Below, in pieces: positions 1 to 39,548 of a stretch of 39,548 nucleotides of DNA. Made by a program: the position numbers and the translations under genes. The notes beneath the pieces were generated by a model. It did not search any database and was not told the origin of the DNA. It saw only the letters and a list, made by a program, of their open reading frames with translations. Source of the DNA: Clostridiales bacterium (lineage in GTDB: Bacteria; Bacillota; Clostridia; Christensenellales; Aristaeellaceae). The first letter of the stretch is position 1. Every line of letters begins with the position of its first letter. Location: assembly GCA_012729115.1 (NCBI GenBank), contig JAAYDR010000032.1:1-39548 (forward strand). The letters are read 5' to 3'.

Positions 1-118
1 AGTGAATACAGGGGGCCTGTTTTTGTGAGGCAGGCGCTTAGTTAACGAAGGGGCTAACGGGAAAGCCCAAGGCTTGAAAACCCAGTAAAATCAAGGGATA
101 CAGAGTTTGATTTTGCTC
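1..118. other. Left flank of unknown origin, possibly the end of an integrated element
   Basis: No coding sequence can be supported here. The reading frame of the rpsI remnant to the right is not S9-like through this stretch and meets a stop at 86-88, so the homology to rpsI begins abruptly near 119-121. The flank is A+T-rich close to the junction. I infer that it is either the terminal part of an integrated element or the product of a rearrangement; no integrase gene is visible because the window starts here. Confidence 0.4.
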
Positions 119-169
119 GAGTACGGCCTGAAGGCTGCCCGTCGCGCGCCCCAGTTCAGCAAGCGTTAA
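119..169 (+). pseudogene. rpsI: 3' remnant of rpsI (ribosomal protein S9), possible attachment site
   Basis: Codons from 122 read YGLKAARRAPQFSKR and then stop (TAA at 167-169). This is the highly conserved C-terminal tail of bacterial ribosomal protein S9, which reaches toward the P site of the 30S subunit. The codon before it is GAG, where S9 usually has Lys, and further upstream the frame reads SLILLE, which is not S9. So only the last 15 or so codons are present, followed by a good terminator at 197-237, as expected of a native rpsI 3' end. Elements that integrate into a conserved gene end typically leave such a 3' fragment on the distal side while completing the gene at the other end. 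Recognition of the tail is strong; the integration reading is inference. Confidence 0.8.
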
Positions 170-196
170 TTCCATCAATCGGTGTATCACCGCAAG

Positions 197-237
197 AATC
201 CCCGCGAAGTGCTTAACCACTCAGCGGGGATTTTTCT
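197..237 (+). terminator. Rho-independent terminator of rpsI
   Basis: The arms AATCCCCGC (197-205) and GCGGGGATT (224-232) pair perfectly, with an inner AGTG/CACT stem (208-211 and 218-221) and a CTTAAC loop. A T run (231-235) follows on the plus strand. It sits 27 bases after the rpsI stop codon. Confidence 0.85.
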
Positions 238-336
238 GTACCAAGAACCAACCGCTCCTCAGGCCATAGCATGGTAGTGGCGCTGCCCGGCTTTGGCCAG
301 GCTCTCGCCCATCTTTCCTTTTAGGAGGGGATCCAC

Positions 337-834
337 ATGCCCGACAACCGCTGTCCTCATCCCAATCCCTGCTGCACTGACAATGTGAAAAGTAATGCCG
401 ACACTTTCCCCAATGCCGAAGCGAATGCAAACGCCAGTGCCAGCAATAGCATCAATATCCCGCCCCGCTGCCACGTCCATGAGGTATTGGGCAGTGTTAT
501 GATCGCAGAAGAAGAGAATGGCCCCACCATGTTGGATGTCCAGCAAAAAGGCGATCGCTGCTGGCCCCAGCCCGAACCGGACGAGGCCCACAACCACCGC
601 TTCGCTACGATCAGCGGTCCAGCCATCCCTATTCCTGGCGGCCATGTGCACGAAATCGCAGTGCGCACGGATTTCTATGACGATCATTTCCACCTGATCA
701 CCGGCACCAGCGGTCCGGCAATTTTTGTAGGGGATCGACACGTCCACTTCCTCAGCGGTCATACCAGTGTCAGCGAGGGGCATTGCCATCAATATCGTGC
801 TGCATCGCTGATTGATGACCCCATTGGCGACTAA
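337..834 (+). CDS. YmaF family protein
   Basis: The 165-residue product matches the YmaF family by its spaced His motifs: HVHEVLGS near residue 47, HNHRFATISG near 85, GGHVHEI near 101, DDHFHLITG near 115, DRHVHFLSGHT near 134 and GHCHQ near 149. The many HxH pairs suggest metal binding, but the biochemical role of the family is not established. The first 40 residues are a low-complexity Asn/Ala/Ser-rich stretch with several Cys (CPHPNPCC), variable in such proteins. There is no signal peptide. An AGGAGGGG ribosome binding site at 323-330 fixes the ATG at 337. The gene stands alone on the plus strand between the rpsI terminator and a convergent hairpin shared with nagB. Family assignment is confident, function is not. 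Confidence 0.8.
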   Translation: MPDNRCPHPNPCCTDNVKSNADTFPNAEANANASASNSINIPPRCHVHEVLGSVMIAEEENGPTMLDVQQKGDRCWPQPEPDEAHNHRFATISGPAIPIPGGHVHEIAVRTDFYDDHFHLITGTSGPAIFVGDRHVHFLSGHTSVSEGHCHQYRAASLIDDPIGD

Positions 835-843
835 CAAAACAAT

Positions 844-877
844 GAGGCTGTCACCATAGAAAATGGTACAGCCTCTT
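844..877. terminator. Bidirectional hairpin between the YmaF gene and nagB
   Basis: GAGGCTGTCACCAT (844-857) pairs with ATGGTACAGCCTC (865-877) with one bulge and an AGAA-type loop. It starts ten bases after the YmaF stop. On the minus strand the stem is followed by ATTGTTTTG, so it can also serve convergent nagB transcripts. Confidence 0.65.
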
Positions 878-891
878 ATCACCACGCTCAT

Positions 892-920
892 GGGGCACAG
901 GAGCTTTGTTCCTGTGCCCC
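892..920. terminator. Second hairpin in the convergent intergenic region
   Basis: GGGGCACAGGA (892-902) and TCCTGTGCCCC (910-920) form a perfect 11-bp stem around a 7-base loop. Neither side has a strong T run (TCGGTTT on the plus side). It is probably a termination or mRNA-stabilising stem downstream of nagB; its exact role is uncertain. Confidence 0.5.
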
Positions 921-961
921 TCGGTTTCAACAGGATGATCGCCCGTTCCTGCCGCAGAAAT

Positions 962-1687
962 TTACAGTAGTTTCGCTGCCTTCCTGTCCAAGAGGAAAAA
1001 AGCTTGTGGATGTGCCTGCAGCATGCTGGCAGGCACCCGGGGGGACATCTCTCCTCGAATGGATTCATAAATGGCCTGGGCTTTGTCCTGGCCTGTGGCG
1101 ATGAGGAGGACGCAGGAAGCCCGCATAATACCACCCATGCCCATCGTCAACGCCTGGCGCGGAACGTCCTCTTCCTGGTCAAAAAAGCGGCGGTTGGCCT
1201 GGATGGTGCTGGGAGACAGATCACTGACATGGGTACCGAAAACCAGTGTATCGGCGGGTTCGTTAAAGCCGATGTGCGCGTTGTGGCCGATCCCCAATAT
1301 CTGCAGATCAATCCCACCTGCATCGGCAATGGCGGCATCATAACGGACGGACTCCGCGTCCAGATCCGTAGCGTTACCATCGGGCAAGTGGGTGTTCTCG
1401 ATGGGAATGTTGATGTGGTCAAATAGCTCATGACGCATGAAATAATGATAGCTGCATGGGTGTTCCTGGGGAAGGTGGCAGTATTCGTCCAGATTGAAGG
1501 TTACAACCTTGGAGAAATCTGCCACACCGGCTTTATAGAGGCGGATCAGCTCCCGGTAGGTGGGCACAGGAGACGAGCCTGTGGCCAGACCCAGAACACT
1601 GTCCGGTTTGCGCAACACCTGGGAAACCACCAGCAAGGCCGCAGCCTGGGCTACCTGGGATGCATTGTCAAACACGCGAAATTGCAT
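962..1687 (-). CDS. nagB: Glucosamine-6-phosphate deaminase
   Basis: Converts glucosamine 6-phosphate to fructose 6-phosphate and ammonia, feeding amino-sugar carbon into glycolysis in the cytoplasm. The 241-residue protein has the family landmarks: the sugar-phosphate loop LGLATGSSP (residues 32-40), the catalytic LDEY (Asp67), and GIGHNAHIGFNEP (133-145) carrying the ring-opening His138 and Glu143. The position that is Asp141 in the E. coli enzyme is Asn here, as is usual in the short monomeric Bacillota enzymes, and the length (about 240) also fits that class. A consensus sigma-A promoter lies upstream at 1762-1790. nagA is not adjacent; the gene is a single transcription unit ending in the 844-920 hairpins. 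Confidence 0.95.
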   Translation of the reverse strand: MQFRVFDNASQVAQAAALLVVSQVLRKPDSVLGLATGSSPVPTYRELIRLYKAGVADFSKVVTFNLDEYCHLPQEHPCSYHYFMRHELFDHINIPIENTHLPDGNATDLDAESVRYDAAIADAGGIDLQILGIGHNAHIGFNEPADTLVFGTHVSDLSPSTIQANRRFFDQEEDVPRQALTMGMGGIMRASCVLLIATGQDKAQAIYESIRGEMSPRVPASMLQAHPQAFFLLDRKAAKLL

Positions 1688-1752
1688 AGAAAGTCCTCCC
1701 GATAATACATTTCACGTTAAACCCGTTCTAAAAAAGCAAATTATAATAATAC

Positions 1753-1790
1753 GCCTCTTTCAGTATAGCAAGAGGCGCTGTTTTTGTCAA
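1753..1790 (-). promoter_or_regulatory. Sigma-A promoter of nagB with overlapping inverted repeat
   Basis: On the minus strand the -35 box TTGACA (1785-1790) is a perfect match, followed after 17 bases by TATACT (1762-1767). An inverted repeat, GCCTCTT (1753-1759) and AAGAGGC (1770-1776), brackets the -10 box and the expected start point, a placement typical of a repressor operator. The regulator is not identifiable from the sequence. Confidence 0.85.
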
Positions 1791-1817
1791 ATTGTCGGTG
1801 AAAGGGATATGCGGAAT

Positions 1818-2228
1818 TCAGTTACTCACAAAAGAGTCCAACAGATGACCGAAGTCCCTCAAGAAGGCCTCATCGGCGGGACAAAGGGGGTAGGAAGCCA
1901 GCTGGCCGGTGCTAACCCAACGGATGTCCTGATGCACGGTGAGGGTTATGCAAGGATCAGCCATTTCCAGCCGGGCCAGCAGAAAGCAGAATTGCATGCG
2001 CTTGGTTCCCTGGACAAATGGCATGCGGCAGATCTCCCCCTCTGGCATCACCTCCAGGGAGAGTTCCTCCAGCAGCTCCCGCCGCAGGCATTCGGCAAAG
2101 CTCTCCCCCCGCTCCCGCTTGCCGCCTGGAAACTCCCACAGTCCTGCCAACTCGCCCATGCGCTGGCAAATCAATACCCGGCCCCGGGCATCCCGCACCA
2201 CCCCGGCAGCCACCTCCACCTGCTCCAT
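1818..2228 (-). CDS. NUDIX hydrolase, MutT-like (8-oxo-dGTP diphosphatase type)
   Basis: A 136-residue single-domain protein with a textbook NUDIX box, GGKRERGESFAECLRRELLEEL, whose REL-x-EE glutamates bind catalytic Mg2+. The N-terminus VAAGVVRDARGRVLICQR is typical of the MutT/Nudt1 group that removes oxidised dGTP from the nucleotide pool. The ORF has the normal length of this group. A GGAGGT site six bases before the ATG supports the start. It lies 8 bases after the tgt stop, so it is the last gene of the ileS-side minus-strand run and ends just before the nagB promoter. The family is certain; the exact substrate is not, since NUDIX specificity cannot be read from the box. Confidence 0.88.
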   Translation of the reverse strand: MEQVEVAAGVVRDARGRVLICQRMGELAGLWEFPGGKRERGESFAECLRRELLEELSLEVMPEGEICRMPFVQGTKRMQFCFLLARLEMADPCITLTVHQDIRWVSTGQLASYPLCPADEAFLRDFGHLLDSFVSN

Positions 2229-2236
2229 AAGACCTC

Positions 2237-4200
<1,964 letters not shown>

Positions 4201-4208
<8 letters not shown>

Positions 4209-5067
4209 CGGGCAACCAGCGGGCGGTTGTGCCGCAGGGCAGGACTCCGCCGCTGGTGACAGGCAGGGCCAGCTCCTCAGCCTCCACCTTGCCGCCATGC
4301 AGGCCGCAAAAACAGCGGCTCACAATGTTGCTGAGTGTGCAGGCTGAAAAGCCTGTGGTGTACCCGTTTAGCACCACAAACAAGGGAGTGCCGGACAGCA
4401 CCTGGGCAGCCAATTCCACCAGGCTGTAGAGTTCATCCTCCAACTTCCAGACCTCACCCCCAGGCCCCCGGCCATAACTGGGCGGATCCATCACGATACC
4501 GTCGTAGCGGCTGCCGCGGCGCAGCTCCCGCTTTACAAATCCTGCCGCATCCTCTACGATGAAGCGCGTACGTTCCTGGGGAATGCCTGCAAGATCCCGA
4601 TTCTCTTTGGCCCAGAGCACCATGCCTTTGGCTGCGTCCACATGGGTGACATGTGCCCCTGCCGCAGCGCAAGCCATCGTCGCTCCTCCGGTATACGCGA
4701 ACAAATTAAGCACTTTGGGCTGGCCCAACCCCGCTTTGCGAATTTGACCCGCCATGAAGCGCCAGTTGTCCGCTTGCTCGGGAAACAAGCCTGTGTGCTT
4801 GAAGCCCGTGGGCTTCACATAGAATTGCAGCTTGTCCAGCGTCAAAATCCATCGCTCGGGCAGCTTTTGATGAAACACCCATTGGCCGCCGCCAGTGTCG
4901 GAACGCTGATACACCGCCTGGGCCTGTTTCCATAGTTCCGGCACAGCCTTGGGCCAGATGACCTGGGGATCAGGCCGCCGCAGCACCACCTGGCCCCAAC
5001 GTTCCAATTTTTCTCCATCGCCCGTATCCAGCACCTCGTAGTCCCGCCATTGATCGCAAAGGTACAT
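4201..5067 (-). CDS. SAM-dependent RNA methyltransferase (COG1092-like, RlmI-related)
   Basis: A class I methyltransferase of 288 residues, probably acting on a base of ribosomal RNA. Motif I is VLNLFAYTGGAT (about residues 120-131), followed by the ribose-binding THVDAAKG, and motif IV is VMDPPSYGRGPGGEVWKLE, the DPPSY typical of the RlmI/RlmK group. The N-terminal part (WGQVVLRRPDPQVIWPK) resembles the small beta-rich domain seen in this group but a full PUA domain is lacking, so the protein is shorter than E. coli RlmI (about 396). It is the first of four close minus-strand genes (methyltransferase, rluA-type, tgt, NUDIX) and may be cotranscribed with ileS 106 bases upstream. Substrate position is unknown. 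Confidence 0.82.
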
Positions 5068-5115
5068 GTTGTCTCCTTTTGGGGAATATCGAAGGCTGCG
5101 CCCCCAAACCCCCGC

Positions 5116-5133
5116 TTAGGGCTTATGCCCTAA
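5116..5133. other. Short perfect hairpin downstream of ileS
   Basis: TTAGGGC (5116-5122), loop TTAT and GCCCTAA (5127-5133) form a 7-bp stem between ileS and the methyltransferase gene. There is no T run on either side, so it may be an mRNA-processing or pausing stem and not a terminator. Confidence 0.4.
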
Positions 5134-5173
5134 AGACCTATTCGTTGAATACCATCGGGTGAAACCCTGTCCC

Positions 5174-8100
5174 CTACGCCCTGCGAACCCCCAGCACAGC
5201 CTGGAGGCCGTTGATATTCCATGTCTTGGACTGGGCGCCTGAAGGGGTGGGGACACGTTCCAAACGGGTGGCGAGAACGCTTTGCATGATGAAGTCCCGA
5301 CCCTCTTCGATGGCGGAGGAGAGTTCATCAGATGCGGTGTAAGTGACCTCAATGCGGTCACTGACGTCGAAATCCGCTTCCTTACGCATGGTCTGCAACT
5401 TGGAGACAAGTTCCCGCTGATAACCCTCCCGGATGAGGTTGGGCGTAAGATTACAGTCCAGAACCACGGTGACCGTTCCTTCGGTCTGGGCAGCAAAGCC
5501 GGGTTTTTGGGTGGCCTCGGTGAGCACGTCCTCCCTGGTAAGGGTGATTTCGGTTTCAGCCAGGGTAAAGACAAGATGATCGCCTCTTGCAAAGGCGTCA
5601 ACCACCTGGTTGCCGTCCATCTCCTTAAGCGCGTTGCCAATGGCACCCAACAGCTTGCCGTACTTGGGACCAAGGGTTCTCATCTGGGGTTTGAGGTTGT
5701 AGGTGGTAAAGGCCCTTGCGTCATCGGTGAACACCACCTGTTTGGCGTTCAGCTCATCCTGGGCGAGCTCGGTGAAAGCGGGATCAAAACTGGTACCCTT
5801 CACATAGAGACTGCTGACGGGCTGGCGGACCTTTAGGCCCGCAGTGGCCCGGCAAGCCCGGCCCAGACTGATAACCTCCAGCAGCGCAGCCATCTGACGG
5901 TTCAGGTTTTCGTCGATGAGAGACTCGTCGGCCACAGGGAAATCACAGAGGTGAACGCTGGCGGGGGCTGCGGGATCCACAGAACGAACCAGATTCTGGT
6001 ACATGGTTTCCGCCATGAAGGGCACAAAGGGAGCGATTACCTTGGAAAGAGTGGTCAGCACCGTGTAAAGAACAATAAAAGCCGCTTCCTTGGTATCATC
6101 CATACCCTTGCCCCAGAACCGCTCCCGGCCCCGGCGTACATACCAGTTGCTCAGTTCGTCAACGAAATCTGTAATGGCCCGGGCTGGTTCGGGAATGCGG
6201 TAATGCGTCAAGTCATCGTCCACCTTGGCGATGAGTCCATTCAGCCTGGAAAGGATCCAGCGGTCCATCAGGGTCAGCTTGGCGCGGCCAATGGGGTGCT
6301 CCTTGGGATCAAAGCCGTCGATATTGGCATACAGGACAAAGAAGGCATAGGTGTTGTGAAGGGTGGCCATAAACTTGCGCTGGCCCTCGTTGACGGCTTC
6401 GTCGCTGAATCGGCTGGGCAGCCAGGGCGCCCCGGCGGTGTAGAAATACCAGCGCACAGCGTCCGCGCCCTGCTTGTTCAATACACTCCAGGGATCAACC
6501 ACGTTGCCTTTGTGCTTGCTCATCTTCTGGCCGTCCTTGTCCTGGACATGGCCCAAAACGATGCAATTCTCAAAGGGCGCCCGACCAAAGATCAGCGTGG
6601 AGATCGCCATGAGGGTATAGAACCAACCCCGGGTTTGATCCACGGCTTCGCTGATGAAGTCCGCCGGGAAACGGCTTTCAAAGATCTCCTTGTTTTCAAA
6701 GGGGTAGTGCCACTGGGCAAAGGGCATGCTGCCACTGTCATACCAACAGTCGATCACCTCCTTTACCCGTTGCATGGGCTTGCTGCAGTGGGGGCAAGTG
6801 ATCTGTACCTCGTCGATGTAGGGCCGGTGCAACTCGATATCCCCAACCGGCTTGGTTGCCATGTCCCGCAGTTCCTGCTTGCTACCAATCACATGGATAT
6901 GCCCGTCCTCGCACACCCAGATGGGCAGCGGAGTGCCCCAGTACCGTTCCCTGGACAGGCCCCAGTCCAGCACATTCTCCAGGAAATTGCCCATGCGGCC
7001 TTCTTTGATGTTATCGGGCATCCAGTTGACCGTACGGTTGTTTGCTACCAGCTGATCCTTCACAGCCGTCATGCGGATGAACCAGGTAGCCCTTGCGTAG
7101 TACAGCAGCGCAGTATCGCAGCGCCAGCAGAAGGGGTAGGAATGGAGATAGGGGGTGAGCATATGCAGCAACCCTCTTTCCTTCAAATCCTGGATAACCT
7201 TCTCGTTGACCACCTTCACCCCTTCTCCGGCCCATGGGGTTGTCTCTGTAAACTTGCCCTGAGGATCCACCAACTGCACAAAGGGCAGACCGTTCTCCCG
7301 GCCTACTCTGGCGTCATCCTCACCAAAGGCAGGAGCGATATGGACGATACCTGTACCATCGGTAAGGGTGACATAATCGTCGGACACCACATACCAGGCC
7401 TTCTCCTTGGGGGTCTCAAAGGCATAGAGGGGCTCATACTCCAAGCCGCAAAGCTCCTGACCCTTCACCTTGCGGAGAACCTTCGCACCGACCTTAGCTT
7501 CCTCTCCCAGCACAGCGGCCGCCAGGGCATCCGCCAAGATATAGGAAACACCATCGATCTCAAACTCCACATAGTCCTCATGAGGATTCACGCATAGAGC
7601 CACGTTGCTGGGCAGTGTCCAGGGTGTGGTAGTCCAGGCCAGCAGATAGGCCTTTTCCCGGCTTTTGATGGGGAAGCGGACAAAGGCCGAGGGCTCGGTC
7701 ACTTCCTTATAGCCCTGGGCCACCTCATGGCTGGAGAGGGCCGTTCCGCAACGAGGACAATAAGGCACCACTTTATGGCCTTTGTAAAGCAGGTCCTTCT
7801 TCCAGATCTCCTTTATGCTCCACCAGACGGATTCAATATAATCATCATGATAGGTCACATACGGGTTGCGCATATCCGCCCAGAACCCAACCCGGCGGGA
7901 CATCTCCTCCCATTCCCCCAGGTACTTCCAAACGCTTTTCTTACATTCGGCGATAAAGGGCTCGATACCGTAGGCTTCGATCTGAGGCTTGCCATCCAGA
8001 CCAAGGTGCTTCTCCACCTCCAGCTCCACCGGCAGGCCGTGGGTATCCCAGCCCGCCTTGCGCAGCACGTCTTTCCCCTTCATTGCCTGAAAGCGGGGGA

Positions 8101-8302
8101 TCAAGTCCTTAATGGCACGGGTTTCGATATGGCCGAAGTGGGGCTTGCCATTGGCCGTGGGCGGGCCGTCATAAAAGGTAAAACGCTCCGCTCCGTCCCT
8201 GTGGTGGAAGCATTGTTCCACAATACCCTCTCTCTCCCACAGATCCAATATTTCTTTTTCCCGACCCACAAAATCCATATCCGTAGACACTTTTTGATAC
8301 AT
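5174..8302 (-). CDS. ileS: Isoleucyl-tRNA synthetase, eukaryote-like (type 2)
   Basis: Charges tRNA-Ile. The 1042-residue protein begins MYQKVSTDMDFVGREKEIL at an ATG preceded by GGAGGG. The first class I signature reads HFGH (residues 55-58, after GPPTANGKP) and the second is KMSKHKGN. A zinc-ribbon-like CPRCG is seen near residue 180 and CPHC near 440; the editing domain contains TTTPWTLPSN. The HFGH signature, KMSKH, and the C-terminus without the bacterial type-1 zinc finger place it in the eukaryote-like IleRS2 group, members of which are often poorly sensitive to mupirocin. The open frame continues 93 codons upstream, but these cover the T-box terminator and are not part of the gene. 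Regulation by a T-box leader is clear. Confidence 0.95.
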   Translation of the reverse strand: MYQKVSTDMDFVGREKEILDLWEREGIVEQCFHHRDGAERFTFYDGPPTANGKPHFGHIETRAIKDLIPRFQAMKGKDVLRKAGWDTHGLPVELEVEKHLGLDGKPQIEAYGIEPFIAECKKSVWKYLGEWEEMSRRVGFWADMRNPYVTYHDDYIESVWWSIKEIWKKDLLYKGHKVVPYCPRCGTALSSHEVAQGYKEVTEPSAFVRFPIKSREKAYLLAWTTTPWTLPSNVALCVNPHEDYVEFEIDGVSYILADALAAAVLGEEAKVGAKVLRKVKGQELCGLEYEPLYAFETPKEKAWYVVSDDYVTLTDGTGIVHIAPAFGEDDARVGRENGLPFVQLVDPQGKFTETTPWAGEGVKVVNEKVIQDLKERGLLHMLTPYLHSYPFCWRCDTALLYYARATWFIRMTAVKDQLVANNRTVNWMPDNIKEGRMGNFLENVLDWGLSRERYWGTPLPIWVCEDGHIHVIGSKQELRDMATKPVGDIELHRPYIDEVQITCPHCSKPMQRVKEVIDCWYDSGSMPFAQWHYPFENKEIFESRFPADFISEAVDQTRGWFYTLMAISTLIFGRAPFENCIVLGHVQDKDGQKMSKHKGNVVDPWSVLNKQGADAVRWYFYTAGAPWLPSRFSDEAVNEGQRKFMATLHNTYAFFVLYANIDGFDPKEHPIGRAKLTLMDRWILSRLNGLIAKVDDDLTHYRIPEPARAITDFVDELSNWYVRRGRERFWGKGMDDTKEAAFIVLYTVLTTLSKVIAPFVPFMAETMYQNLVRSVDPAAPASVHLCDFPVADESLIDENLNRQMAALLEVISLGRACRATAGLKVRQPVSSLYVKGTSFDPAFTELAQDELNAKQVVFTDDARAFTTYNLKPQMRTLGPKYGKLLGAIGNALKEMDGNQVVDAFARGDHLVFTLAETEITLTREDVLTEATQKPGFAAQTEGTVTVVLDCNLTPNLIREGYQRELVSKLQTMRKEADFDVSDRIEVTYTASDELSSAIEEGRDFIMQSVLATRLERVPTPSGAQSKTWNINGLQAVLGVRRA

Positions 8303-8361
8303 GATTTCCCTCCGCTGCTGATCCAATCTTTGGTTGTGCATGGGCTGATCCGCTTGTGCTG

Positions 8362-8601
8362 ACACAAAAAAACCGCCCCAACGGGACGGAAGTGTTTTTC
8401 CGCGGTACCACCCATCTTGGCGGTTGCCCGCCCAGCTCACGCCGCATTCACGGCCGCCCGATATCGGGAGCACCCGTCCCACCCTGGTTGCCCTGGGGCA
8501 GGCGGCTCCGGGGTGATCTGATGCACTGTCTCGCGCTTGGCTTCCACCACCCCAAGCTCGCTTCGCGAGGGAATCGCGCATCCGTCCCCATCATGGCCTT
8601 G
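8362..8601 (-). promoter_or_regulatory. T-box riboswitch leader of ileS
   Basis: On the minus strand the leader carries the core T-box TGGTACCGCG (8401-8410) inside GGGTGGTACCGCGG, which pairs with the acceptor end of uncharged tRNA. It is followed by a terminator stem (CCGTCCC, loop, GGGGCGG; 8373-8389, one G-U pair) and seven Ts (8366-8372). The roughly 170 bases between the promoter start point and the T-box are rich in pairing segments (GCGCGATTCCCTCGCG and related) fit for stem I. With ileS next, the specifier should be an Ile codon; ATC triplets exist near 8513-8525 but I could not assign the loop with confidence. Confidence 0.92.
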
Positions 8602-8607
8602 TTCGAT

Positions 8608-8636
8608 ATTATATCCAACAAGGGCCGAAATGTAAA
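8608..8636 (-). promoter_or_regulatory. Sigma-A promoter of the ileS T-box transcript
   Basis: TTTACA (8631-8636) and a perfect TATAAT (8608-8613) are separated by 17 bases on the minus strand. The start point would fall near 8601, at the beginning of the stem I region. Confidence 0.85.
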
Positions 8637-8717
8637 GGTTTTTTCGTAAAAGGCTTCCGTTGAGTCGGCAGGAGGTTTTGCTCCTGTGTCGAAACACTTG
8701 CGGAAAGGACGTGTCTC

Positions 8718-9590
8718 ATGAAACTATCTCAGTTGGCCCGCGATACGGCCCCCATTCTCCCCCTGTTGCGCTGCCCTCTGTGCGGTGCGGGCTTCTCCCT
8801 TCGGGAGGAGCGGAGTCTGGTTTGCATGGAGAGCCATTGCTTTGACTTGTCCGCCAGGGGGTATGTCAACCTGGCTCCCGGCCACAACCAGCAGGCTGAA
8901 AAGTATGACGCAGCGCTGTTTACAAGCCGACGGTTGGTGCTTGAGCACGGCTTTTATGATGAGGTATTGGGCGCAATCATCGGGATGATTACCGGCTTCC
9001 TACCACCAGGGCGTGGATTTACTTTGCTGGACGTTGGCTGCGGGGAAGGATTTTATTCCCGGGAGTTGGCCCGTCGCTTTCCCGCTGGCCAGATCCTGGG
9101 CCTGGACTTGAGCAGGGATGCCATTTCCGCAGCTGCCCGGCAGGCAAGAGCCGCAAAGTTGAAAACCCATTGGCTGGTAGGCAACCTGACTCGGCTGCCC
9201 CTGGCAGACAACTGCGTGGATGTTCTGCTGAACATCCTCACCCCTGCAGACTATGCCCAATTCGCCCGGGTACTGTCTCCCGGCGGATTTTTGGTGAAGG
9301 TGCTGCCGGGGACTCGCTATTTGGAACAGGTTCGCACAGAGGTGGCGGATCATTTGCGAAGGGGAACATACAGCAATCAACCGGTGCTGGAGCATCTTGA
9401 AGCCCATGGGCGGATTGTCGAGCAGCACTCGGTTCTGAGGACATTTCCTGTGAACCCTGAGGAGGCCGCAGCCTTCCTGGCCATGACTCCCATGACCTTT
9501 GGCCTGGGAGAGGAAGCGCGCGGAGGAGTGACCTTTTCGGAGATTACGATTGACCTGGAGATCCTTAAGGTGAAGTTGGAAGCGCTTTGA
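8718..9590 (+). CDS. 23S rRNA (guanine-N1)-methyltransferase, RlmA type
   Basis: Methylates N1 of a guanine in helix 35 of 23S rRNA (G745 or G748 by subtype) using SAM. The 290-residue protein has the family's N-terminal zinc finger (RCPLCGAGF, then LVCMESHCFD, residues about 18-42), the GYVNLAP segment and the QAEKYD segment following it, motif I LLDVGCGEGFYSREL (about 103-117) and acidic LGLDLSRDA. The C-terminal MTPMTFGL is the RlmA/TlrB substrate-loop motif. It is a lone plus-strand gene divergent from ileS, with AAAGGAC before the ATG and a shared convergent terminator with divIVA. The subtype (I or II, the latter able to affect macrolide response) cannot be decided here. Confidence 0.9.
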   Translation: MKLSQLARDTAPILPLLRCPLCGAGFSLREERSLVCMESHCFDLSARGYVNLAPGHNQQAEKYDAALFTSRRLVLEHGFYDEVLGAIIGMITGFLPPGRGFTLLDVGCGEGFYSRELARRFPAGQILGLDLSRDAISAAARQARAAKLKTHWLVGNLTRLPLADNCVDVLLNILTPADYAQFARVLSPGGFLVKVLPGTRYLEQVRTEVADHLRRGTYSNQPVLEHLEAHGRIVEQHSVLRTFPVNPEEAAAFLAMTPMTFGLGEEARGGVTFSEITIDLEILKVKLEAL

Positions 9591-9636
9591 GAAAGCCTCA
9601 CGATTCCGTTTAACTGACCATTTGCAAATAAGCAAA

Positions 9637-9663
9637 GGGGCTGCCGTGAATTACGGAAGCCCC
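9637..9663. terminator. Bidirectional terminator between rlmA-type gene and divIVA
   Basis: GGGGCT-GCCGT (9637-9647) pairs with ACGG-AAGCCCC (9653-9663). The plus side is followed by TGCTTTTG and the minus side by TTTGCTTATTTG, so it can end both convergent transcripts. Confidence 0.75.
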
Positions 9664-9699
9664 TGCTTTTGATACCGCTCCCCTGCGGAGCCGGCGATT

Positions 9700-10296
9700 C
9701 TATTTCCGGTTCTTTTTCATGGCAACGGGCATGTCGATGGCCTCGCTGGCAAACTCTCCATTTTCTTCTCCGCCGTTCTCATGATCAAACAGCTTCTGGT
9801 TCGTGTCCAGCAGAGCTTTATGCTCCTCCAGCATGCTCACAAAGCGTTTCTTGAACTCTCCGGCAGCGGACTTAAGACTTGCAAGCTCTTTCTCCAGGGT
9901 CAACTTCTCTTCCTGAGCATTGTCCGTGATTTCCCCCGCCTTCCGTTGGGCATCAGCCAGGATTTCCTCAGCACGTTTCTTGGCAGATTCAATGGCCTCG
10001 TCGCTGATCCGCTGGGCGCTTAACAGAATATTTTCCAGGGTCTCGCTGGTCTTGACGATGGGCGCGGGGACAACCTCCCGATTGACCTCCTGGGGAATGG
10101 GGCGGACTGCCTCCTGGCTGGCCTCCAAGGCTGCCTTGGTCTGCTTCAGCTCGGCCTGAAGGGCGTCAATCCTGTCCTGCATCGCGATCATTTCATCGCA
10201 AATCTGATCCAGGTAGGAATCCACATCATAGGGATCATACCCCGGCCCTTTAAACGCAAACTCTTTCTGTTCAATGTCGGAAACGGTGATTCCCAT
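9700..10296 (-). CDS. divIVA: DivIVA domain cell-division/polarity protein
   Basis: A coiled-coil scaffold that binds curved membrane at septa and poles. The 198-residue protein begins MGITVSDIEQKEFAFKGPGYDPYDVDSYLDQI, the conserved N-terminal DivIVA module with the FKxxGYDPxxVD motif. A long helical segment follows (residues about 35-65), then a Pro/Val-rich linker (about 70-90) and a second coiled coil rich in AEEI, AQRK and EEKL heptads. The ATG at 10296 follows AAAGGAG; the frame is open nine codons further without a better site. It is the last gene of the sigma-sepF-ylmH operon and is followed by the 9637-9663 terminator. The C-terminal acidic, Gly/Glu-rich tail is variable in the family. 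Confidence 0.93.
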   Translation of the reverse strand: MGITVSDIEQKEFAFKGPGYDPYDVDSYLDQICDEMIAMQDRIDALQAELKQTKAALEASQEAVRPIPQEVNREVVPAPIVKTSETLENILLSAQRISDEAIESAKKRAEEILADAQRKAGEITDNAQEEKLTLEKELASLKSAAGEFKKRFVSMLEEHKALLDTNQKLFDHENGGEENGEFASEAIDMPVAMKKNRK

Positions 10297-10340
10297 GGTG
10301 TTCGCTCCTTTCAATGTCCGCAATCCAGGGGAGAGAATGA

Positions 10341-11096
10341 TTACAATCCAATCCCAAAACGAGTCAATATGACCGGCAGTCGATCCTTGCGCGTGGGTTT
10401 ACCCACCTGGCTCAGCTGAAGCCGGCCCATTCCACGCACGGAGATGATGTCTCCCTCCTCTACCCGGGCGTCCGGGCGCAGGGTCTGAACATGGCGCAGC
10501 TTTACATGTCCCGTCTCAATCACCGCAACAGCCTTGGCTCTGGACAGGTTCAGCCCGCTGGCAACCAGCGCATCCAGACGCAGGGAGGAAACCGTGTCCC
10601 GAAAGGGGGTTCCCTGGGCAGCTTCCATTGCGGGCAATACGGCCAAAAGCTCCACTTGAAGGCTGACCCTCCCGGCCTGGGTCATGTTTGCCGCAATATG
10701 CCGGGCGATGGTCTCTGAGGCAAAGAGTACGGCTTTCTCTTTATCCACAAGAATGTCTCCCACCCACTGACGCTGAATGCCCAGCCCCAACACGCTACCC
10801 AGTATATCCCGATGACCGGGGCCGGTCTGATGGGGCCATCGCAACTTCAGCGCACGCACGGGAAAATCCTGTTCGATCATAGGGGCTACGGAGAAACCGG
10901 CTATCTGCCGCTCGGCCTCCGGGTATCCCCCAAAAAGCATGCACTCTACTGCCGCCTTGTTGGCTGCCTGCTGGGCAAGCCGCGCCTCCGGAGGGCTTAA
11001 GAACGGACTAAAGCAGCACCCAGAGGATGATTGCGTACGCCGGGCCAGCTCCAGAAACCGCTTGAGCGGTATATGCCCTTCATCTCTCCCGGGCAT
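10341..11096 (-). CDS. ylmH: YlmH-like S4-domain RNA-binding protein
   Basis: The 251-residue protein has the three-part architecture of YlmH: an N-terminal alpha/beta part (FSPFLSPPEARLAQQAA), a central part with LGSVLGLGIQRQWVGDILVDKEKAVLFA, and a C-terminal S4 RNA-binding domain starting near residue 175 (SSLRLDALVASGLNLSRAKAVAVIETGHVKLRHV). YlmH homologues bind stalled 50S-nascent chain complexes in ribosome rescue, and its genomic place is the division cluster. The ATG follows directly on the yggT stop (ATAA then ATG at 11096), so the two are translationally coupled. Family certainty is high; the rescue role is known from relatives, not shown here. Confidence 0.92.
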   Translation of the reverse strand: MPGRDEGHIPLKRFLELARRTQSSSGCCFSPFLSPPEARLAQQAANKAAVECMLFGGYPEAERQIAGFSVAPMIEQDFPVRALKLRWPHQTGPGHRDILGSVLGLGIQRQWVGDILVDKEKAVLFASETIARHIAANMTQAGRVSLQVELLAVLPAMEAAQGTPFRDTVSSLRLDALVASGLNLSRAKAVAVIETGHVKLRHVQTLRPDARVEEGDIISVRGMGRLQLSQVGKPTRKDRLPVILTRFGIGL

Positions 11097-11387
11097 TTAT
11101 ATAAGAATGTTGCGCAGCAGCTCCAGCAACCAACGGACGACGAAAATGAGCAGCCACAGGACAATGGGGGACACATCCATGCCGATGGAGACCAGTTTGG
11201 GGAAAAAGCGCTCCATTTGACGCCGGACGGGCGTCAGCAATACCTGGGCATATTTGCCCAGCAGTTGGGTGTACTTGTTTTGGGGAAGAACCAAAGACAG
11301 GATCACATAGACCACCAGCGCCCACTGAAGCAGAACCAGGGCCCAATTCAAGATGGTGAATACCAGATTCAACAGTCCGACCAGCAT
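11097..11387 (-). CDS. YggT family membrane protein
   Basis: A 96-residue protein with two hydrophobic segments (about residues 5-33 and 70-92) around the motif LLTPVRRQMERFFPKLVSIGMDVSPIVLWLLI, the signature of the YggT family (YlmG in Bacillus). Relatives are linked to osmotic stress and, in chloroplasts and cyanobacteria, to nucleoid or division placement; the molecular role is not settled. AGGAGGG precedes the ATG at 11387. It lies between sepF and ylmH in the standard division order. Confidence 0.9.
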   Translation of the reverse strand: MLVGLLNLVFTILNWALVLLQWALVVYVILSLVLPQNKYTQLLGKYAQVLLTPVRRQMERFFPKLVSIGMDVSPIVLWLLIFVVRWLLELLRNILI

Positions 11388-11432
11388 CAGTTTTCCCTCC
11401 TGCTTTTTTATCTTATGTATGTTCTATATCGA

Positions 11433-12686
11433 CTACCGATATTCCTTTTGGGGGTTGGCTGCCCCGTAGCGACCCGTTCCCTGGAAGGCAGGGGCTCCGG
11501 TATAGGAGCCGGCTGAACCTGCCATCACGCTGCCAAAGCTGTTGGTAGAACTGCGTGAAGCTTGGGCAGTGGGTGTTCCATACCCGGCGCCAGGCTGCAC
11601 AGAAGAAAACCGCTCCGTAGCTTGAGCTGGTGTTTGAGTATAGCCGCTTGTGGGATATGCCGCGCTTCTTTGAGCGCTATAATCGGTGTTATAACCGGGC
11701 CGTGCTGCATATGCTTCCGCTCCAACAGAGAACTTCTGCATGGCAGGATCAATTACCACGTGGACGGAGGGAGGAGAAATCAAGTAGAAAAACCGGGGAG
11801 ATATTTTAATGAGCTGACAGCCCAGGGTATAAGCCGCTCCTGTCAAGGTGTCTACACAACGCTGCCTTTCTGCGTCACTGGCGATAAACTCCATGTTCAG
11901 AAACACAGAGGCGTTGCTACGGATAAACTCGATGACCTTGGTGCATTCATTGCGGTTCTTCAGTAGCACCACAAACTCCACATGAGCATAGGCATTCCCA
12001 CTTGGCCCTTGCTGCATTCCCGGGAAGAGCACTACATTGCTGTCTGGCTGCCCCTGTGCCTGGGTTCTGTGTGGCTGCCGGGTTGCCATCCCCTGGGGCT
12101 GCTGGCCATATACCTGCTGACCATTCCCTCCCTGCGCATAACCACTCTGGGGTTGCTGACCATATGCCGCCTGTGCCTGCTGTACATTTCCTGTTTGAGC
12201 ATAGCCGGCCTGAGGCTGCCCGGTATATCCTCCCTGAATCTGCTGCCCATACCCTGCCTGTCCCTGTTGGGCATAACCCCCTTGGGGCTGTTGAACACTT
12301 GAGCCTTGAGATGGATGTGCGTAGTCTGCTTGCCCGTACCCCACAGCCGGCTGGACTTGCATTGGTTGACCCTTGATCTGCTCCTGACGCAGCTGCCTGA
12401 GCCGCTCTGCTTCCAATGCTGCCTGCTGCGCCTGTATCTCCCGCTGGCTGCGGTAGGGAACCCGCCTGCCCCCGCGTTCAAAAGGATCGATCACCGCCTG
12501 GTGACCTGTCTCCTCCGAATCTTCCTGGTACGGATCAGCTCTATTCTCACCCTGGGTTCCCATCTGACCATAAACCTGCTCCGCCTCGCTAGAACCATAA
12601 TAGCTGCCGGAAGAACCGGCCTCCCCGCGAATGAAGCGGTCGCTTTGATCTGCCAGCCAGCTGCCTACTTTCTGGAATACACCCAA
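11433..12686 (-). CDS. sepF: SepF cell-division protein with extended Gln/Gly/Tyr-rich regions
   Basis: SepF anchors FtsZ to the membrane and forms rings at the septum. Here the start is a TTG at 12686 with the strong site AAGGAGGTGG. Residues 1-14 (MGVFQKVGSWLADQ) are the amphipathic membrane-binding helix. The SepF core spans about 216-312 (NVVLFPG to VHVVIDP, with the MEFIASDAERQRCVDTLTGAAYTLGC fold segment). At 417 residues it is nearly three times the usual length (about 150): a linker at 112-200 is built of repeated YGQQ, GYAQ and QPQ units, and a Ser/Gly/Tyr/Thr-rich tail of about 100 residues follows the core. Both look intrinsically disordered. Short linkers are normal in SepF; this length and composition are not. 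Confidence 0.92.
   Translation of the reverse strand: MGVFQKVGSWLADQSDRFIRGEAGSSGSYYGSSEAEQVYGQMGTQGENRADPYQEDSEETGHQAVIDPFERGGRRVPYRSQREIQAQQAALEAERLRQLRQEQIKGQPMQVQPAVGYGQADYAHPSQGSSVQQPQGGYAQQGQAGYGQQIQGGYTGQPQAGYAQTGNVQQAQAAYGQQPQSGYAQGGNGQQVYGQQPQGMATRQPHRTQAQGQPDSNVVLFPGMQQGPSGNAYAHVEFVVLLKNRNECTKVIEFIRSNASVFLNMEFIASDAERQRCVDTLTGAAYTLGCQLIKISPRFFYLISPPSVHVVIDPAMQKFSVGAEAYAARPGYNTDYSAQRSAAYPTSGYTQTPAQATERFSSVQPGAGYGTPTAQASRSSTNSFGSVMAGSAGSYTGAPAFQGTGRYGAANPQKEYR
12087..12353 (-). repeat. Coding repeat tract for the Gln/Gly/Tyr-rich SepF linker
   Basis: This part of sepF (codons about 112-200) encodes degenerate units of roughly 9-12 residues, such as GGYAQQGQAGYGQQ and QAGYAQTGNVQQAQ. 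The DNA repeats are imperfect (CTG CCC ATA, TTG GGC ATA and related on the plus strand), so the tract has probably grown by slippage or duplication and then diverged. It is a protein repeat and not a CRISPR array. Confidence 0.75.
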
Positions 12687-12722
12687 TCGCGGCCACCTCC
12701 TTCTTCAAGTCGAGATAATACC

Positions 12723-13463
12723 CTAAGGCTTGAACAGCGCGGTTCCAACCCTCACCATGGTGGCACCTTCCCGCGCAGCGATCGCATAGTCGTTTGACAT
12801 GCCCATGGAAAGCTCATCCATGCGGATACCGGCAATCCCCTCCTGAGCCAGGCGATCAAACAGCGTCCGCATCTGCTTAAACCATTCAGCCAGTTGTTTC
12901 TCCTGTGCGTCCAGAGGCATCATCGCCATCAGGCCTCTGACAGATATATGCGGATAGTCTTTCATTCTTCTTAAGAAAGGTTCCACCTGGGCTATGGCAA
13001 GCCCCGCTTTTTGGGATTCTCCAGCCACATTCACCTGCACCAGAGCGGGCATCACCCGCCCCGCCATCCCGGCCCGCTTGTCTACCTCCCGGGCCAGATC
13101 CTCCCGGTCCAGGGTATGAATCAAACAGACATGATCTATTATATATTTAACTTTATTGGTTTGCAACCTTCCGATCCAGTGAATACGGAAGGATGGCGCG
13201 ATTTTTGGCAGCTTCTCCACCAACGCCTGAGCTCTGCTTTCTGCAATATCAAGCAAATCCATGGTTTCCAGCATCTGGATGACTTGGGTGGATACGGTCT
13301 TGGTAACTGCGATCAACTTGGCTGGTTGAGAATTTCCGTAACAATTTTTGGAAAGAGTATCCAAAACGTTCGACACATTCCGTCGCAGCGTCTCCTGGTC
13401 CAAATCCTTTTGCCTAAAGGCCTGCGGCTCCTCTACCTCCGGAAAAAGATCATTCGAACCCAT
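12723..13463 (-). CDS. YggS family pyridoxal-phosphate homeostasis protein
   Basis: A PLP-binding TIM-barrel protein (fold III, without known catalysis) that keeps free PLP and amino-acid pools balanced. The 246-residue product shows KLIAVTKTVSTQVIQ with the Lys that carries PLP, FRIHWIGRLQTNKVKYI, LVQVNVAGESQKAGL, and the phosphate-binding end LSMGMSNDYAIAAREGATMVRVGTALF. I take the ATG at 13463, preceded by GAGGTG. A GTG three codons upstream overlaps that site and seems less likely. It sits 12 bases after the HlyD-like gene and just before sepF, the usual ylmE position in Bacillota. Confidence 0.93.
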   Translation of the reverse strand: MGSNDLFPEVEEPQAFRQKDLDQETLRRNVSNVLDTLSKNCYGNSQPAKLIAVTKTVSTQVIQMLETMDLLDIAESRAQALVEKLPKIAPSFRIHWIGRLQTNKVKYIIDHVCLIHTLDREDLAREVDKRAGMAGRVMPALVQVNVAGESQKAGLAIAQVEPFLRRMKDYPHISVRGLMAMMPLDAQEKQLAEWFKQMRTLFDRLAQEGIAGIRMDELSMGMSNDYAIAAREGATMVRVGTALFKP

Positions 13464-13475
13464 CTTCTTCACCTC

Positions 13476-14969
13476 TTACCGAAACAGTCTTACCGTTTGT
13501 CCCTCGCTTAAAACCCCTGTCTGGATAGCAGAAATGTAAGTCATTCCACCGCTTTCCTGCACAATGTTCACGGGAACAAAAACCTGATCGGTGCCATTGA
13601 TAACTACCACGCCTTTGGCTCCGTTCTGTTCATATATCGCAGAGGAAGGCACACGCATACAATCCACATACTCCCCCAACTCTGCCTGGCAAGTACGCAT
13701 ATACAGCACAGGGGTCACATCCCCCATCACCGCCAAGCGGACCAGCAACTCACCTCCTGCCCTGGTGAAGGAAAGAACCTGTGCATTCACGACAGTGCTG
13801 GAAAACTGTTCGAGCATCAACTTGTGGGTGGAGCCCTCCACCGGATTCCAGGTGTTGTCCTTGATGAGCATCAGTACCGCATAATTGGTCTTTTTCACCA
13901 ATCGGTAGATGTTGATTCGGCCCCGAGATGAGGTAGTGCCTTCAGGCCGTTTGCCATTGATCATATCCCGAACTTCGGTGGGGGTGTATTTCTCAAAAAC
14001 CGCCGGAGTCAGGGCATGCTCGTAACCATCCGTATAAAAACTGACGATACTTTCCTGGGTGGCGGCCCATTGCTTGATCCAGCTTTCAATGCGCTGCTTT
14101 TGTGTGGTTTCGTCGTCATAGAGACGATTCAAGCGCATGTCGGAAGAAAACTTTGCCCGAATCTGGTTCTGCCGCTGGGAAATGGCCGTATCGAGGATGT
14201 TCTCCTGATTGATGAGGTTACCCCGAGCACCCTGTACCAGTTTACGCACCTCGAGCCCACGTTCCACCACCTCGCTGTCTGCACGGATCAGCTTTGGTTC
14301 GTAAGCAGTCAAGCCTTTGAGTAAGGTGCGCTGGTAGTTCTTGATCTGATCCCGATAATCCTGGAGTATCTTCATCTCCTTGCTGCTATACCCTGTGGAG
14401 AATACGTTGCAAAGCACCTCCCCCCGGTAGACCACACTGCCTTCCTCAGCCTTGTACTCAATGCTCTGCACGCCTTCATCGTCATAGGCGGTTTCATTGC
14501 GTACGATCAAGGCGTCTCCCCGATAGGTGGTACCCAAAGTGCTCATCTCGATGAACGCTGTGGTAGGTGTCGCACCGCGGGTGTTGTTCAAAATAAACCA
14601 GCCTAAAAAGCCCACCGCTCCAAGGATCGCCAGCAACTGAACAAAACGGCCAAGGCCGCGGCTATGCGATTCCTGGGCCTTGGGCTTGCGAGCCCTCTTT
14701 TGCTGGGGAGAAACCTGGATGCCTTGCATCTGCTGCACCTGCTGCATCTGCTGAAGCTGCAGCTGGTATAGCTGCAACTGCCACTGTGCCAGCATCTCCG
14801 GGGTTACCTGGGGCTGTGCAATTCCCTGAAGCTGCATCTGCTGCAAGATCTCCGGCGTGAATTGTTGCTGGGGAATGCCATACTGCTGCCATTGCAACAG
14901 CTGCTCCGGTGTATAGGGCACAAACGGCTGATTGGGCTGCATGCCGTAGCTGGGGTTTTGAGGTTGCAT
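13476..14969 (-). CDS. HlyD-like membrane protein with Gln-rich cytoplasmic N-terminus
   Basis: A 497-residue protein. Residues 1-85 are Gln/Pro/Met-rich and contain three imperfect 17-18 residue repeats (YTPEQLLQWQQYGIP, FTPEILQQMQLQGIA, VTPEMLAQWQLQLYQ). A single membrane segment follows (about 108-126, LLAILGAVGFLGWFIL). The large outer part has a HlyD-like lipoyl half-motif (YKAEEGSVVYRGEVLCNVFS), a long coiled coil (about 205-300) and beta-rich C-terminal domains. Genes of this kind accompany sepF in other Clostridia, but no exporter partner is nearby and no function is established. AAGGAG precedes the ATG at 14969. Cytoplasmic N-terminus facing a Gln-rich SepF linker suggests the two may meet at the septum; that is inference. 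Confidence 0.7.
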   Translation of the reverse strand: MQPQNPSYGMQPNQPFVPYTPEQLLQWQQYGIPQQQFTPEILQQMQLQGIAQPQVTPEMLAQWQLQLYQLQLQQMQQVQQMQGIQVSPQQKRARKPKAQESHSRGLGRFVQLLAILGAVGFLGWFILNNTRGATPTTAFIEMSTLGTTYRGDALIVRNETAYDDEGVQSIEYKAEEGSVVYRGEVLCNVFSTGYSSKEMKILQDYRDQIKNYQRTLLKGLTAYEPKLIRADSEVVERGLEVRKLVQGARGNLINQENILDTAISQRQNQIRAKFSSDMRLNRLYDDETTQKQRIESWIKQWAATQESIVSFYTDGYEHALTPAVFEKYTPTEVRDMINGKRPEGTTSSRGRINIYRLVKKTNYAVLMLIKDNTWNPVEGSTHKLMLEQFSSTVVNAQVLSFTRAGGELLVRLAVMGDVTPVLYMRTCQAELGEYVDCMRVPSSAIYEQNGAKGVVVINGTDQVFVPVNIVQESGGMTYISAIQTGVLSEGQTVRLFR

Positions 14970-15020
14970 GATCCCACTCCTTCCGTTCCATTGATGAGCA
15001 AACAGATGGCTCCGCTCAGT

Positions 15021-15755
15021 CTATGCACCGCTTTGCTCAATGGCCCTCAGGCGGCTCAAGATCCGCCGCTCCATTCTGGAAACCTGCATTTGGGAAACGC
15101 CCATGCGTTTGGCGGTTTCCCGCTGCCCCAGCTGCTCCCGGTAGCGCAAGAGCAAAAGCTTGCGCTCCGCATCATTCACTTTGCTCAAAACCCACTGCAT
15201 CCATTCGTCATCCTCCACCCGAGCAAAGCCGTTTTCCTCGCCGCCCAACAGATCGGCTAGCGCACCGTTTTCATCACTCAGGGGACTATCCAGAGATGCG
15301 ATATCGTTTTGATCCCGCAGTTGGAGCAACATCAGCAAATCGTCCGGGGACATCTGCATGGCCTGAGCCAGTTCCTTGGCCGTGGGTTCTCTGAGGTGTT
15401 CCTGGGAAAACCGATCTCTCTCCTGCTGCATGTGAAAAAGCTTCTGCCGGGCATCCCTGGGCATGCGCATGGCGCTACCCTTGTCCCGCAGATAGTTTCG
15501 TACGTCCCCCGTGATGGTAGGTATCGCATAGGTGATAAAACGATAGCCCCTGTCGGGCTCAAAACGCTCCAGGGCCTTGAGCAGGGCCATGGCTGCCACC
15601 TGTTCCAGATCTTCAATCTCCACGCCTCGTCCAACGAAACGCCGGGCAACGGCCTTCGCCATGGGCAGCAAGGTTTCAAAAAGGCGATCCCGCAGCTCCT
15701 TGCTTCGGGACGCGGTATAATGTTCAAGCATGGGAGTCAGTAATTCGTCGTTCAT
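15021..15755 (-). CDS. RNA polymerase sigma factor, SigB/SigF/SigG subfamily
   Basis: A 244-residue alternative sigma factor. Region 2 reads AVARRFVGRGVEIEDLEQVAAMALLKALERFEPDRGYRF, followed by ITYAIPTITGDVRNYLRDKG, the FxTYAxPTIxGxxRxYLRD hallmark of the SigB/F/G group. Region 3 (EPTAKELAQAMQM) and region 4 with its helix-turn-helix (LGQRETAKRMGVSQMQVSRMERRIL) complete it. GGGAGGT precedes the ATG at 15755. The upstream gene encodes an RsbW-type anti-sigma protein, 13 bases away. In spore formers sigG lies directly upstream of the yggS-sepF-divIVA cluster, so this may be its positional counterpart, but sigE and spoIIGA are absent and I cannot decide between SigG, SigF and a SigB-like stress factor. 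Confidence 0.9.
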   Translation of the reverse strand: MNDELLTPMLEHYTASRSKELRDRLFETLLPMAKAVARRFVGRGVEIEDLEQVAAMALLKALERFEPDRGYRFITYAIPTITGDVRNYLRDKGSAMRMPRDARQKLFHMQQERDRFSQEHLREPTAKELAQAMQMSPDDLLMLLQLRDQNDIASLDSPLSDENGALADLLGGEENGFARVEDDEWMQWVLSKVNDAERKLLLLRYREQLGQRETAKRMGVSQMQVSRMERRILSRLRAIEQSGA

Positions 15756-15768
15756 CGCGACCTCCCGC

Positions 15769-16158
15769 TCACACGGGCATCGAAAGCTCGATGCAGCAAA
15801 CCCCATCCTTGTCGCAATGGAGTTCAACGTCTGGCAACAGGCTTTCCAAAATGCAGCGGGTAATCTCCATATCCTGCAGTTCCTCCCGGGTGGGCTCATC
15901 CCCCCGGACGGCGCAGAAGCGGCAATGCAGCCTGTTCTCCCGCAATTGGGCAGAGATTGTGATCTCCCTCAGGGATACGGCCTGATGCAGCAGGCAGTCG
16001 CAACACTCGTTGGTGACAGTACGCAGATCATCCAGAAGATCCACATCCAATCCCACCAACAGGCCAAAGCCGTTGAGTGCCAAGCGCGCCACCAAGGCGT
16101 ACTCCATGTCCGCAGGCAGAGTCAGCTGGATGGACTTTGGGGTCTGTTGCTTGTCCAT
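15769..16158 (-). CDS. RsbW/SpoIIAB-type anti-sigma protein, degenerate ATPase site
   Basis: By position and fold this should hold the sigma factor inactive. The 129-residue product begins SIQLTLPADMEYALVARLALNGFG, as in HATPase-type anti-sigma factors, and has an N-box helix LRTVTNECCDCLLHQA. In that box the Asn that binds Mg-ATP in SpoIIAB and RsbW aligns with Cys, and the DxGxG and Gly-rich lid motifs of the family are missing from the short following part. Nine Cys residues occur (ECCDC, CRFC, C, C, CC), many for a cytoplasmic protein this size. So it is probably not an active kinase and may sense a redox or metal signal; that is inference. AGGAGG stands 11 bases before the ATG at 16158. 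No SpoIIAA-like antagonist gene is adjacent. Confidence 0.72.
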   Translation of the reverse strand: MDKQQTPKSIQLTLPADMEYALVARLALNGFGLLVGLDVDLLDDLRTVTNECCDCLLHQAVSLREITISAQLRENRLHCRFCAVRGDEPTREELQDMEITRCILESLLPDVELHCDKDGVCCIELSMPV

Positions 16159-16231
16159 AGTAAGGAAAGCCTCCTTTTGGAAATCCGTCATCCAAGGCCT
16201 TCCCCGCAAGGGGACACCGGGAAGGTATATT

Positions 16232-17002
16232 TCATCGTATCATATCCAGACATACTTTTGCAAGCAACAACGCCAAAACCGCCAGCATCATCCCCCGCAC
16301 CAGGCCCGCTCCACGACGGATGGTCAGCCGGCTTCCCATAAAGGCTCCCAGCATGGCGCAGGCTCCTGCAGGTAAACCCAGCAGAACCATCACATCCCCG
16401 GTAATCAGCAGACTTCCCAGGGCTGCCAGGTTGCTGGCCAGGTTTACCACTTTGGCCGTACCACTGGCCATCACCGCCTCGATGCCAAAGAGCCGCATGA
16501 ACAGCAGGATCAAAAAGGTGCCGGTTCCCGGCCCCACCAGCCCATCATAGAATCCTACTGCACACCCGATCAGAAGGGACAGCAGCCGGACCTGTCCAGG
16601 AGACAGTGCCGGGGCCTTGGGCATCTTCCCGTTTCCCCGCAGGGTAAAAAACGCGGCCACAGGAATACAGCCCAGCACGAGGTAACGGACCACCGTCTGG
16701 GGAAGCTGCCGCATAAGCAAAGCGCCCAGAGCGCTGCACAAGAATGCCCCCACCGCCCCCGGCCATGCGATGGCTCCGTTGACCCGCCCGCAGCGCCCGT
16801 AATGACAAGCCGCCAAACTTGTACCCATGGCAGCAGCGAGCTTGTTTGTACCGGAGGCCAGGGCGGGGGGCAATCCAGCCATGTAGTAGGCAGGTAGGGA
16901 AATCAACCCGCCTCCACCGGCAATGGAGTCCACAAAGCCCGCCAGCAGCACCAGCGGGCATACGATCAGCAGCATGTGAGGGGTGGGTATCAAAGGAATC
17001 AC
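16232..17002 (-). CDS. TSUP (TauE/SafE) family sulfite/anion permease
   Basis: A 256-residue membrane protein with seven to eight hydrophobic segments. The entry motif GFVDSIAGGGGLISLPAYYMAGLPPALASGTNKLAA and its second-half echo GFYDGLVGPGTGTFLILLFMRLFGIEAVMASGTAKVVNLASN are the duplicated TSUP signature. Members carry sulfite, sulfoacetate or other organosulfur anions; the substrate here cannot be told. The start is a GTG at 17002 that overlaps the stop of the upstream membrane-protein gene (GTGA), so the two are translationally coupled. Confidence 0.88.
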   Translation of the reverse strand: MIPLIPTPHMLLIVCPLVLLAGFVDSIAGGGGLISLPAYYMAGLPPALASGTNKLAAAMGTSLAACHYGRCGRVNGAIAWPGAVGAFLCSALGALLMRQLPQTVVRYLVLGCIPVAAFFTLRGNGKMPKAPALSPGQVRLLSLLIGCAVGFYDGLVGPGTGTFLILLFMRLFGIEAVMASGTAKVVNLASNLAALGSLLITGDVMVLLGLPAGACAMLGAFMGSRLTIRRGAGLVRGMMLAVLALLLAKVCLDMIR

Positions 17003-18651
17003 TCTTCTTCGCGTGTAATGGGCAGCAAATCATCGGCATCGGGGGATGGACGCTGCTGACAAAGAACCAGCAGCGACGGCAGAGAGATCACCATGGAAAA
17101 TTGGAAAAACCGGGCATCATTGCCGCATAGCAGCAACATGGTTCCAATGTTGTAAGCCAATACCGGCAGGGCAAGCAGCAGGGCTCCTTCTCCCTTGCGG
17201 TACAGCGCCCAAAGAGCACCCAGGAGCAGTAACGCCATCTGTACCCCGATATTCTCAAAGAGCCAGGCCAAGGGTGCAAAATCCATCATTCCCCGCAAGA
17301 AACCATCGAAAGCCTGTCCCAGCCGGTTTATACGGCTGTTTTGGGCGGGAACGTCGGGCAGGTCGCCGGAGTTGCCCACGGCCACCACTGCCTCGTTCTT
17401 CCCTGTCACATCCCATACCAGATCGGTGAGTTGATTCACAGCCTCCAAGGCACCCCGTGGATCATTTCGGATGGTGGAGATCACCATACCCATGAGCTCT
17501 TGGGGGGGAACGACCGTAATCTTTTCCCTGGGATAGGTGAACTTGATGGAGTTGTAATCCCCCGGGCGATAGCGGGAGCGGAAAGTATCTTCGTGCACCA
17601 GGCCAGCGAGGAACACTTGCGTTTCCTTCTCCAAAGCTGATGGATTCTTCGCCCTGGCATTCATCAGCACGGTCATGGGCAGACCGATGCTCTCCTCGTA
17701 AGTGTTGTGGGGATGGACGATGTCCAGGTTCCCATAAAGAGGGCCCAGGACCAGGCCCGAGGCCAGCACAAAAACCCCTGCCAGGGGCAGCAGCTTTTTG
17801 ATGGGTTTCCCATAGACCAGCAACAGACAAAGCAGCAGGGGCACTGTATAGAACATACCGTTATGCCGCACCAGTGTGGCAAAAGCCAGAGCAAAGCCCA
17901 TCAACGCGGCATTAGACCACTTGGTCAGCCATGTTCCCCTGGAAAAGTATACATTCACACATTGGGTGCACAGCACCAGGGCTCCCACGGTCATGGCATT
18001 GTCCTTCCACAGGTACATCATGGTTCCACTGATAAGGCTGGAAGCCATCATCAGCCCTTCCAGGATCAACAGTAAAAGCCTGGGCATGCCCCACGCCTGA
18101 AGAGTGGACATCAAATAGGCAACGGCTCCGCAGACAATGAAAATCTGGAGCAACAGCACCCAGGAGTACGAACCTCCCGTAATTCTCGCACCCAAGCCCA
18201 TCAGCAGGGTATGCAATACCGGGTGCCAGCTGTTGTACAGCCCGGTCCGGGCTTGGGTCCATTGATTGTACACGTCATAGGACACGCCGCCAGGGTACGC
18301 CGCTAAAAAAGAGCCGCTTACCATGAGAAGACCCAGCCCCATGCATACCGCAAAAAACAGGGGACTGAGTCTTCCTCTTTGGGAAGAAACCCAGGGAAGG
18401 CCATGGACGGCCAGCCGGCAAATTCTAAGGAATCCCAAGTAAATCAAAAGGGCAATGATGAGCCCCCAGACCAAGGCTTCGATCGACTTGAGGGAACTGG
18501 TCAGAAGGGAACTTCCGGCCCAATACAGCGCATAGGTCAGGTAGAGGGACAGACAAATGCCCCACAAATGAAACCAAACCCTTTGGGATCTTGTCGTCCA
18601 TGAGATATCCCGGCGAAAGCCCGCGAAAAAGTGCCGAAGGCCAGCTCTCAT
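16999..18651 (-). CDS. Polytopic membrane protein, glycosyltransferase-39-like (DUF6020 type)
   Basis: A 550-residue protein with about eleven to twelve hydrophobic segments. The first extracytoplasmic loop has YPGGVSYDVYNQWTQARTGLYNSWHPVLHTLLMG, close to the acidic first loop of GT-C fold glycosyltransferases where the metal/donor site lies. A long soluble loop follows near residues 320-440. This pattern matches the DUF6020 group of putative cell-surface glycosyltransferases. AAAGGAGG nine bases before the ATG at 18651 decides the start over an upstream GTG. It lies 29 bases after the aspartate kinase gene and overlaps the TSUP gene. Donor and acceptor are unknown. Confidence 0.65.
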   Translation of the reverse strand: MRAGLRHFFAGFRRDISWTTRSQRVWFHLWGICLSLYLTYALYWAGSSLLTSSLKSIEALVWGLIIALLIYLGFLRICRLAVHGLPWVSSQRGRLSPLFFAVCMGLGLLMVSGSFLAAYPGGVSYDVYNQWTQARTGLYNSWHPVLHTLLMGLGARITGGSYSWVLLLQIFIVCGAVAYLMSTLQAWGMPRLLLLILEGLMMASSLISGTMMYLWKDNAMTVGALVLCTQCVNVYFSRGTWLTKWSNAALMGFALAFATLVRHNGMFYTVPLLLCLLLVYGKPIKKLLPLAGVFVLASGLVLGPLYGNLDIVHPHNTYEESIGLPMTVLMNARAKNPSALEKETQVFLAGLVHEDTFRSRYRPGDYNSIKFTYPREKITVVPPQELMGMVISTIRNDPRGALEAVNQLTDLVWDVTGKNEAVVAVGNSGDLPDVPAQNSRINRLGQAFDGFLRGMMDFAPLAWLFENIGVQMALLLLGALWALYRKGEGALLLALPVLAYNIGTMLLLCGNDARFFQFSMVISLPSLLVLCQQRPSPDADDLLPITREEE

Positions 18652-18680
18652 GCCGCTTCCTCCTTTGCCTCGTCCCGTCG

Positions 18681-20000
18681 TCACATCCCCACGAACTCAT
18701 GGTATATGGCTCTGATGGCCGCCTCGAAGTCCTGATGGTCCACTCCAACCAGAATACTGAGCTCGCTGCTGCCCTGGTCGATCATGCGCACGTTTACATG
18801 AGCCTTGCTCAAGGCTGTAAACAGACGGGCAGCGGTACCCGGATTATGTACCATGCCCCGGCCGACAGTGGCGATGAGGCCCATGTTGTCATGAATTGTG
18901 AGCGTGTCTGGTGAAGTAAGCTCCATAATGCGTGAGATCACTTGCTCCTTGCGGGGCTTCAGTTCCTCGGAGGACAGCACAACGCACAGGGTGTCAATGC
19001 CCGTAGGTAGATGCTCAAAAGAGAGGCCCGCCTCCTCAACAGCCTGAAGCACCCGGCGGCCAAAGCCTCTCTCCACGTTCATCATGGCCTTTTCCACGGA
19101 AATAACGGAAAATCCGGTTTTTCCGGCAATGCCGGTAATCACATAGGGGTTGATTTCACCTACGGCTCCGTGGGTAATCATGGTACCCTGGTGCTCAGGA
19201 TGGTTGGTATTGCGGATGTTTGTGGGAATCCCTGCCCGGTGCACAGGAAACACGCTGTCCTCATGCAGCACAGTGGCTCCCATATAGGAAAGCTCCCGCA
19301 ACTCCCGGTAGGTGATGTTGCGAATGGGCAGGGCATTTGCCACTACCTTGGGATCCGCCATCAAAAAGCCGTTCACATCTGTCCAATTTTCATAGACATC
19401 CGCGTAGGCAGCCCTGGCCACGATGGCTCCGGAAATGTCGCTGCCTCCCCGGGAAAAGGTATGGATACTCCCGTCAGGCAGACTGCCGTAAAACCCTGGA
19501 ATCACTGCAGTCTCCAGGTCCTTGAGAATTCCCGAAAGAAGTTCCTGTGTTCGTTCACTGGAAAAGCTTCCATCTGCCTCAAACAGCACGAAATCCTTGG
19601 GATCCAGAAAAGGAAAGCCCAGAAAATCCGCCAAAATCAGACCGTTGAGATACTCTCCGCGGCTGGCGCAGTAGTCCCTGCCGCAGCCCGCCTCCAACCG
19701 GTTTTCAATCTCTTCCAAAGCACCAGCCATGTTCAGGCTCAGCCCAAGATCCTTGGTGATGGTGAGGAAGCGTTCGCGAACCAACGCAAAGGTGGAATGG
19801 TAATCCTTACCTTCTTCCTTCAGCTGATAAGTGCGGTATAATAGATCCGTTATCTTCTCATCATCGTCAAACCGGCGTCCCGGCGCGCTAGGTACCACAT
19901 AGCAGCGCCGTGGATCCATCTGCAGGATGTCGCGCACCTTGTGAAATTGGCCTGCGTCTGAGAGAGAACTGCCGCCGAATTTCGCAACGATCTTCCCCAT
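18681..20000 (-). CDS. lysC: Aspartate kinase
   Basis: Phosphorylates aspartate at the start of the Lys/Thr/Met pathway. The 439-residue protein opens with MGKIVAKFGGSSLSDAGQF (the KFGGSS nucleotide site), has SRGEYLNG for aspartate binding and FSRGGSDISGAIVARAAYADVYENWTDVNGF as the ATP/aspartate core. The C-terminal 130 residues form two ACT domains (VISVEKAMMN and LIATVGRGMVHNPGTAARLF). It belongs to the DapG/LysC long group found in Clostridia as a monofunctional enzyme. A sigma-A promoter lies at 20035-20064. No leader or lysine riboswitch is seen in the roughly 35 bases of untranslated region, so control is probably by feedback on the ACT domains. Confidence 0.93.
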   Translation of the reverse strand: MGKIVAKFGGSSLSDAGQFHKVRDILQMDPRRCYVVPSAPGRRFDDDEKITDLLYRTYQLKEEGKDYHSTFALVRERFLTITKDLGLSLNMAGALEEIENRLEAGCGRDYCASRGEYLNGLILADFLGFPFLDPKDFVLFEADGSFSSERTQELLSGILKDLETAVIPGFYGSLPDGSIHTFSRGGSDISGAIVARAAYADVYENWTDVNGFLMADPKVVANALPIRNITYRELRELSYMGATVLHEDSVFPVHRAGIPTNIRNTNHPEHQGTMITHGAVGEINPYVITGIAGKTGFSVISVEKAMMNVERGFGRRVLQAVEEAGLSFEHLPTGIDTLCVVLSSEELKPRKEQVISRIMELTSPDTLTIHDNMGLIATVGRGMVHNPGTAARLFTALSKAHVNVRMIDQGSSELSILVGVDHQDFEAAIRAIYHEFVGM

Positions 20001-20034
20001 ATGATCCCTTCCTTCAAATGCCTAACAAAATTGT

Positions 20035-20064
20035 ATTTTATCCCAATTCATGACAGGAAGTCAA
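20035..20064 (-). promoter_or_regulatory. Sigma-A promoter of the aspartate kinase gene
   Basis: On the minus strand TTGACT (20059-20064) and TAAAAT (20035-20040) are 18 bases apart (17 if ATAAAA is used). The start would be about 30 bases before the ATG. Confidence 0.7.
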
Positions 20065-20097
20065 TCCCCGGCACCGTCCCGATGGAGGAAATACAAA

Positions 20098-20130
20098 AAC
20101 CATCCCCTGGGAAAGCCTTGGGGGATGGTT
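20098..20130 (-). terminator. Terminator of the GNAT gene
   Basis: AACCATCCCC (20098-20107) and GGGGATGGTT (20121-20130) form a perfect 10-bp stem. On the minus strand it is followed by TTTTTG, so it ends the transcript of the acetyltransferase gene before the aspartate kinase promoter. Confidence 0.85.
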
Positions 20131-20158
20131 TATCTTATGCGTTTCCCCGGACCTGGTG

Positions 20159-20713
20159 TCACGGGCTGGTGTGCCGCGCCAGCCATTCCTCCCGGAGGAC
20201 ACTGAGCATCCCCAGGTCACTAAAGGACCCATCCCGGTAGTAGGCGTGTCGCTTGACACCCTCCATCACAAATCCGGCCTTCTCATAGCAGCGGCGGGCA
20301 CCAAGATTGCCCATGTCCACCTGCAATTCCACACGCTCCAAACCCAGTGTGAGAAAAGCATGGCGCAATAGCAGCCCCAGGGCCTCTGTGCCAAGCCCCC
20401 GTCCCCGGTCTCCGCCATCTCCAATGACCATCCCGATCTCACCCTGGCGCAGCTTGTAATCCAAGCGGAAGATGTCGAGCTGCCCAATGTAGCGTTCGGT
20501 CTGGCGATCGGCTATGACAAAATTGCATGCGGTATGGCTGCTTTCCATCATCCGATCCAAGAACTGCTGGGTGTCCGCCATAGTCTGGGGAGGCCAGAAA
20601 GAGGTGCTTAAAAATCGGGTAACCTCATAGTCGTTAACCCATTTGCGGATCTCCGGCAGATCCTCCTGCCGATATTCCCGCAGCATCACCCGTTCCCCTA
20701 AGACCCTGGGCAT
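20159..20713 (-). CDS. GNAT N-acetyltransferase, RimJ/RimL type
   Basis: A 184-residue acetyltransferase. It starts LGERVMLREYRQEDLPEIRKWVND, typical of the RimJ/RimL group, and has the acetyl-CoA loop RGRGLGTEALGLLLRHAF (motif A, about residues 105-120) and the motif B region NLGARRCYEKAGFVMEG. These enzymes acetylate protein N-termini, antibiotics or small amines; the substrate cannot be read from sequence. GGGGGG seven bases before the ATG supports the start. It follows the TM2 gene by 24 bases. Confidence 0.88.
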   Translation of the reverse strand: MPRVLGERVMLREYRQEDLPEIRKWVNDYEVTRFLSTSFWPPQTMADTQQFLDRMMESSHTACNFVIADRQTERYIGQLDIFRLDYKLRQGEIGMVIGDGGDRGRGLGTEALGLLLRHAFLTLGLERVELQVDMGNLGARRCYEKAGFVMEGVKRHAYYRDGSFSDLGMLSVLREEWLARHTSP

Positions 20714-20737
20714 GTTGATTCCCCCCTTGGTTCAGGC

Positions 20738-21151
20738 CTATCTGAGCGGCAATCCCTGACGGTCCCGGAAACTGCCCAATAAAATGCAGAAAAAATCCGC
20801 CACCGCTCCAAAGAGAAAGACGCCGCCGGTAAGCAGATAAAAAATCCCGCTGCCCACCTTGCCCACATAGAAGCGATGCAAACCCAGGGTACCTCCCACG
20901 AGGCATAATAACAGCGCTACCCAACGATTCCGATCCGAATGTTCCGGCTTCACGTAAACCGTTTGGTGGATCGTACGGTATACGACTTGAGGCCCTGAGG
21001 CTTGTTCAAAGGCCTGGGAAGTGGCCTGCTGTTCCATCTGCGCGGTTTTTGCTTCATCCGTCTCAAGTTCCACAAATACCCTGCTGCCACAAGCCGGACA
21101 TTTACGGTCCGTAGGGAACACGCGGCTTTTACAGTATGTGCAAATCGTCAC
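20738..21151 (-). CDS. Zinc-ribbon TM2-domain membrane protein
   Basis: The 137-residue product begins with a zinc ribbon (CTYCKSR, then CPACGSR; four Cys within residues 4-24), followed by an acidic/Gln linker and a C-terminal TM2 domain: NRWVALLLCLVGGTLGLHRFYVGKVGSGIFYLLTGGVFLFGAVADFFCILLG, with two membrane helices joined by GLHRFYVGK. TM2 proteins are common in Bacillota but their role is unclear. The start is GTG at 21151 with GGGAG upstream. The last residues (DRQGLPLR) are typical of TM2 ends. Confidence 0.85.
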   Translation of the reverse strand: MTICTYCKSRVFPTDRKCPACGSRVFVELETDEAKTAQMEQQATSQAFEQASGPQVVYRTIHQTVYVKPEHSDRNRWVALLLCLVGGTLGLHRFYVGKVGSGIFYLLTGGVFLFGAVADFFCILLGSFRDRQGLPLR

Positions 21152-21226
21152 TGGGTACTCCCTCTCCCCTGTTGCAAAGGATGGGGGTAGTCACCGGAAG
21201 TAGCACATGGGGGCCATCCCCCGCGC

Positions 21227-22006
21227 TTACTCCTCGTCTCCGTCCTCGTCCTCCCCATCCTCCTGGTCCTCTTCTTCCATGACAGCCAGGCATTTGTTAA
21301 GCACCGCCTGGAGCTCATGTTCATCCTCGATGGTTACGTAGGTATCCTGGCCGTCCTCGTCCTGAACGATTTTCAGGATGATGGACTCCCCCTGCATGCA
21401 GTCCTCCATGTCCTGCACAGCCTCCAGCACCACATAATAGCTGCCCTGATACTCCAGGGTCATGAGGTGCTCAAAATCCACGTCGTTGCCCTGCTCGTCC
21501 TGCAACTGGATAATTTCAGCCTGATCCTGTTCCATGTCCATGTTCATCATATCCTCATTTCCGCCCCCAGGGCATGCAGCTTGATTTGCCTGCGCGGCCA
21601 GCCATTGCTCCAGAATCACGGCGGCGGCCACCTTATCCACAGTCTCTCTGCGATCTTCCCGGCGCATTCTCCCCTCCACCAACGCCCGCTCAGCGGTGAG
21701 GGTGGTCATGCGCTCGTCCTGATACATTACGGTGAGGCCCGCCAAGGTGAGAACGTCACCAAAAGCTCTGACCTTACCGGCCTGGGCTCCCTGGGTACCG
21801 TCCATATTGAGCGGCAGACCCAGCAAAATCCGGCGGGTATTAAACCGCCGGGACAAAGAAAGCACATACTGACAATCCGGTGAGTAACCCACCCGGCGGT
21901 AAACCTCCAAGGGCTGAGCAATGGTGCCCGTAGCATCGGACACAGCCACGCCCATGCGTACGTCCCCTAAATCCAGCGCGATCACGCGCCTATTGGCCTC
22001 ATCCAC
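21227..22006 (-). CDS. ruvX: RuvX/YqgF nuclease fused to a DUF1292 domain
   Basis: Residues 8-138 are a RuvX (YqgF) RNase H-fold nuclease: VIALDLGDVRMGVAVSD with the first catalytic Asp, RRILLGLPLNMDG, and YQDERMTT followed by VDKVAAAVILEQWL. It processes pre-16S rRNA in E. coli and is proposed to act on Holliday junctions. Residues about 160-240 are a DUF1292 domain (EIIQLQDEQGNDVDFEHLMTLEYQGSYYVVLE), ending in a strongly acidic tail. In most Bacillota these are two adjacent genes; here they form one frame of 259 codons. The start is GTG at 22006, two bases after the ireB stop. Internal ATGs at codons 153-154 have a GAGG just upstream, so a separate DUF1292 product may also be made. Confidence 0.9.
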   Translation of the reverse strand: MDEANRRVIALDLGDVRMGVAVSDATGTIAQPLEVYRRVGYSPDCQYVLSLSRRFNTRRILLGLPLNMDGTQGAQAGKVRAFGDVLTLAGLTVMYQDERMTTLTAERALVEGRMRREDRRETVDKVAAAVILEQWLAAQANQAACPGGGNEDMMNMDMEQDQAEIIQLQDEQGNDVDFEHLMTLEYQGSYYVVLEAVQDMEDCMQGESIILKIVQDEDGQDTYVTIEDEHELQAVLNKCLAVMEEEDQEDGEDEDGDEE

Positions 22007-22008
22007 CC

Positions 22009-22269
22009 TCAGCCGTCCATTCTGGTGAGGTACACCCGCACCAGCTCTTCCATGATCTCATCCCGCTCCAAACGGCAGATCAAGCTGCGGGCTTGCCCAT
22101 AGCTGGTGATGTAGGTGGGGTCGCCGGAAATCAGATACCCCACCAACTGGGTGACGGGATCGTATCCTTTGGCTTGCAAGGCCCGGTACACATGCTCCAG
22201 GATATCGCTGGCGCGCTGGCTTCCCTCCACCACGGGGGAGAATTTCGTCGTACCGTTTATTTCACTCAC
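22009..22269 (-). CDS. ireB: IreB family regulatory phosphoprotein
   Basis: An 86-residue protein of the IreB (DUF965, YrzL) family: [61 protein letters not shown] is nearly full-length family consensus. In Enterococcus faecalis IreB is a substrate of the Ser/Thr kinase IreK and tunes cephalosporin tolerance through cell-wall synthesis. The Thr pair near the N-terminus (GTTKF) is the usual phosphorylation region. It starts with GTG at 22269 after GGGAG and is followed two bases later by ruvX, the standard order. alaS, often just upstream, is not here. Confidence 0.93.
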
Positions 22270-22302
22270 CGATGCTCACTCCCTCACGGTCATACAAGCA
22301 AT

Positions 22303-22331
22303 AGTATACACCATATTTTCATTTTTTGGAA
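22303..22331 (-). promoter_or_regulatory. Probable promoter of ireB-ruvX
   Basis: TATACT (22303-22308, minus strand) is a good -10 box; a weak -35, TTCCAA (22326-22331), is 17 bases upstream and overlaps the end of the AI-2E transporter gene. Confidence 0.5.
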
Positions 22332-23428
22332 GCATCCTCCCCCTCCCTGGGCTGGATTTGTAAAAAAATCCCGTTTTGATGAACCTGGGGATACTCCGCT
22401 CGCAGGGAGATGATTCTCAGGGCCGCCCGCGCGCAGAGAACCGCTGGAAGGGCTATCAAAATCCCCATCACTCCCCCTGCCAGGCCGCCCACCATCACCG
22501 CCAGCAATACCAGCACAGGATGTAAACGGGTGGCGTCGCTCATCAACTTGGGACTGAGCATGCTCCCCTCCAACTGCTGGACCACGATCACCACCCCCAA
22601 CGCCCAAAGAGTTTGTGCCAAGCCTCCCTGCAGAGCGAAAAGCACAACCAGGATGCCGCCAAAGAAAGGCCCCAGATAGGGGATCAGCTCCAGAATCCCC
22701 ATGACCATCCCCAGCAGCACCCAGTTGGGCAGGCCCACAAGCAACAAGCCAAGGGACGTCAGGATGCTCACGGCCGCAGAAATCATCAACTGTCCCCGCA
22801 GGAATCCAGCCAGTTCGCGGCGGATCTCCCGGAGGATGCGCACCGCCACCTCCCGGATGCTTACCGGAAGGGTCAACAGCAGCCAGCTTCCAATCCGCTT
22901 GCGGTCCCGTAAAAAATAAAAAGCGAAGGCAGGGGCCAGCAACAGCTTCCCAAGCCCATCCAGCAAGTTCCCTGCCCGGGCCATGGTGGCAGGCAGCACA
23001 TCTCCCAGCAGAGTCTGGCCCTTGGCCAGCAAGGATGCCTTCAGCCCATCCCCAAACTGCACACCGTTTTCCGCCAACCAAATTTCCCCCCGCTGCATCC
23101 AATGGATGATTTGGCCATAGAATAAGGGGAGCATGCCCATGAGCTGACGGGCCTGCTCCAATACAAATGGCACCAGCAAAATCAAAGCGCCCAGAAAGGT
23201 CACGCTTATGGTCAGCATAGAAAGGGACGCGGACAGGCTTGGGGGCAAGCGCTTTTCTAAAAAGCGCATGACCGGCAGGGCTGCCATGGCCGTCAGCATC
23301 CCGAAAAAAAGTTGCAATACCGCCTGCCACAGCAACGCTCGCGCCCATACGGCTGTCAGCGCCAGGGCTGCCAGCAGGCATCCCTGCCAGATCCGCTTCC
23401 GGATGGGCGCATTGCGCGCTGTATGCAT
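22319..23428 (-). CDS. AI-2E family transporter (YdiK/PerM-like permease)
   Basis: A 369-residue polytopic membrane protein of the AI-2E/PerM family. Hydrophobic segments lie near residues 15-60, 65-95, 150-170, 205-260, 265-300 and 310-345. Family landmarks are LLAPAFAFYFLRDRKRI, the region GQLMISAAVSILTSLGLLLVGLPNWVLLGMVMGILELIPYLGPFFGGI, and VQQLEGSMLSPKLMSDATRLHPVLVLLAVMVGGLAGGVMGILIALP. Despite the name, most members are likely Na+/H+ antiporters or uncharacterised exporters. GGAGGAAGG precedes the ATG at 23428; the frame is open 114 codons further into neighbouring genes but without a plausible start. Confidence 0.85.
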   Translation of the reverse strand: MHTARNAPIRKRIWQGCLLAALALTAVWARALLWQAVLQLFFGMLTAMAALPVMRFLEKRLPPSLSASLSMLTISVTFLGALILLVPFVLEQARQLMGMLPLFYGQIIHWMQRGEIWLAENGVQFGDGLKASLLAKGQTLLGDVLPATMARAGNLLDGLGKLLLAPAFAFYFLRDRKRIGSWLLLTLPVSIREVAVRILREIRRELAGFLRGQLMISAAVSILTSLGLLLVGLPNWVLLGMVMGILELIPYLGPFFGGILVVLFALQGGLAQTLWALGVVIVVQQLEGSMLSPKLMSDATRLHPVLVLLAVMVGGLAGGVMGILIALPAVLCARAALRIISLRAEYPQVHQNGIFLQIQPREGEDASKK

Positions 23429-23460
23429 CGTCTTTCCTTCCTCCCCCAGGTGGTTACCCA

Positions 23461-23604
23461 CTACCACATCTTGCTGATTCTGCGGAGCTGTTCCACCTGC
23501 CGCTGCACCTGCCGCTTGAGCTTTTGGTTGCCCGGCATCAGCATCACGCCAGCGCCTACGGCAAACCCGATCACGCCCGTAATCGCCATTCTGGTGACAT
23601 TCAT
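23461..23604 (-). CDS. Small single-helix membrane protein, YtxH-like
   Basis: A 47-residue ORF too short for many gene callers. One Gly/Ala/Val-rich helix (residues 6-24, MAITGVIGFAVGAGVMLM) is followed by a basic amphipathic helix (KLKRQVQRQVEQLRRI). This resembles YtxH-like stress membrane proteins, though it is shorter. GGGGGAGG four bases before the ATG and a 4-base overlap (ATGA) with the PRC-barrel gene stop make it a convincing gene. Confidence 0.7.
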   Translation of the reverse strand: MNVTRMAITGVIGFAVGAGVMLMPGNQKLKRQVQRQVEQLRRISKMW

Positions 23605-24104
23605 CCTTCCTCCCCCTTTCTCTGGTTCTCCGGCAATCCCACCCATGAATGAAGCCCGGAGGTGATAATTTCAAAGGCCAGGGTGTCCCCCCCATCGGCA
23701 GACTCCTCCGGTCTGAGCCGATAAGCCGTGGCATATGCCTTGCGACCCAGCAGGCGGTACAACGGCCCATCGCTGACCTCCAGGGCTGTCACTTGAAAGG
23801 TTTCGCCGTGAATCAGTGCATCGGTAACCATCCCGGCGCTCTCTCCGCTGGTGAGGAAAACCCGGGTCAGTCGCACTTCCGGTTCCTTGGGCAGGTGGGT
23901 GGCTTCCCCGCATACCAGTACACAAGCGCTTCCAATCATCGATATAGCGCGGCGGGGTACCCACCGGGCACTGCCCAAGCCGCGACGGATCACCAAACCC
24001 TGGAGGCGCTTACCACTTTTGGAAAGCACACCACGTTCCACAAAGCCCAAGGTCTTCCCATTCCCTACCACCGGCATGCCGATGATCCGCTGCAAGCTGG
24101 TCAC
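23601..24104 (-). CDS. PRC-barrel domain protein
   Basis: A 167-residue cytoplasmic protein with two PRC-barrel-like halves. The first reads LQRIIGMPVVGNGKTLGFVERGVLSKSGKRLQGLVIRRGLGSARWVPRRAISMIG, and the second starts near residue 83 (VFLTSGESAGMVTDALIHGETFQVTALEVSDGPLYRLLG). Two-PRC proteins of this kind occur in Bacillota and are related to YlmC/YmxH and to RimM-type barrels; the role is unknown. The start is a GTG at 24104 with AAGGAGG seven bases upstream. It leads an operon with the small membrane protein and the AI-2E gene. Confidence 0.8.
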   Translation of the reverse strand: MTSLQRIIGMPVVGNGKTLGFVERGVLSKSGKRLQGLVIRRGLGSARWVPRRAISMIGSACVLVCGEATHLPKEPEVRLTRVFLTSGESAGMVTDALIHGETFQVTALEVSDGPLYRLLGRKAYATAYRLRPEESADGGDTLAFEIITSGLHSWVGLPENQRKGEEG

Positions 24105-24489
24105 AGGTAAGCCTCCTTCCGTTTTTCAACCAGAAGCGCAAGCATATTTTATCCCGGCTTTGAAAGTAGCCAGCAAGCAAAACCTGTCAAGAATCTGCTT
24201 GCTTTCTCCGAAAATGGGCGGTCAAATCTTTGTCGGAAAAAATATTCCAGCGAAAAACAACCACTCCTTGAAAATTCTACCAGGCCTTTTTTACAGAAAG
24301 TCTTGGAAATGCTAGCAAGGTTTCCACATTTACTTCCATTATTTTCAATAACACTTCCTGATTCTGCCTTTTTTACCAGGTATTCCCGGTGATTGCCGCC
24401 CCAATCGCGGATGATGACACAAAGTGTGTTCGTCTGATGGGCGAAGGCAAGGGGAAACACCCCTGCCGAAAGAAAAGGAGGTATCCCCC
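24105..24489. other. Divergent intergenic region with promoter elements
   Basis: This 385-base, A+T-rich stretch separates the divergent PRC-barrel and SH3-protein genes. It holds the PRC-side promoter and inverted repeat described separately. On the plus strand I see no convincing -35/-10 pair, although the SH3 gene should have its promoter here. No riboswitch, tRNA or small ORF could be supported. Confidence 0.5.
24163..24203 (-). promoter_or_regulatory. Candidate promoter of the PRC-barrel gene with flanking inverted repeat
   Basis: On the minus strand a perfect TTGACA (24185-24190) is followed after 16 bases by TACTTT (24163-24168). Exact 8-base inverted arms AGCAAGCA (24172-24179) and TGCTTGCT (24196-24203) flank the -35 box, a possible operator. 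The -10 box is weak. Confidence 0.45.
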
Positions 24490-25431
24490 ATGCAAAAGAC
24501 CCCTATTTACAAAAGATGCCTCTGGATGATGGTCGCCCTGGTTATGCTGGCCCTCCCCGCGCTGTCCCTGGCAGAAGACTACCTGGTAGTCAAAGGTGGA
24601 CTGCTCAATCTCCGTCAAGAGGCTTCCACCTCCAGCAAGGTGCTGGGACAATACCCCACCGGAACCTGGATGGCAGTTGCTTCCTCCGTGGACGGCTGGA
24701 GCCAGGTCACGGTGAACGGCAAGACCGGTTTTGTGATGAGCAAATACCTCTCTGCCGCTGAAGGATCCACCGATGCCTACATCCGAACCAATGGCGGCAA
24801 CCTGCAGCTGCGCACCCTGCCCTCCTTTACCGGCGACGTGATTGCAAGCTATGCCAATGGCAGCAAGGTGACCGTGCTCGTGAAGGGCATCAACTGGTCC
24901 AAGGTGAACATGAATAGCGTCATCGGCTACATGGCCAACAAGTACCTTGGCATCTCCGCTTCCAACAGCGGCACCATCACCGAAGGTTATCCCAAGACCG
25001 GTGTGGTGAACAATCCCGGCAGCAAACAGGTTCTTCTGCTTCGGGAGGCTCCCAGCACTTCTGCCAAAGTAATCGGCTACTATGGCAACGGAGTATCCGT
25101 GAAGCTGTTGGGTTCCAACGGCAACTTCTATAAGGTGACCGTGGACGGTAAAAATGGCTATATGATGAAGTCCTTCATTAAGGTCACGTCCACTCCCCTG
25201 ACAGAAAGCTTTCCGGAAGTTCCCTTTGCCGCTGCCCTGAAGAACCCCAACGGCGGGTGGGTGGTTAACTTCCGCCGGGCTCCCGGTATGAACACCAGCA
25301 TCATCAAGGCCTACCCCGTGGGCACCGAAATCACCGTGCTGGAAGTAGGCGAGAACTGGTGCAAGGCTGAGATCGACGGTGTGGAAGGCTATGTCAGCAC
25401 CTATTTCTTCAAGGTTCTTTCTGCAACCTGA
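24490..25431 (+). CDS. Secreted protein with four bacterial SH3 repeats
   Basis: A 313-residue exported protein. The signal peptide has a basic start (KTPIYKR), a hydrophobic core (WMMVALVMLALPALS) and likely cleavage after ALSLA near residue 29. Four SH3b-like repeats follow, each with an L-R-x-x-P/A-S start: LLNLRQEASTSSKVL (about 36), NLQLRTLPSFTGDVI (about 103), VLLLREAPSTSAKVI (about 180) and VVNFRRAPGMNTSII (about 258). Each ends in the W/F-x-K-V-x-G-x-x-GY pattern. No catalytic domain is present, so it likely binds wall peptidoglycan. AAAGGAGGT precedes the ATG at 24490 and a terminator follows, so it is monocistronic. Confidence 0.88.
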   Translation: MQKTPIYKRCLWMMVALVMLALPALSLAEDYLVVKGGLLNLRQEASTSSKVLGQYPTGTWMAVASSVDGWSQVTVNGKTGFVMSKYLSAAEGSTDAYIRTNGGNLQLRTLPSFTGDVIASYANGSKVTVLVKGINWSKVNMNSVIGYMANKYLGISASNSGTITEGYPKTGVVNNPGSKQVLLLREAPSTSAKVIGYYGNGVSVKLLGSNGNFYKVTVDGKNGYMMKSFIKVTSTPLTESFPEVPFAAALKNPNGGWVVNFRRAPGMNTSIIKAYPVGTEITVLEVGENWCKAEIDGVEGYVSTYFFKVLSAT

Positions 25432-25446
25432 TCCCCCTTCACACAA

Positions 25447-25481
25447 GGAACCGCGGCTATTTTGCGCCGTGGTTCCTTTTT
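25447..25481 (+). terminator. Terminator of the SH3-repeat gene
   Basis: GGAACCGCGGC and GCCGTGGTTCC form an 11-bp stem with one G-T pair (25447-25475), followed by TTTTTTATTG. Confidence 0.92.
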
Positions 25482-25525
25482 TATTGTTCCGCAGAGGAGC
25501 AGAGGGCTCTTCTCCCTGCTCCCCC

Positions 25526-25555
25526 TTGCTGTTCTCCCAATCTCCGTGGTATCAT
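25526..25555 (+). promoter_or_regulatory. Possible promoter of the phosphonate operon
   Basis: TTGCTG (25526-25531) and TATCAT (25550-25555), 18 bases apart, lie between the SH3-gene terminator and the first phosphonate gene. Both boxes are moderate matches. Confidence 0.45.
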
Positions 25556-25588
25556 GAACCCAGAAGAGATACGAAAGGGAGTTTACCC

Positions 25589-26746
25589 ATGAAGACTTCT
25601 TCCTTCCTTGAAGGCATGGCGGAATTAGGTGTGGACTTTTATGCCGGTGTTCCGGATTCTCTGCTTAAGCTATTGGGTGACGCAATTTACGAAAAGTACG
25701 GTGATCGGGGTCGCCATGTGGTGGCTGCCAATGAAGGCAATGCCGTGGCCCTGTGCGCCGGGCATTATATCGCTACAGGCAGGCCAGGCCTATGCTATAT
25801 GCAAAACAGCGGCATTGGAAACGCGGTGAACCCCATTGCTTCGCTCCTTAATGACAGGGTTTATGGCATCCCCTGCATCTTTGTAGTAGGCTGGCGTGGG
25901 GAGCCGGAGATAAAGGATGAGCCTCAGCATGCCTTCCAGGGGACCGTGACAAGGGAACTGCTGGAACTGATGGATTTGAAGGTATTCCCTCTCAACCAGG
26001 ATACAGGGGAGGAAGACTTTGCCATTACGCTCCCTCAGGTGAAAGATGCCTTGGCAGCCGGAAAGAGCGTGGCCTACCTGGTGAGTCAAGGGGGACTCTC
26101 CGACGGCCCCAAGGTGAGATTCGAATGTACCCGCACACTTAAGCGGGAGGAAGCCCTGCGGGAAATCCTGCGGGATTCCACAGATCGGGATATTTATGTA
26201 TCCACCACCGGAAAGACCTCCAGGGAGGTTTTCGAGTTGCGGGAGGCGCTGCATCAGGATCACAGCCATGATTTTCTGACAGTGGGCAGCATGGGACATG
26301 CGAGCATGATCGCCCTGGGCATCGCCATGGAAAAGCCGGACTTTACCATCTGGTGCCTGGACGGTGACGGAGCGGCGCTGATGCACCTGGGTTCTCTGGC
26401 GGTGGAGGCCCGGCAGCGGGTCCAGAACCTTGTTCATGTGCTGCTAAACAACGGTGCTCATGAGAGCGTGGGGGGTATGCCGGTATCCTGCGGGAATCTT
26501 TCCTTCGCGCCCATTGCTCAAGCAGTGGGATTTGACAGGTGCCTGATTGCCCAAACCATACCGCAGCTGCATTCCCAACTGGCTCTTGTGCGCAAACCGG
26601 GGCAAACCGGGCTGCGCTTTCTGGAGATTCTTCTGGCCCAAGGTTCCAGGCCCGATCTGGGCCGCCCCACCTTGACCCCCAAGCAGAATCTCCGCGGTCT
26701 GATGCATACCCTGAAGAATCACAAGCAAATGGAGTTAGTGCGATGA
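25589..26746 (+). CDS. aepY: Phosphonopyruvate decarboxylase
   Basis: The thiamine-diphosphate enzyme that pulls phosphonate synthesis forward by turning phosphonopyruvate into phosphonoacetaldehyde. The 385-residue single chain starts SFLEGMAELGVDFYAGVPDSLLKLL (VPDSLLK is diagnostic), has the catalytic NEG (Glu49), and the ThDP/Mg motif from GDG at 259-261 to NN at 287-288, followed by GAHESVGGMPV. The length matches the Ppd/Fom2 family. It begins at the ATG at 25589 with AAAGGGAG upstream and overlaps the next gene by four bases (ATGA). It heads a tight four-gene operon whose third gene makes its substrate. Confidence 0.94.
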   Translation: MKTSSFLEGMAELGVDFYAGVPDSLLKLLGDAIYEKYGDRGRHVVAANEGNAVALCAGHYIATGRPGLCYMQNSGIGNAVNPIASLLNDRVYGIPCIFVVGWRGEPEIKDEPQHAFQGTVTRELLELMDLKVFPLNQDTGEEDFAITLPQVKDALAAGKSVAYLVSQGGLSDGPKVRFECTRTLKREEALREILRDSTDRDIYVSTTGKTSREVFELREALHQDHSHDFLTVGSMGHASMIALGIAMEKPDFTIWCLDGDGAALMHLGSLAVEARQRVQNLVHVLLNNGAHESVGGMPVSCGNLSFAPIAQAVGFDRCLIAQTIPQLHSQLALVRKPGQTGLRFLEILLAQGSRPDLGRPTLTPKQNLRGLMHTLKNHKQMELVR

Positions 26747-27465
26747 AAGCGTTGATTCTAAACTCCGGCATGGGGACCCGTTTGGGGGACCTGACCCGGG
26801 ACAAGCCCAAGGGTTTGCTGGAAATCGGCGGGGGTTACACACTGCTGGGACGCCAACTGGAGCTTCTTTCGCAGTTGGGGGTCACCCAGGCGGTGATTAC
26901 CACCGGACCCTTCGCCTCCCTGCTGGAAGGCTACGTGAGAGGGCTTGAGCTTCCCATGGACATCACCTTTGTGCCCAATGAGGACTATGCCCGGACCAAT
27001 TATATCCAAAGCATGCACCTGGCAGCGCCACTGCTTGATGGTCATGAAACGCTGCTGCTCCATGGGGATCTGGTGCTTGAGGAAAGCGTACTATGGGATT
27101 TGCTCCTAAGTCCCGTAAGTGTCATGGCAGTGGACAGCAGCGCACCTCTGCCTGAGAAGGATTTCAAGGCTCGGCTTTGGGAAGGCCGTATTGTGGCCGT
27201 GGGCGTGGACTTGTTCGGGCCGGACTGCGTGGCTTGTCAGCCCGCCTATCGCTTTCGGGCAGAGGATTTCTCCGCTTGGCTTACCGCAATAGCAGATTTT
27301 GTCCAGCGTGGAGATGTCAGGGTATATGCCGAAAACGCCTTCAATGCCCTGCAGGGAAGATTACCTCTCTATCCCCTGGAACTTCATGGACGGCTTTGCA
27401 ACGAGATTGATGACCCTCAGGACCTGGCCCAGGTGGGGCACCGGTTTTTAAAGACCCTTGGCTAA
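26743..27465 (+). CDS. GT-A fold nucleotidyltransferase (LicC/phosphocholine cytidylyltransferase-like)
   Basis: A 240-residue nucleotidyltransferase. The N-terminus LILNSGMGTRLGDLTRDKPKGLLEIGG is the classic GxGxRLxxxTxxxPKxL nucleotide-binding signature, and LHGDLVLEES near residue 106 contains the metal-binding Asp. NEDYARTNYIQSMHLA resembles the LicC-like group that activates phosphocholine or similar small phosphoryl groups with CTP. Because it lies inside the phosphonate operon, the substrate is probably a phosphonate (2-hydroxyethylphosphonate or a derivative), but a sugar phosphate is possible. It overlaps the decarboxylase gene by ATGA and is 27 bases before the next gene. Substrate assignment is inference. 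Confidence 0.8.
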   Translation: MKALILNSGMGTRLGDLTRDKPKGLLEIGGGYTLLGRQLELLSQLGVTQAVITTGPFASLLEGYVRGLELPMDITFVPNEDYARTNYIQSMHLAAPLLDGHETLLLHGDLVLEESVLWDLLLSPVSVMAVDSSAPLPEKDFKARLWEGRIVAVGVDLFGPDCVACQPAYRFRAEDFSAWLTAIADFVQRGDVRVYAENAFNALQGRLPLYPLELHGRLCNEIDDPQDLAQVGHRFLKTLG

Positions 27466-27492
27466 TGTCCATTACGAAAAAGGGGTGTTTCG

Positions 27493-28788
27493 ATGAAACA
27501 GGTTTACATGTGCTTTAGTACGGATATCCTTCATAGTGGACATATCCGGATTCTTCGCCGGGCTGCGGAACTGGGCGAGCTTACCGTGGGTGTACTCACC
27601 GACGAGGCCATCGCGACATATAAACGCTATCCCCTCATCCCTCTTGCAGAGCGCATTCAGCTCTTTGAAAGTCTCAGCGATGTCAAGCGAGTGGTGGTGC
27701 AGCAAACCCTCAGTTACCGGGATATCTTGCAGGAACATACCCCTGACATTGTGGTTCATGGGGATGATTGGCGCACCGGTGTCCAGTCCGGGGTGCGGGA
27801 GGAGGTGGTGAGACTGCTGGCGGAGTACGGTGGAGAACTGGTTGAATGGCCCTATACACACAGCGCTGCCGAGGAAGCTTTCTCCGCCCTGAACGCCCGA
27901 ATGAGCATGCCGGAGGTCCGAAGGGGACGCCTGAGGCGGCTTCTTTCCATAAAACCGTTGCTCAGCGTCATGGAGGCTCATAATGGCCTCACCGGCCTGA
28001 TCGTAGAAAACACCCAGGTGGAGGCTCAGGGTGGCATGAAAGGCTTTGATGCCATGTGGGTCAGCTCCTTATGCGATTCCACCGCCAAGGGTAAGCCGGA
28101 CATTGAACTGGTGGATTTGACCAGCCGCATCGCCACCCTGGAGGAAATCATGGAGGTCACCACCAAACCCATCATCCTGGATGGGGATACCGGCGGCCAA
28201 ACCGAGCACTTTGTCTATACCCTGCGTACCCTGGAGCGCTTGGGGATTTCTGCCATCATCATTGAGGACAAGACGGGTCTGAAGAAAAATTCGCTTTTTG
28301 GCACCCAGGCTCAACAAAAGCAGGAAAATGTGGAGGCTTTCTGCGACAAGATCCGCGCAGGAAAACAGGCCCAAAAAACCAAGGATTTTATGATTTTTGC
28401 CCGCTGCGAAAGCTTGATCCTCAATCAGGGACAGGAGGACGCCCTTCACCGCTGCCACAGCTATGTGACAGCGGGAGCGGATGGCATTATGATCCACAGC
28501 TGCCAAAGGACACCGGACGAAGTCCTGGAATTCCTGGCACGTTTTCGGGAAACCGACAAGACCACCCCAGTCGTTGTGGTTCCCACTACCTACGACAGTA
28601 TCACAGAGCCGGAATTGCAGGCCGCCGGAGCCAACATCGTCATTTATGCCAACCACCTGCTTCGCAGCGCATTTCCCGCCATGGTAAAGACTGCTCAAAC
28701 CATCCTCACCCATGGCCGCTCCCAGGAGGCAGACTCCTTGTGCATGCCGATCAAGCAGATCCTCACGCTGATTCCCACTGAAGACTAA
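27493..28788 (+). CDS. Bifunctional cytidylyltransferase-phosphoenolpyruvate mutase (Fom1-like)
   Basis: The entry enzyme of phosphonate synthesis, fused to an activating domain. Residues 1-130 are a TagD-type nucleotidyltransferase with HSGH (14-17), the HxGH nucleotide motif; the usual C-terminal RTxGISTT of TagD is replaced by YTHSAAEEA. Residues about 145-430 are PEP mutase: DGDTGG (230-234), and EDKTGLKKNS (258-267), matching EDK-x5-NS, the signature that separates mutases from other isocitrate-lyase relatives. The mutase forms the carbon-phosphorus bond of phosphonopyruvate. The same domain order occurs in Fom1 of Streptomyces fosfomycin pathways, where the N-terminal domain attaches CMP to 2-hydroxyethylphosphonate. 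AAGGGGTG precedes the ATG. Mutase identity is very sure, the CMP transfer role likely. Confidence 0.92.
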   Translation: MKQVYMCFSTDILHSGHIRILRRAAELGELTVGVLTDEAIATYKRYPLIPLAERIQLFESLSDVKRVVVQQTLSYRDILQEHTPDIVVHGDDWRTGVQSGVREEVVRLLAEYGGELVEWPYTHSAAEEAFSALNARMSMPEVRRGRLRRLLSIKPLLSVMEAHNGLTGLIVENTQVEAQGGMKGFDAMWVSSLCDSTAKGKPDIELVDLTSRIATLEEIMEVTTKPIILDGDTGGQTEHFVYTLRTLERLGISAIIIEDKTGLKKNSLFGTQAQQKQENVEAFCDKIRAGKQAQKTKDFMIFARCESLILNQGQEDALHRCHSYVTAGADGIMIHSCQRTPDEVLEFLARFRETDKTTPVVVVPTTYDSITEPELQAAGANIVIYANHLLRSAFPAMVKTAQTILTHGRSQEADSLCMPIKQILTLIPTED

Positions 28789-28798
28789 GGAGGATATT

Positions 28799-29953
28799 AT
28801 GGAATCCTTATCACCCTTCTGCCCGGTGGATGTCCGTCTGCTGGATCGAACCCGGGGGGAAACTGCCCTAAGGGAACTGCTTGGTGGCACTCCTGAAAAA
28901 ATGCTGGTGCTGGCTCCCCGCTTCCTATGTACGGAGTTGTCACTGGCACCTCTTTTCTCCGCTCTGCAAGGGGACGGCCATTGCCTGCATCTGGTTACGG
29001 ACATCCAATCCAACCCCAGCGTGGAGCACCTGGCCACATTGCTGGCTCAACTGAGGGAACAGGGCTTTGACCCCACCTGCATCCTGGCCATCGGCGGCGG
29101 AAGCTGCATAGACATGGCCAAGGGAATCAGCGCCCTGTGGCACCTGACTCCCGACGAGACTTCCGGACCGGATACGGTGCGCGAAGCCATCCAAGCCCAA
29201 AAATACCTGCGCAAGGATCATACCTTTCTGAGTATCCTGGCCATGCCCACTACTGCCGGAACCGGCAGCGAGGTCACCCATTGGGCCACCATCTGGGATA
29301 CCCAGCAAGGCCGGAAACTGTCCATCGACTGTGCGGCATGCTATCCCAAGGCAGCCATTCTGATCCCTGAATGGACTGTTGGAATGCCTGCCTCCCTGAC
29401 CCTTTCCACCGGCCTTGACGCTCTTTCCCACGCTATGGAGGCCTTCTGGGCCAAGGCCCGTAACCCATTCAGCCAAGCCCTGGCCATCACGGCAGTGGAT
29501 CGAGTGCGCCGCTTTCTGCCTCAGGTACTGGCCGCTCCCCTGGATGCGAATCTCCGCCGGGAAATGTGTTTGGCTTCCCTGTTGGCAGGCCTGGCCTTTT
29601 CACAGACCCGTACTACCGCCTGTCACAGTCTGAGTTACCCGCTTACCCTGCTCCACGGAATGCCTCACGGCTATGCCGCCGCCATTACGTTGGCACCCGT
29701 GATGAAGCGCAACCGGGCCGTCCTGCCTGACATCGCGGAACTGGAGGCCCTCTTTTGTAGGGACGGGGGCTTCGACCTCTGGCTGGAGCACGTCAGCAAT
29801 GATATCCAGTCCCTACGGCTGTCTGCCTTTAGCGTTCCGGAGGAGGCCCTGCCTGCTGTTGCCCAGTCCGCCTTTACCACCGGTCGAATGGACAACAATC
29901 CCATTGTTTTCACCCCGGAGGAGTCTCTGCAAATTCTGCGGGAATGCATATAG
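28799..29953 (+). CDS. Iron-containing alcohol dehydrogenase, probable phosphonoacetaldehyde reductase
   Basis: A 384-residue group III (iron-type) alcohol dehydrogenase. The NAD(P) loop is GGGSCID (99-105), TTAGTGSEVTHWA (151-163) is the family signature, and metal ligands are Asp207, His211, His276 and His290 (TGLDALSHAME, ACHSLSYPLTLLHGMPHGYA). In phosphonate clusters such enzymes (FomC, PhpC) reduce phosphonoacetaldehyde to 2-hydroxyethylphosphonate, and no transaminase for the alternative 2-aminoethylphosphonate is present here. AAGGAGG precedes the ATG, 10 bases after the mutase gene. It is the last gene of the operon. The assignment rests on family and neighbours. Confidence 0.88.
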   Translation: MESLSPFCPVDVRLLDRTRGETALRELLGGTPEKMLVLAPRFLCTELSLAPLFSALQGDGHCLHLVTDIQSNPSVEHLATLLAQLREQGFDPTCILAIGGGSCIDMAKGISALWHLTPDETSGPDTVREAIQAQKYLRKDHTFLSILAMPTTAGTGSEVTHWATIWDTQQGRKLSIDCAACYPKAAILIPEWTVGMPASLTLSTGLDALSHAMEAFWAKARNPFSQALAITAVDRVRRFLPQVLAAPLDANLRREMCLASLLAGLAFSQTRTTACHSLSYPLTLLHGMPHGYAAAITLAPVMKRNRAVLPDIAELEALFCRDGGFDLWLEHVSNDIQSLRLSAFSVPEEALPAVAQSAFTTGRMDNNPIVFTPEESLQILRECI

Positions 29954-30027
29954 ACCTCCTGCTTCTGCCTTGGCAGGAAAAGTCCCCTCCCTGTCGAATG
30001 GTTAAAGTATCGACCGGAGGTCGCACC

Positions 30028-30090
30028 ATGAACGGTATCCGGTCTCCGGCAGGTCGATTGGACGCAATCCATCGAACGACCCTTGCATAG
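30028..30090 (+). CDS. Candidate 20-residue leader peptide upstream of hpf
   Basis: An ATG at 30028 follows CCGGAGGTCGCACC, a near-perfect ribosome binding site at ideal spacing, and opens a 20-codon frame ending TAG at 30088-30090. The peptide is basic and begins MNGIRSPAGRLDAIH. The later half of the ORF overlaps a potential hairpin (GGTCG at 30053-30057 with CGACC at 30077-30081 and inner pairs). It lies 46 bases before hpf. It could be a small regulatory or leader peptide, or chance. No similarity is known to me. Confidence 0.35.
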   Translation: MNGIRSPAGRLDAIHRTTLA

Positions 30091-30136
30091 GCATCCATAT
30101 CCGTGTTTCCCACTACACGCAAAGGAGTTGCATTCA

Positions 30137-30679
30137 ATGAAGACCACTATCACCGCTAAAAATATGACCGTCTCCAACGCCGTTACCCAGCGGATTATGA
30201 AGAAAGTCAGCAAAATGGAGCGCTATCTGAATCAAAATACGGAGATGCAGGTGCGCTTGAGCAAGCAGAAGAATGACCGCCGTACCTGCGAGATCACCGT
30301 CATCTTTGAGGGAGGCCTCCTTCGGGCCGAAGCCAGCAGCGAGGACAACCTCTATGTAAGCATTGACCAGGCCCTGGCCAAGTTGGAACGGCAGATTCAC
30401 AAGCACCGGACCAAGCTGGAAAAACGCCTTCGGGAGGATGCCTTCCAACTGGAGGACTTCGAATTTGTGGAGGATATGGACGAGCCCACCCAGACTGACC
30501 TAAAAATCGTCCGCAACAAAACATTCCCCGTGCGCCCGATGTCCGTGGACGACGCTATCCTGCAGATGGAACTGCTGGGGCACAGTTTCTTTGTCTTTGT
30601 AAACTCCGATACCAGCCACACCAACGTCCTCTATCTTCGCAAGGACGGCGGCCTGGGCCTCCTAGAACCTGAGGCATAA
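30137..30679 (+). CDS. hpf: Long-form ribosome hibernation promoting factor
   Basis: The 180-residue protein causes 70S ribosome dimerisation in stationary phase. Residues 1-100 form the HPF/YfiA fold: TTITAKNMTVSNAVTQRIMKKVSKMERYL and later RAEASSEDNLYVSIDQALAKLERQIHKHRTKL. The C-terminal domain (about 120-180) has the long-form signature VRNKTFPVRPMSVDDAILQMELLGHSFFVFVNSDTSHTNVLYLRKDGGLGLLEP, the dimerising segment. The ATG at 30137 has AAAGGAG upstream. It is a separate unit from the phosphonate operon, about 180 bases after its end. Promoter elements are unclear; a SigB-like site was not found. Confidence 0.95.
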   Translation: MKTTITAKNMTVSNAVTQRIMKKVSKMERYLNQNTEMQVRLSKQKNDRRTCEITVIFEGGLLRAEASSEDNLYVSIDQALAKLERQIHKHRTKLEKRLREDAFQLEDFEFVEDMDEPTQTDLKIVRNKTFPVRPMSVDDAILQMELLGHSFFVFVNSDTSHTNVLYLRKDGGLGLLEPEA

Positions 30680-30856
30680 TCAGGACGAGTCAACGGATGG
30701 AACTGCAGCTGGTACCCGGACTCTCATCAAATTCTCATGTATCTTTCAGCCATTGTTTAGCGTATTTTGACCCGTCCCTGCTTTTTCCAAGATTTGTCCT
30801 GTGTTATGATAAGCCCGTCAACAGAAGTCCCGATGAGGATGGAGGAGGATTTATTC

Positions 30857-31213
30857 ATGCAGGATCAAAGAGAAACCCTGGGCCCTGAGGGCAGCTATTA
30901 CGAAGCCAAAGCCCGCCGGGAGCAGGAACGTTTGCACAGCAAAATGGCCGGAATATACCCCATTTTTATTACGGGACTTTACCTGGTGCTGGGCTTTCTG
31001 TTCGGCTTATGGCATCCCGGGTGGCTTCTGTTCCTCACCATTCCCTTGTTTTATATGCCTTCCGGCAACATTCTGCAAAAGCTCACCAATCCGGTGGGAA
31101 TCACGCTGATCTACCTGATCCTGGGCATTTACTTCCATCTATGGCACCCCGGTTGGTTAATATTTCTTGCCATTCCCGTGGCAGCCATCCTGGGAAAGGC
31201 GGATCAAAAATAA
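30857..31213 (+). CDS. Small membrane protein with duplicated WHPGW motif
   Basis: A 118-residue protein of unknown function. A charged N-terminus (about 1-30) is followed by two copies of one hairpin unit: LVLGFLFGLWHPGWLLFLTIPLFYMP and LILGIYFHLWHPGWLIFLAIPVAAIL. The units align over nearly 30 residues, so the protein arose by internal duplication, giving four short membrane segments. AGGAGGA eight bases upstream fixes the ATG at 30857; an in-frame ATG further up lacks a good site. It ends just before a bidirectional terminator. Similar WHPGW proteins occur in Bacillota next to regulatory genes. Confidence 0.72.
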   Translation: MQDQRETLGPEGSYYEAKARREQERLHSKMAGIYPIFITGLYLVLGFLFGLWHPGWLLFLTIPLFYMPSGNILQKLTNPVGITLIYLILGIYFHLWHPGWLIFLAIPVAAILGKADQK

Positions 31214-31221
31214 CCCCATAC

Positions 31222-31265
31222 GAAGAGGCCATCGGCACAAGAAAGCTCGTACCGATGGCCTCTTC
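31222..31265. terminator. Bidirectional terminator between convergent genes
   Basis: GAAGAGGCCATCGG (31222-31235) pairs exactly with CCGATGGCCTCTTC (31252-31265) around a 16-base loop. TTCATTGGCTTTT follows on the plus side. It serves both the WHPGW gene (+) and the epimerase gene (-). Confidence 0.8.
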
Positions 31266-31299
31266 TTCATTGGCTTTTATTGGGATGTAACGTGCCTGC

Positions 31300-32325
31300 C
31301 TAATCCATGGTAAAGCGGGGCCATGCTGCCTGGTCGGCTTCATAGCGCTCAATGAGGGCGTCACACCAGCGATCAAACTCCGGATCCGGGATTTGGCATT
31401 CCGGATGAGCGTCCATATACGAAACAGCCTCCCGTACACCCTGGTCAAAGCGGATGGTGGTCTGGAACTGCGGCACTGCCCGCTTGATCTTTGTATTGTC
31501 AAAAATAACGGAGTTGCTCTTGTCTCCAAGCAATGCCCCGGAAAAGGCCGGACAAAGAGCGGCCAGTGTCTCGCTGGCGATATGAACCATCTGGGGTTCC
31601 TTTCCCACAGCCCGGCCAATCGCCTCAAAAATCTGGTTCCAGGTCAGGCTTTCATCCCCAATGATCTGGTACGTCTCCCCAATGGCATGAAGGTTTCCCA
31701 TCAGACCACAGAAAGCTACTGCGAAATCGCGGCTGTGGGTCAACGTCCACAGGCTCAACCCATCCCCGGGAACGATGACCTTACGGCCTTGCCGAATGCG
31801 TTCCACCACGGCATAGCTTCCCTTTCTCCCGTGAACAGCCGTAGGGATATTCCGTTGATCATATGTATGGCTGGGACGGATGATGGTCACAGGAAAGCCA
31901 TTGCTGCGATACTCTGCCATCAGGACTTCTTCGCACGCGATCTTGTTGCGGCTATATTGCCAAAAGGGGTTATACAGGGGTGTGCTCTCCGTGATATAAG
32001 GAGAAGACAACGGTTTCTGATAGGCCGAGGCGGAACTGATAAAGAAGTATTGCTCCGTTCTGCCCTGAAACAATTCCACATCCCGCCGCACCTCCTGCGG
32101 CGTGTAGGCGATGAAATCCGCCACAACATCAAAGTGCATGTCTCCAAGCTTTTCCTTTACGACCTGAAGATCGTTGATGTCCGCCGTAATTTGCTTGATT
32201 TCCTGGGGGACCAGGTTGCTGTGGATGCCTCTGTTGAGCAGATACAAATCCCATCCCTGTGCCACACAGAGCTTGGAAATGGACGCGCTGATCGTTCCCG
32301 TTCCACCAATAAACAATGCTTTCAT
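31300..32325 (-). CDS. NAD-dependent epimerase/dehydratase (extended SDR)
   Basis: A 341-residue extended short-chain dehydrogenase. The N-terminus MKALFIGGTGTISASISKLC is a Rossmann loop GGxGxI with the last Gly replaced by Ser; VVADFIAYTPQEVRRDVELF and FISSASAYQKP follow, and the catalytic YSRNK (Tyr-x3-Lys) is near residue 145. TIIRPSHTYDQRNIP and a C-terminal epimerase-like region complete it. It belongs to the NAD-epimerase group of nucleotide-sugar or related metabolites, but the substrate is not readable. AGGGGAG precedes the ATG at 32325. It stands alone; its divergent neighbour is a sugar isomerase relict. Confidence 0.85.
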   Translation of the reverse strand: MKALFIGGTGTISASISKLCVAQGWDLYLLNRGIHSNLVPQEIKQITADINDLQVVKEKLGDMHFDVVADFIAYTPQEVRRDVELFQGRTEQYFFISSASAYQKPLSSPYITESTPLYNPFWQYSRNKIACEEVLMAEYRSNGFPVTIIRPSHTYDQRNIPTAVHGRKGSYAVVERIRQGRKVIVPGDGLSLWTLTHSRDFAVAFCGLMGNLHAIGETYQIIGDESLTWNQIFEAIGRAVGKEPQMVHIASETLAALCPAFSGALLGDKSNSVIFDNTKIKRAVPQFQTTIRFDQGVREAVSYMDAHPECQIPDPEFDRWCDALIERYEADQAAWPRFTMD

Positions 32326-32541
32326 TTGCTTTTCTCCCCTCACCGGGTTTGACAACCCTCGTGAATCGTTGGGAACATCATAGCATATCCTCTCCCGCCT
32401 GGCAAGACAGTCGAGGCTGCAAAACAGGTCGCATGCAGGAGAAAGCCTTTCTGGAGGGGAATGTGTATTTCATGCATCCTTTTCCATGGAGGACGAAACC
32501 AGCAGCCATGCAATAGCTCCGCGTGGTGCTGCACACTCCTC

Positions 32542-32569
32542 TTTACGCCATACTACAACGGTATAAAAT
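32542..32569 (+). promoter_or_regulatory. Likely promoter of the TIM-barrel isomerase gene
   Basis: TTTACG (32542-32547) and TAAAAT (32564-32569) are 16 bases apart, about 30 bases before the gene start. The site GTATAAAAT also contains TATAAA but with a too short spacer. Confidence 0.55.
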
Positions 32570-32601
32570 GATCAATGACAAAAACCATCAGGAGGCATTT
32601 T

Positions 32602-33437
32602 ATGACCAGAAATATGCTCATCGGGTATCAACTCTATTCCGCCAGAGAACTCGCTGAGGCAGATCTGAAAGGCGTGCTGCACCATCTGGCATCCATGGGA
32701 TACGAAGGTGTGGAGTTTGCAGGATTTTATGGTCACAGCACACAGGAGATTGGTGAACTCCTTGAAGCAACGGGTCTGAGTGCATTTAGCAGCCATGTGC
32801 CACTGAAAGCGATTCAGGAGGATATGACCGGGGTGATTCAGTTTCATAAGGCGATAGGCTGTCCCTTTATCGCTATACCCTATCTGGATGAGGCGACCCG
32901 TCCCGGCGCACCCGGCTTCTCATCCGTGCTGCGGCTGCTGTACAGGTTTGGCTATCAATGTAAGGAAACGGCATCGAGCTTCTTTACCACAACCATGACT
33001 TTGAATTTGTAGAAATCAGCGGTCAGGCCGGGCTGGACTTCCTCTTTGATGCGCTGCCAGAAAACCTTTTGCAAACCGAACTGGACACCTGCTGGGTGAA
33101 GTACTCCGGTATCGATCCCATCGCTTATTTGGGTAAGTACGCCGGGCGCGCCCCTGTACTGCACTTGAAGGACTTCGTGGGTCAAAAGACCGATCAGCCG
33201 CCCTACGGACTGCTGGGCCTTCCGCCCCTTAAGACAGCCATTGATAAACCGGATGGTGCGATCCCCTTCGCCTACCGGCCTTTGGGCCATGGCTGTCAGG
33301 ATGTTCCCGCCCTTTGGAAAGCTGCCCAGGATGCCGGCGTCATGTATGTCATTGTGGAGCAGGACAACTCTCCCGATGGAGACCCCCTTGGGGATGCCGG
33401 AAAGAGTATGGAAACCCTGCGCAAGATGAGGGGCTAG
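32602..33437 (+). pseudogene. Xylose isomerase-like TIM-barrel sugar phosphate isomerase/epimerase, frameshifted
   Basis: Two frames make one protein. The first starts at 32602 after AGGAGG and encodes MLIGYQLYSARELAEADLKGVL, HHLASMGYEGVEFAGFYG and VLRLLYRFGYQCKE, then goes astray. The second frame continues with ELLYHNHDFEFVE, the metal-binding HNHDFE motif of the family, and later LHLKDF and VIVEQD. Restoring one A in the GGAAACGG run at 32966-32968 gives an unbroken product of about 278 residues, KENGIELLYHNHDFEF. So a single-base deletion broke the gene, or the sequence has an error there. If real, the cell lacks this activity. The family assignment is confident; substrate unknown. Confidence 0.88.
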
Positions 33438-33451
33438 ATCCATCCCGCCCG

Positions 33452-34774
33452 CTATCTCCAGTCAACCGCAACCTCATTGATGTATGGGTCCGCATAGAAC
33501 AATTTTCCGGTGGCCCAAGGCAACTTAACCCGATATTCACATAACTTAGCCGCTGCGTCGCCGCTTTCAAGCAGTTTTTTTCTTGCACCCTCCATCACTT
33601 TTGTGTCCTGTTTGGACATGGAATGTGCTGCGGTTACAAAAGCCAGAGCTGCATCCTGATAGGCTGCTTCAAACGCATCAATTGCTTCCTGCTGCTTTGC
33701 AGTAATCCCATTTTTGCCATAGCCGGCAATATACTCCCGCAGTTGATCCGCCACCGACAAAACGTGCACCGTCCTGAAACCAGCATCCTCAAGCCACTTC
33801 GTATACTCAAACCCGACATACTGAAGAGGCGGCACATCCACGCCATATACCTCTTTGATCACTGTTTGACGGTTCTGCTGATCGGTGAAGGTAAAATTCC
33901 ACCCATTGAGCGCAGTCCTATATTTCCCTGACAGTACATAAGAGCCAATGGAATGCTCACTCATCCCCATTGCAATGGACAGCAGCCTGAAAGTCTCCGT
34001 GACCGGTTCATTGATGATATTCGTAAAGAACCCGTCTTTCATTTCTTGCGCCGCCTTGACAGTCTTTATCACGAGCTCCGGATTGGTTTTTAGCTTCTGG
34101 AAAATCGCCAGCATCAGCTTACGCTGACGCCCGGTCCGGCCGATATCATTGGCATTGACGGTGGCATTGGTTCTGGAGCGCATATAGTCAGTGATACCAA
34201 CCCCGTCCAAATGATGCAAACCCTTACGGTACTTTTTGCCACTGTGGCCCGTGTAAGACATTTCCAGCTCAAAGTCGACACCATCCAGGGCGTCTCCTAA
34301 GGCAGCCATTGTATTCATGTCCACAGCAAAATAGTAATCCATTTGAATGCCGCCCATTAACCATGAGGCAGCCTCTGAAATCCTGCAAAGGCCGTCTTCC
34401 ATGCTATCTCCACAATTGATTGCGGCATTTAGTTTATAGATCCCTTTTACCCCGGGAACATAGGTGAGCGTATCTCTTGGAAGAGAAATCATATCCGCAG
34501 TCTTTTCATCTGTGTTGACTGCGATTACCAAGACAGCGTCTGTGTGACAATTTTCCAGGGATTTCTTTCCACCGCTTCCCCAGTATCCTTTGTGTCCAAA
34601 ATCAATGCCCAGCAGCAGGATGTTGGTGATGCTTCCAGGCAACTTCATATATTCGGTGATGGGTTGCGGATAGAGCAGCGGGTTTTGAAAGCTCTCCGTC
34701 TCCGCCAAGGCACAGGAGCCAAACAGAAACACCTCTGCGATGGATATTGCTGTGATTTTTAAGATGATACGCAT
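33452..34774 (-). CDS. LytR-CpsA-Psr (LCP) family ligase
   Basis: LCP enzymes transfer lipid-linked glycopolymers to peptidoglycan. The 440-residue protein has a signal-like N-terminus (ILKITAISIAEVFLFGSCALA), then the LCP domain: ITNILLLGIDFGHKGYWG (about 48-66), HTDAVLVIAVNTDEKTADMISLPRDTLTYVPG (about 80-112, with the pyrophosphate-binding Arg and Asp), and the YMRSRTNATVNANDIGRTGRQRKLM loop (about 195-220) with conserved Arg residues. About 150 C-terminal residues after the domain are helical and not typical of short LCP proteins. GGAGGAG precedes the ATG. It ends the polysaccharide operon and probably attaches its product to the wall. Confidence 0.92.
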   Translation of the reverse strand: MRIILKITAISIAEVFLFGSCALAETESFQNPLLYPQPITEYMKLPGSITNILLLGIDFGHKGYWGSGGKKSLENCHTDAVLVIAVNTDEKTADMISLPRDTLTYVPGVKGIYKLNAAINCGDSMEDGLCRISEAASWLMGGIQMDYYFAVDMNTMAALGDALDGVDFELEMSYTGHSGKKYRKGLHHLDGVGITDYMRSRTNATVNANDIGRTGRQRKLMLAIFQKLKTNPELVIKTVKAAQEMKDGFFTNIINEPVTETFRLLSIAMGMSEHSIGSYVLSGKYRTALNGWNFTFTDQQNRQTVIKEVYGVDVPPLQYVGFEYTKWLEDAGFRTVHVLSVADQLREYIAGYGKNGITAKQQEAIDAFEAAYQDAALAFVTAAHSMSKQDTKVMEGARKKLLESGDAAAKLCEYRVKLPWATGKLFYADPYINEVAVDWR

Positions 34775-34802
34775 GTTTCTCCTCCATCGTCACACATATG
34801 AT

Positions 34803-36332
34803 TTACTCAGTTGTGGGAAAAACCTTTGCGATTAACTTGAGTATTTTGGTGTTCAGTAGATACATATTACTGATAAATAAAAGGATGGCAATTATCCCGT
34901 ACAGAAAAACGGAAACAAGCCTGGATGAAAACGCTAATAACCCTTTGATCAGAAAAACAATAACAGTAGTTAATAAAATAGCTGCTTGTGTTTTCAGGAG
35001 TACATTCAGATATGGCTTAATGGAAATGACCAATCCATACTTATTTTTCAGCCTTGTGAAATTATCGATTACCGAAATAAGACCTGAAAACAGGGTGCCT
35101 GATACAACTCCATACACCCCCCAAAAATACGAAAAAATCAGGCACATAATAATATTAAAGATGCAAGTGATGAGACTGTTCTTCATGGATGACTTTGTAT
35201 CACCTTCAGCAGAAAAATACTTATAGATCAAGTTACTTATAACATTTGCCTGCTGGCTAAAAATAAAAATGCACATGCAGTAAAAGACACTATCTGCAGC
35301 ATCAGCGGTGAACTTGCCATTTTCATAGAGCAAGCAGACAAAATCTCTGCCGACAATGAGAAACCCTGCAACAATCAGGCCTATCACAGCATTAAAAACG
35401 ACTATGGATCCCCACAAGGCATGCTGCCCCTGCTTTCTTCCTTCGTTTACTGTTATTATAAATTGGGGAAATACATAAGCGGACAAATTACCGATAAACA
35501 ATGTATTAATCATGACATTTATTGTATTGGCAAAACCAAGGACTGTCAGTTGTCCTTTGCCCAAATTTGACGTAATCATCGTATAAATCATAATATTGAG
35601 TGCGTAAATGCCTGTGCCAAAGACAGCCGGCAATATTAAACGACACATTTCACGGAACATTTTATCTGTAAGGTCAAAAGTAATCCGGAATCTAAAACCA
35701 TAAAACACAGCACATATCACATCAACAACGAATTGAAAAAATGCTCCCCCCACCAGTATGCCGAGATACCCGTCAATGGTAAAATTTTCATATACACTTA
35801 ATACAACTGCAACTGCCAGGTTTGAAATCATCAGGATAATCTTTGGTAAGTTAAATTTATCCCTGCTTTGATAATATGCCATTGTCACGCTGAGCATTGC
35901 AGGAAGCATCTGAATAAGGATCGAGAAAAGCATTGTACGGCTGACGCAATCTCTAAACTCATCTTCCCTGTCAGTCAACACATCAACAATCTGACCGCGG
36001 AAAACAAATGTCAGCAAGAGAAATAAACCGGTAACAAGGAAAACGGTTGAAATCATGGAATCAATGGAGGAGCGCTTCATTTTATTGACAAACGCTGGAA
36101 CAAGTACGGTGATGATCCCTGAGGTAACAATGATACTAAAGAATGATGCAATATTGTTACTGAAATTATATGCATCCAGTTCAGTACTCGCACCAAAGTT
36201 AGCTGCAATGATGGAAGATTTGTACATAGCGACTACTTGCGTCACCATTGTTATCGCGATCATGAGTGAAAGTTGCGTTATGGATCTGGCCCGCGATGAC
36301 TTTGCGAATACTACCCCCACTTTGGCATTCAT
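34803..36332 (-). CDS. Lipid-linked oligosaccharide flippase (MurJ/MVF-Wzx type)
   Basis: A roughly 509-residue protein with about fourteen membrane segments, of the MurJ/MviN-like branch of the MOP superfamily. TMVTQVVAMYKSSIIAANFGASTELDAYNFSNNI near the N-terminus is the branch hallmark (A-x-FG-xx-xE-x-DAY). It should flip the undecaprenyl-linked repeat unit of the neighbouring polysaccharide, or lipid II. The frame extends to 36434; I favour the ATG at 36332, the first before the conserved hydrophobic part, preceded by GAAGGA at a long spacing, but 36386 is also possible. Base composition is A+T-rich. It is in the same strand and order as the polymerase-like and glycosyltransferase genes. 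Confidence 0.85.
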   Translation of the reverse strand: MNAKVGVVFAKSSRARSITQLSLMIAITMVTQVVAMYKSSIIAANFGASTELDAYNFSNNIASFFSIIVTSGIITVLVPAFVNKMKRSSIDSMISTVFLVTGLFLLLTFVFRGQIVDVLTDREDEFRDCVSRTMLFSILIQMLPAMLSVTMAYYQSRDKFNLPKIILMISNLAVAVVLSVYENFTIDGYLGILVGGAFFQFVVDVICAVFYGFRFRITFDLTDKMFREMCRLILPAVFGTGIYALNIMIYTMITSNLGKGQLTVLGFANTINVMINTLFIGNLSAYVFPQFIITVNEGRKQGQHALWGSIVVFNAVIGLIVAGFLIVGRDFVCLLYENGKFTADAADSVFYCMCIFIFSQQANVISNLIYKYFSAEGDTKSSMKNSLITCIFNIIMCLIFSYFWGVYGVVSGTLFSGLISVIDNFTRLKNKYGLVISIKPYLNVLLKTQAAILLTTVIVFLIKGLLAFSSRLVSVFLYGIIAILLFISNMYLLNTKILKLIAKVFPTTE

Positions 36333-36534
36333 ACTGTGATTATATCCTTCTTTATTGTTGTGATACAGCAAATTAAGTGTTTGCATTCGCGATCTCTTTG
36401 CAGAGATGTATGTACCCAGGAATTTTGTTCGCAACTCCTCAAGAACTCAAGCTCATTATGCACCATGGCTAGATAGGCAGCACGGTCTTCATTTTACCCC
36501 GTAAAAGCATCATAGATTACCATATTGCTTTGGT

Positions 36535-37656
36535 TTATACTACAGCGCATCTTCGCAAGGGCGACAATGAAACCGCTGCATTTTTCTTGTATATCGAATG
36601 CATTGCAACCATGATTGCAGGATAGGCAAACATATCAAATATACCCGTCTCAATGAATCCATAAAGGATATACACCACAGCTAAAACCAACCCCCGATAC
36701 TCCAGTTTCTTTGAGGCAAGAGCAAAAATGAAAGCCAAAGGAAGGATGAAAAAAGCACCACTGTACACAAACATATACAGGTAAGCGTTATCCACATACA
36801 GAAGTCGTCCATTAACAATTTTAAACGTCATATCGACACCGAACCATGTGATCCCATATAACTTCACTCCTTGGGCACCAAGGGTCATCCTTCCTGTTGT
36901 CAACTTGTCAAGCAGATTATAAACTCCCCGCAATGCAGGAACCATATCCAGCGCAAAATAGGTAAAGCTCACAGGCAAAATCAGTAGTATCCCGTACTTT
37001 GTAAAAAACCGGAAGACAAGGTGAACCTTTCTTGTATCCTTAAGCAGCCATGCAATATATGGAATGGCAAGAACAACCACTGCATCGGATCTTGTAAAGA
37101 AATATACACAGGTGGCCGCGACGGCGGTTCCAGCCCAGTACCTCCAGTTCAACTGATGGAAATGGAGATAGATATACATCATGCTGCAAAAAATGAATTG
37201 CCGACCACCCTGATTTGGGTGTTGCCAGCAAAAAAGATTATAACGTACTCCATCAATTGCTGTGAGCATACCGGGCTTGAGCAGATAGCAGATAACAAAA
37301 GCAGAAACATTGATCCAATAGACAATGCCGGTACAACAAAGTATGAGTTTCACAATATGGTCGATATCTTTGTTCCATATAAAAAAAAGGATATAGGAGA
37401 GATATAGTATCCAGTTTCTCCCCAGAGAGACCGACTCATAAACTCCGATGCTAATAAACAGGTAATAGATGAAAATATGCTTTAATGGGGCGGATAGAGT
37501 GAGTATATTACAGAGCATAAGCACGAGCATAGCCATCATCCAGGGAAATCTGACAGTTACGTAATAATCCTTCAATACTTGCGACACTTCCATCGCATGT
37601 CCCAGTGCGAGTATGATGATTGAAAAATCAAACACCAACGATTTTCTGCTCTTCAT
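36535..37656 (-). CDS. Polysaccharide polymerase-like membrane protein (Wzy-like)
   Basis: A 373-residue protein with about ten hydrophobic segments and a large loop in the middle, the shape of O-antigen/capsule polymerases. A segment near residue 145 (WQHPNQGGRQFIFC) and one near residue 235 (LLDKLTTGRMTLGAQGVKLYGITWFG) resemble the H-x-N-x2-G and R-x15-G type extracytoplasmic motifs seen in Wzy proteins. AAAGGA seven bases before the ATG at 37656 sets the start over an upstream TTG. It overlaps the preceding glycosyltransferase by 29 bases. It polymerises the repeat unit if the assignment is right; sequence divergence keeps certainty moderate. Confidence 0.75.
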   Translation of the reverse strand: MKSRKSLVFDFSIIILALGHAMEVSQVLKDYYVTVRFPWMMAMLVLMLCNILTLSAPLKHIFIYYLFISIGVYESVSLGRNWILYLSYILFFIWNKDIDHIVKLILCCTGIVYWINVSAFVICYLLKPGMLTAIDGVRYNLFCWQHPNQGGRQFIFCSMMYIYLHFHQLNWRYWAGTAVAATCVYFFTRSDAVVVLAIPYIAWLLKDTRKVHLVFRFFTKYGILLILPVSFTYFALDMVPALRGVYNLLDKLTTGRMTLGAQGVKLYGITWFGVDMTFKIVNGRLLYVDNAYLYMFVYSGAFFILPLAFIFALASKKLEYRGLVLAVVYILYGFIETGIFDMFAYPAIMVAMHSIYKKNAAVSLSPLRRCAVV

Positions 37657-38635
37657 GTACAAGTCCTTTCACTCTATGGATAATGTCATCCAAATGGCGT
37701 TTCAGTTCAGCAACTGCGTAAAGGATGCTTGTGCAGCGATTATTAAGGAGAATACGGATCAAATGGCACTTAAGACCTGAAGGTATATTTTCTTTTGAGA
37801 AGTCCTTCAGTCCCTCCATGAGTAGGAGCGCTTCCAAAGTAACGCCCAAATCAAACTTGCTTTGACATGCAAACAGGATCAGCCAGATTTGTTCGAAAAA
37901 CCTGTTGACCACCAGACACATGGATATCTGCCGCGTATACGCAAGCGCGGCCATGTTGCGTATATCGTACATGATCGCTTCCATCCTCAGGCGGCTGTTT
38001 TTCGTCAGTGATCCCGCATTTTCCGAATAATAAGTATACAAAGGACGCTCTATGATCGTAATCTTCTGGACATCACCGAGATAATCGCATACAAATTTCA
38101 GATCCTCCCCCATGGAATGCTGCGTATCAAAACGGGTTTTTACACACGAACGTACCAGCATTTTATTGCATAACGTGTTGATGCCGTATCTTTTGATCCA
38201 GTCCTCGCAATAGTCATTCACTCTCTCCTGCTTCGTAGGGAGCCATGTTCCCATGGTCTCTCCATGATCATTCACATATGTAAATCCGCAGGTCGTAAGA
38301 TCCGCCTGTGTTTCGCTTGCTGCATGATAAAGCAGCGCCAGACAGTCTGCATCCAACTCATCGTCGGCATCAACAAAATAGAGGTACTGGCCACAGGTGC
38401 ACTCCATACCGGCGTTGCGGGCCGATGAAACACCACCGTTTTCCTGGTGGATGACAGTGAATCTTTCATCCATGGCCGTATAACGGTCCAGGATGGCACC
38501 AGTCCCATCCTGCGATCCGTCATCGATAAGGACTGCCTGCCAGTCATGGAAGGATTGCAGCCGTATGCTATCGAGCATCCTTTCGATCAACTTTTCTGCA
38601 TTATAGGCCGGAATTACGATACTGATCTTACACAT
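37628..38635 (-). CDS. Family 2 glycosyltransferase
   Basis: A 335-residue GT-A transferase. The first 110 residues carry SIVIPAYNAEKLIERMLDSI, LIDDGSQDGT (Asp in DDGS, 38-41), HQENGGVSSARNAGMECTCGQYLYFVDADDELD (metal-binding DADD at 89-92), as in EpsJ-type enzymes that add a sugar to a lipid-linked chain. The C-terminal part is helical with no membrane segment. It follows the next glycosyltransferase by seven bases and overlaps the polymerase-like gene. Donor sugar unknown. Confidence 0.9.
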   Translation of the reverse strand: MCKISIVIPAYNAEKLIERMLDSIRLQSFHDWQAVLIDDGSQDGTGAILDRYTAMDERFTVIHQENGGVSSARNAGMECTCGQYLYFVDADDELDADCLALLYHAASETQADLTTCGFTYVNDHGETMGTWLPTKQERVNDYCEDWIKRYGINTLCNKMLVRSCVKTRFDTQHSMGEDLKFVCDYLGDVQKITIIERPLYTYYSENAGSLTKNSRLRMEAIMYDIRNMAALAYTRQISMCLVVNRFFEQIWLILFACQSKFDLGVTLEALLLMEGLKDFSKENIPSGLKCHLIRILLNNRCTSILYAVAELKRHLDDIIHRVKGLVHEEQKIVGV

Positions 38636-38642
38636 GGTGCTT

Positions 38643-39548
38643 TTATGATATCTCCTTTGTTTGTAGGGGGATGGTGGCCGTGTGTTTTCTACGCTCTTTT
38701 GTTATCCTGTATGCTTCCTTCAACTTCTCAAAAGCTCTGTACCCTTTACAAATCCAAAAGGCTGCATGGTGTCGCATTAAAAAGAGGACCAATTTTCCTT
38801 TCAGGCTTAAGGCGTTTCGGGGATACTCCCGGATCATCACTTGAAGCCGATGATCACACAGATAGCTATCGACCTTTTTAATTCGTTCCTTCGCTGAAAG
38901 GGGAGAGTATTTCCAGACCGTATCGATGATGCATTCATAAATACACAAGATCCAGAACCGTTTCAGAGCATCCTGCATATCATTTAAAAGCCCCGCATCC
39001 TGCAGCACTTTTTCATAGCAGCTAAAAAGCGCGCTCTTTGTGGTATACATGTTTGGATGATGCCGAAGAGACAGAGATCCCTCTCTTGTGTCATAGCAGT
39101 ATAGCGCCCTATGCACAATGGATAGGCATCTCGCTTTCACCAGCACGTTCAGGTTAAACAAATAGTCCTCGTTGACAACTTCTCTTTCCGACTGAAATGA
39201 TATTCCGTTTCCCAACAAAAAAATCCGGCGATAGGCGTAGGCCCAAGCCGAAGCGAGGATAGTGGGCTGCTCTATGATCTTTTTTATACAAATCATCTCA
39301 GGCAGAATCGTGCATTTAATAGACTCCTGGGTATACACCCCTTCCGGAACGCGGGAATAGGAGCAACTAACGGTTTCTCCCTGCTGTATTCTATAAGAGC
39401 CAAATCCAAGTACATCAACCGCTTCCGTCAGGTGGCTTTTGATAACCGCAACATAGTCGTCGCAGACAAAATCATCTGAATCCACAAAGGTTACAAAATC
39501 GCCGTCCGCTTTCGTCAGTCCATAATTCCGCGCGCTGGAAAGCCCGCC
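38643..39548 (-). CDS. Family 2 glycosyltransferase, 5' end outside the window
   Basis: The gene runs off the right end. From 39548 the frame reads GGLSSARNYGLTKADGDFVTFVDSDDFVCDDYV, the conserved centre of a GT2 catalytic domain with the DSDD metal site, so about 60-70 N-terminal residues are missing. A GTG at 39485 is only an internal codon. The helical C-terminus has KLVLFLMRHHAAFW. It is the most upstream visible gene of the minus-strand polysaccharide cluster, which continues to the right. Donor sugar unknown. Confidence 0.88.
   Translation of the reverse strand, partial: GGLSSARNYGLTKADGDFVTFVDSDDFVCDDYVAVIKSHLTEAVDVLGFGSYRIQQGETVSCSYSRVPEGVYTQESIKCTILPEMICIKKIIEQPTILASAWAYAYRRIFLLGNGISFQSEREVVNEDYLFNLNVLVKARCLSIVHRALYCYDTREGSLSLRHHPNMYTTKSALFSCYEKVLQDAGLLNDMQDALKRFWILCIYECIIDTVWKYSPLSAKERIKKVDSYLCDHRLQVMIREYPRNALSLKGKLVLFLMRHHAAFWICKGYRAFEKLKEAYRITKERRKHTATIPLQTKEIS

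What the first reader, a model, noticed from the sequence alone, without database searches (positions are those of the whole stretch)
25589..29953. Four-gene operon for CMP-activated 2-hydroxyethylphosphonate without fosfomycin genes
PEP mutase makes phosphonopyruvate, the decarboxylase drives it to phosphonoacetaldehyde, and the iron-type dehydrogenase reduces this to 2-hydroxyethylphosphonate; the fused cytidylyltransferase should attach CMP as in Fom1. The C-methyltransferase and epoxidase for fosfomycin are absent. A CMP-phosphonate is a natural donor for decorating glycans or teichoic acids, in the manner of CDP-choline. A phosphonate-decorated envelope in this lineage is the likely outcome, and the acceptor transferase is not in the window.
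Basis: partly seen in the sequence, partly recalled or inferred. Interest (0 to 1): 0.72.

Follow-up and report, generated by a model that had tools for sequence, protein, structure and literature searches.

The report
Operon making CMP-activated phosphonate
Four bacterial genes should build a small carbon-phosphorus compound and load it onto CMP for attachment to a surface sugar; the chemistry is of a known kind, but the paired loading enzymes and a candidate attachment gene found elsewhere in the genome are new, testable leads.

Summary
25589-29953(+) holds four genes in one run: phosphonopyruvate decarboxylase, a LicC/PntC-fold nucleotidyltransferase, a Fom1-type cytidylyltransferase fused to PEP mutase, and an iron-type dehydrogenase. 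In the 80 best relatives kept from public genomes it lies directly upstream of the fusion protein in 67, in one reading frame in 49. In 23 of 23 aligned copies the acid that contacts the amine of aminoethylphosphonate in Treponema PntC is a histidine. No aminoethylphosphonate transaminase passed its cut-off in 7 genomes. Both favour 2-hydroxyethylphosphonate. No acceptor transferase is in the window, but the genome has one LicD-family match, on another contig, beside a sugar transferase and a split transketolase. Its ortholog occurs with the fusion protein in 69 and without it in 10 of 300 genomes; in the window's genus only this genome of 17 has either. CTP activation, the triple fusion and LicD-like partners are already in print (PMC6697681). 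This is a new variant of a known kind. No product, substrate or acceptor is shown.

The parts
25445..25478 (+). terminator-like hairpin between the upstream SH3-domain gene and ppd; probable left edge of the operon
   Evidence: 13-pair stem, 8-base loop, T-rich tail; a consensus match only, and the scan as a whole found fewer sites than shuffles
25589..26746 (+). phosphonopyruvate decarboxylase (Ppd), TPP-dependent
   Evidence: TIGR03297 406 bits, above cut-off 312.5; TPP_enzyme_N and _C
26743..27465 (+). LicC/PntC-fold nucleotidyltransferase, probably a second phosphonate cytidylyltransferase; His107 in place of the amine-contacting acid
27493..27915 (+). Fom1-type cytidylyltransferase domain (N-terminal part of the fusion protein), HxGH motif at residues 14-17
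   Evidence: PF01467; best solved relative is the Fom1 CyTase 5x3d, 133 bits; H14, G16, H17 invariant in 10 of 10
27931..28788 (+). PEP mutase domain of the same protein, EDKTGLKKNS motif
   Evidence: TIGR02320 403 bits, above cut-off; PF13714
28799..29953 (+). iron-type alcohol dehydrogenase, probable phosphonoacetaldehyde reductase; D207, H211, H276, H290 at the usual metal-ligand positions (their role is recalled)
   Evidence: PF00465 and PF25137; best NCBIfam TIGR03405 PsrA 261 bits but below its cut-off 423.7; D207, H276, H290 kept in all aligned copies, H211 is Gln in one of 4 (L036) and one of 6 (L128)

Best explanation
The operon makes CMP-activated 2-hydroxyethylphosphonate as a donor for surface glycans. 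Shown by sequence: the four enzymes, the tandem of two cytidylyltransferases, and their conservation as a unit. Inferred from family chemistry: PEP mutase makes phosphonopyruvate; Ppd pulls the unfavourable step forward by decarboxylation; the dehydrogenase reduces phosphonoacetaldehyde to HEP; the Fom1-type domain joins HEP to CMP. Inferred from residues: the LicC/PntC-type enzyme (gene 2) also activates a phosphonate without an amine, HEP or a derivative of it. Inferred from gene distribution: the unlinked LicD protein (G000 contig C22, 33482-34231), beside a sugar transferase and a split transketolase, moves the phosphonate from CMP to a lipid-linked or polymeric glycan; some relatives have LicD genes inside the same cluster.
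For: Family hits. Conserved gene set: of the 80 loci kept, 71 have ppd, 60 a dehydrogenase, 67 the NTase directly upstream. 21 of 80 have a LicD homolog within the fetched DNA; LicD, flippase, glycosyltransferase or rfb genes, named by eye, surround the copies in G019, G048, G027, G018. No PhnW-type transaminase over the cut-off in 7 of 7 genomes (none of its 14 control genomes passed either, so there was no positive control). NTase: H107 and E197 in 23 of 23; by tblastn H in 70 and E in 71 of 72. LicD ortholog (E<=1e-60) against fusion protein: both 69, fusion only 26, LicD only 10, neither 195 of 300; at 1e-30: 72, 23, 18, 187. All 10 genera with that LicD also hold the fusion protein, which occurs in 23 of 50 genera (p 1e-4). 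Nine congeners keep the transketolase-C gene with no LicD match (E<=1e-10) on that contig (in G008 the contig ends there).
Against: Ten genomes have the LicD locus without PEP mutase; a TIGR02320 search found none there, so this LicD can be kept without phosphonate. 26 genomes have the fusion protein without this LicD (some have a LicD nearby instead). The co-occurrence is not corrected for phylogeny, and the 1e-60 line was drawn after seeing the gap. The dehydrogenase is under the PsrA cut-off; a second, diverged type (about 30% identical) serves fused versions, and 20 of 80 loci show none (some cut by contig ends). Why two cytidylyltransferases are needed is unexplained. No product, activity or expression data.
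Confidence: 0.6

Rival explanations
1. The two cytidylyltransferases act on different substrates: the Fom1-type domain on HEP, gene 2 on something that is not a phosphonate, such as a sugar, inositol or polyol phosphate used in the same glycan.
Against: The first-ranked solved structures are LicC (Foldseek) and PntC (VIA-align); gene 2 is fused in frame to the phosphonate enzymes in 49 of 80 loci.
Confidence: 0.2
2. The product is a small secreted phosphonate (HEP ester or derivative), with CMP as a temporary handle as in fosfomycin biosynthesis.
For: The Fom1 precedent (PMC6697681, section 6 read). In G029 no glycan genes were seen in the 7-8 kb read on either side of the operon (by eye); in the window the nearest are 3.5 kb away.
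Against: No tailoring, export or resistance gene in the operon; 21 of 80 relatives carry LicD and several sit in polysaccharide loci; LicD co-occurrence.
Confidence: 0.12
3. The LicD link is not functional: related genomes share both loci by descent, and LicD here transfers another group.
For: Ten genomes have LicD without any PEP mutase. LicD has other cytidylyltransferase partners in this order: 10 of the 12 short, partial matches to the fusion protein lie beside a LicD match. No phylogenetic correction.
Against: Within genus g1 the only genome of 17 with this LicD is the only one with the fusion protein, while nine congeners keep the transketolase-C gene with no LicD match on that contig; all 10 LicD genera are fusion-protein genera.
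Confidence: 0.25
4. The pathway ends in 2-aminoethylphosphonate, as in PntC clusters of oral bacteria.
For: Gene 2 has the PntC fold.
Against: A dehydrogenase stands where those clusters have a transaminase; no transaminase over the cut-off in 7 of 7 genomes (without a positive control); the residue opposite Tde-PntC Glu104 is His.
Confidence: 0.06

Closest known systems
Fom1 (fosfomycin biosynthesis, Streptomyces wedmorensis): cytidylyltransferase fused to PEP mutase
   Same: Same domain order; the N-terminal domain is nearest to the Fom1 CyTase (5x3d, 133 bits); CMP-HEP is the Fom1 product (PMC6697681, section 6)
   Different: Separate second cytidylyltransferase; no fosfomycin tailoring genes seen in the window; LicD association in relatives
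Pnt clusters (Rice et al. 2019, PMC6697681): PntC and Ppm of oral anaerobes
   Same: CTP activation of a phosphonate, LicC/PntC fold, LicD-like partners; fusion of Ppm to both PF12804 and PF01467 already counted there (42 of 1485)
   Different: Dehydrogenase in place of the AEP transaminase; His in place of the Glu that contacts the AEP amine; LicD unlinked in the window's genome
lic pathway (LicA-LicC-LicD, phosphocholine decoration)
   Same: Cytidylyltransferase makes a CMP donor, a LicD protein is the proposed transferase
   Different: Phosphonate made de novo; no choline genes in the operon
Phosphonoglycans of Glycomyces and Stackebrandtia (Yu et al. 2014; only the reference line was seen, in PMC8931226; HEP content recalled)
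   Same: HEP-type phosphonate on a polysaccharide is the likely end point
   Different: Different phylum; acceptor here unknown

Membership tests
PEP mutase | TIGR02320 score over cut-off and EDKxxxxxNS motif | tested here: met
   403 bits against 319.6; EDKTGLKKNS at residues 258-267 of window:27493-28785
Phosphonopyruvate decarboxylase | TIGR03297 equivalog score over cut-off | tested here: met
   406 bits against 312.5
Fom1-type HEP cytidylyltransferase | PF01467 domain N-terminal to PEP mutase, nearest to Fom1 CyTase, with HxGH | tested here: met
Fom1-type HEP cytidylyltransferase | CMP-HEP formation | not testable with these tools
   needs an enzyme assay
PntC (AEP cytidylyltransferase) | LicC/PntC fold | tested here: met
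PntC (AEP cytidylyltransferase) | acidic residue at Tde-PntC Glu104, which contacts the AEP amine | tested here: not met
   His in 23 of 23 aligned copies; by tblastn His in 70 of 72, Ser in the distant L194, and Gly in L128 where one search aligns His. Gene 2 is therefore not filed as PntC
PntC (AEP cytidylyltransferase) | acid equivalent to LicC Asp192 / Tde-PntC Glu196 | tested here: met
   Glu197 in 23 of 23 and 71 of 72 by tblastn, placed by the LicC alignment and the equivalence stated in PMC6697681 section 8
PsrA-type phosphonoacetaldehyde reductase (TIGR03405) | score over the equivalog cut-off | tested here: not met
   261 bits against 423.7, yet the best of 14 models; filed as 'works like', not as a member
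LicD transferase (unlinked candidate, G000 contig C22) | PF04991 over cut-off | tested here: met
   88.9 bits against 22.6
Fosfomycin cluster | C-methyltransferase and epoxidase genes next to Fom1 | tested here: not met
   none among 33 further window proteins scanned with Pfam; some short frames were not scanned, and the rest of the genome was not searched
AEP pathway | PhnW/AepZ transaminase (TIGR03301) over cut-off in the genome | tested here: not met
   0 of 7 genomes over cut-off, best 47 bits against 360.8; 0 of 14 control genomes over cut-off, so no positive control

The most novel reading that the evidence does not exclude
The tandem makes two different CMP-phosphonates: CMP-HEP by the Fom1-type domain and a second, amine-free CMP-phosphonate by the His-type LicC-fold enzyme, perhaps on a substrate built by the transketolase-like pair. 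The unlinked LicD at the sugar transferase-transketolase locus is then a dedicated phosphonate-to-glycan transferase, gained and lost together with the donor operon.
Probability: 0.12. Interest if true: 0.8.

Novelty: new variant of a known kind. Interest (0 to 1): 0.5.

Why it matters
The step that hands a phosphonate from CMP to a glycan has no enzyme in the one detailed paper on this logic read here (PMC6697681 calls the later steps unknown). A LicD gene that tracks the donor operon across genera, and named strains that carry the cluster, make that step directly testable. The frequent pairing of two cytidylyltransferases is an open puzzle that two simple assays could settle.

Tried and rejected
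Rejected: glycerol-3-phosphate activation by the fused domain (1coz 37.5 bits against 133 for Fom1). Rejected: AEP as product (no transaminase over the cut-off; His107). Weighed and left open: CDP-alcohol phosphatidyltransferases as transferase (PF01066 found in 7 of 7 genomes and in all 14 control genomes, so not informative). Weighed: the surface-polysaccharide genes at 33.4-39.5 kb as acceptor locus; no such genes were seen around the operon in G029, so the closeness may be chance. GC of the four genes (0.55-0.60) is near the window mean (0.54), so it gives no sign of recent import. Paper searches for LicD + transketolase + phosphonate gave 0 papers; phosphonate + LicD + cytidylyltransferase + PepM (at least 3 of 4) gave 3, of which one is to the point; phosphonothrixin/ketotransferase/transketolase gave no paper used. 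These searches cover only the held open-access library. A transketolase-like TPP enzyme in phosphonothrixin biosynthesis is recalled, not seen.

Rows dropped and limits: 22 of the 72 loci with an NTase match, plus the window, were aligned; L145 (a stop in its NTase) and L200 (no reason recorded) stood in the failed and were left out; all 72 were checked by tblastn afterwards. Of nine congener transketolase loci, three were read in full and a fourth up to its contig end; a fifth (L208) was fetched and not read, four were judged only from the match tables, and in one of these (G008) the contig ends beside the gene. Listings of L034-L044, L062-L066, L114, L117, L120 and L204-L207 were read by eye; only nine of their proteins went through family models or structures.
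Full report
OBSERVATION. The window (a whole contig) carries four + strand genes at 25589-26746, 26743-27465, 27493-28788 and 28799-29953. The first two overlap; the others follow at gaps of 27 and 10 bases. A terminator-like hairpin at 25445-25478 lies between the upstream SH3-domain gene and ppd (the scan as a whole found 2 such sites against 5.5 in shuffles). Family models name a phosphonopyruvate decarboxylase and a PEP mutase above their cut-offs, a PF01467 domain at the N-terminus of the mutase, a PF12804 nucleotidyltransferase, and an iron-type dehydrogenase. So the finding is real and its coordinates are exact. Thirty-three further window proteins were scanned; none looks like a phosphonate or fosfomycin gene.

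THE FUSED DOMAIN. The N-terminal domain of gene 3 scores 133 bits against the Fom1 cytidylyltransferase domain 5x3d and 37.5 bits against glycerol-3-phosphate cytidylyltransferase. HxGH residues are invariant in 10 of 10. Fom1 makes CMP-HEP (PMC6697681, section 6, read).

THE DEHYDROGENASE. The best NCBIfam model is PsrA, but below its cut-off (261 against 423.7 bits). It works like a phosphonoacetaldehyde reductase on genomic context; it is not filed as PsrA.

RELATIVES. Of these 80 loci, 72 have a nucleotidyltransferase match, 67 directly upstream of the fusion protein; in 49 the two are in one open frame and in 18 separate. 71 have ppd and 60 a dehydrogenase (some loci are cut by contig ends). 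The triple fusion was already counted in 2019 as 42 of 1485 Ppm proteins (PMC6697681, section 6). Named strains among the hits include Ruminococcus sp. FC2018, Ruminococcus albus KH2T6, Ruminococcaceae bacterium P7 and Massiliimalia timonensis. The four-gene order of the window is shared by L123-L128. Genome G029 is probably Clostridiales bacterium Firm_11, judged from equal contig length and position.

ACCEPTOR TRANSFERASE. LicD homologs lie inside the fetched DNA of 21 of 80 loci. For scale, 39 matches over the LicD cut-off were listed for 60 whole genomes, roughly 0.3 per megabase, while the 80 loci total 1.1 megabases; the detection methods differ, so this is only a rough contrast. In G019 a LicD-like gene (weak, 19.8 bits against a cut-off of 22.6) sits directly before the triple fusion in what reads as a polysaccharide locus; in G048 a clear LicD is about 4 kb away. 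In the window's own genome one LicD-family match is found, on contig C22, in the order sugar transferase, transketolase N, transketolase C, LicD, flippase.

CO-OCCURRENCE. In 300 genomes of the family the fusion protein (E<=1e-60) is in 95. The C22 LicD protein has an ortholog group at E<=1e-60 in 79, set apart by a gap from about 5e-61 to 6e-49. Cross-table: both 69, fusion only 26, LicD only 10, neither 195; at 1e-30 the numbers are 72, 23, 18 and 187. Fisher's p is tiny (6.5e-35) but assumes independent genomes. By genus, all 10 genera with that LicD also hold the fusion protein, which occurs in 23 of the 50 genera sampled (p 1.1e-4). In the window's genus, 1 of 17 genomes has both and 16 have neither, although eight... 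of those 16 do have more distant LicD matches or none as listed. The transketolase-C gene lies within 4 kb of LicD in 76 of 79 genomes. It is also present in nine congeners without the ortholog; in those, LicD matches (E<=1e-10) are absent or on another contig, and the four loci looked at show no LicD-sized frame of that kind beside it. In the six LicD-ortholog genomes tested, a transketolase-N gene lies beside LicD and at least one further transketolase-N match lies elsewhere; in G137 that further match is weak (27.7 bits). So LicD appears to have been added to an older sugar transferase-transketolase locus in genomes that make the donor, or lost with it.

AGAINST. Ten genomes keep this LicD locus with no PEP mutase at all, one of them 99% complete. 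26 genomes have the fusion protein without this LicD. LicD has other partners in this order: 10 of the 12 short, partial matches to the fusion protein lie beside a LicD match. The link is therefore strong but not exclusive, and phylogeny was not modelled. The transaminase search had no positive control. The role of the transketolase pair and the need for two cytidylyltransferases are unexplained.

COMPARISON WITH PRINT. Nucleotidyl activation of phosphonates, Ppm fusions to either or both nucleotidyltransferase families, and LicD-like partners are published (PMC6697681: abstract and sections 4, 6, 7, 8, 10 read, plus passages). PMC8931226 (passages seen) names HEP among the most abundant phosphonates of marine dissolved matter and discusses phosphonoglycans. 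I found no paper joining LicD, transketolase and phosphonate (open-access library only).

VERDICT. An ordinary pathway logic with an unusual tandem and a new candidate for the missing transferase: new variant of a known kind, interest 0.5.

Noticed in passing
window 33452-39485 (-): A second surface-polysaccharide locus begins 3.5 kb from the operon and runs to the contig end: LCP protein, MurJ-like flippase (GC 0.38), a polymerase-like membrane protein without Pfam match, a family 2 glycosyltransferase and a further protein without Pfam match that looks like part of one.
   Followed up: partly
positions listed (G039:C8, G043:C54, G046:C33, G052:C43, G026:C61, G044:C13, G009:C157, G004:C11, G013:C134, G035:C118): Stand-alone CTP_transf_like genes sit beside LicD in ten relatives in which no full-length fusion protein was found: a recurrent cytidylyltransferase-LicD pair with an unknown substrate.
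   Followed up: no
L040 9482-12724 (-), L044, L041, L114, L117, L120: Conserved locus sugar transferase-transketolase N-transketolase C-LicD; the reason for a transketolase in a glycan locus is unknown.
   Followed up: partly
L165, L176, L189, L196, L198: A second, partial match to the cytidylyltransferase domain lies about 1 kb behind the fusion protein near ppd, in four of these five without the LicC-fold enzyme: possibly another way to have two cytidylyltransferases.
   Followed up: no
window 32575-33437 (+): Two neighbouring short frames, the second with a weak match to a xylose isomerase-like barrel below its cut-off, may be one interrupted gene.
   Followed up: no
G018:C22:14976-16265 (L006): The triple-fusion gene of this genome has one in-frame TAG and may be a pseudogene or an assembly error.
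   Followed up: no
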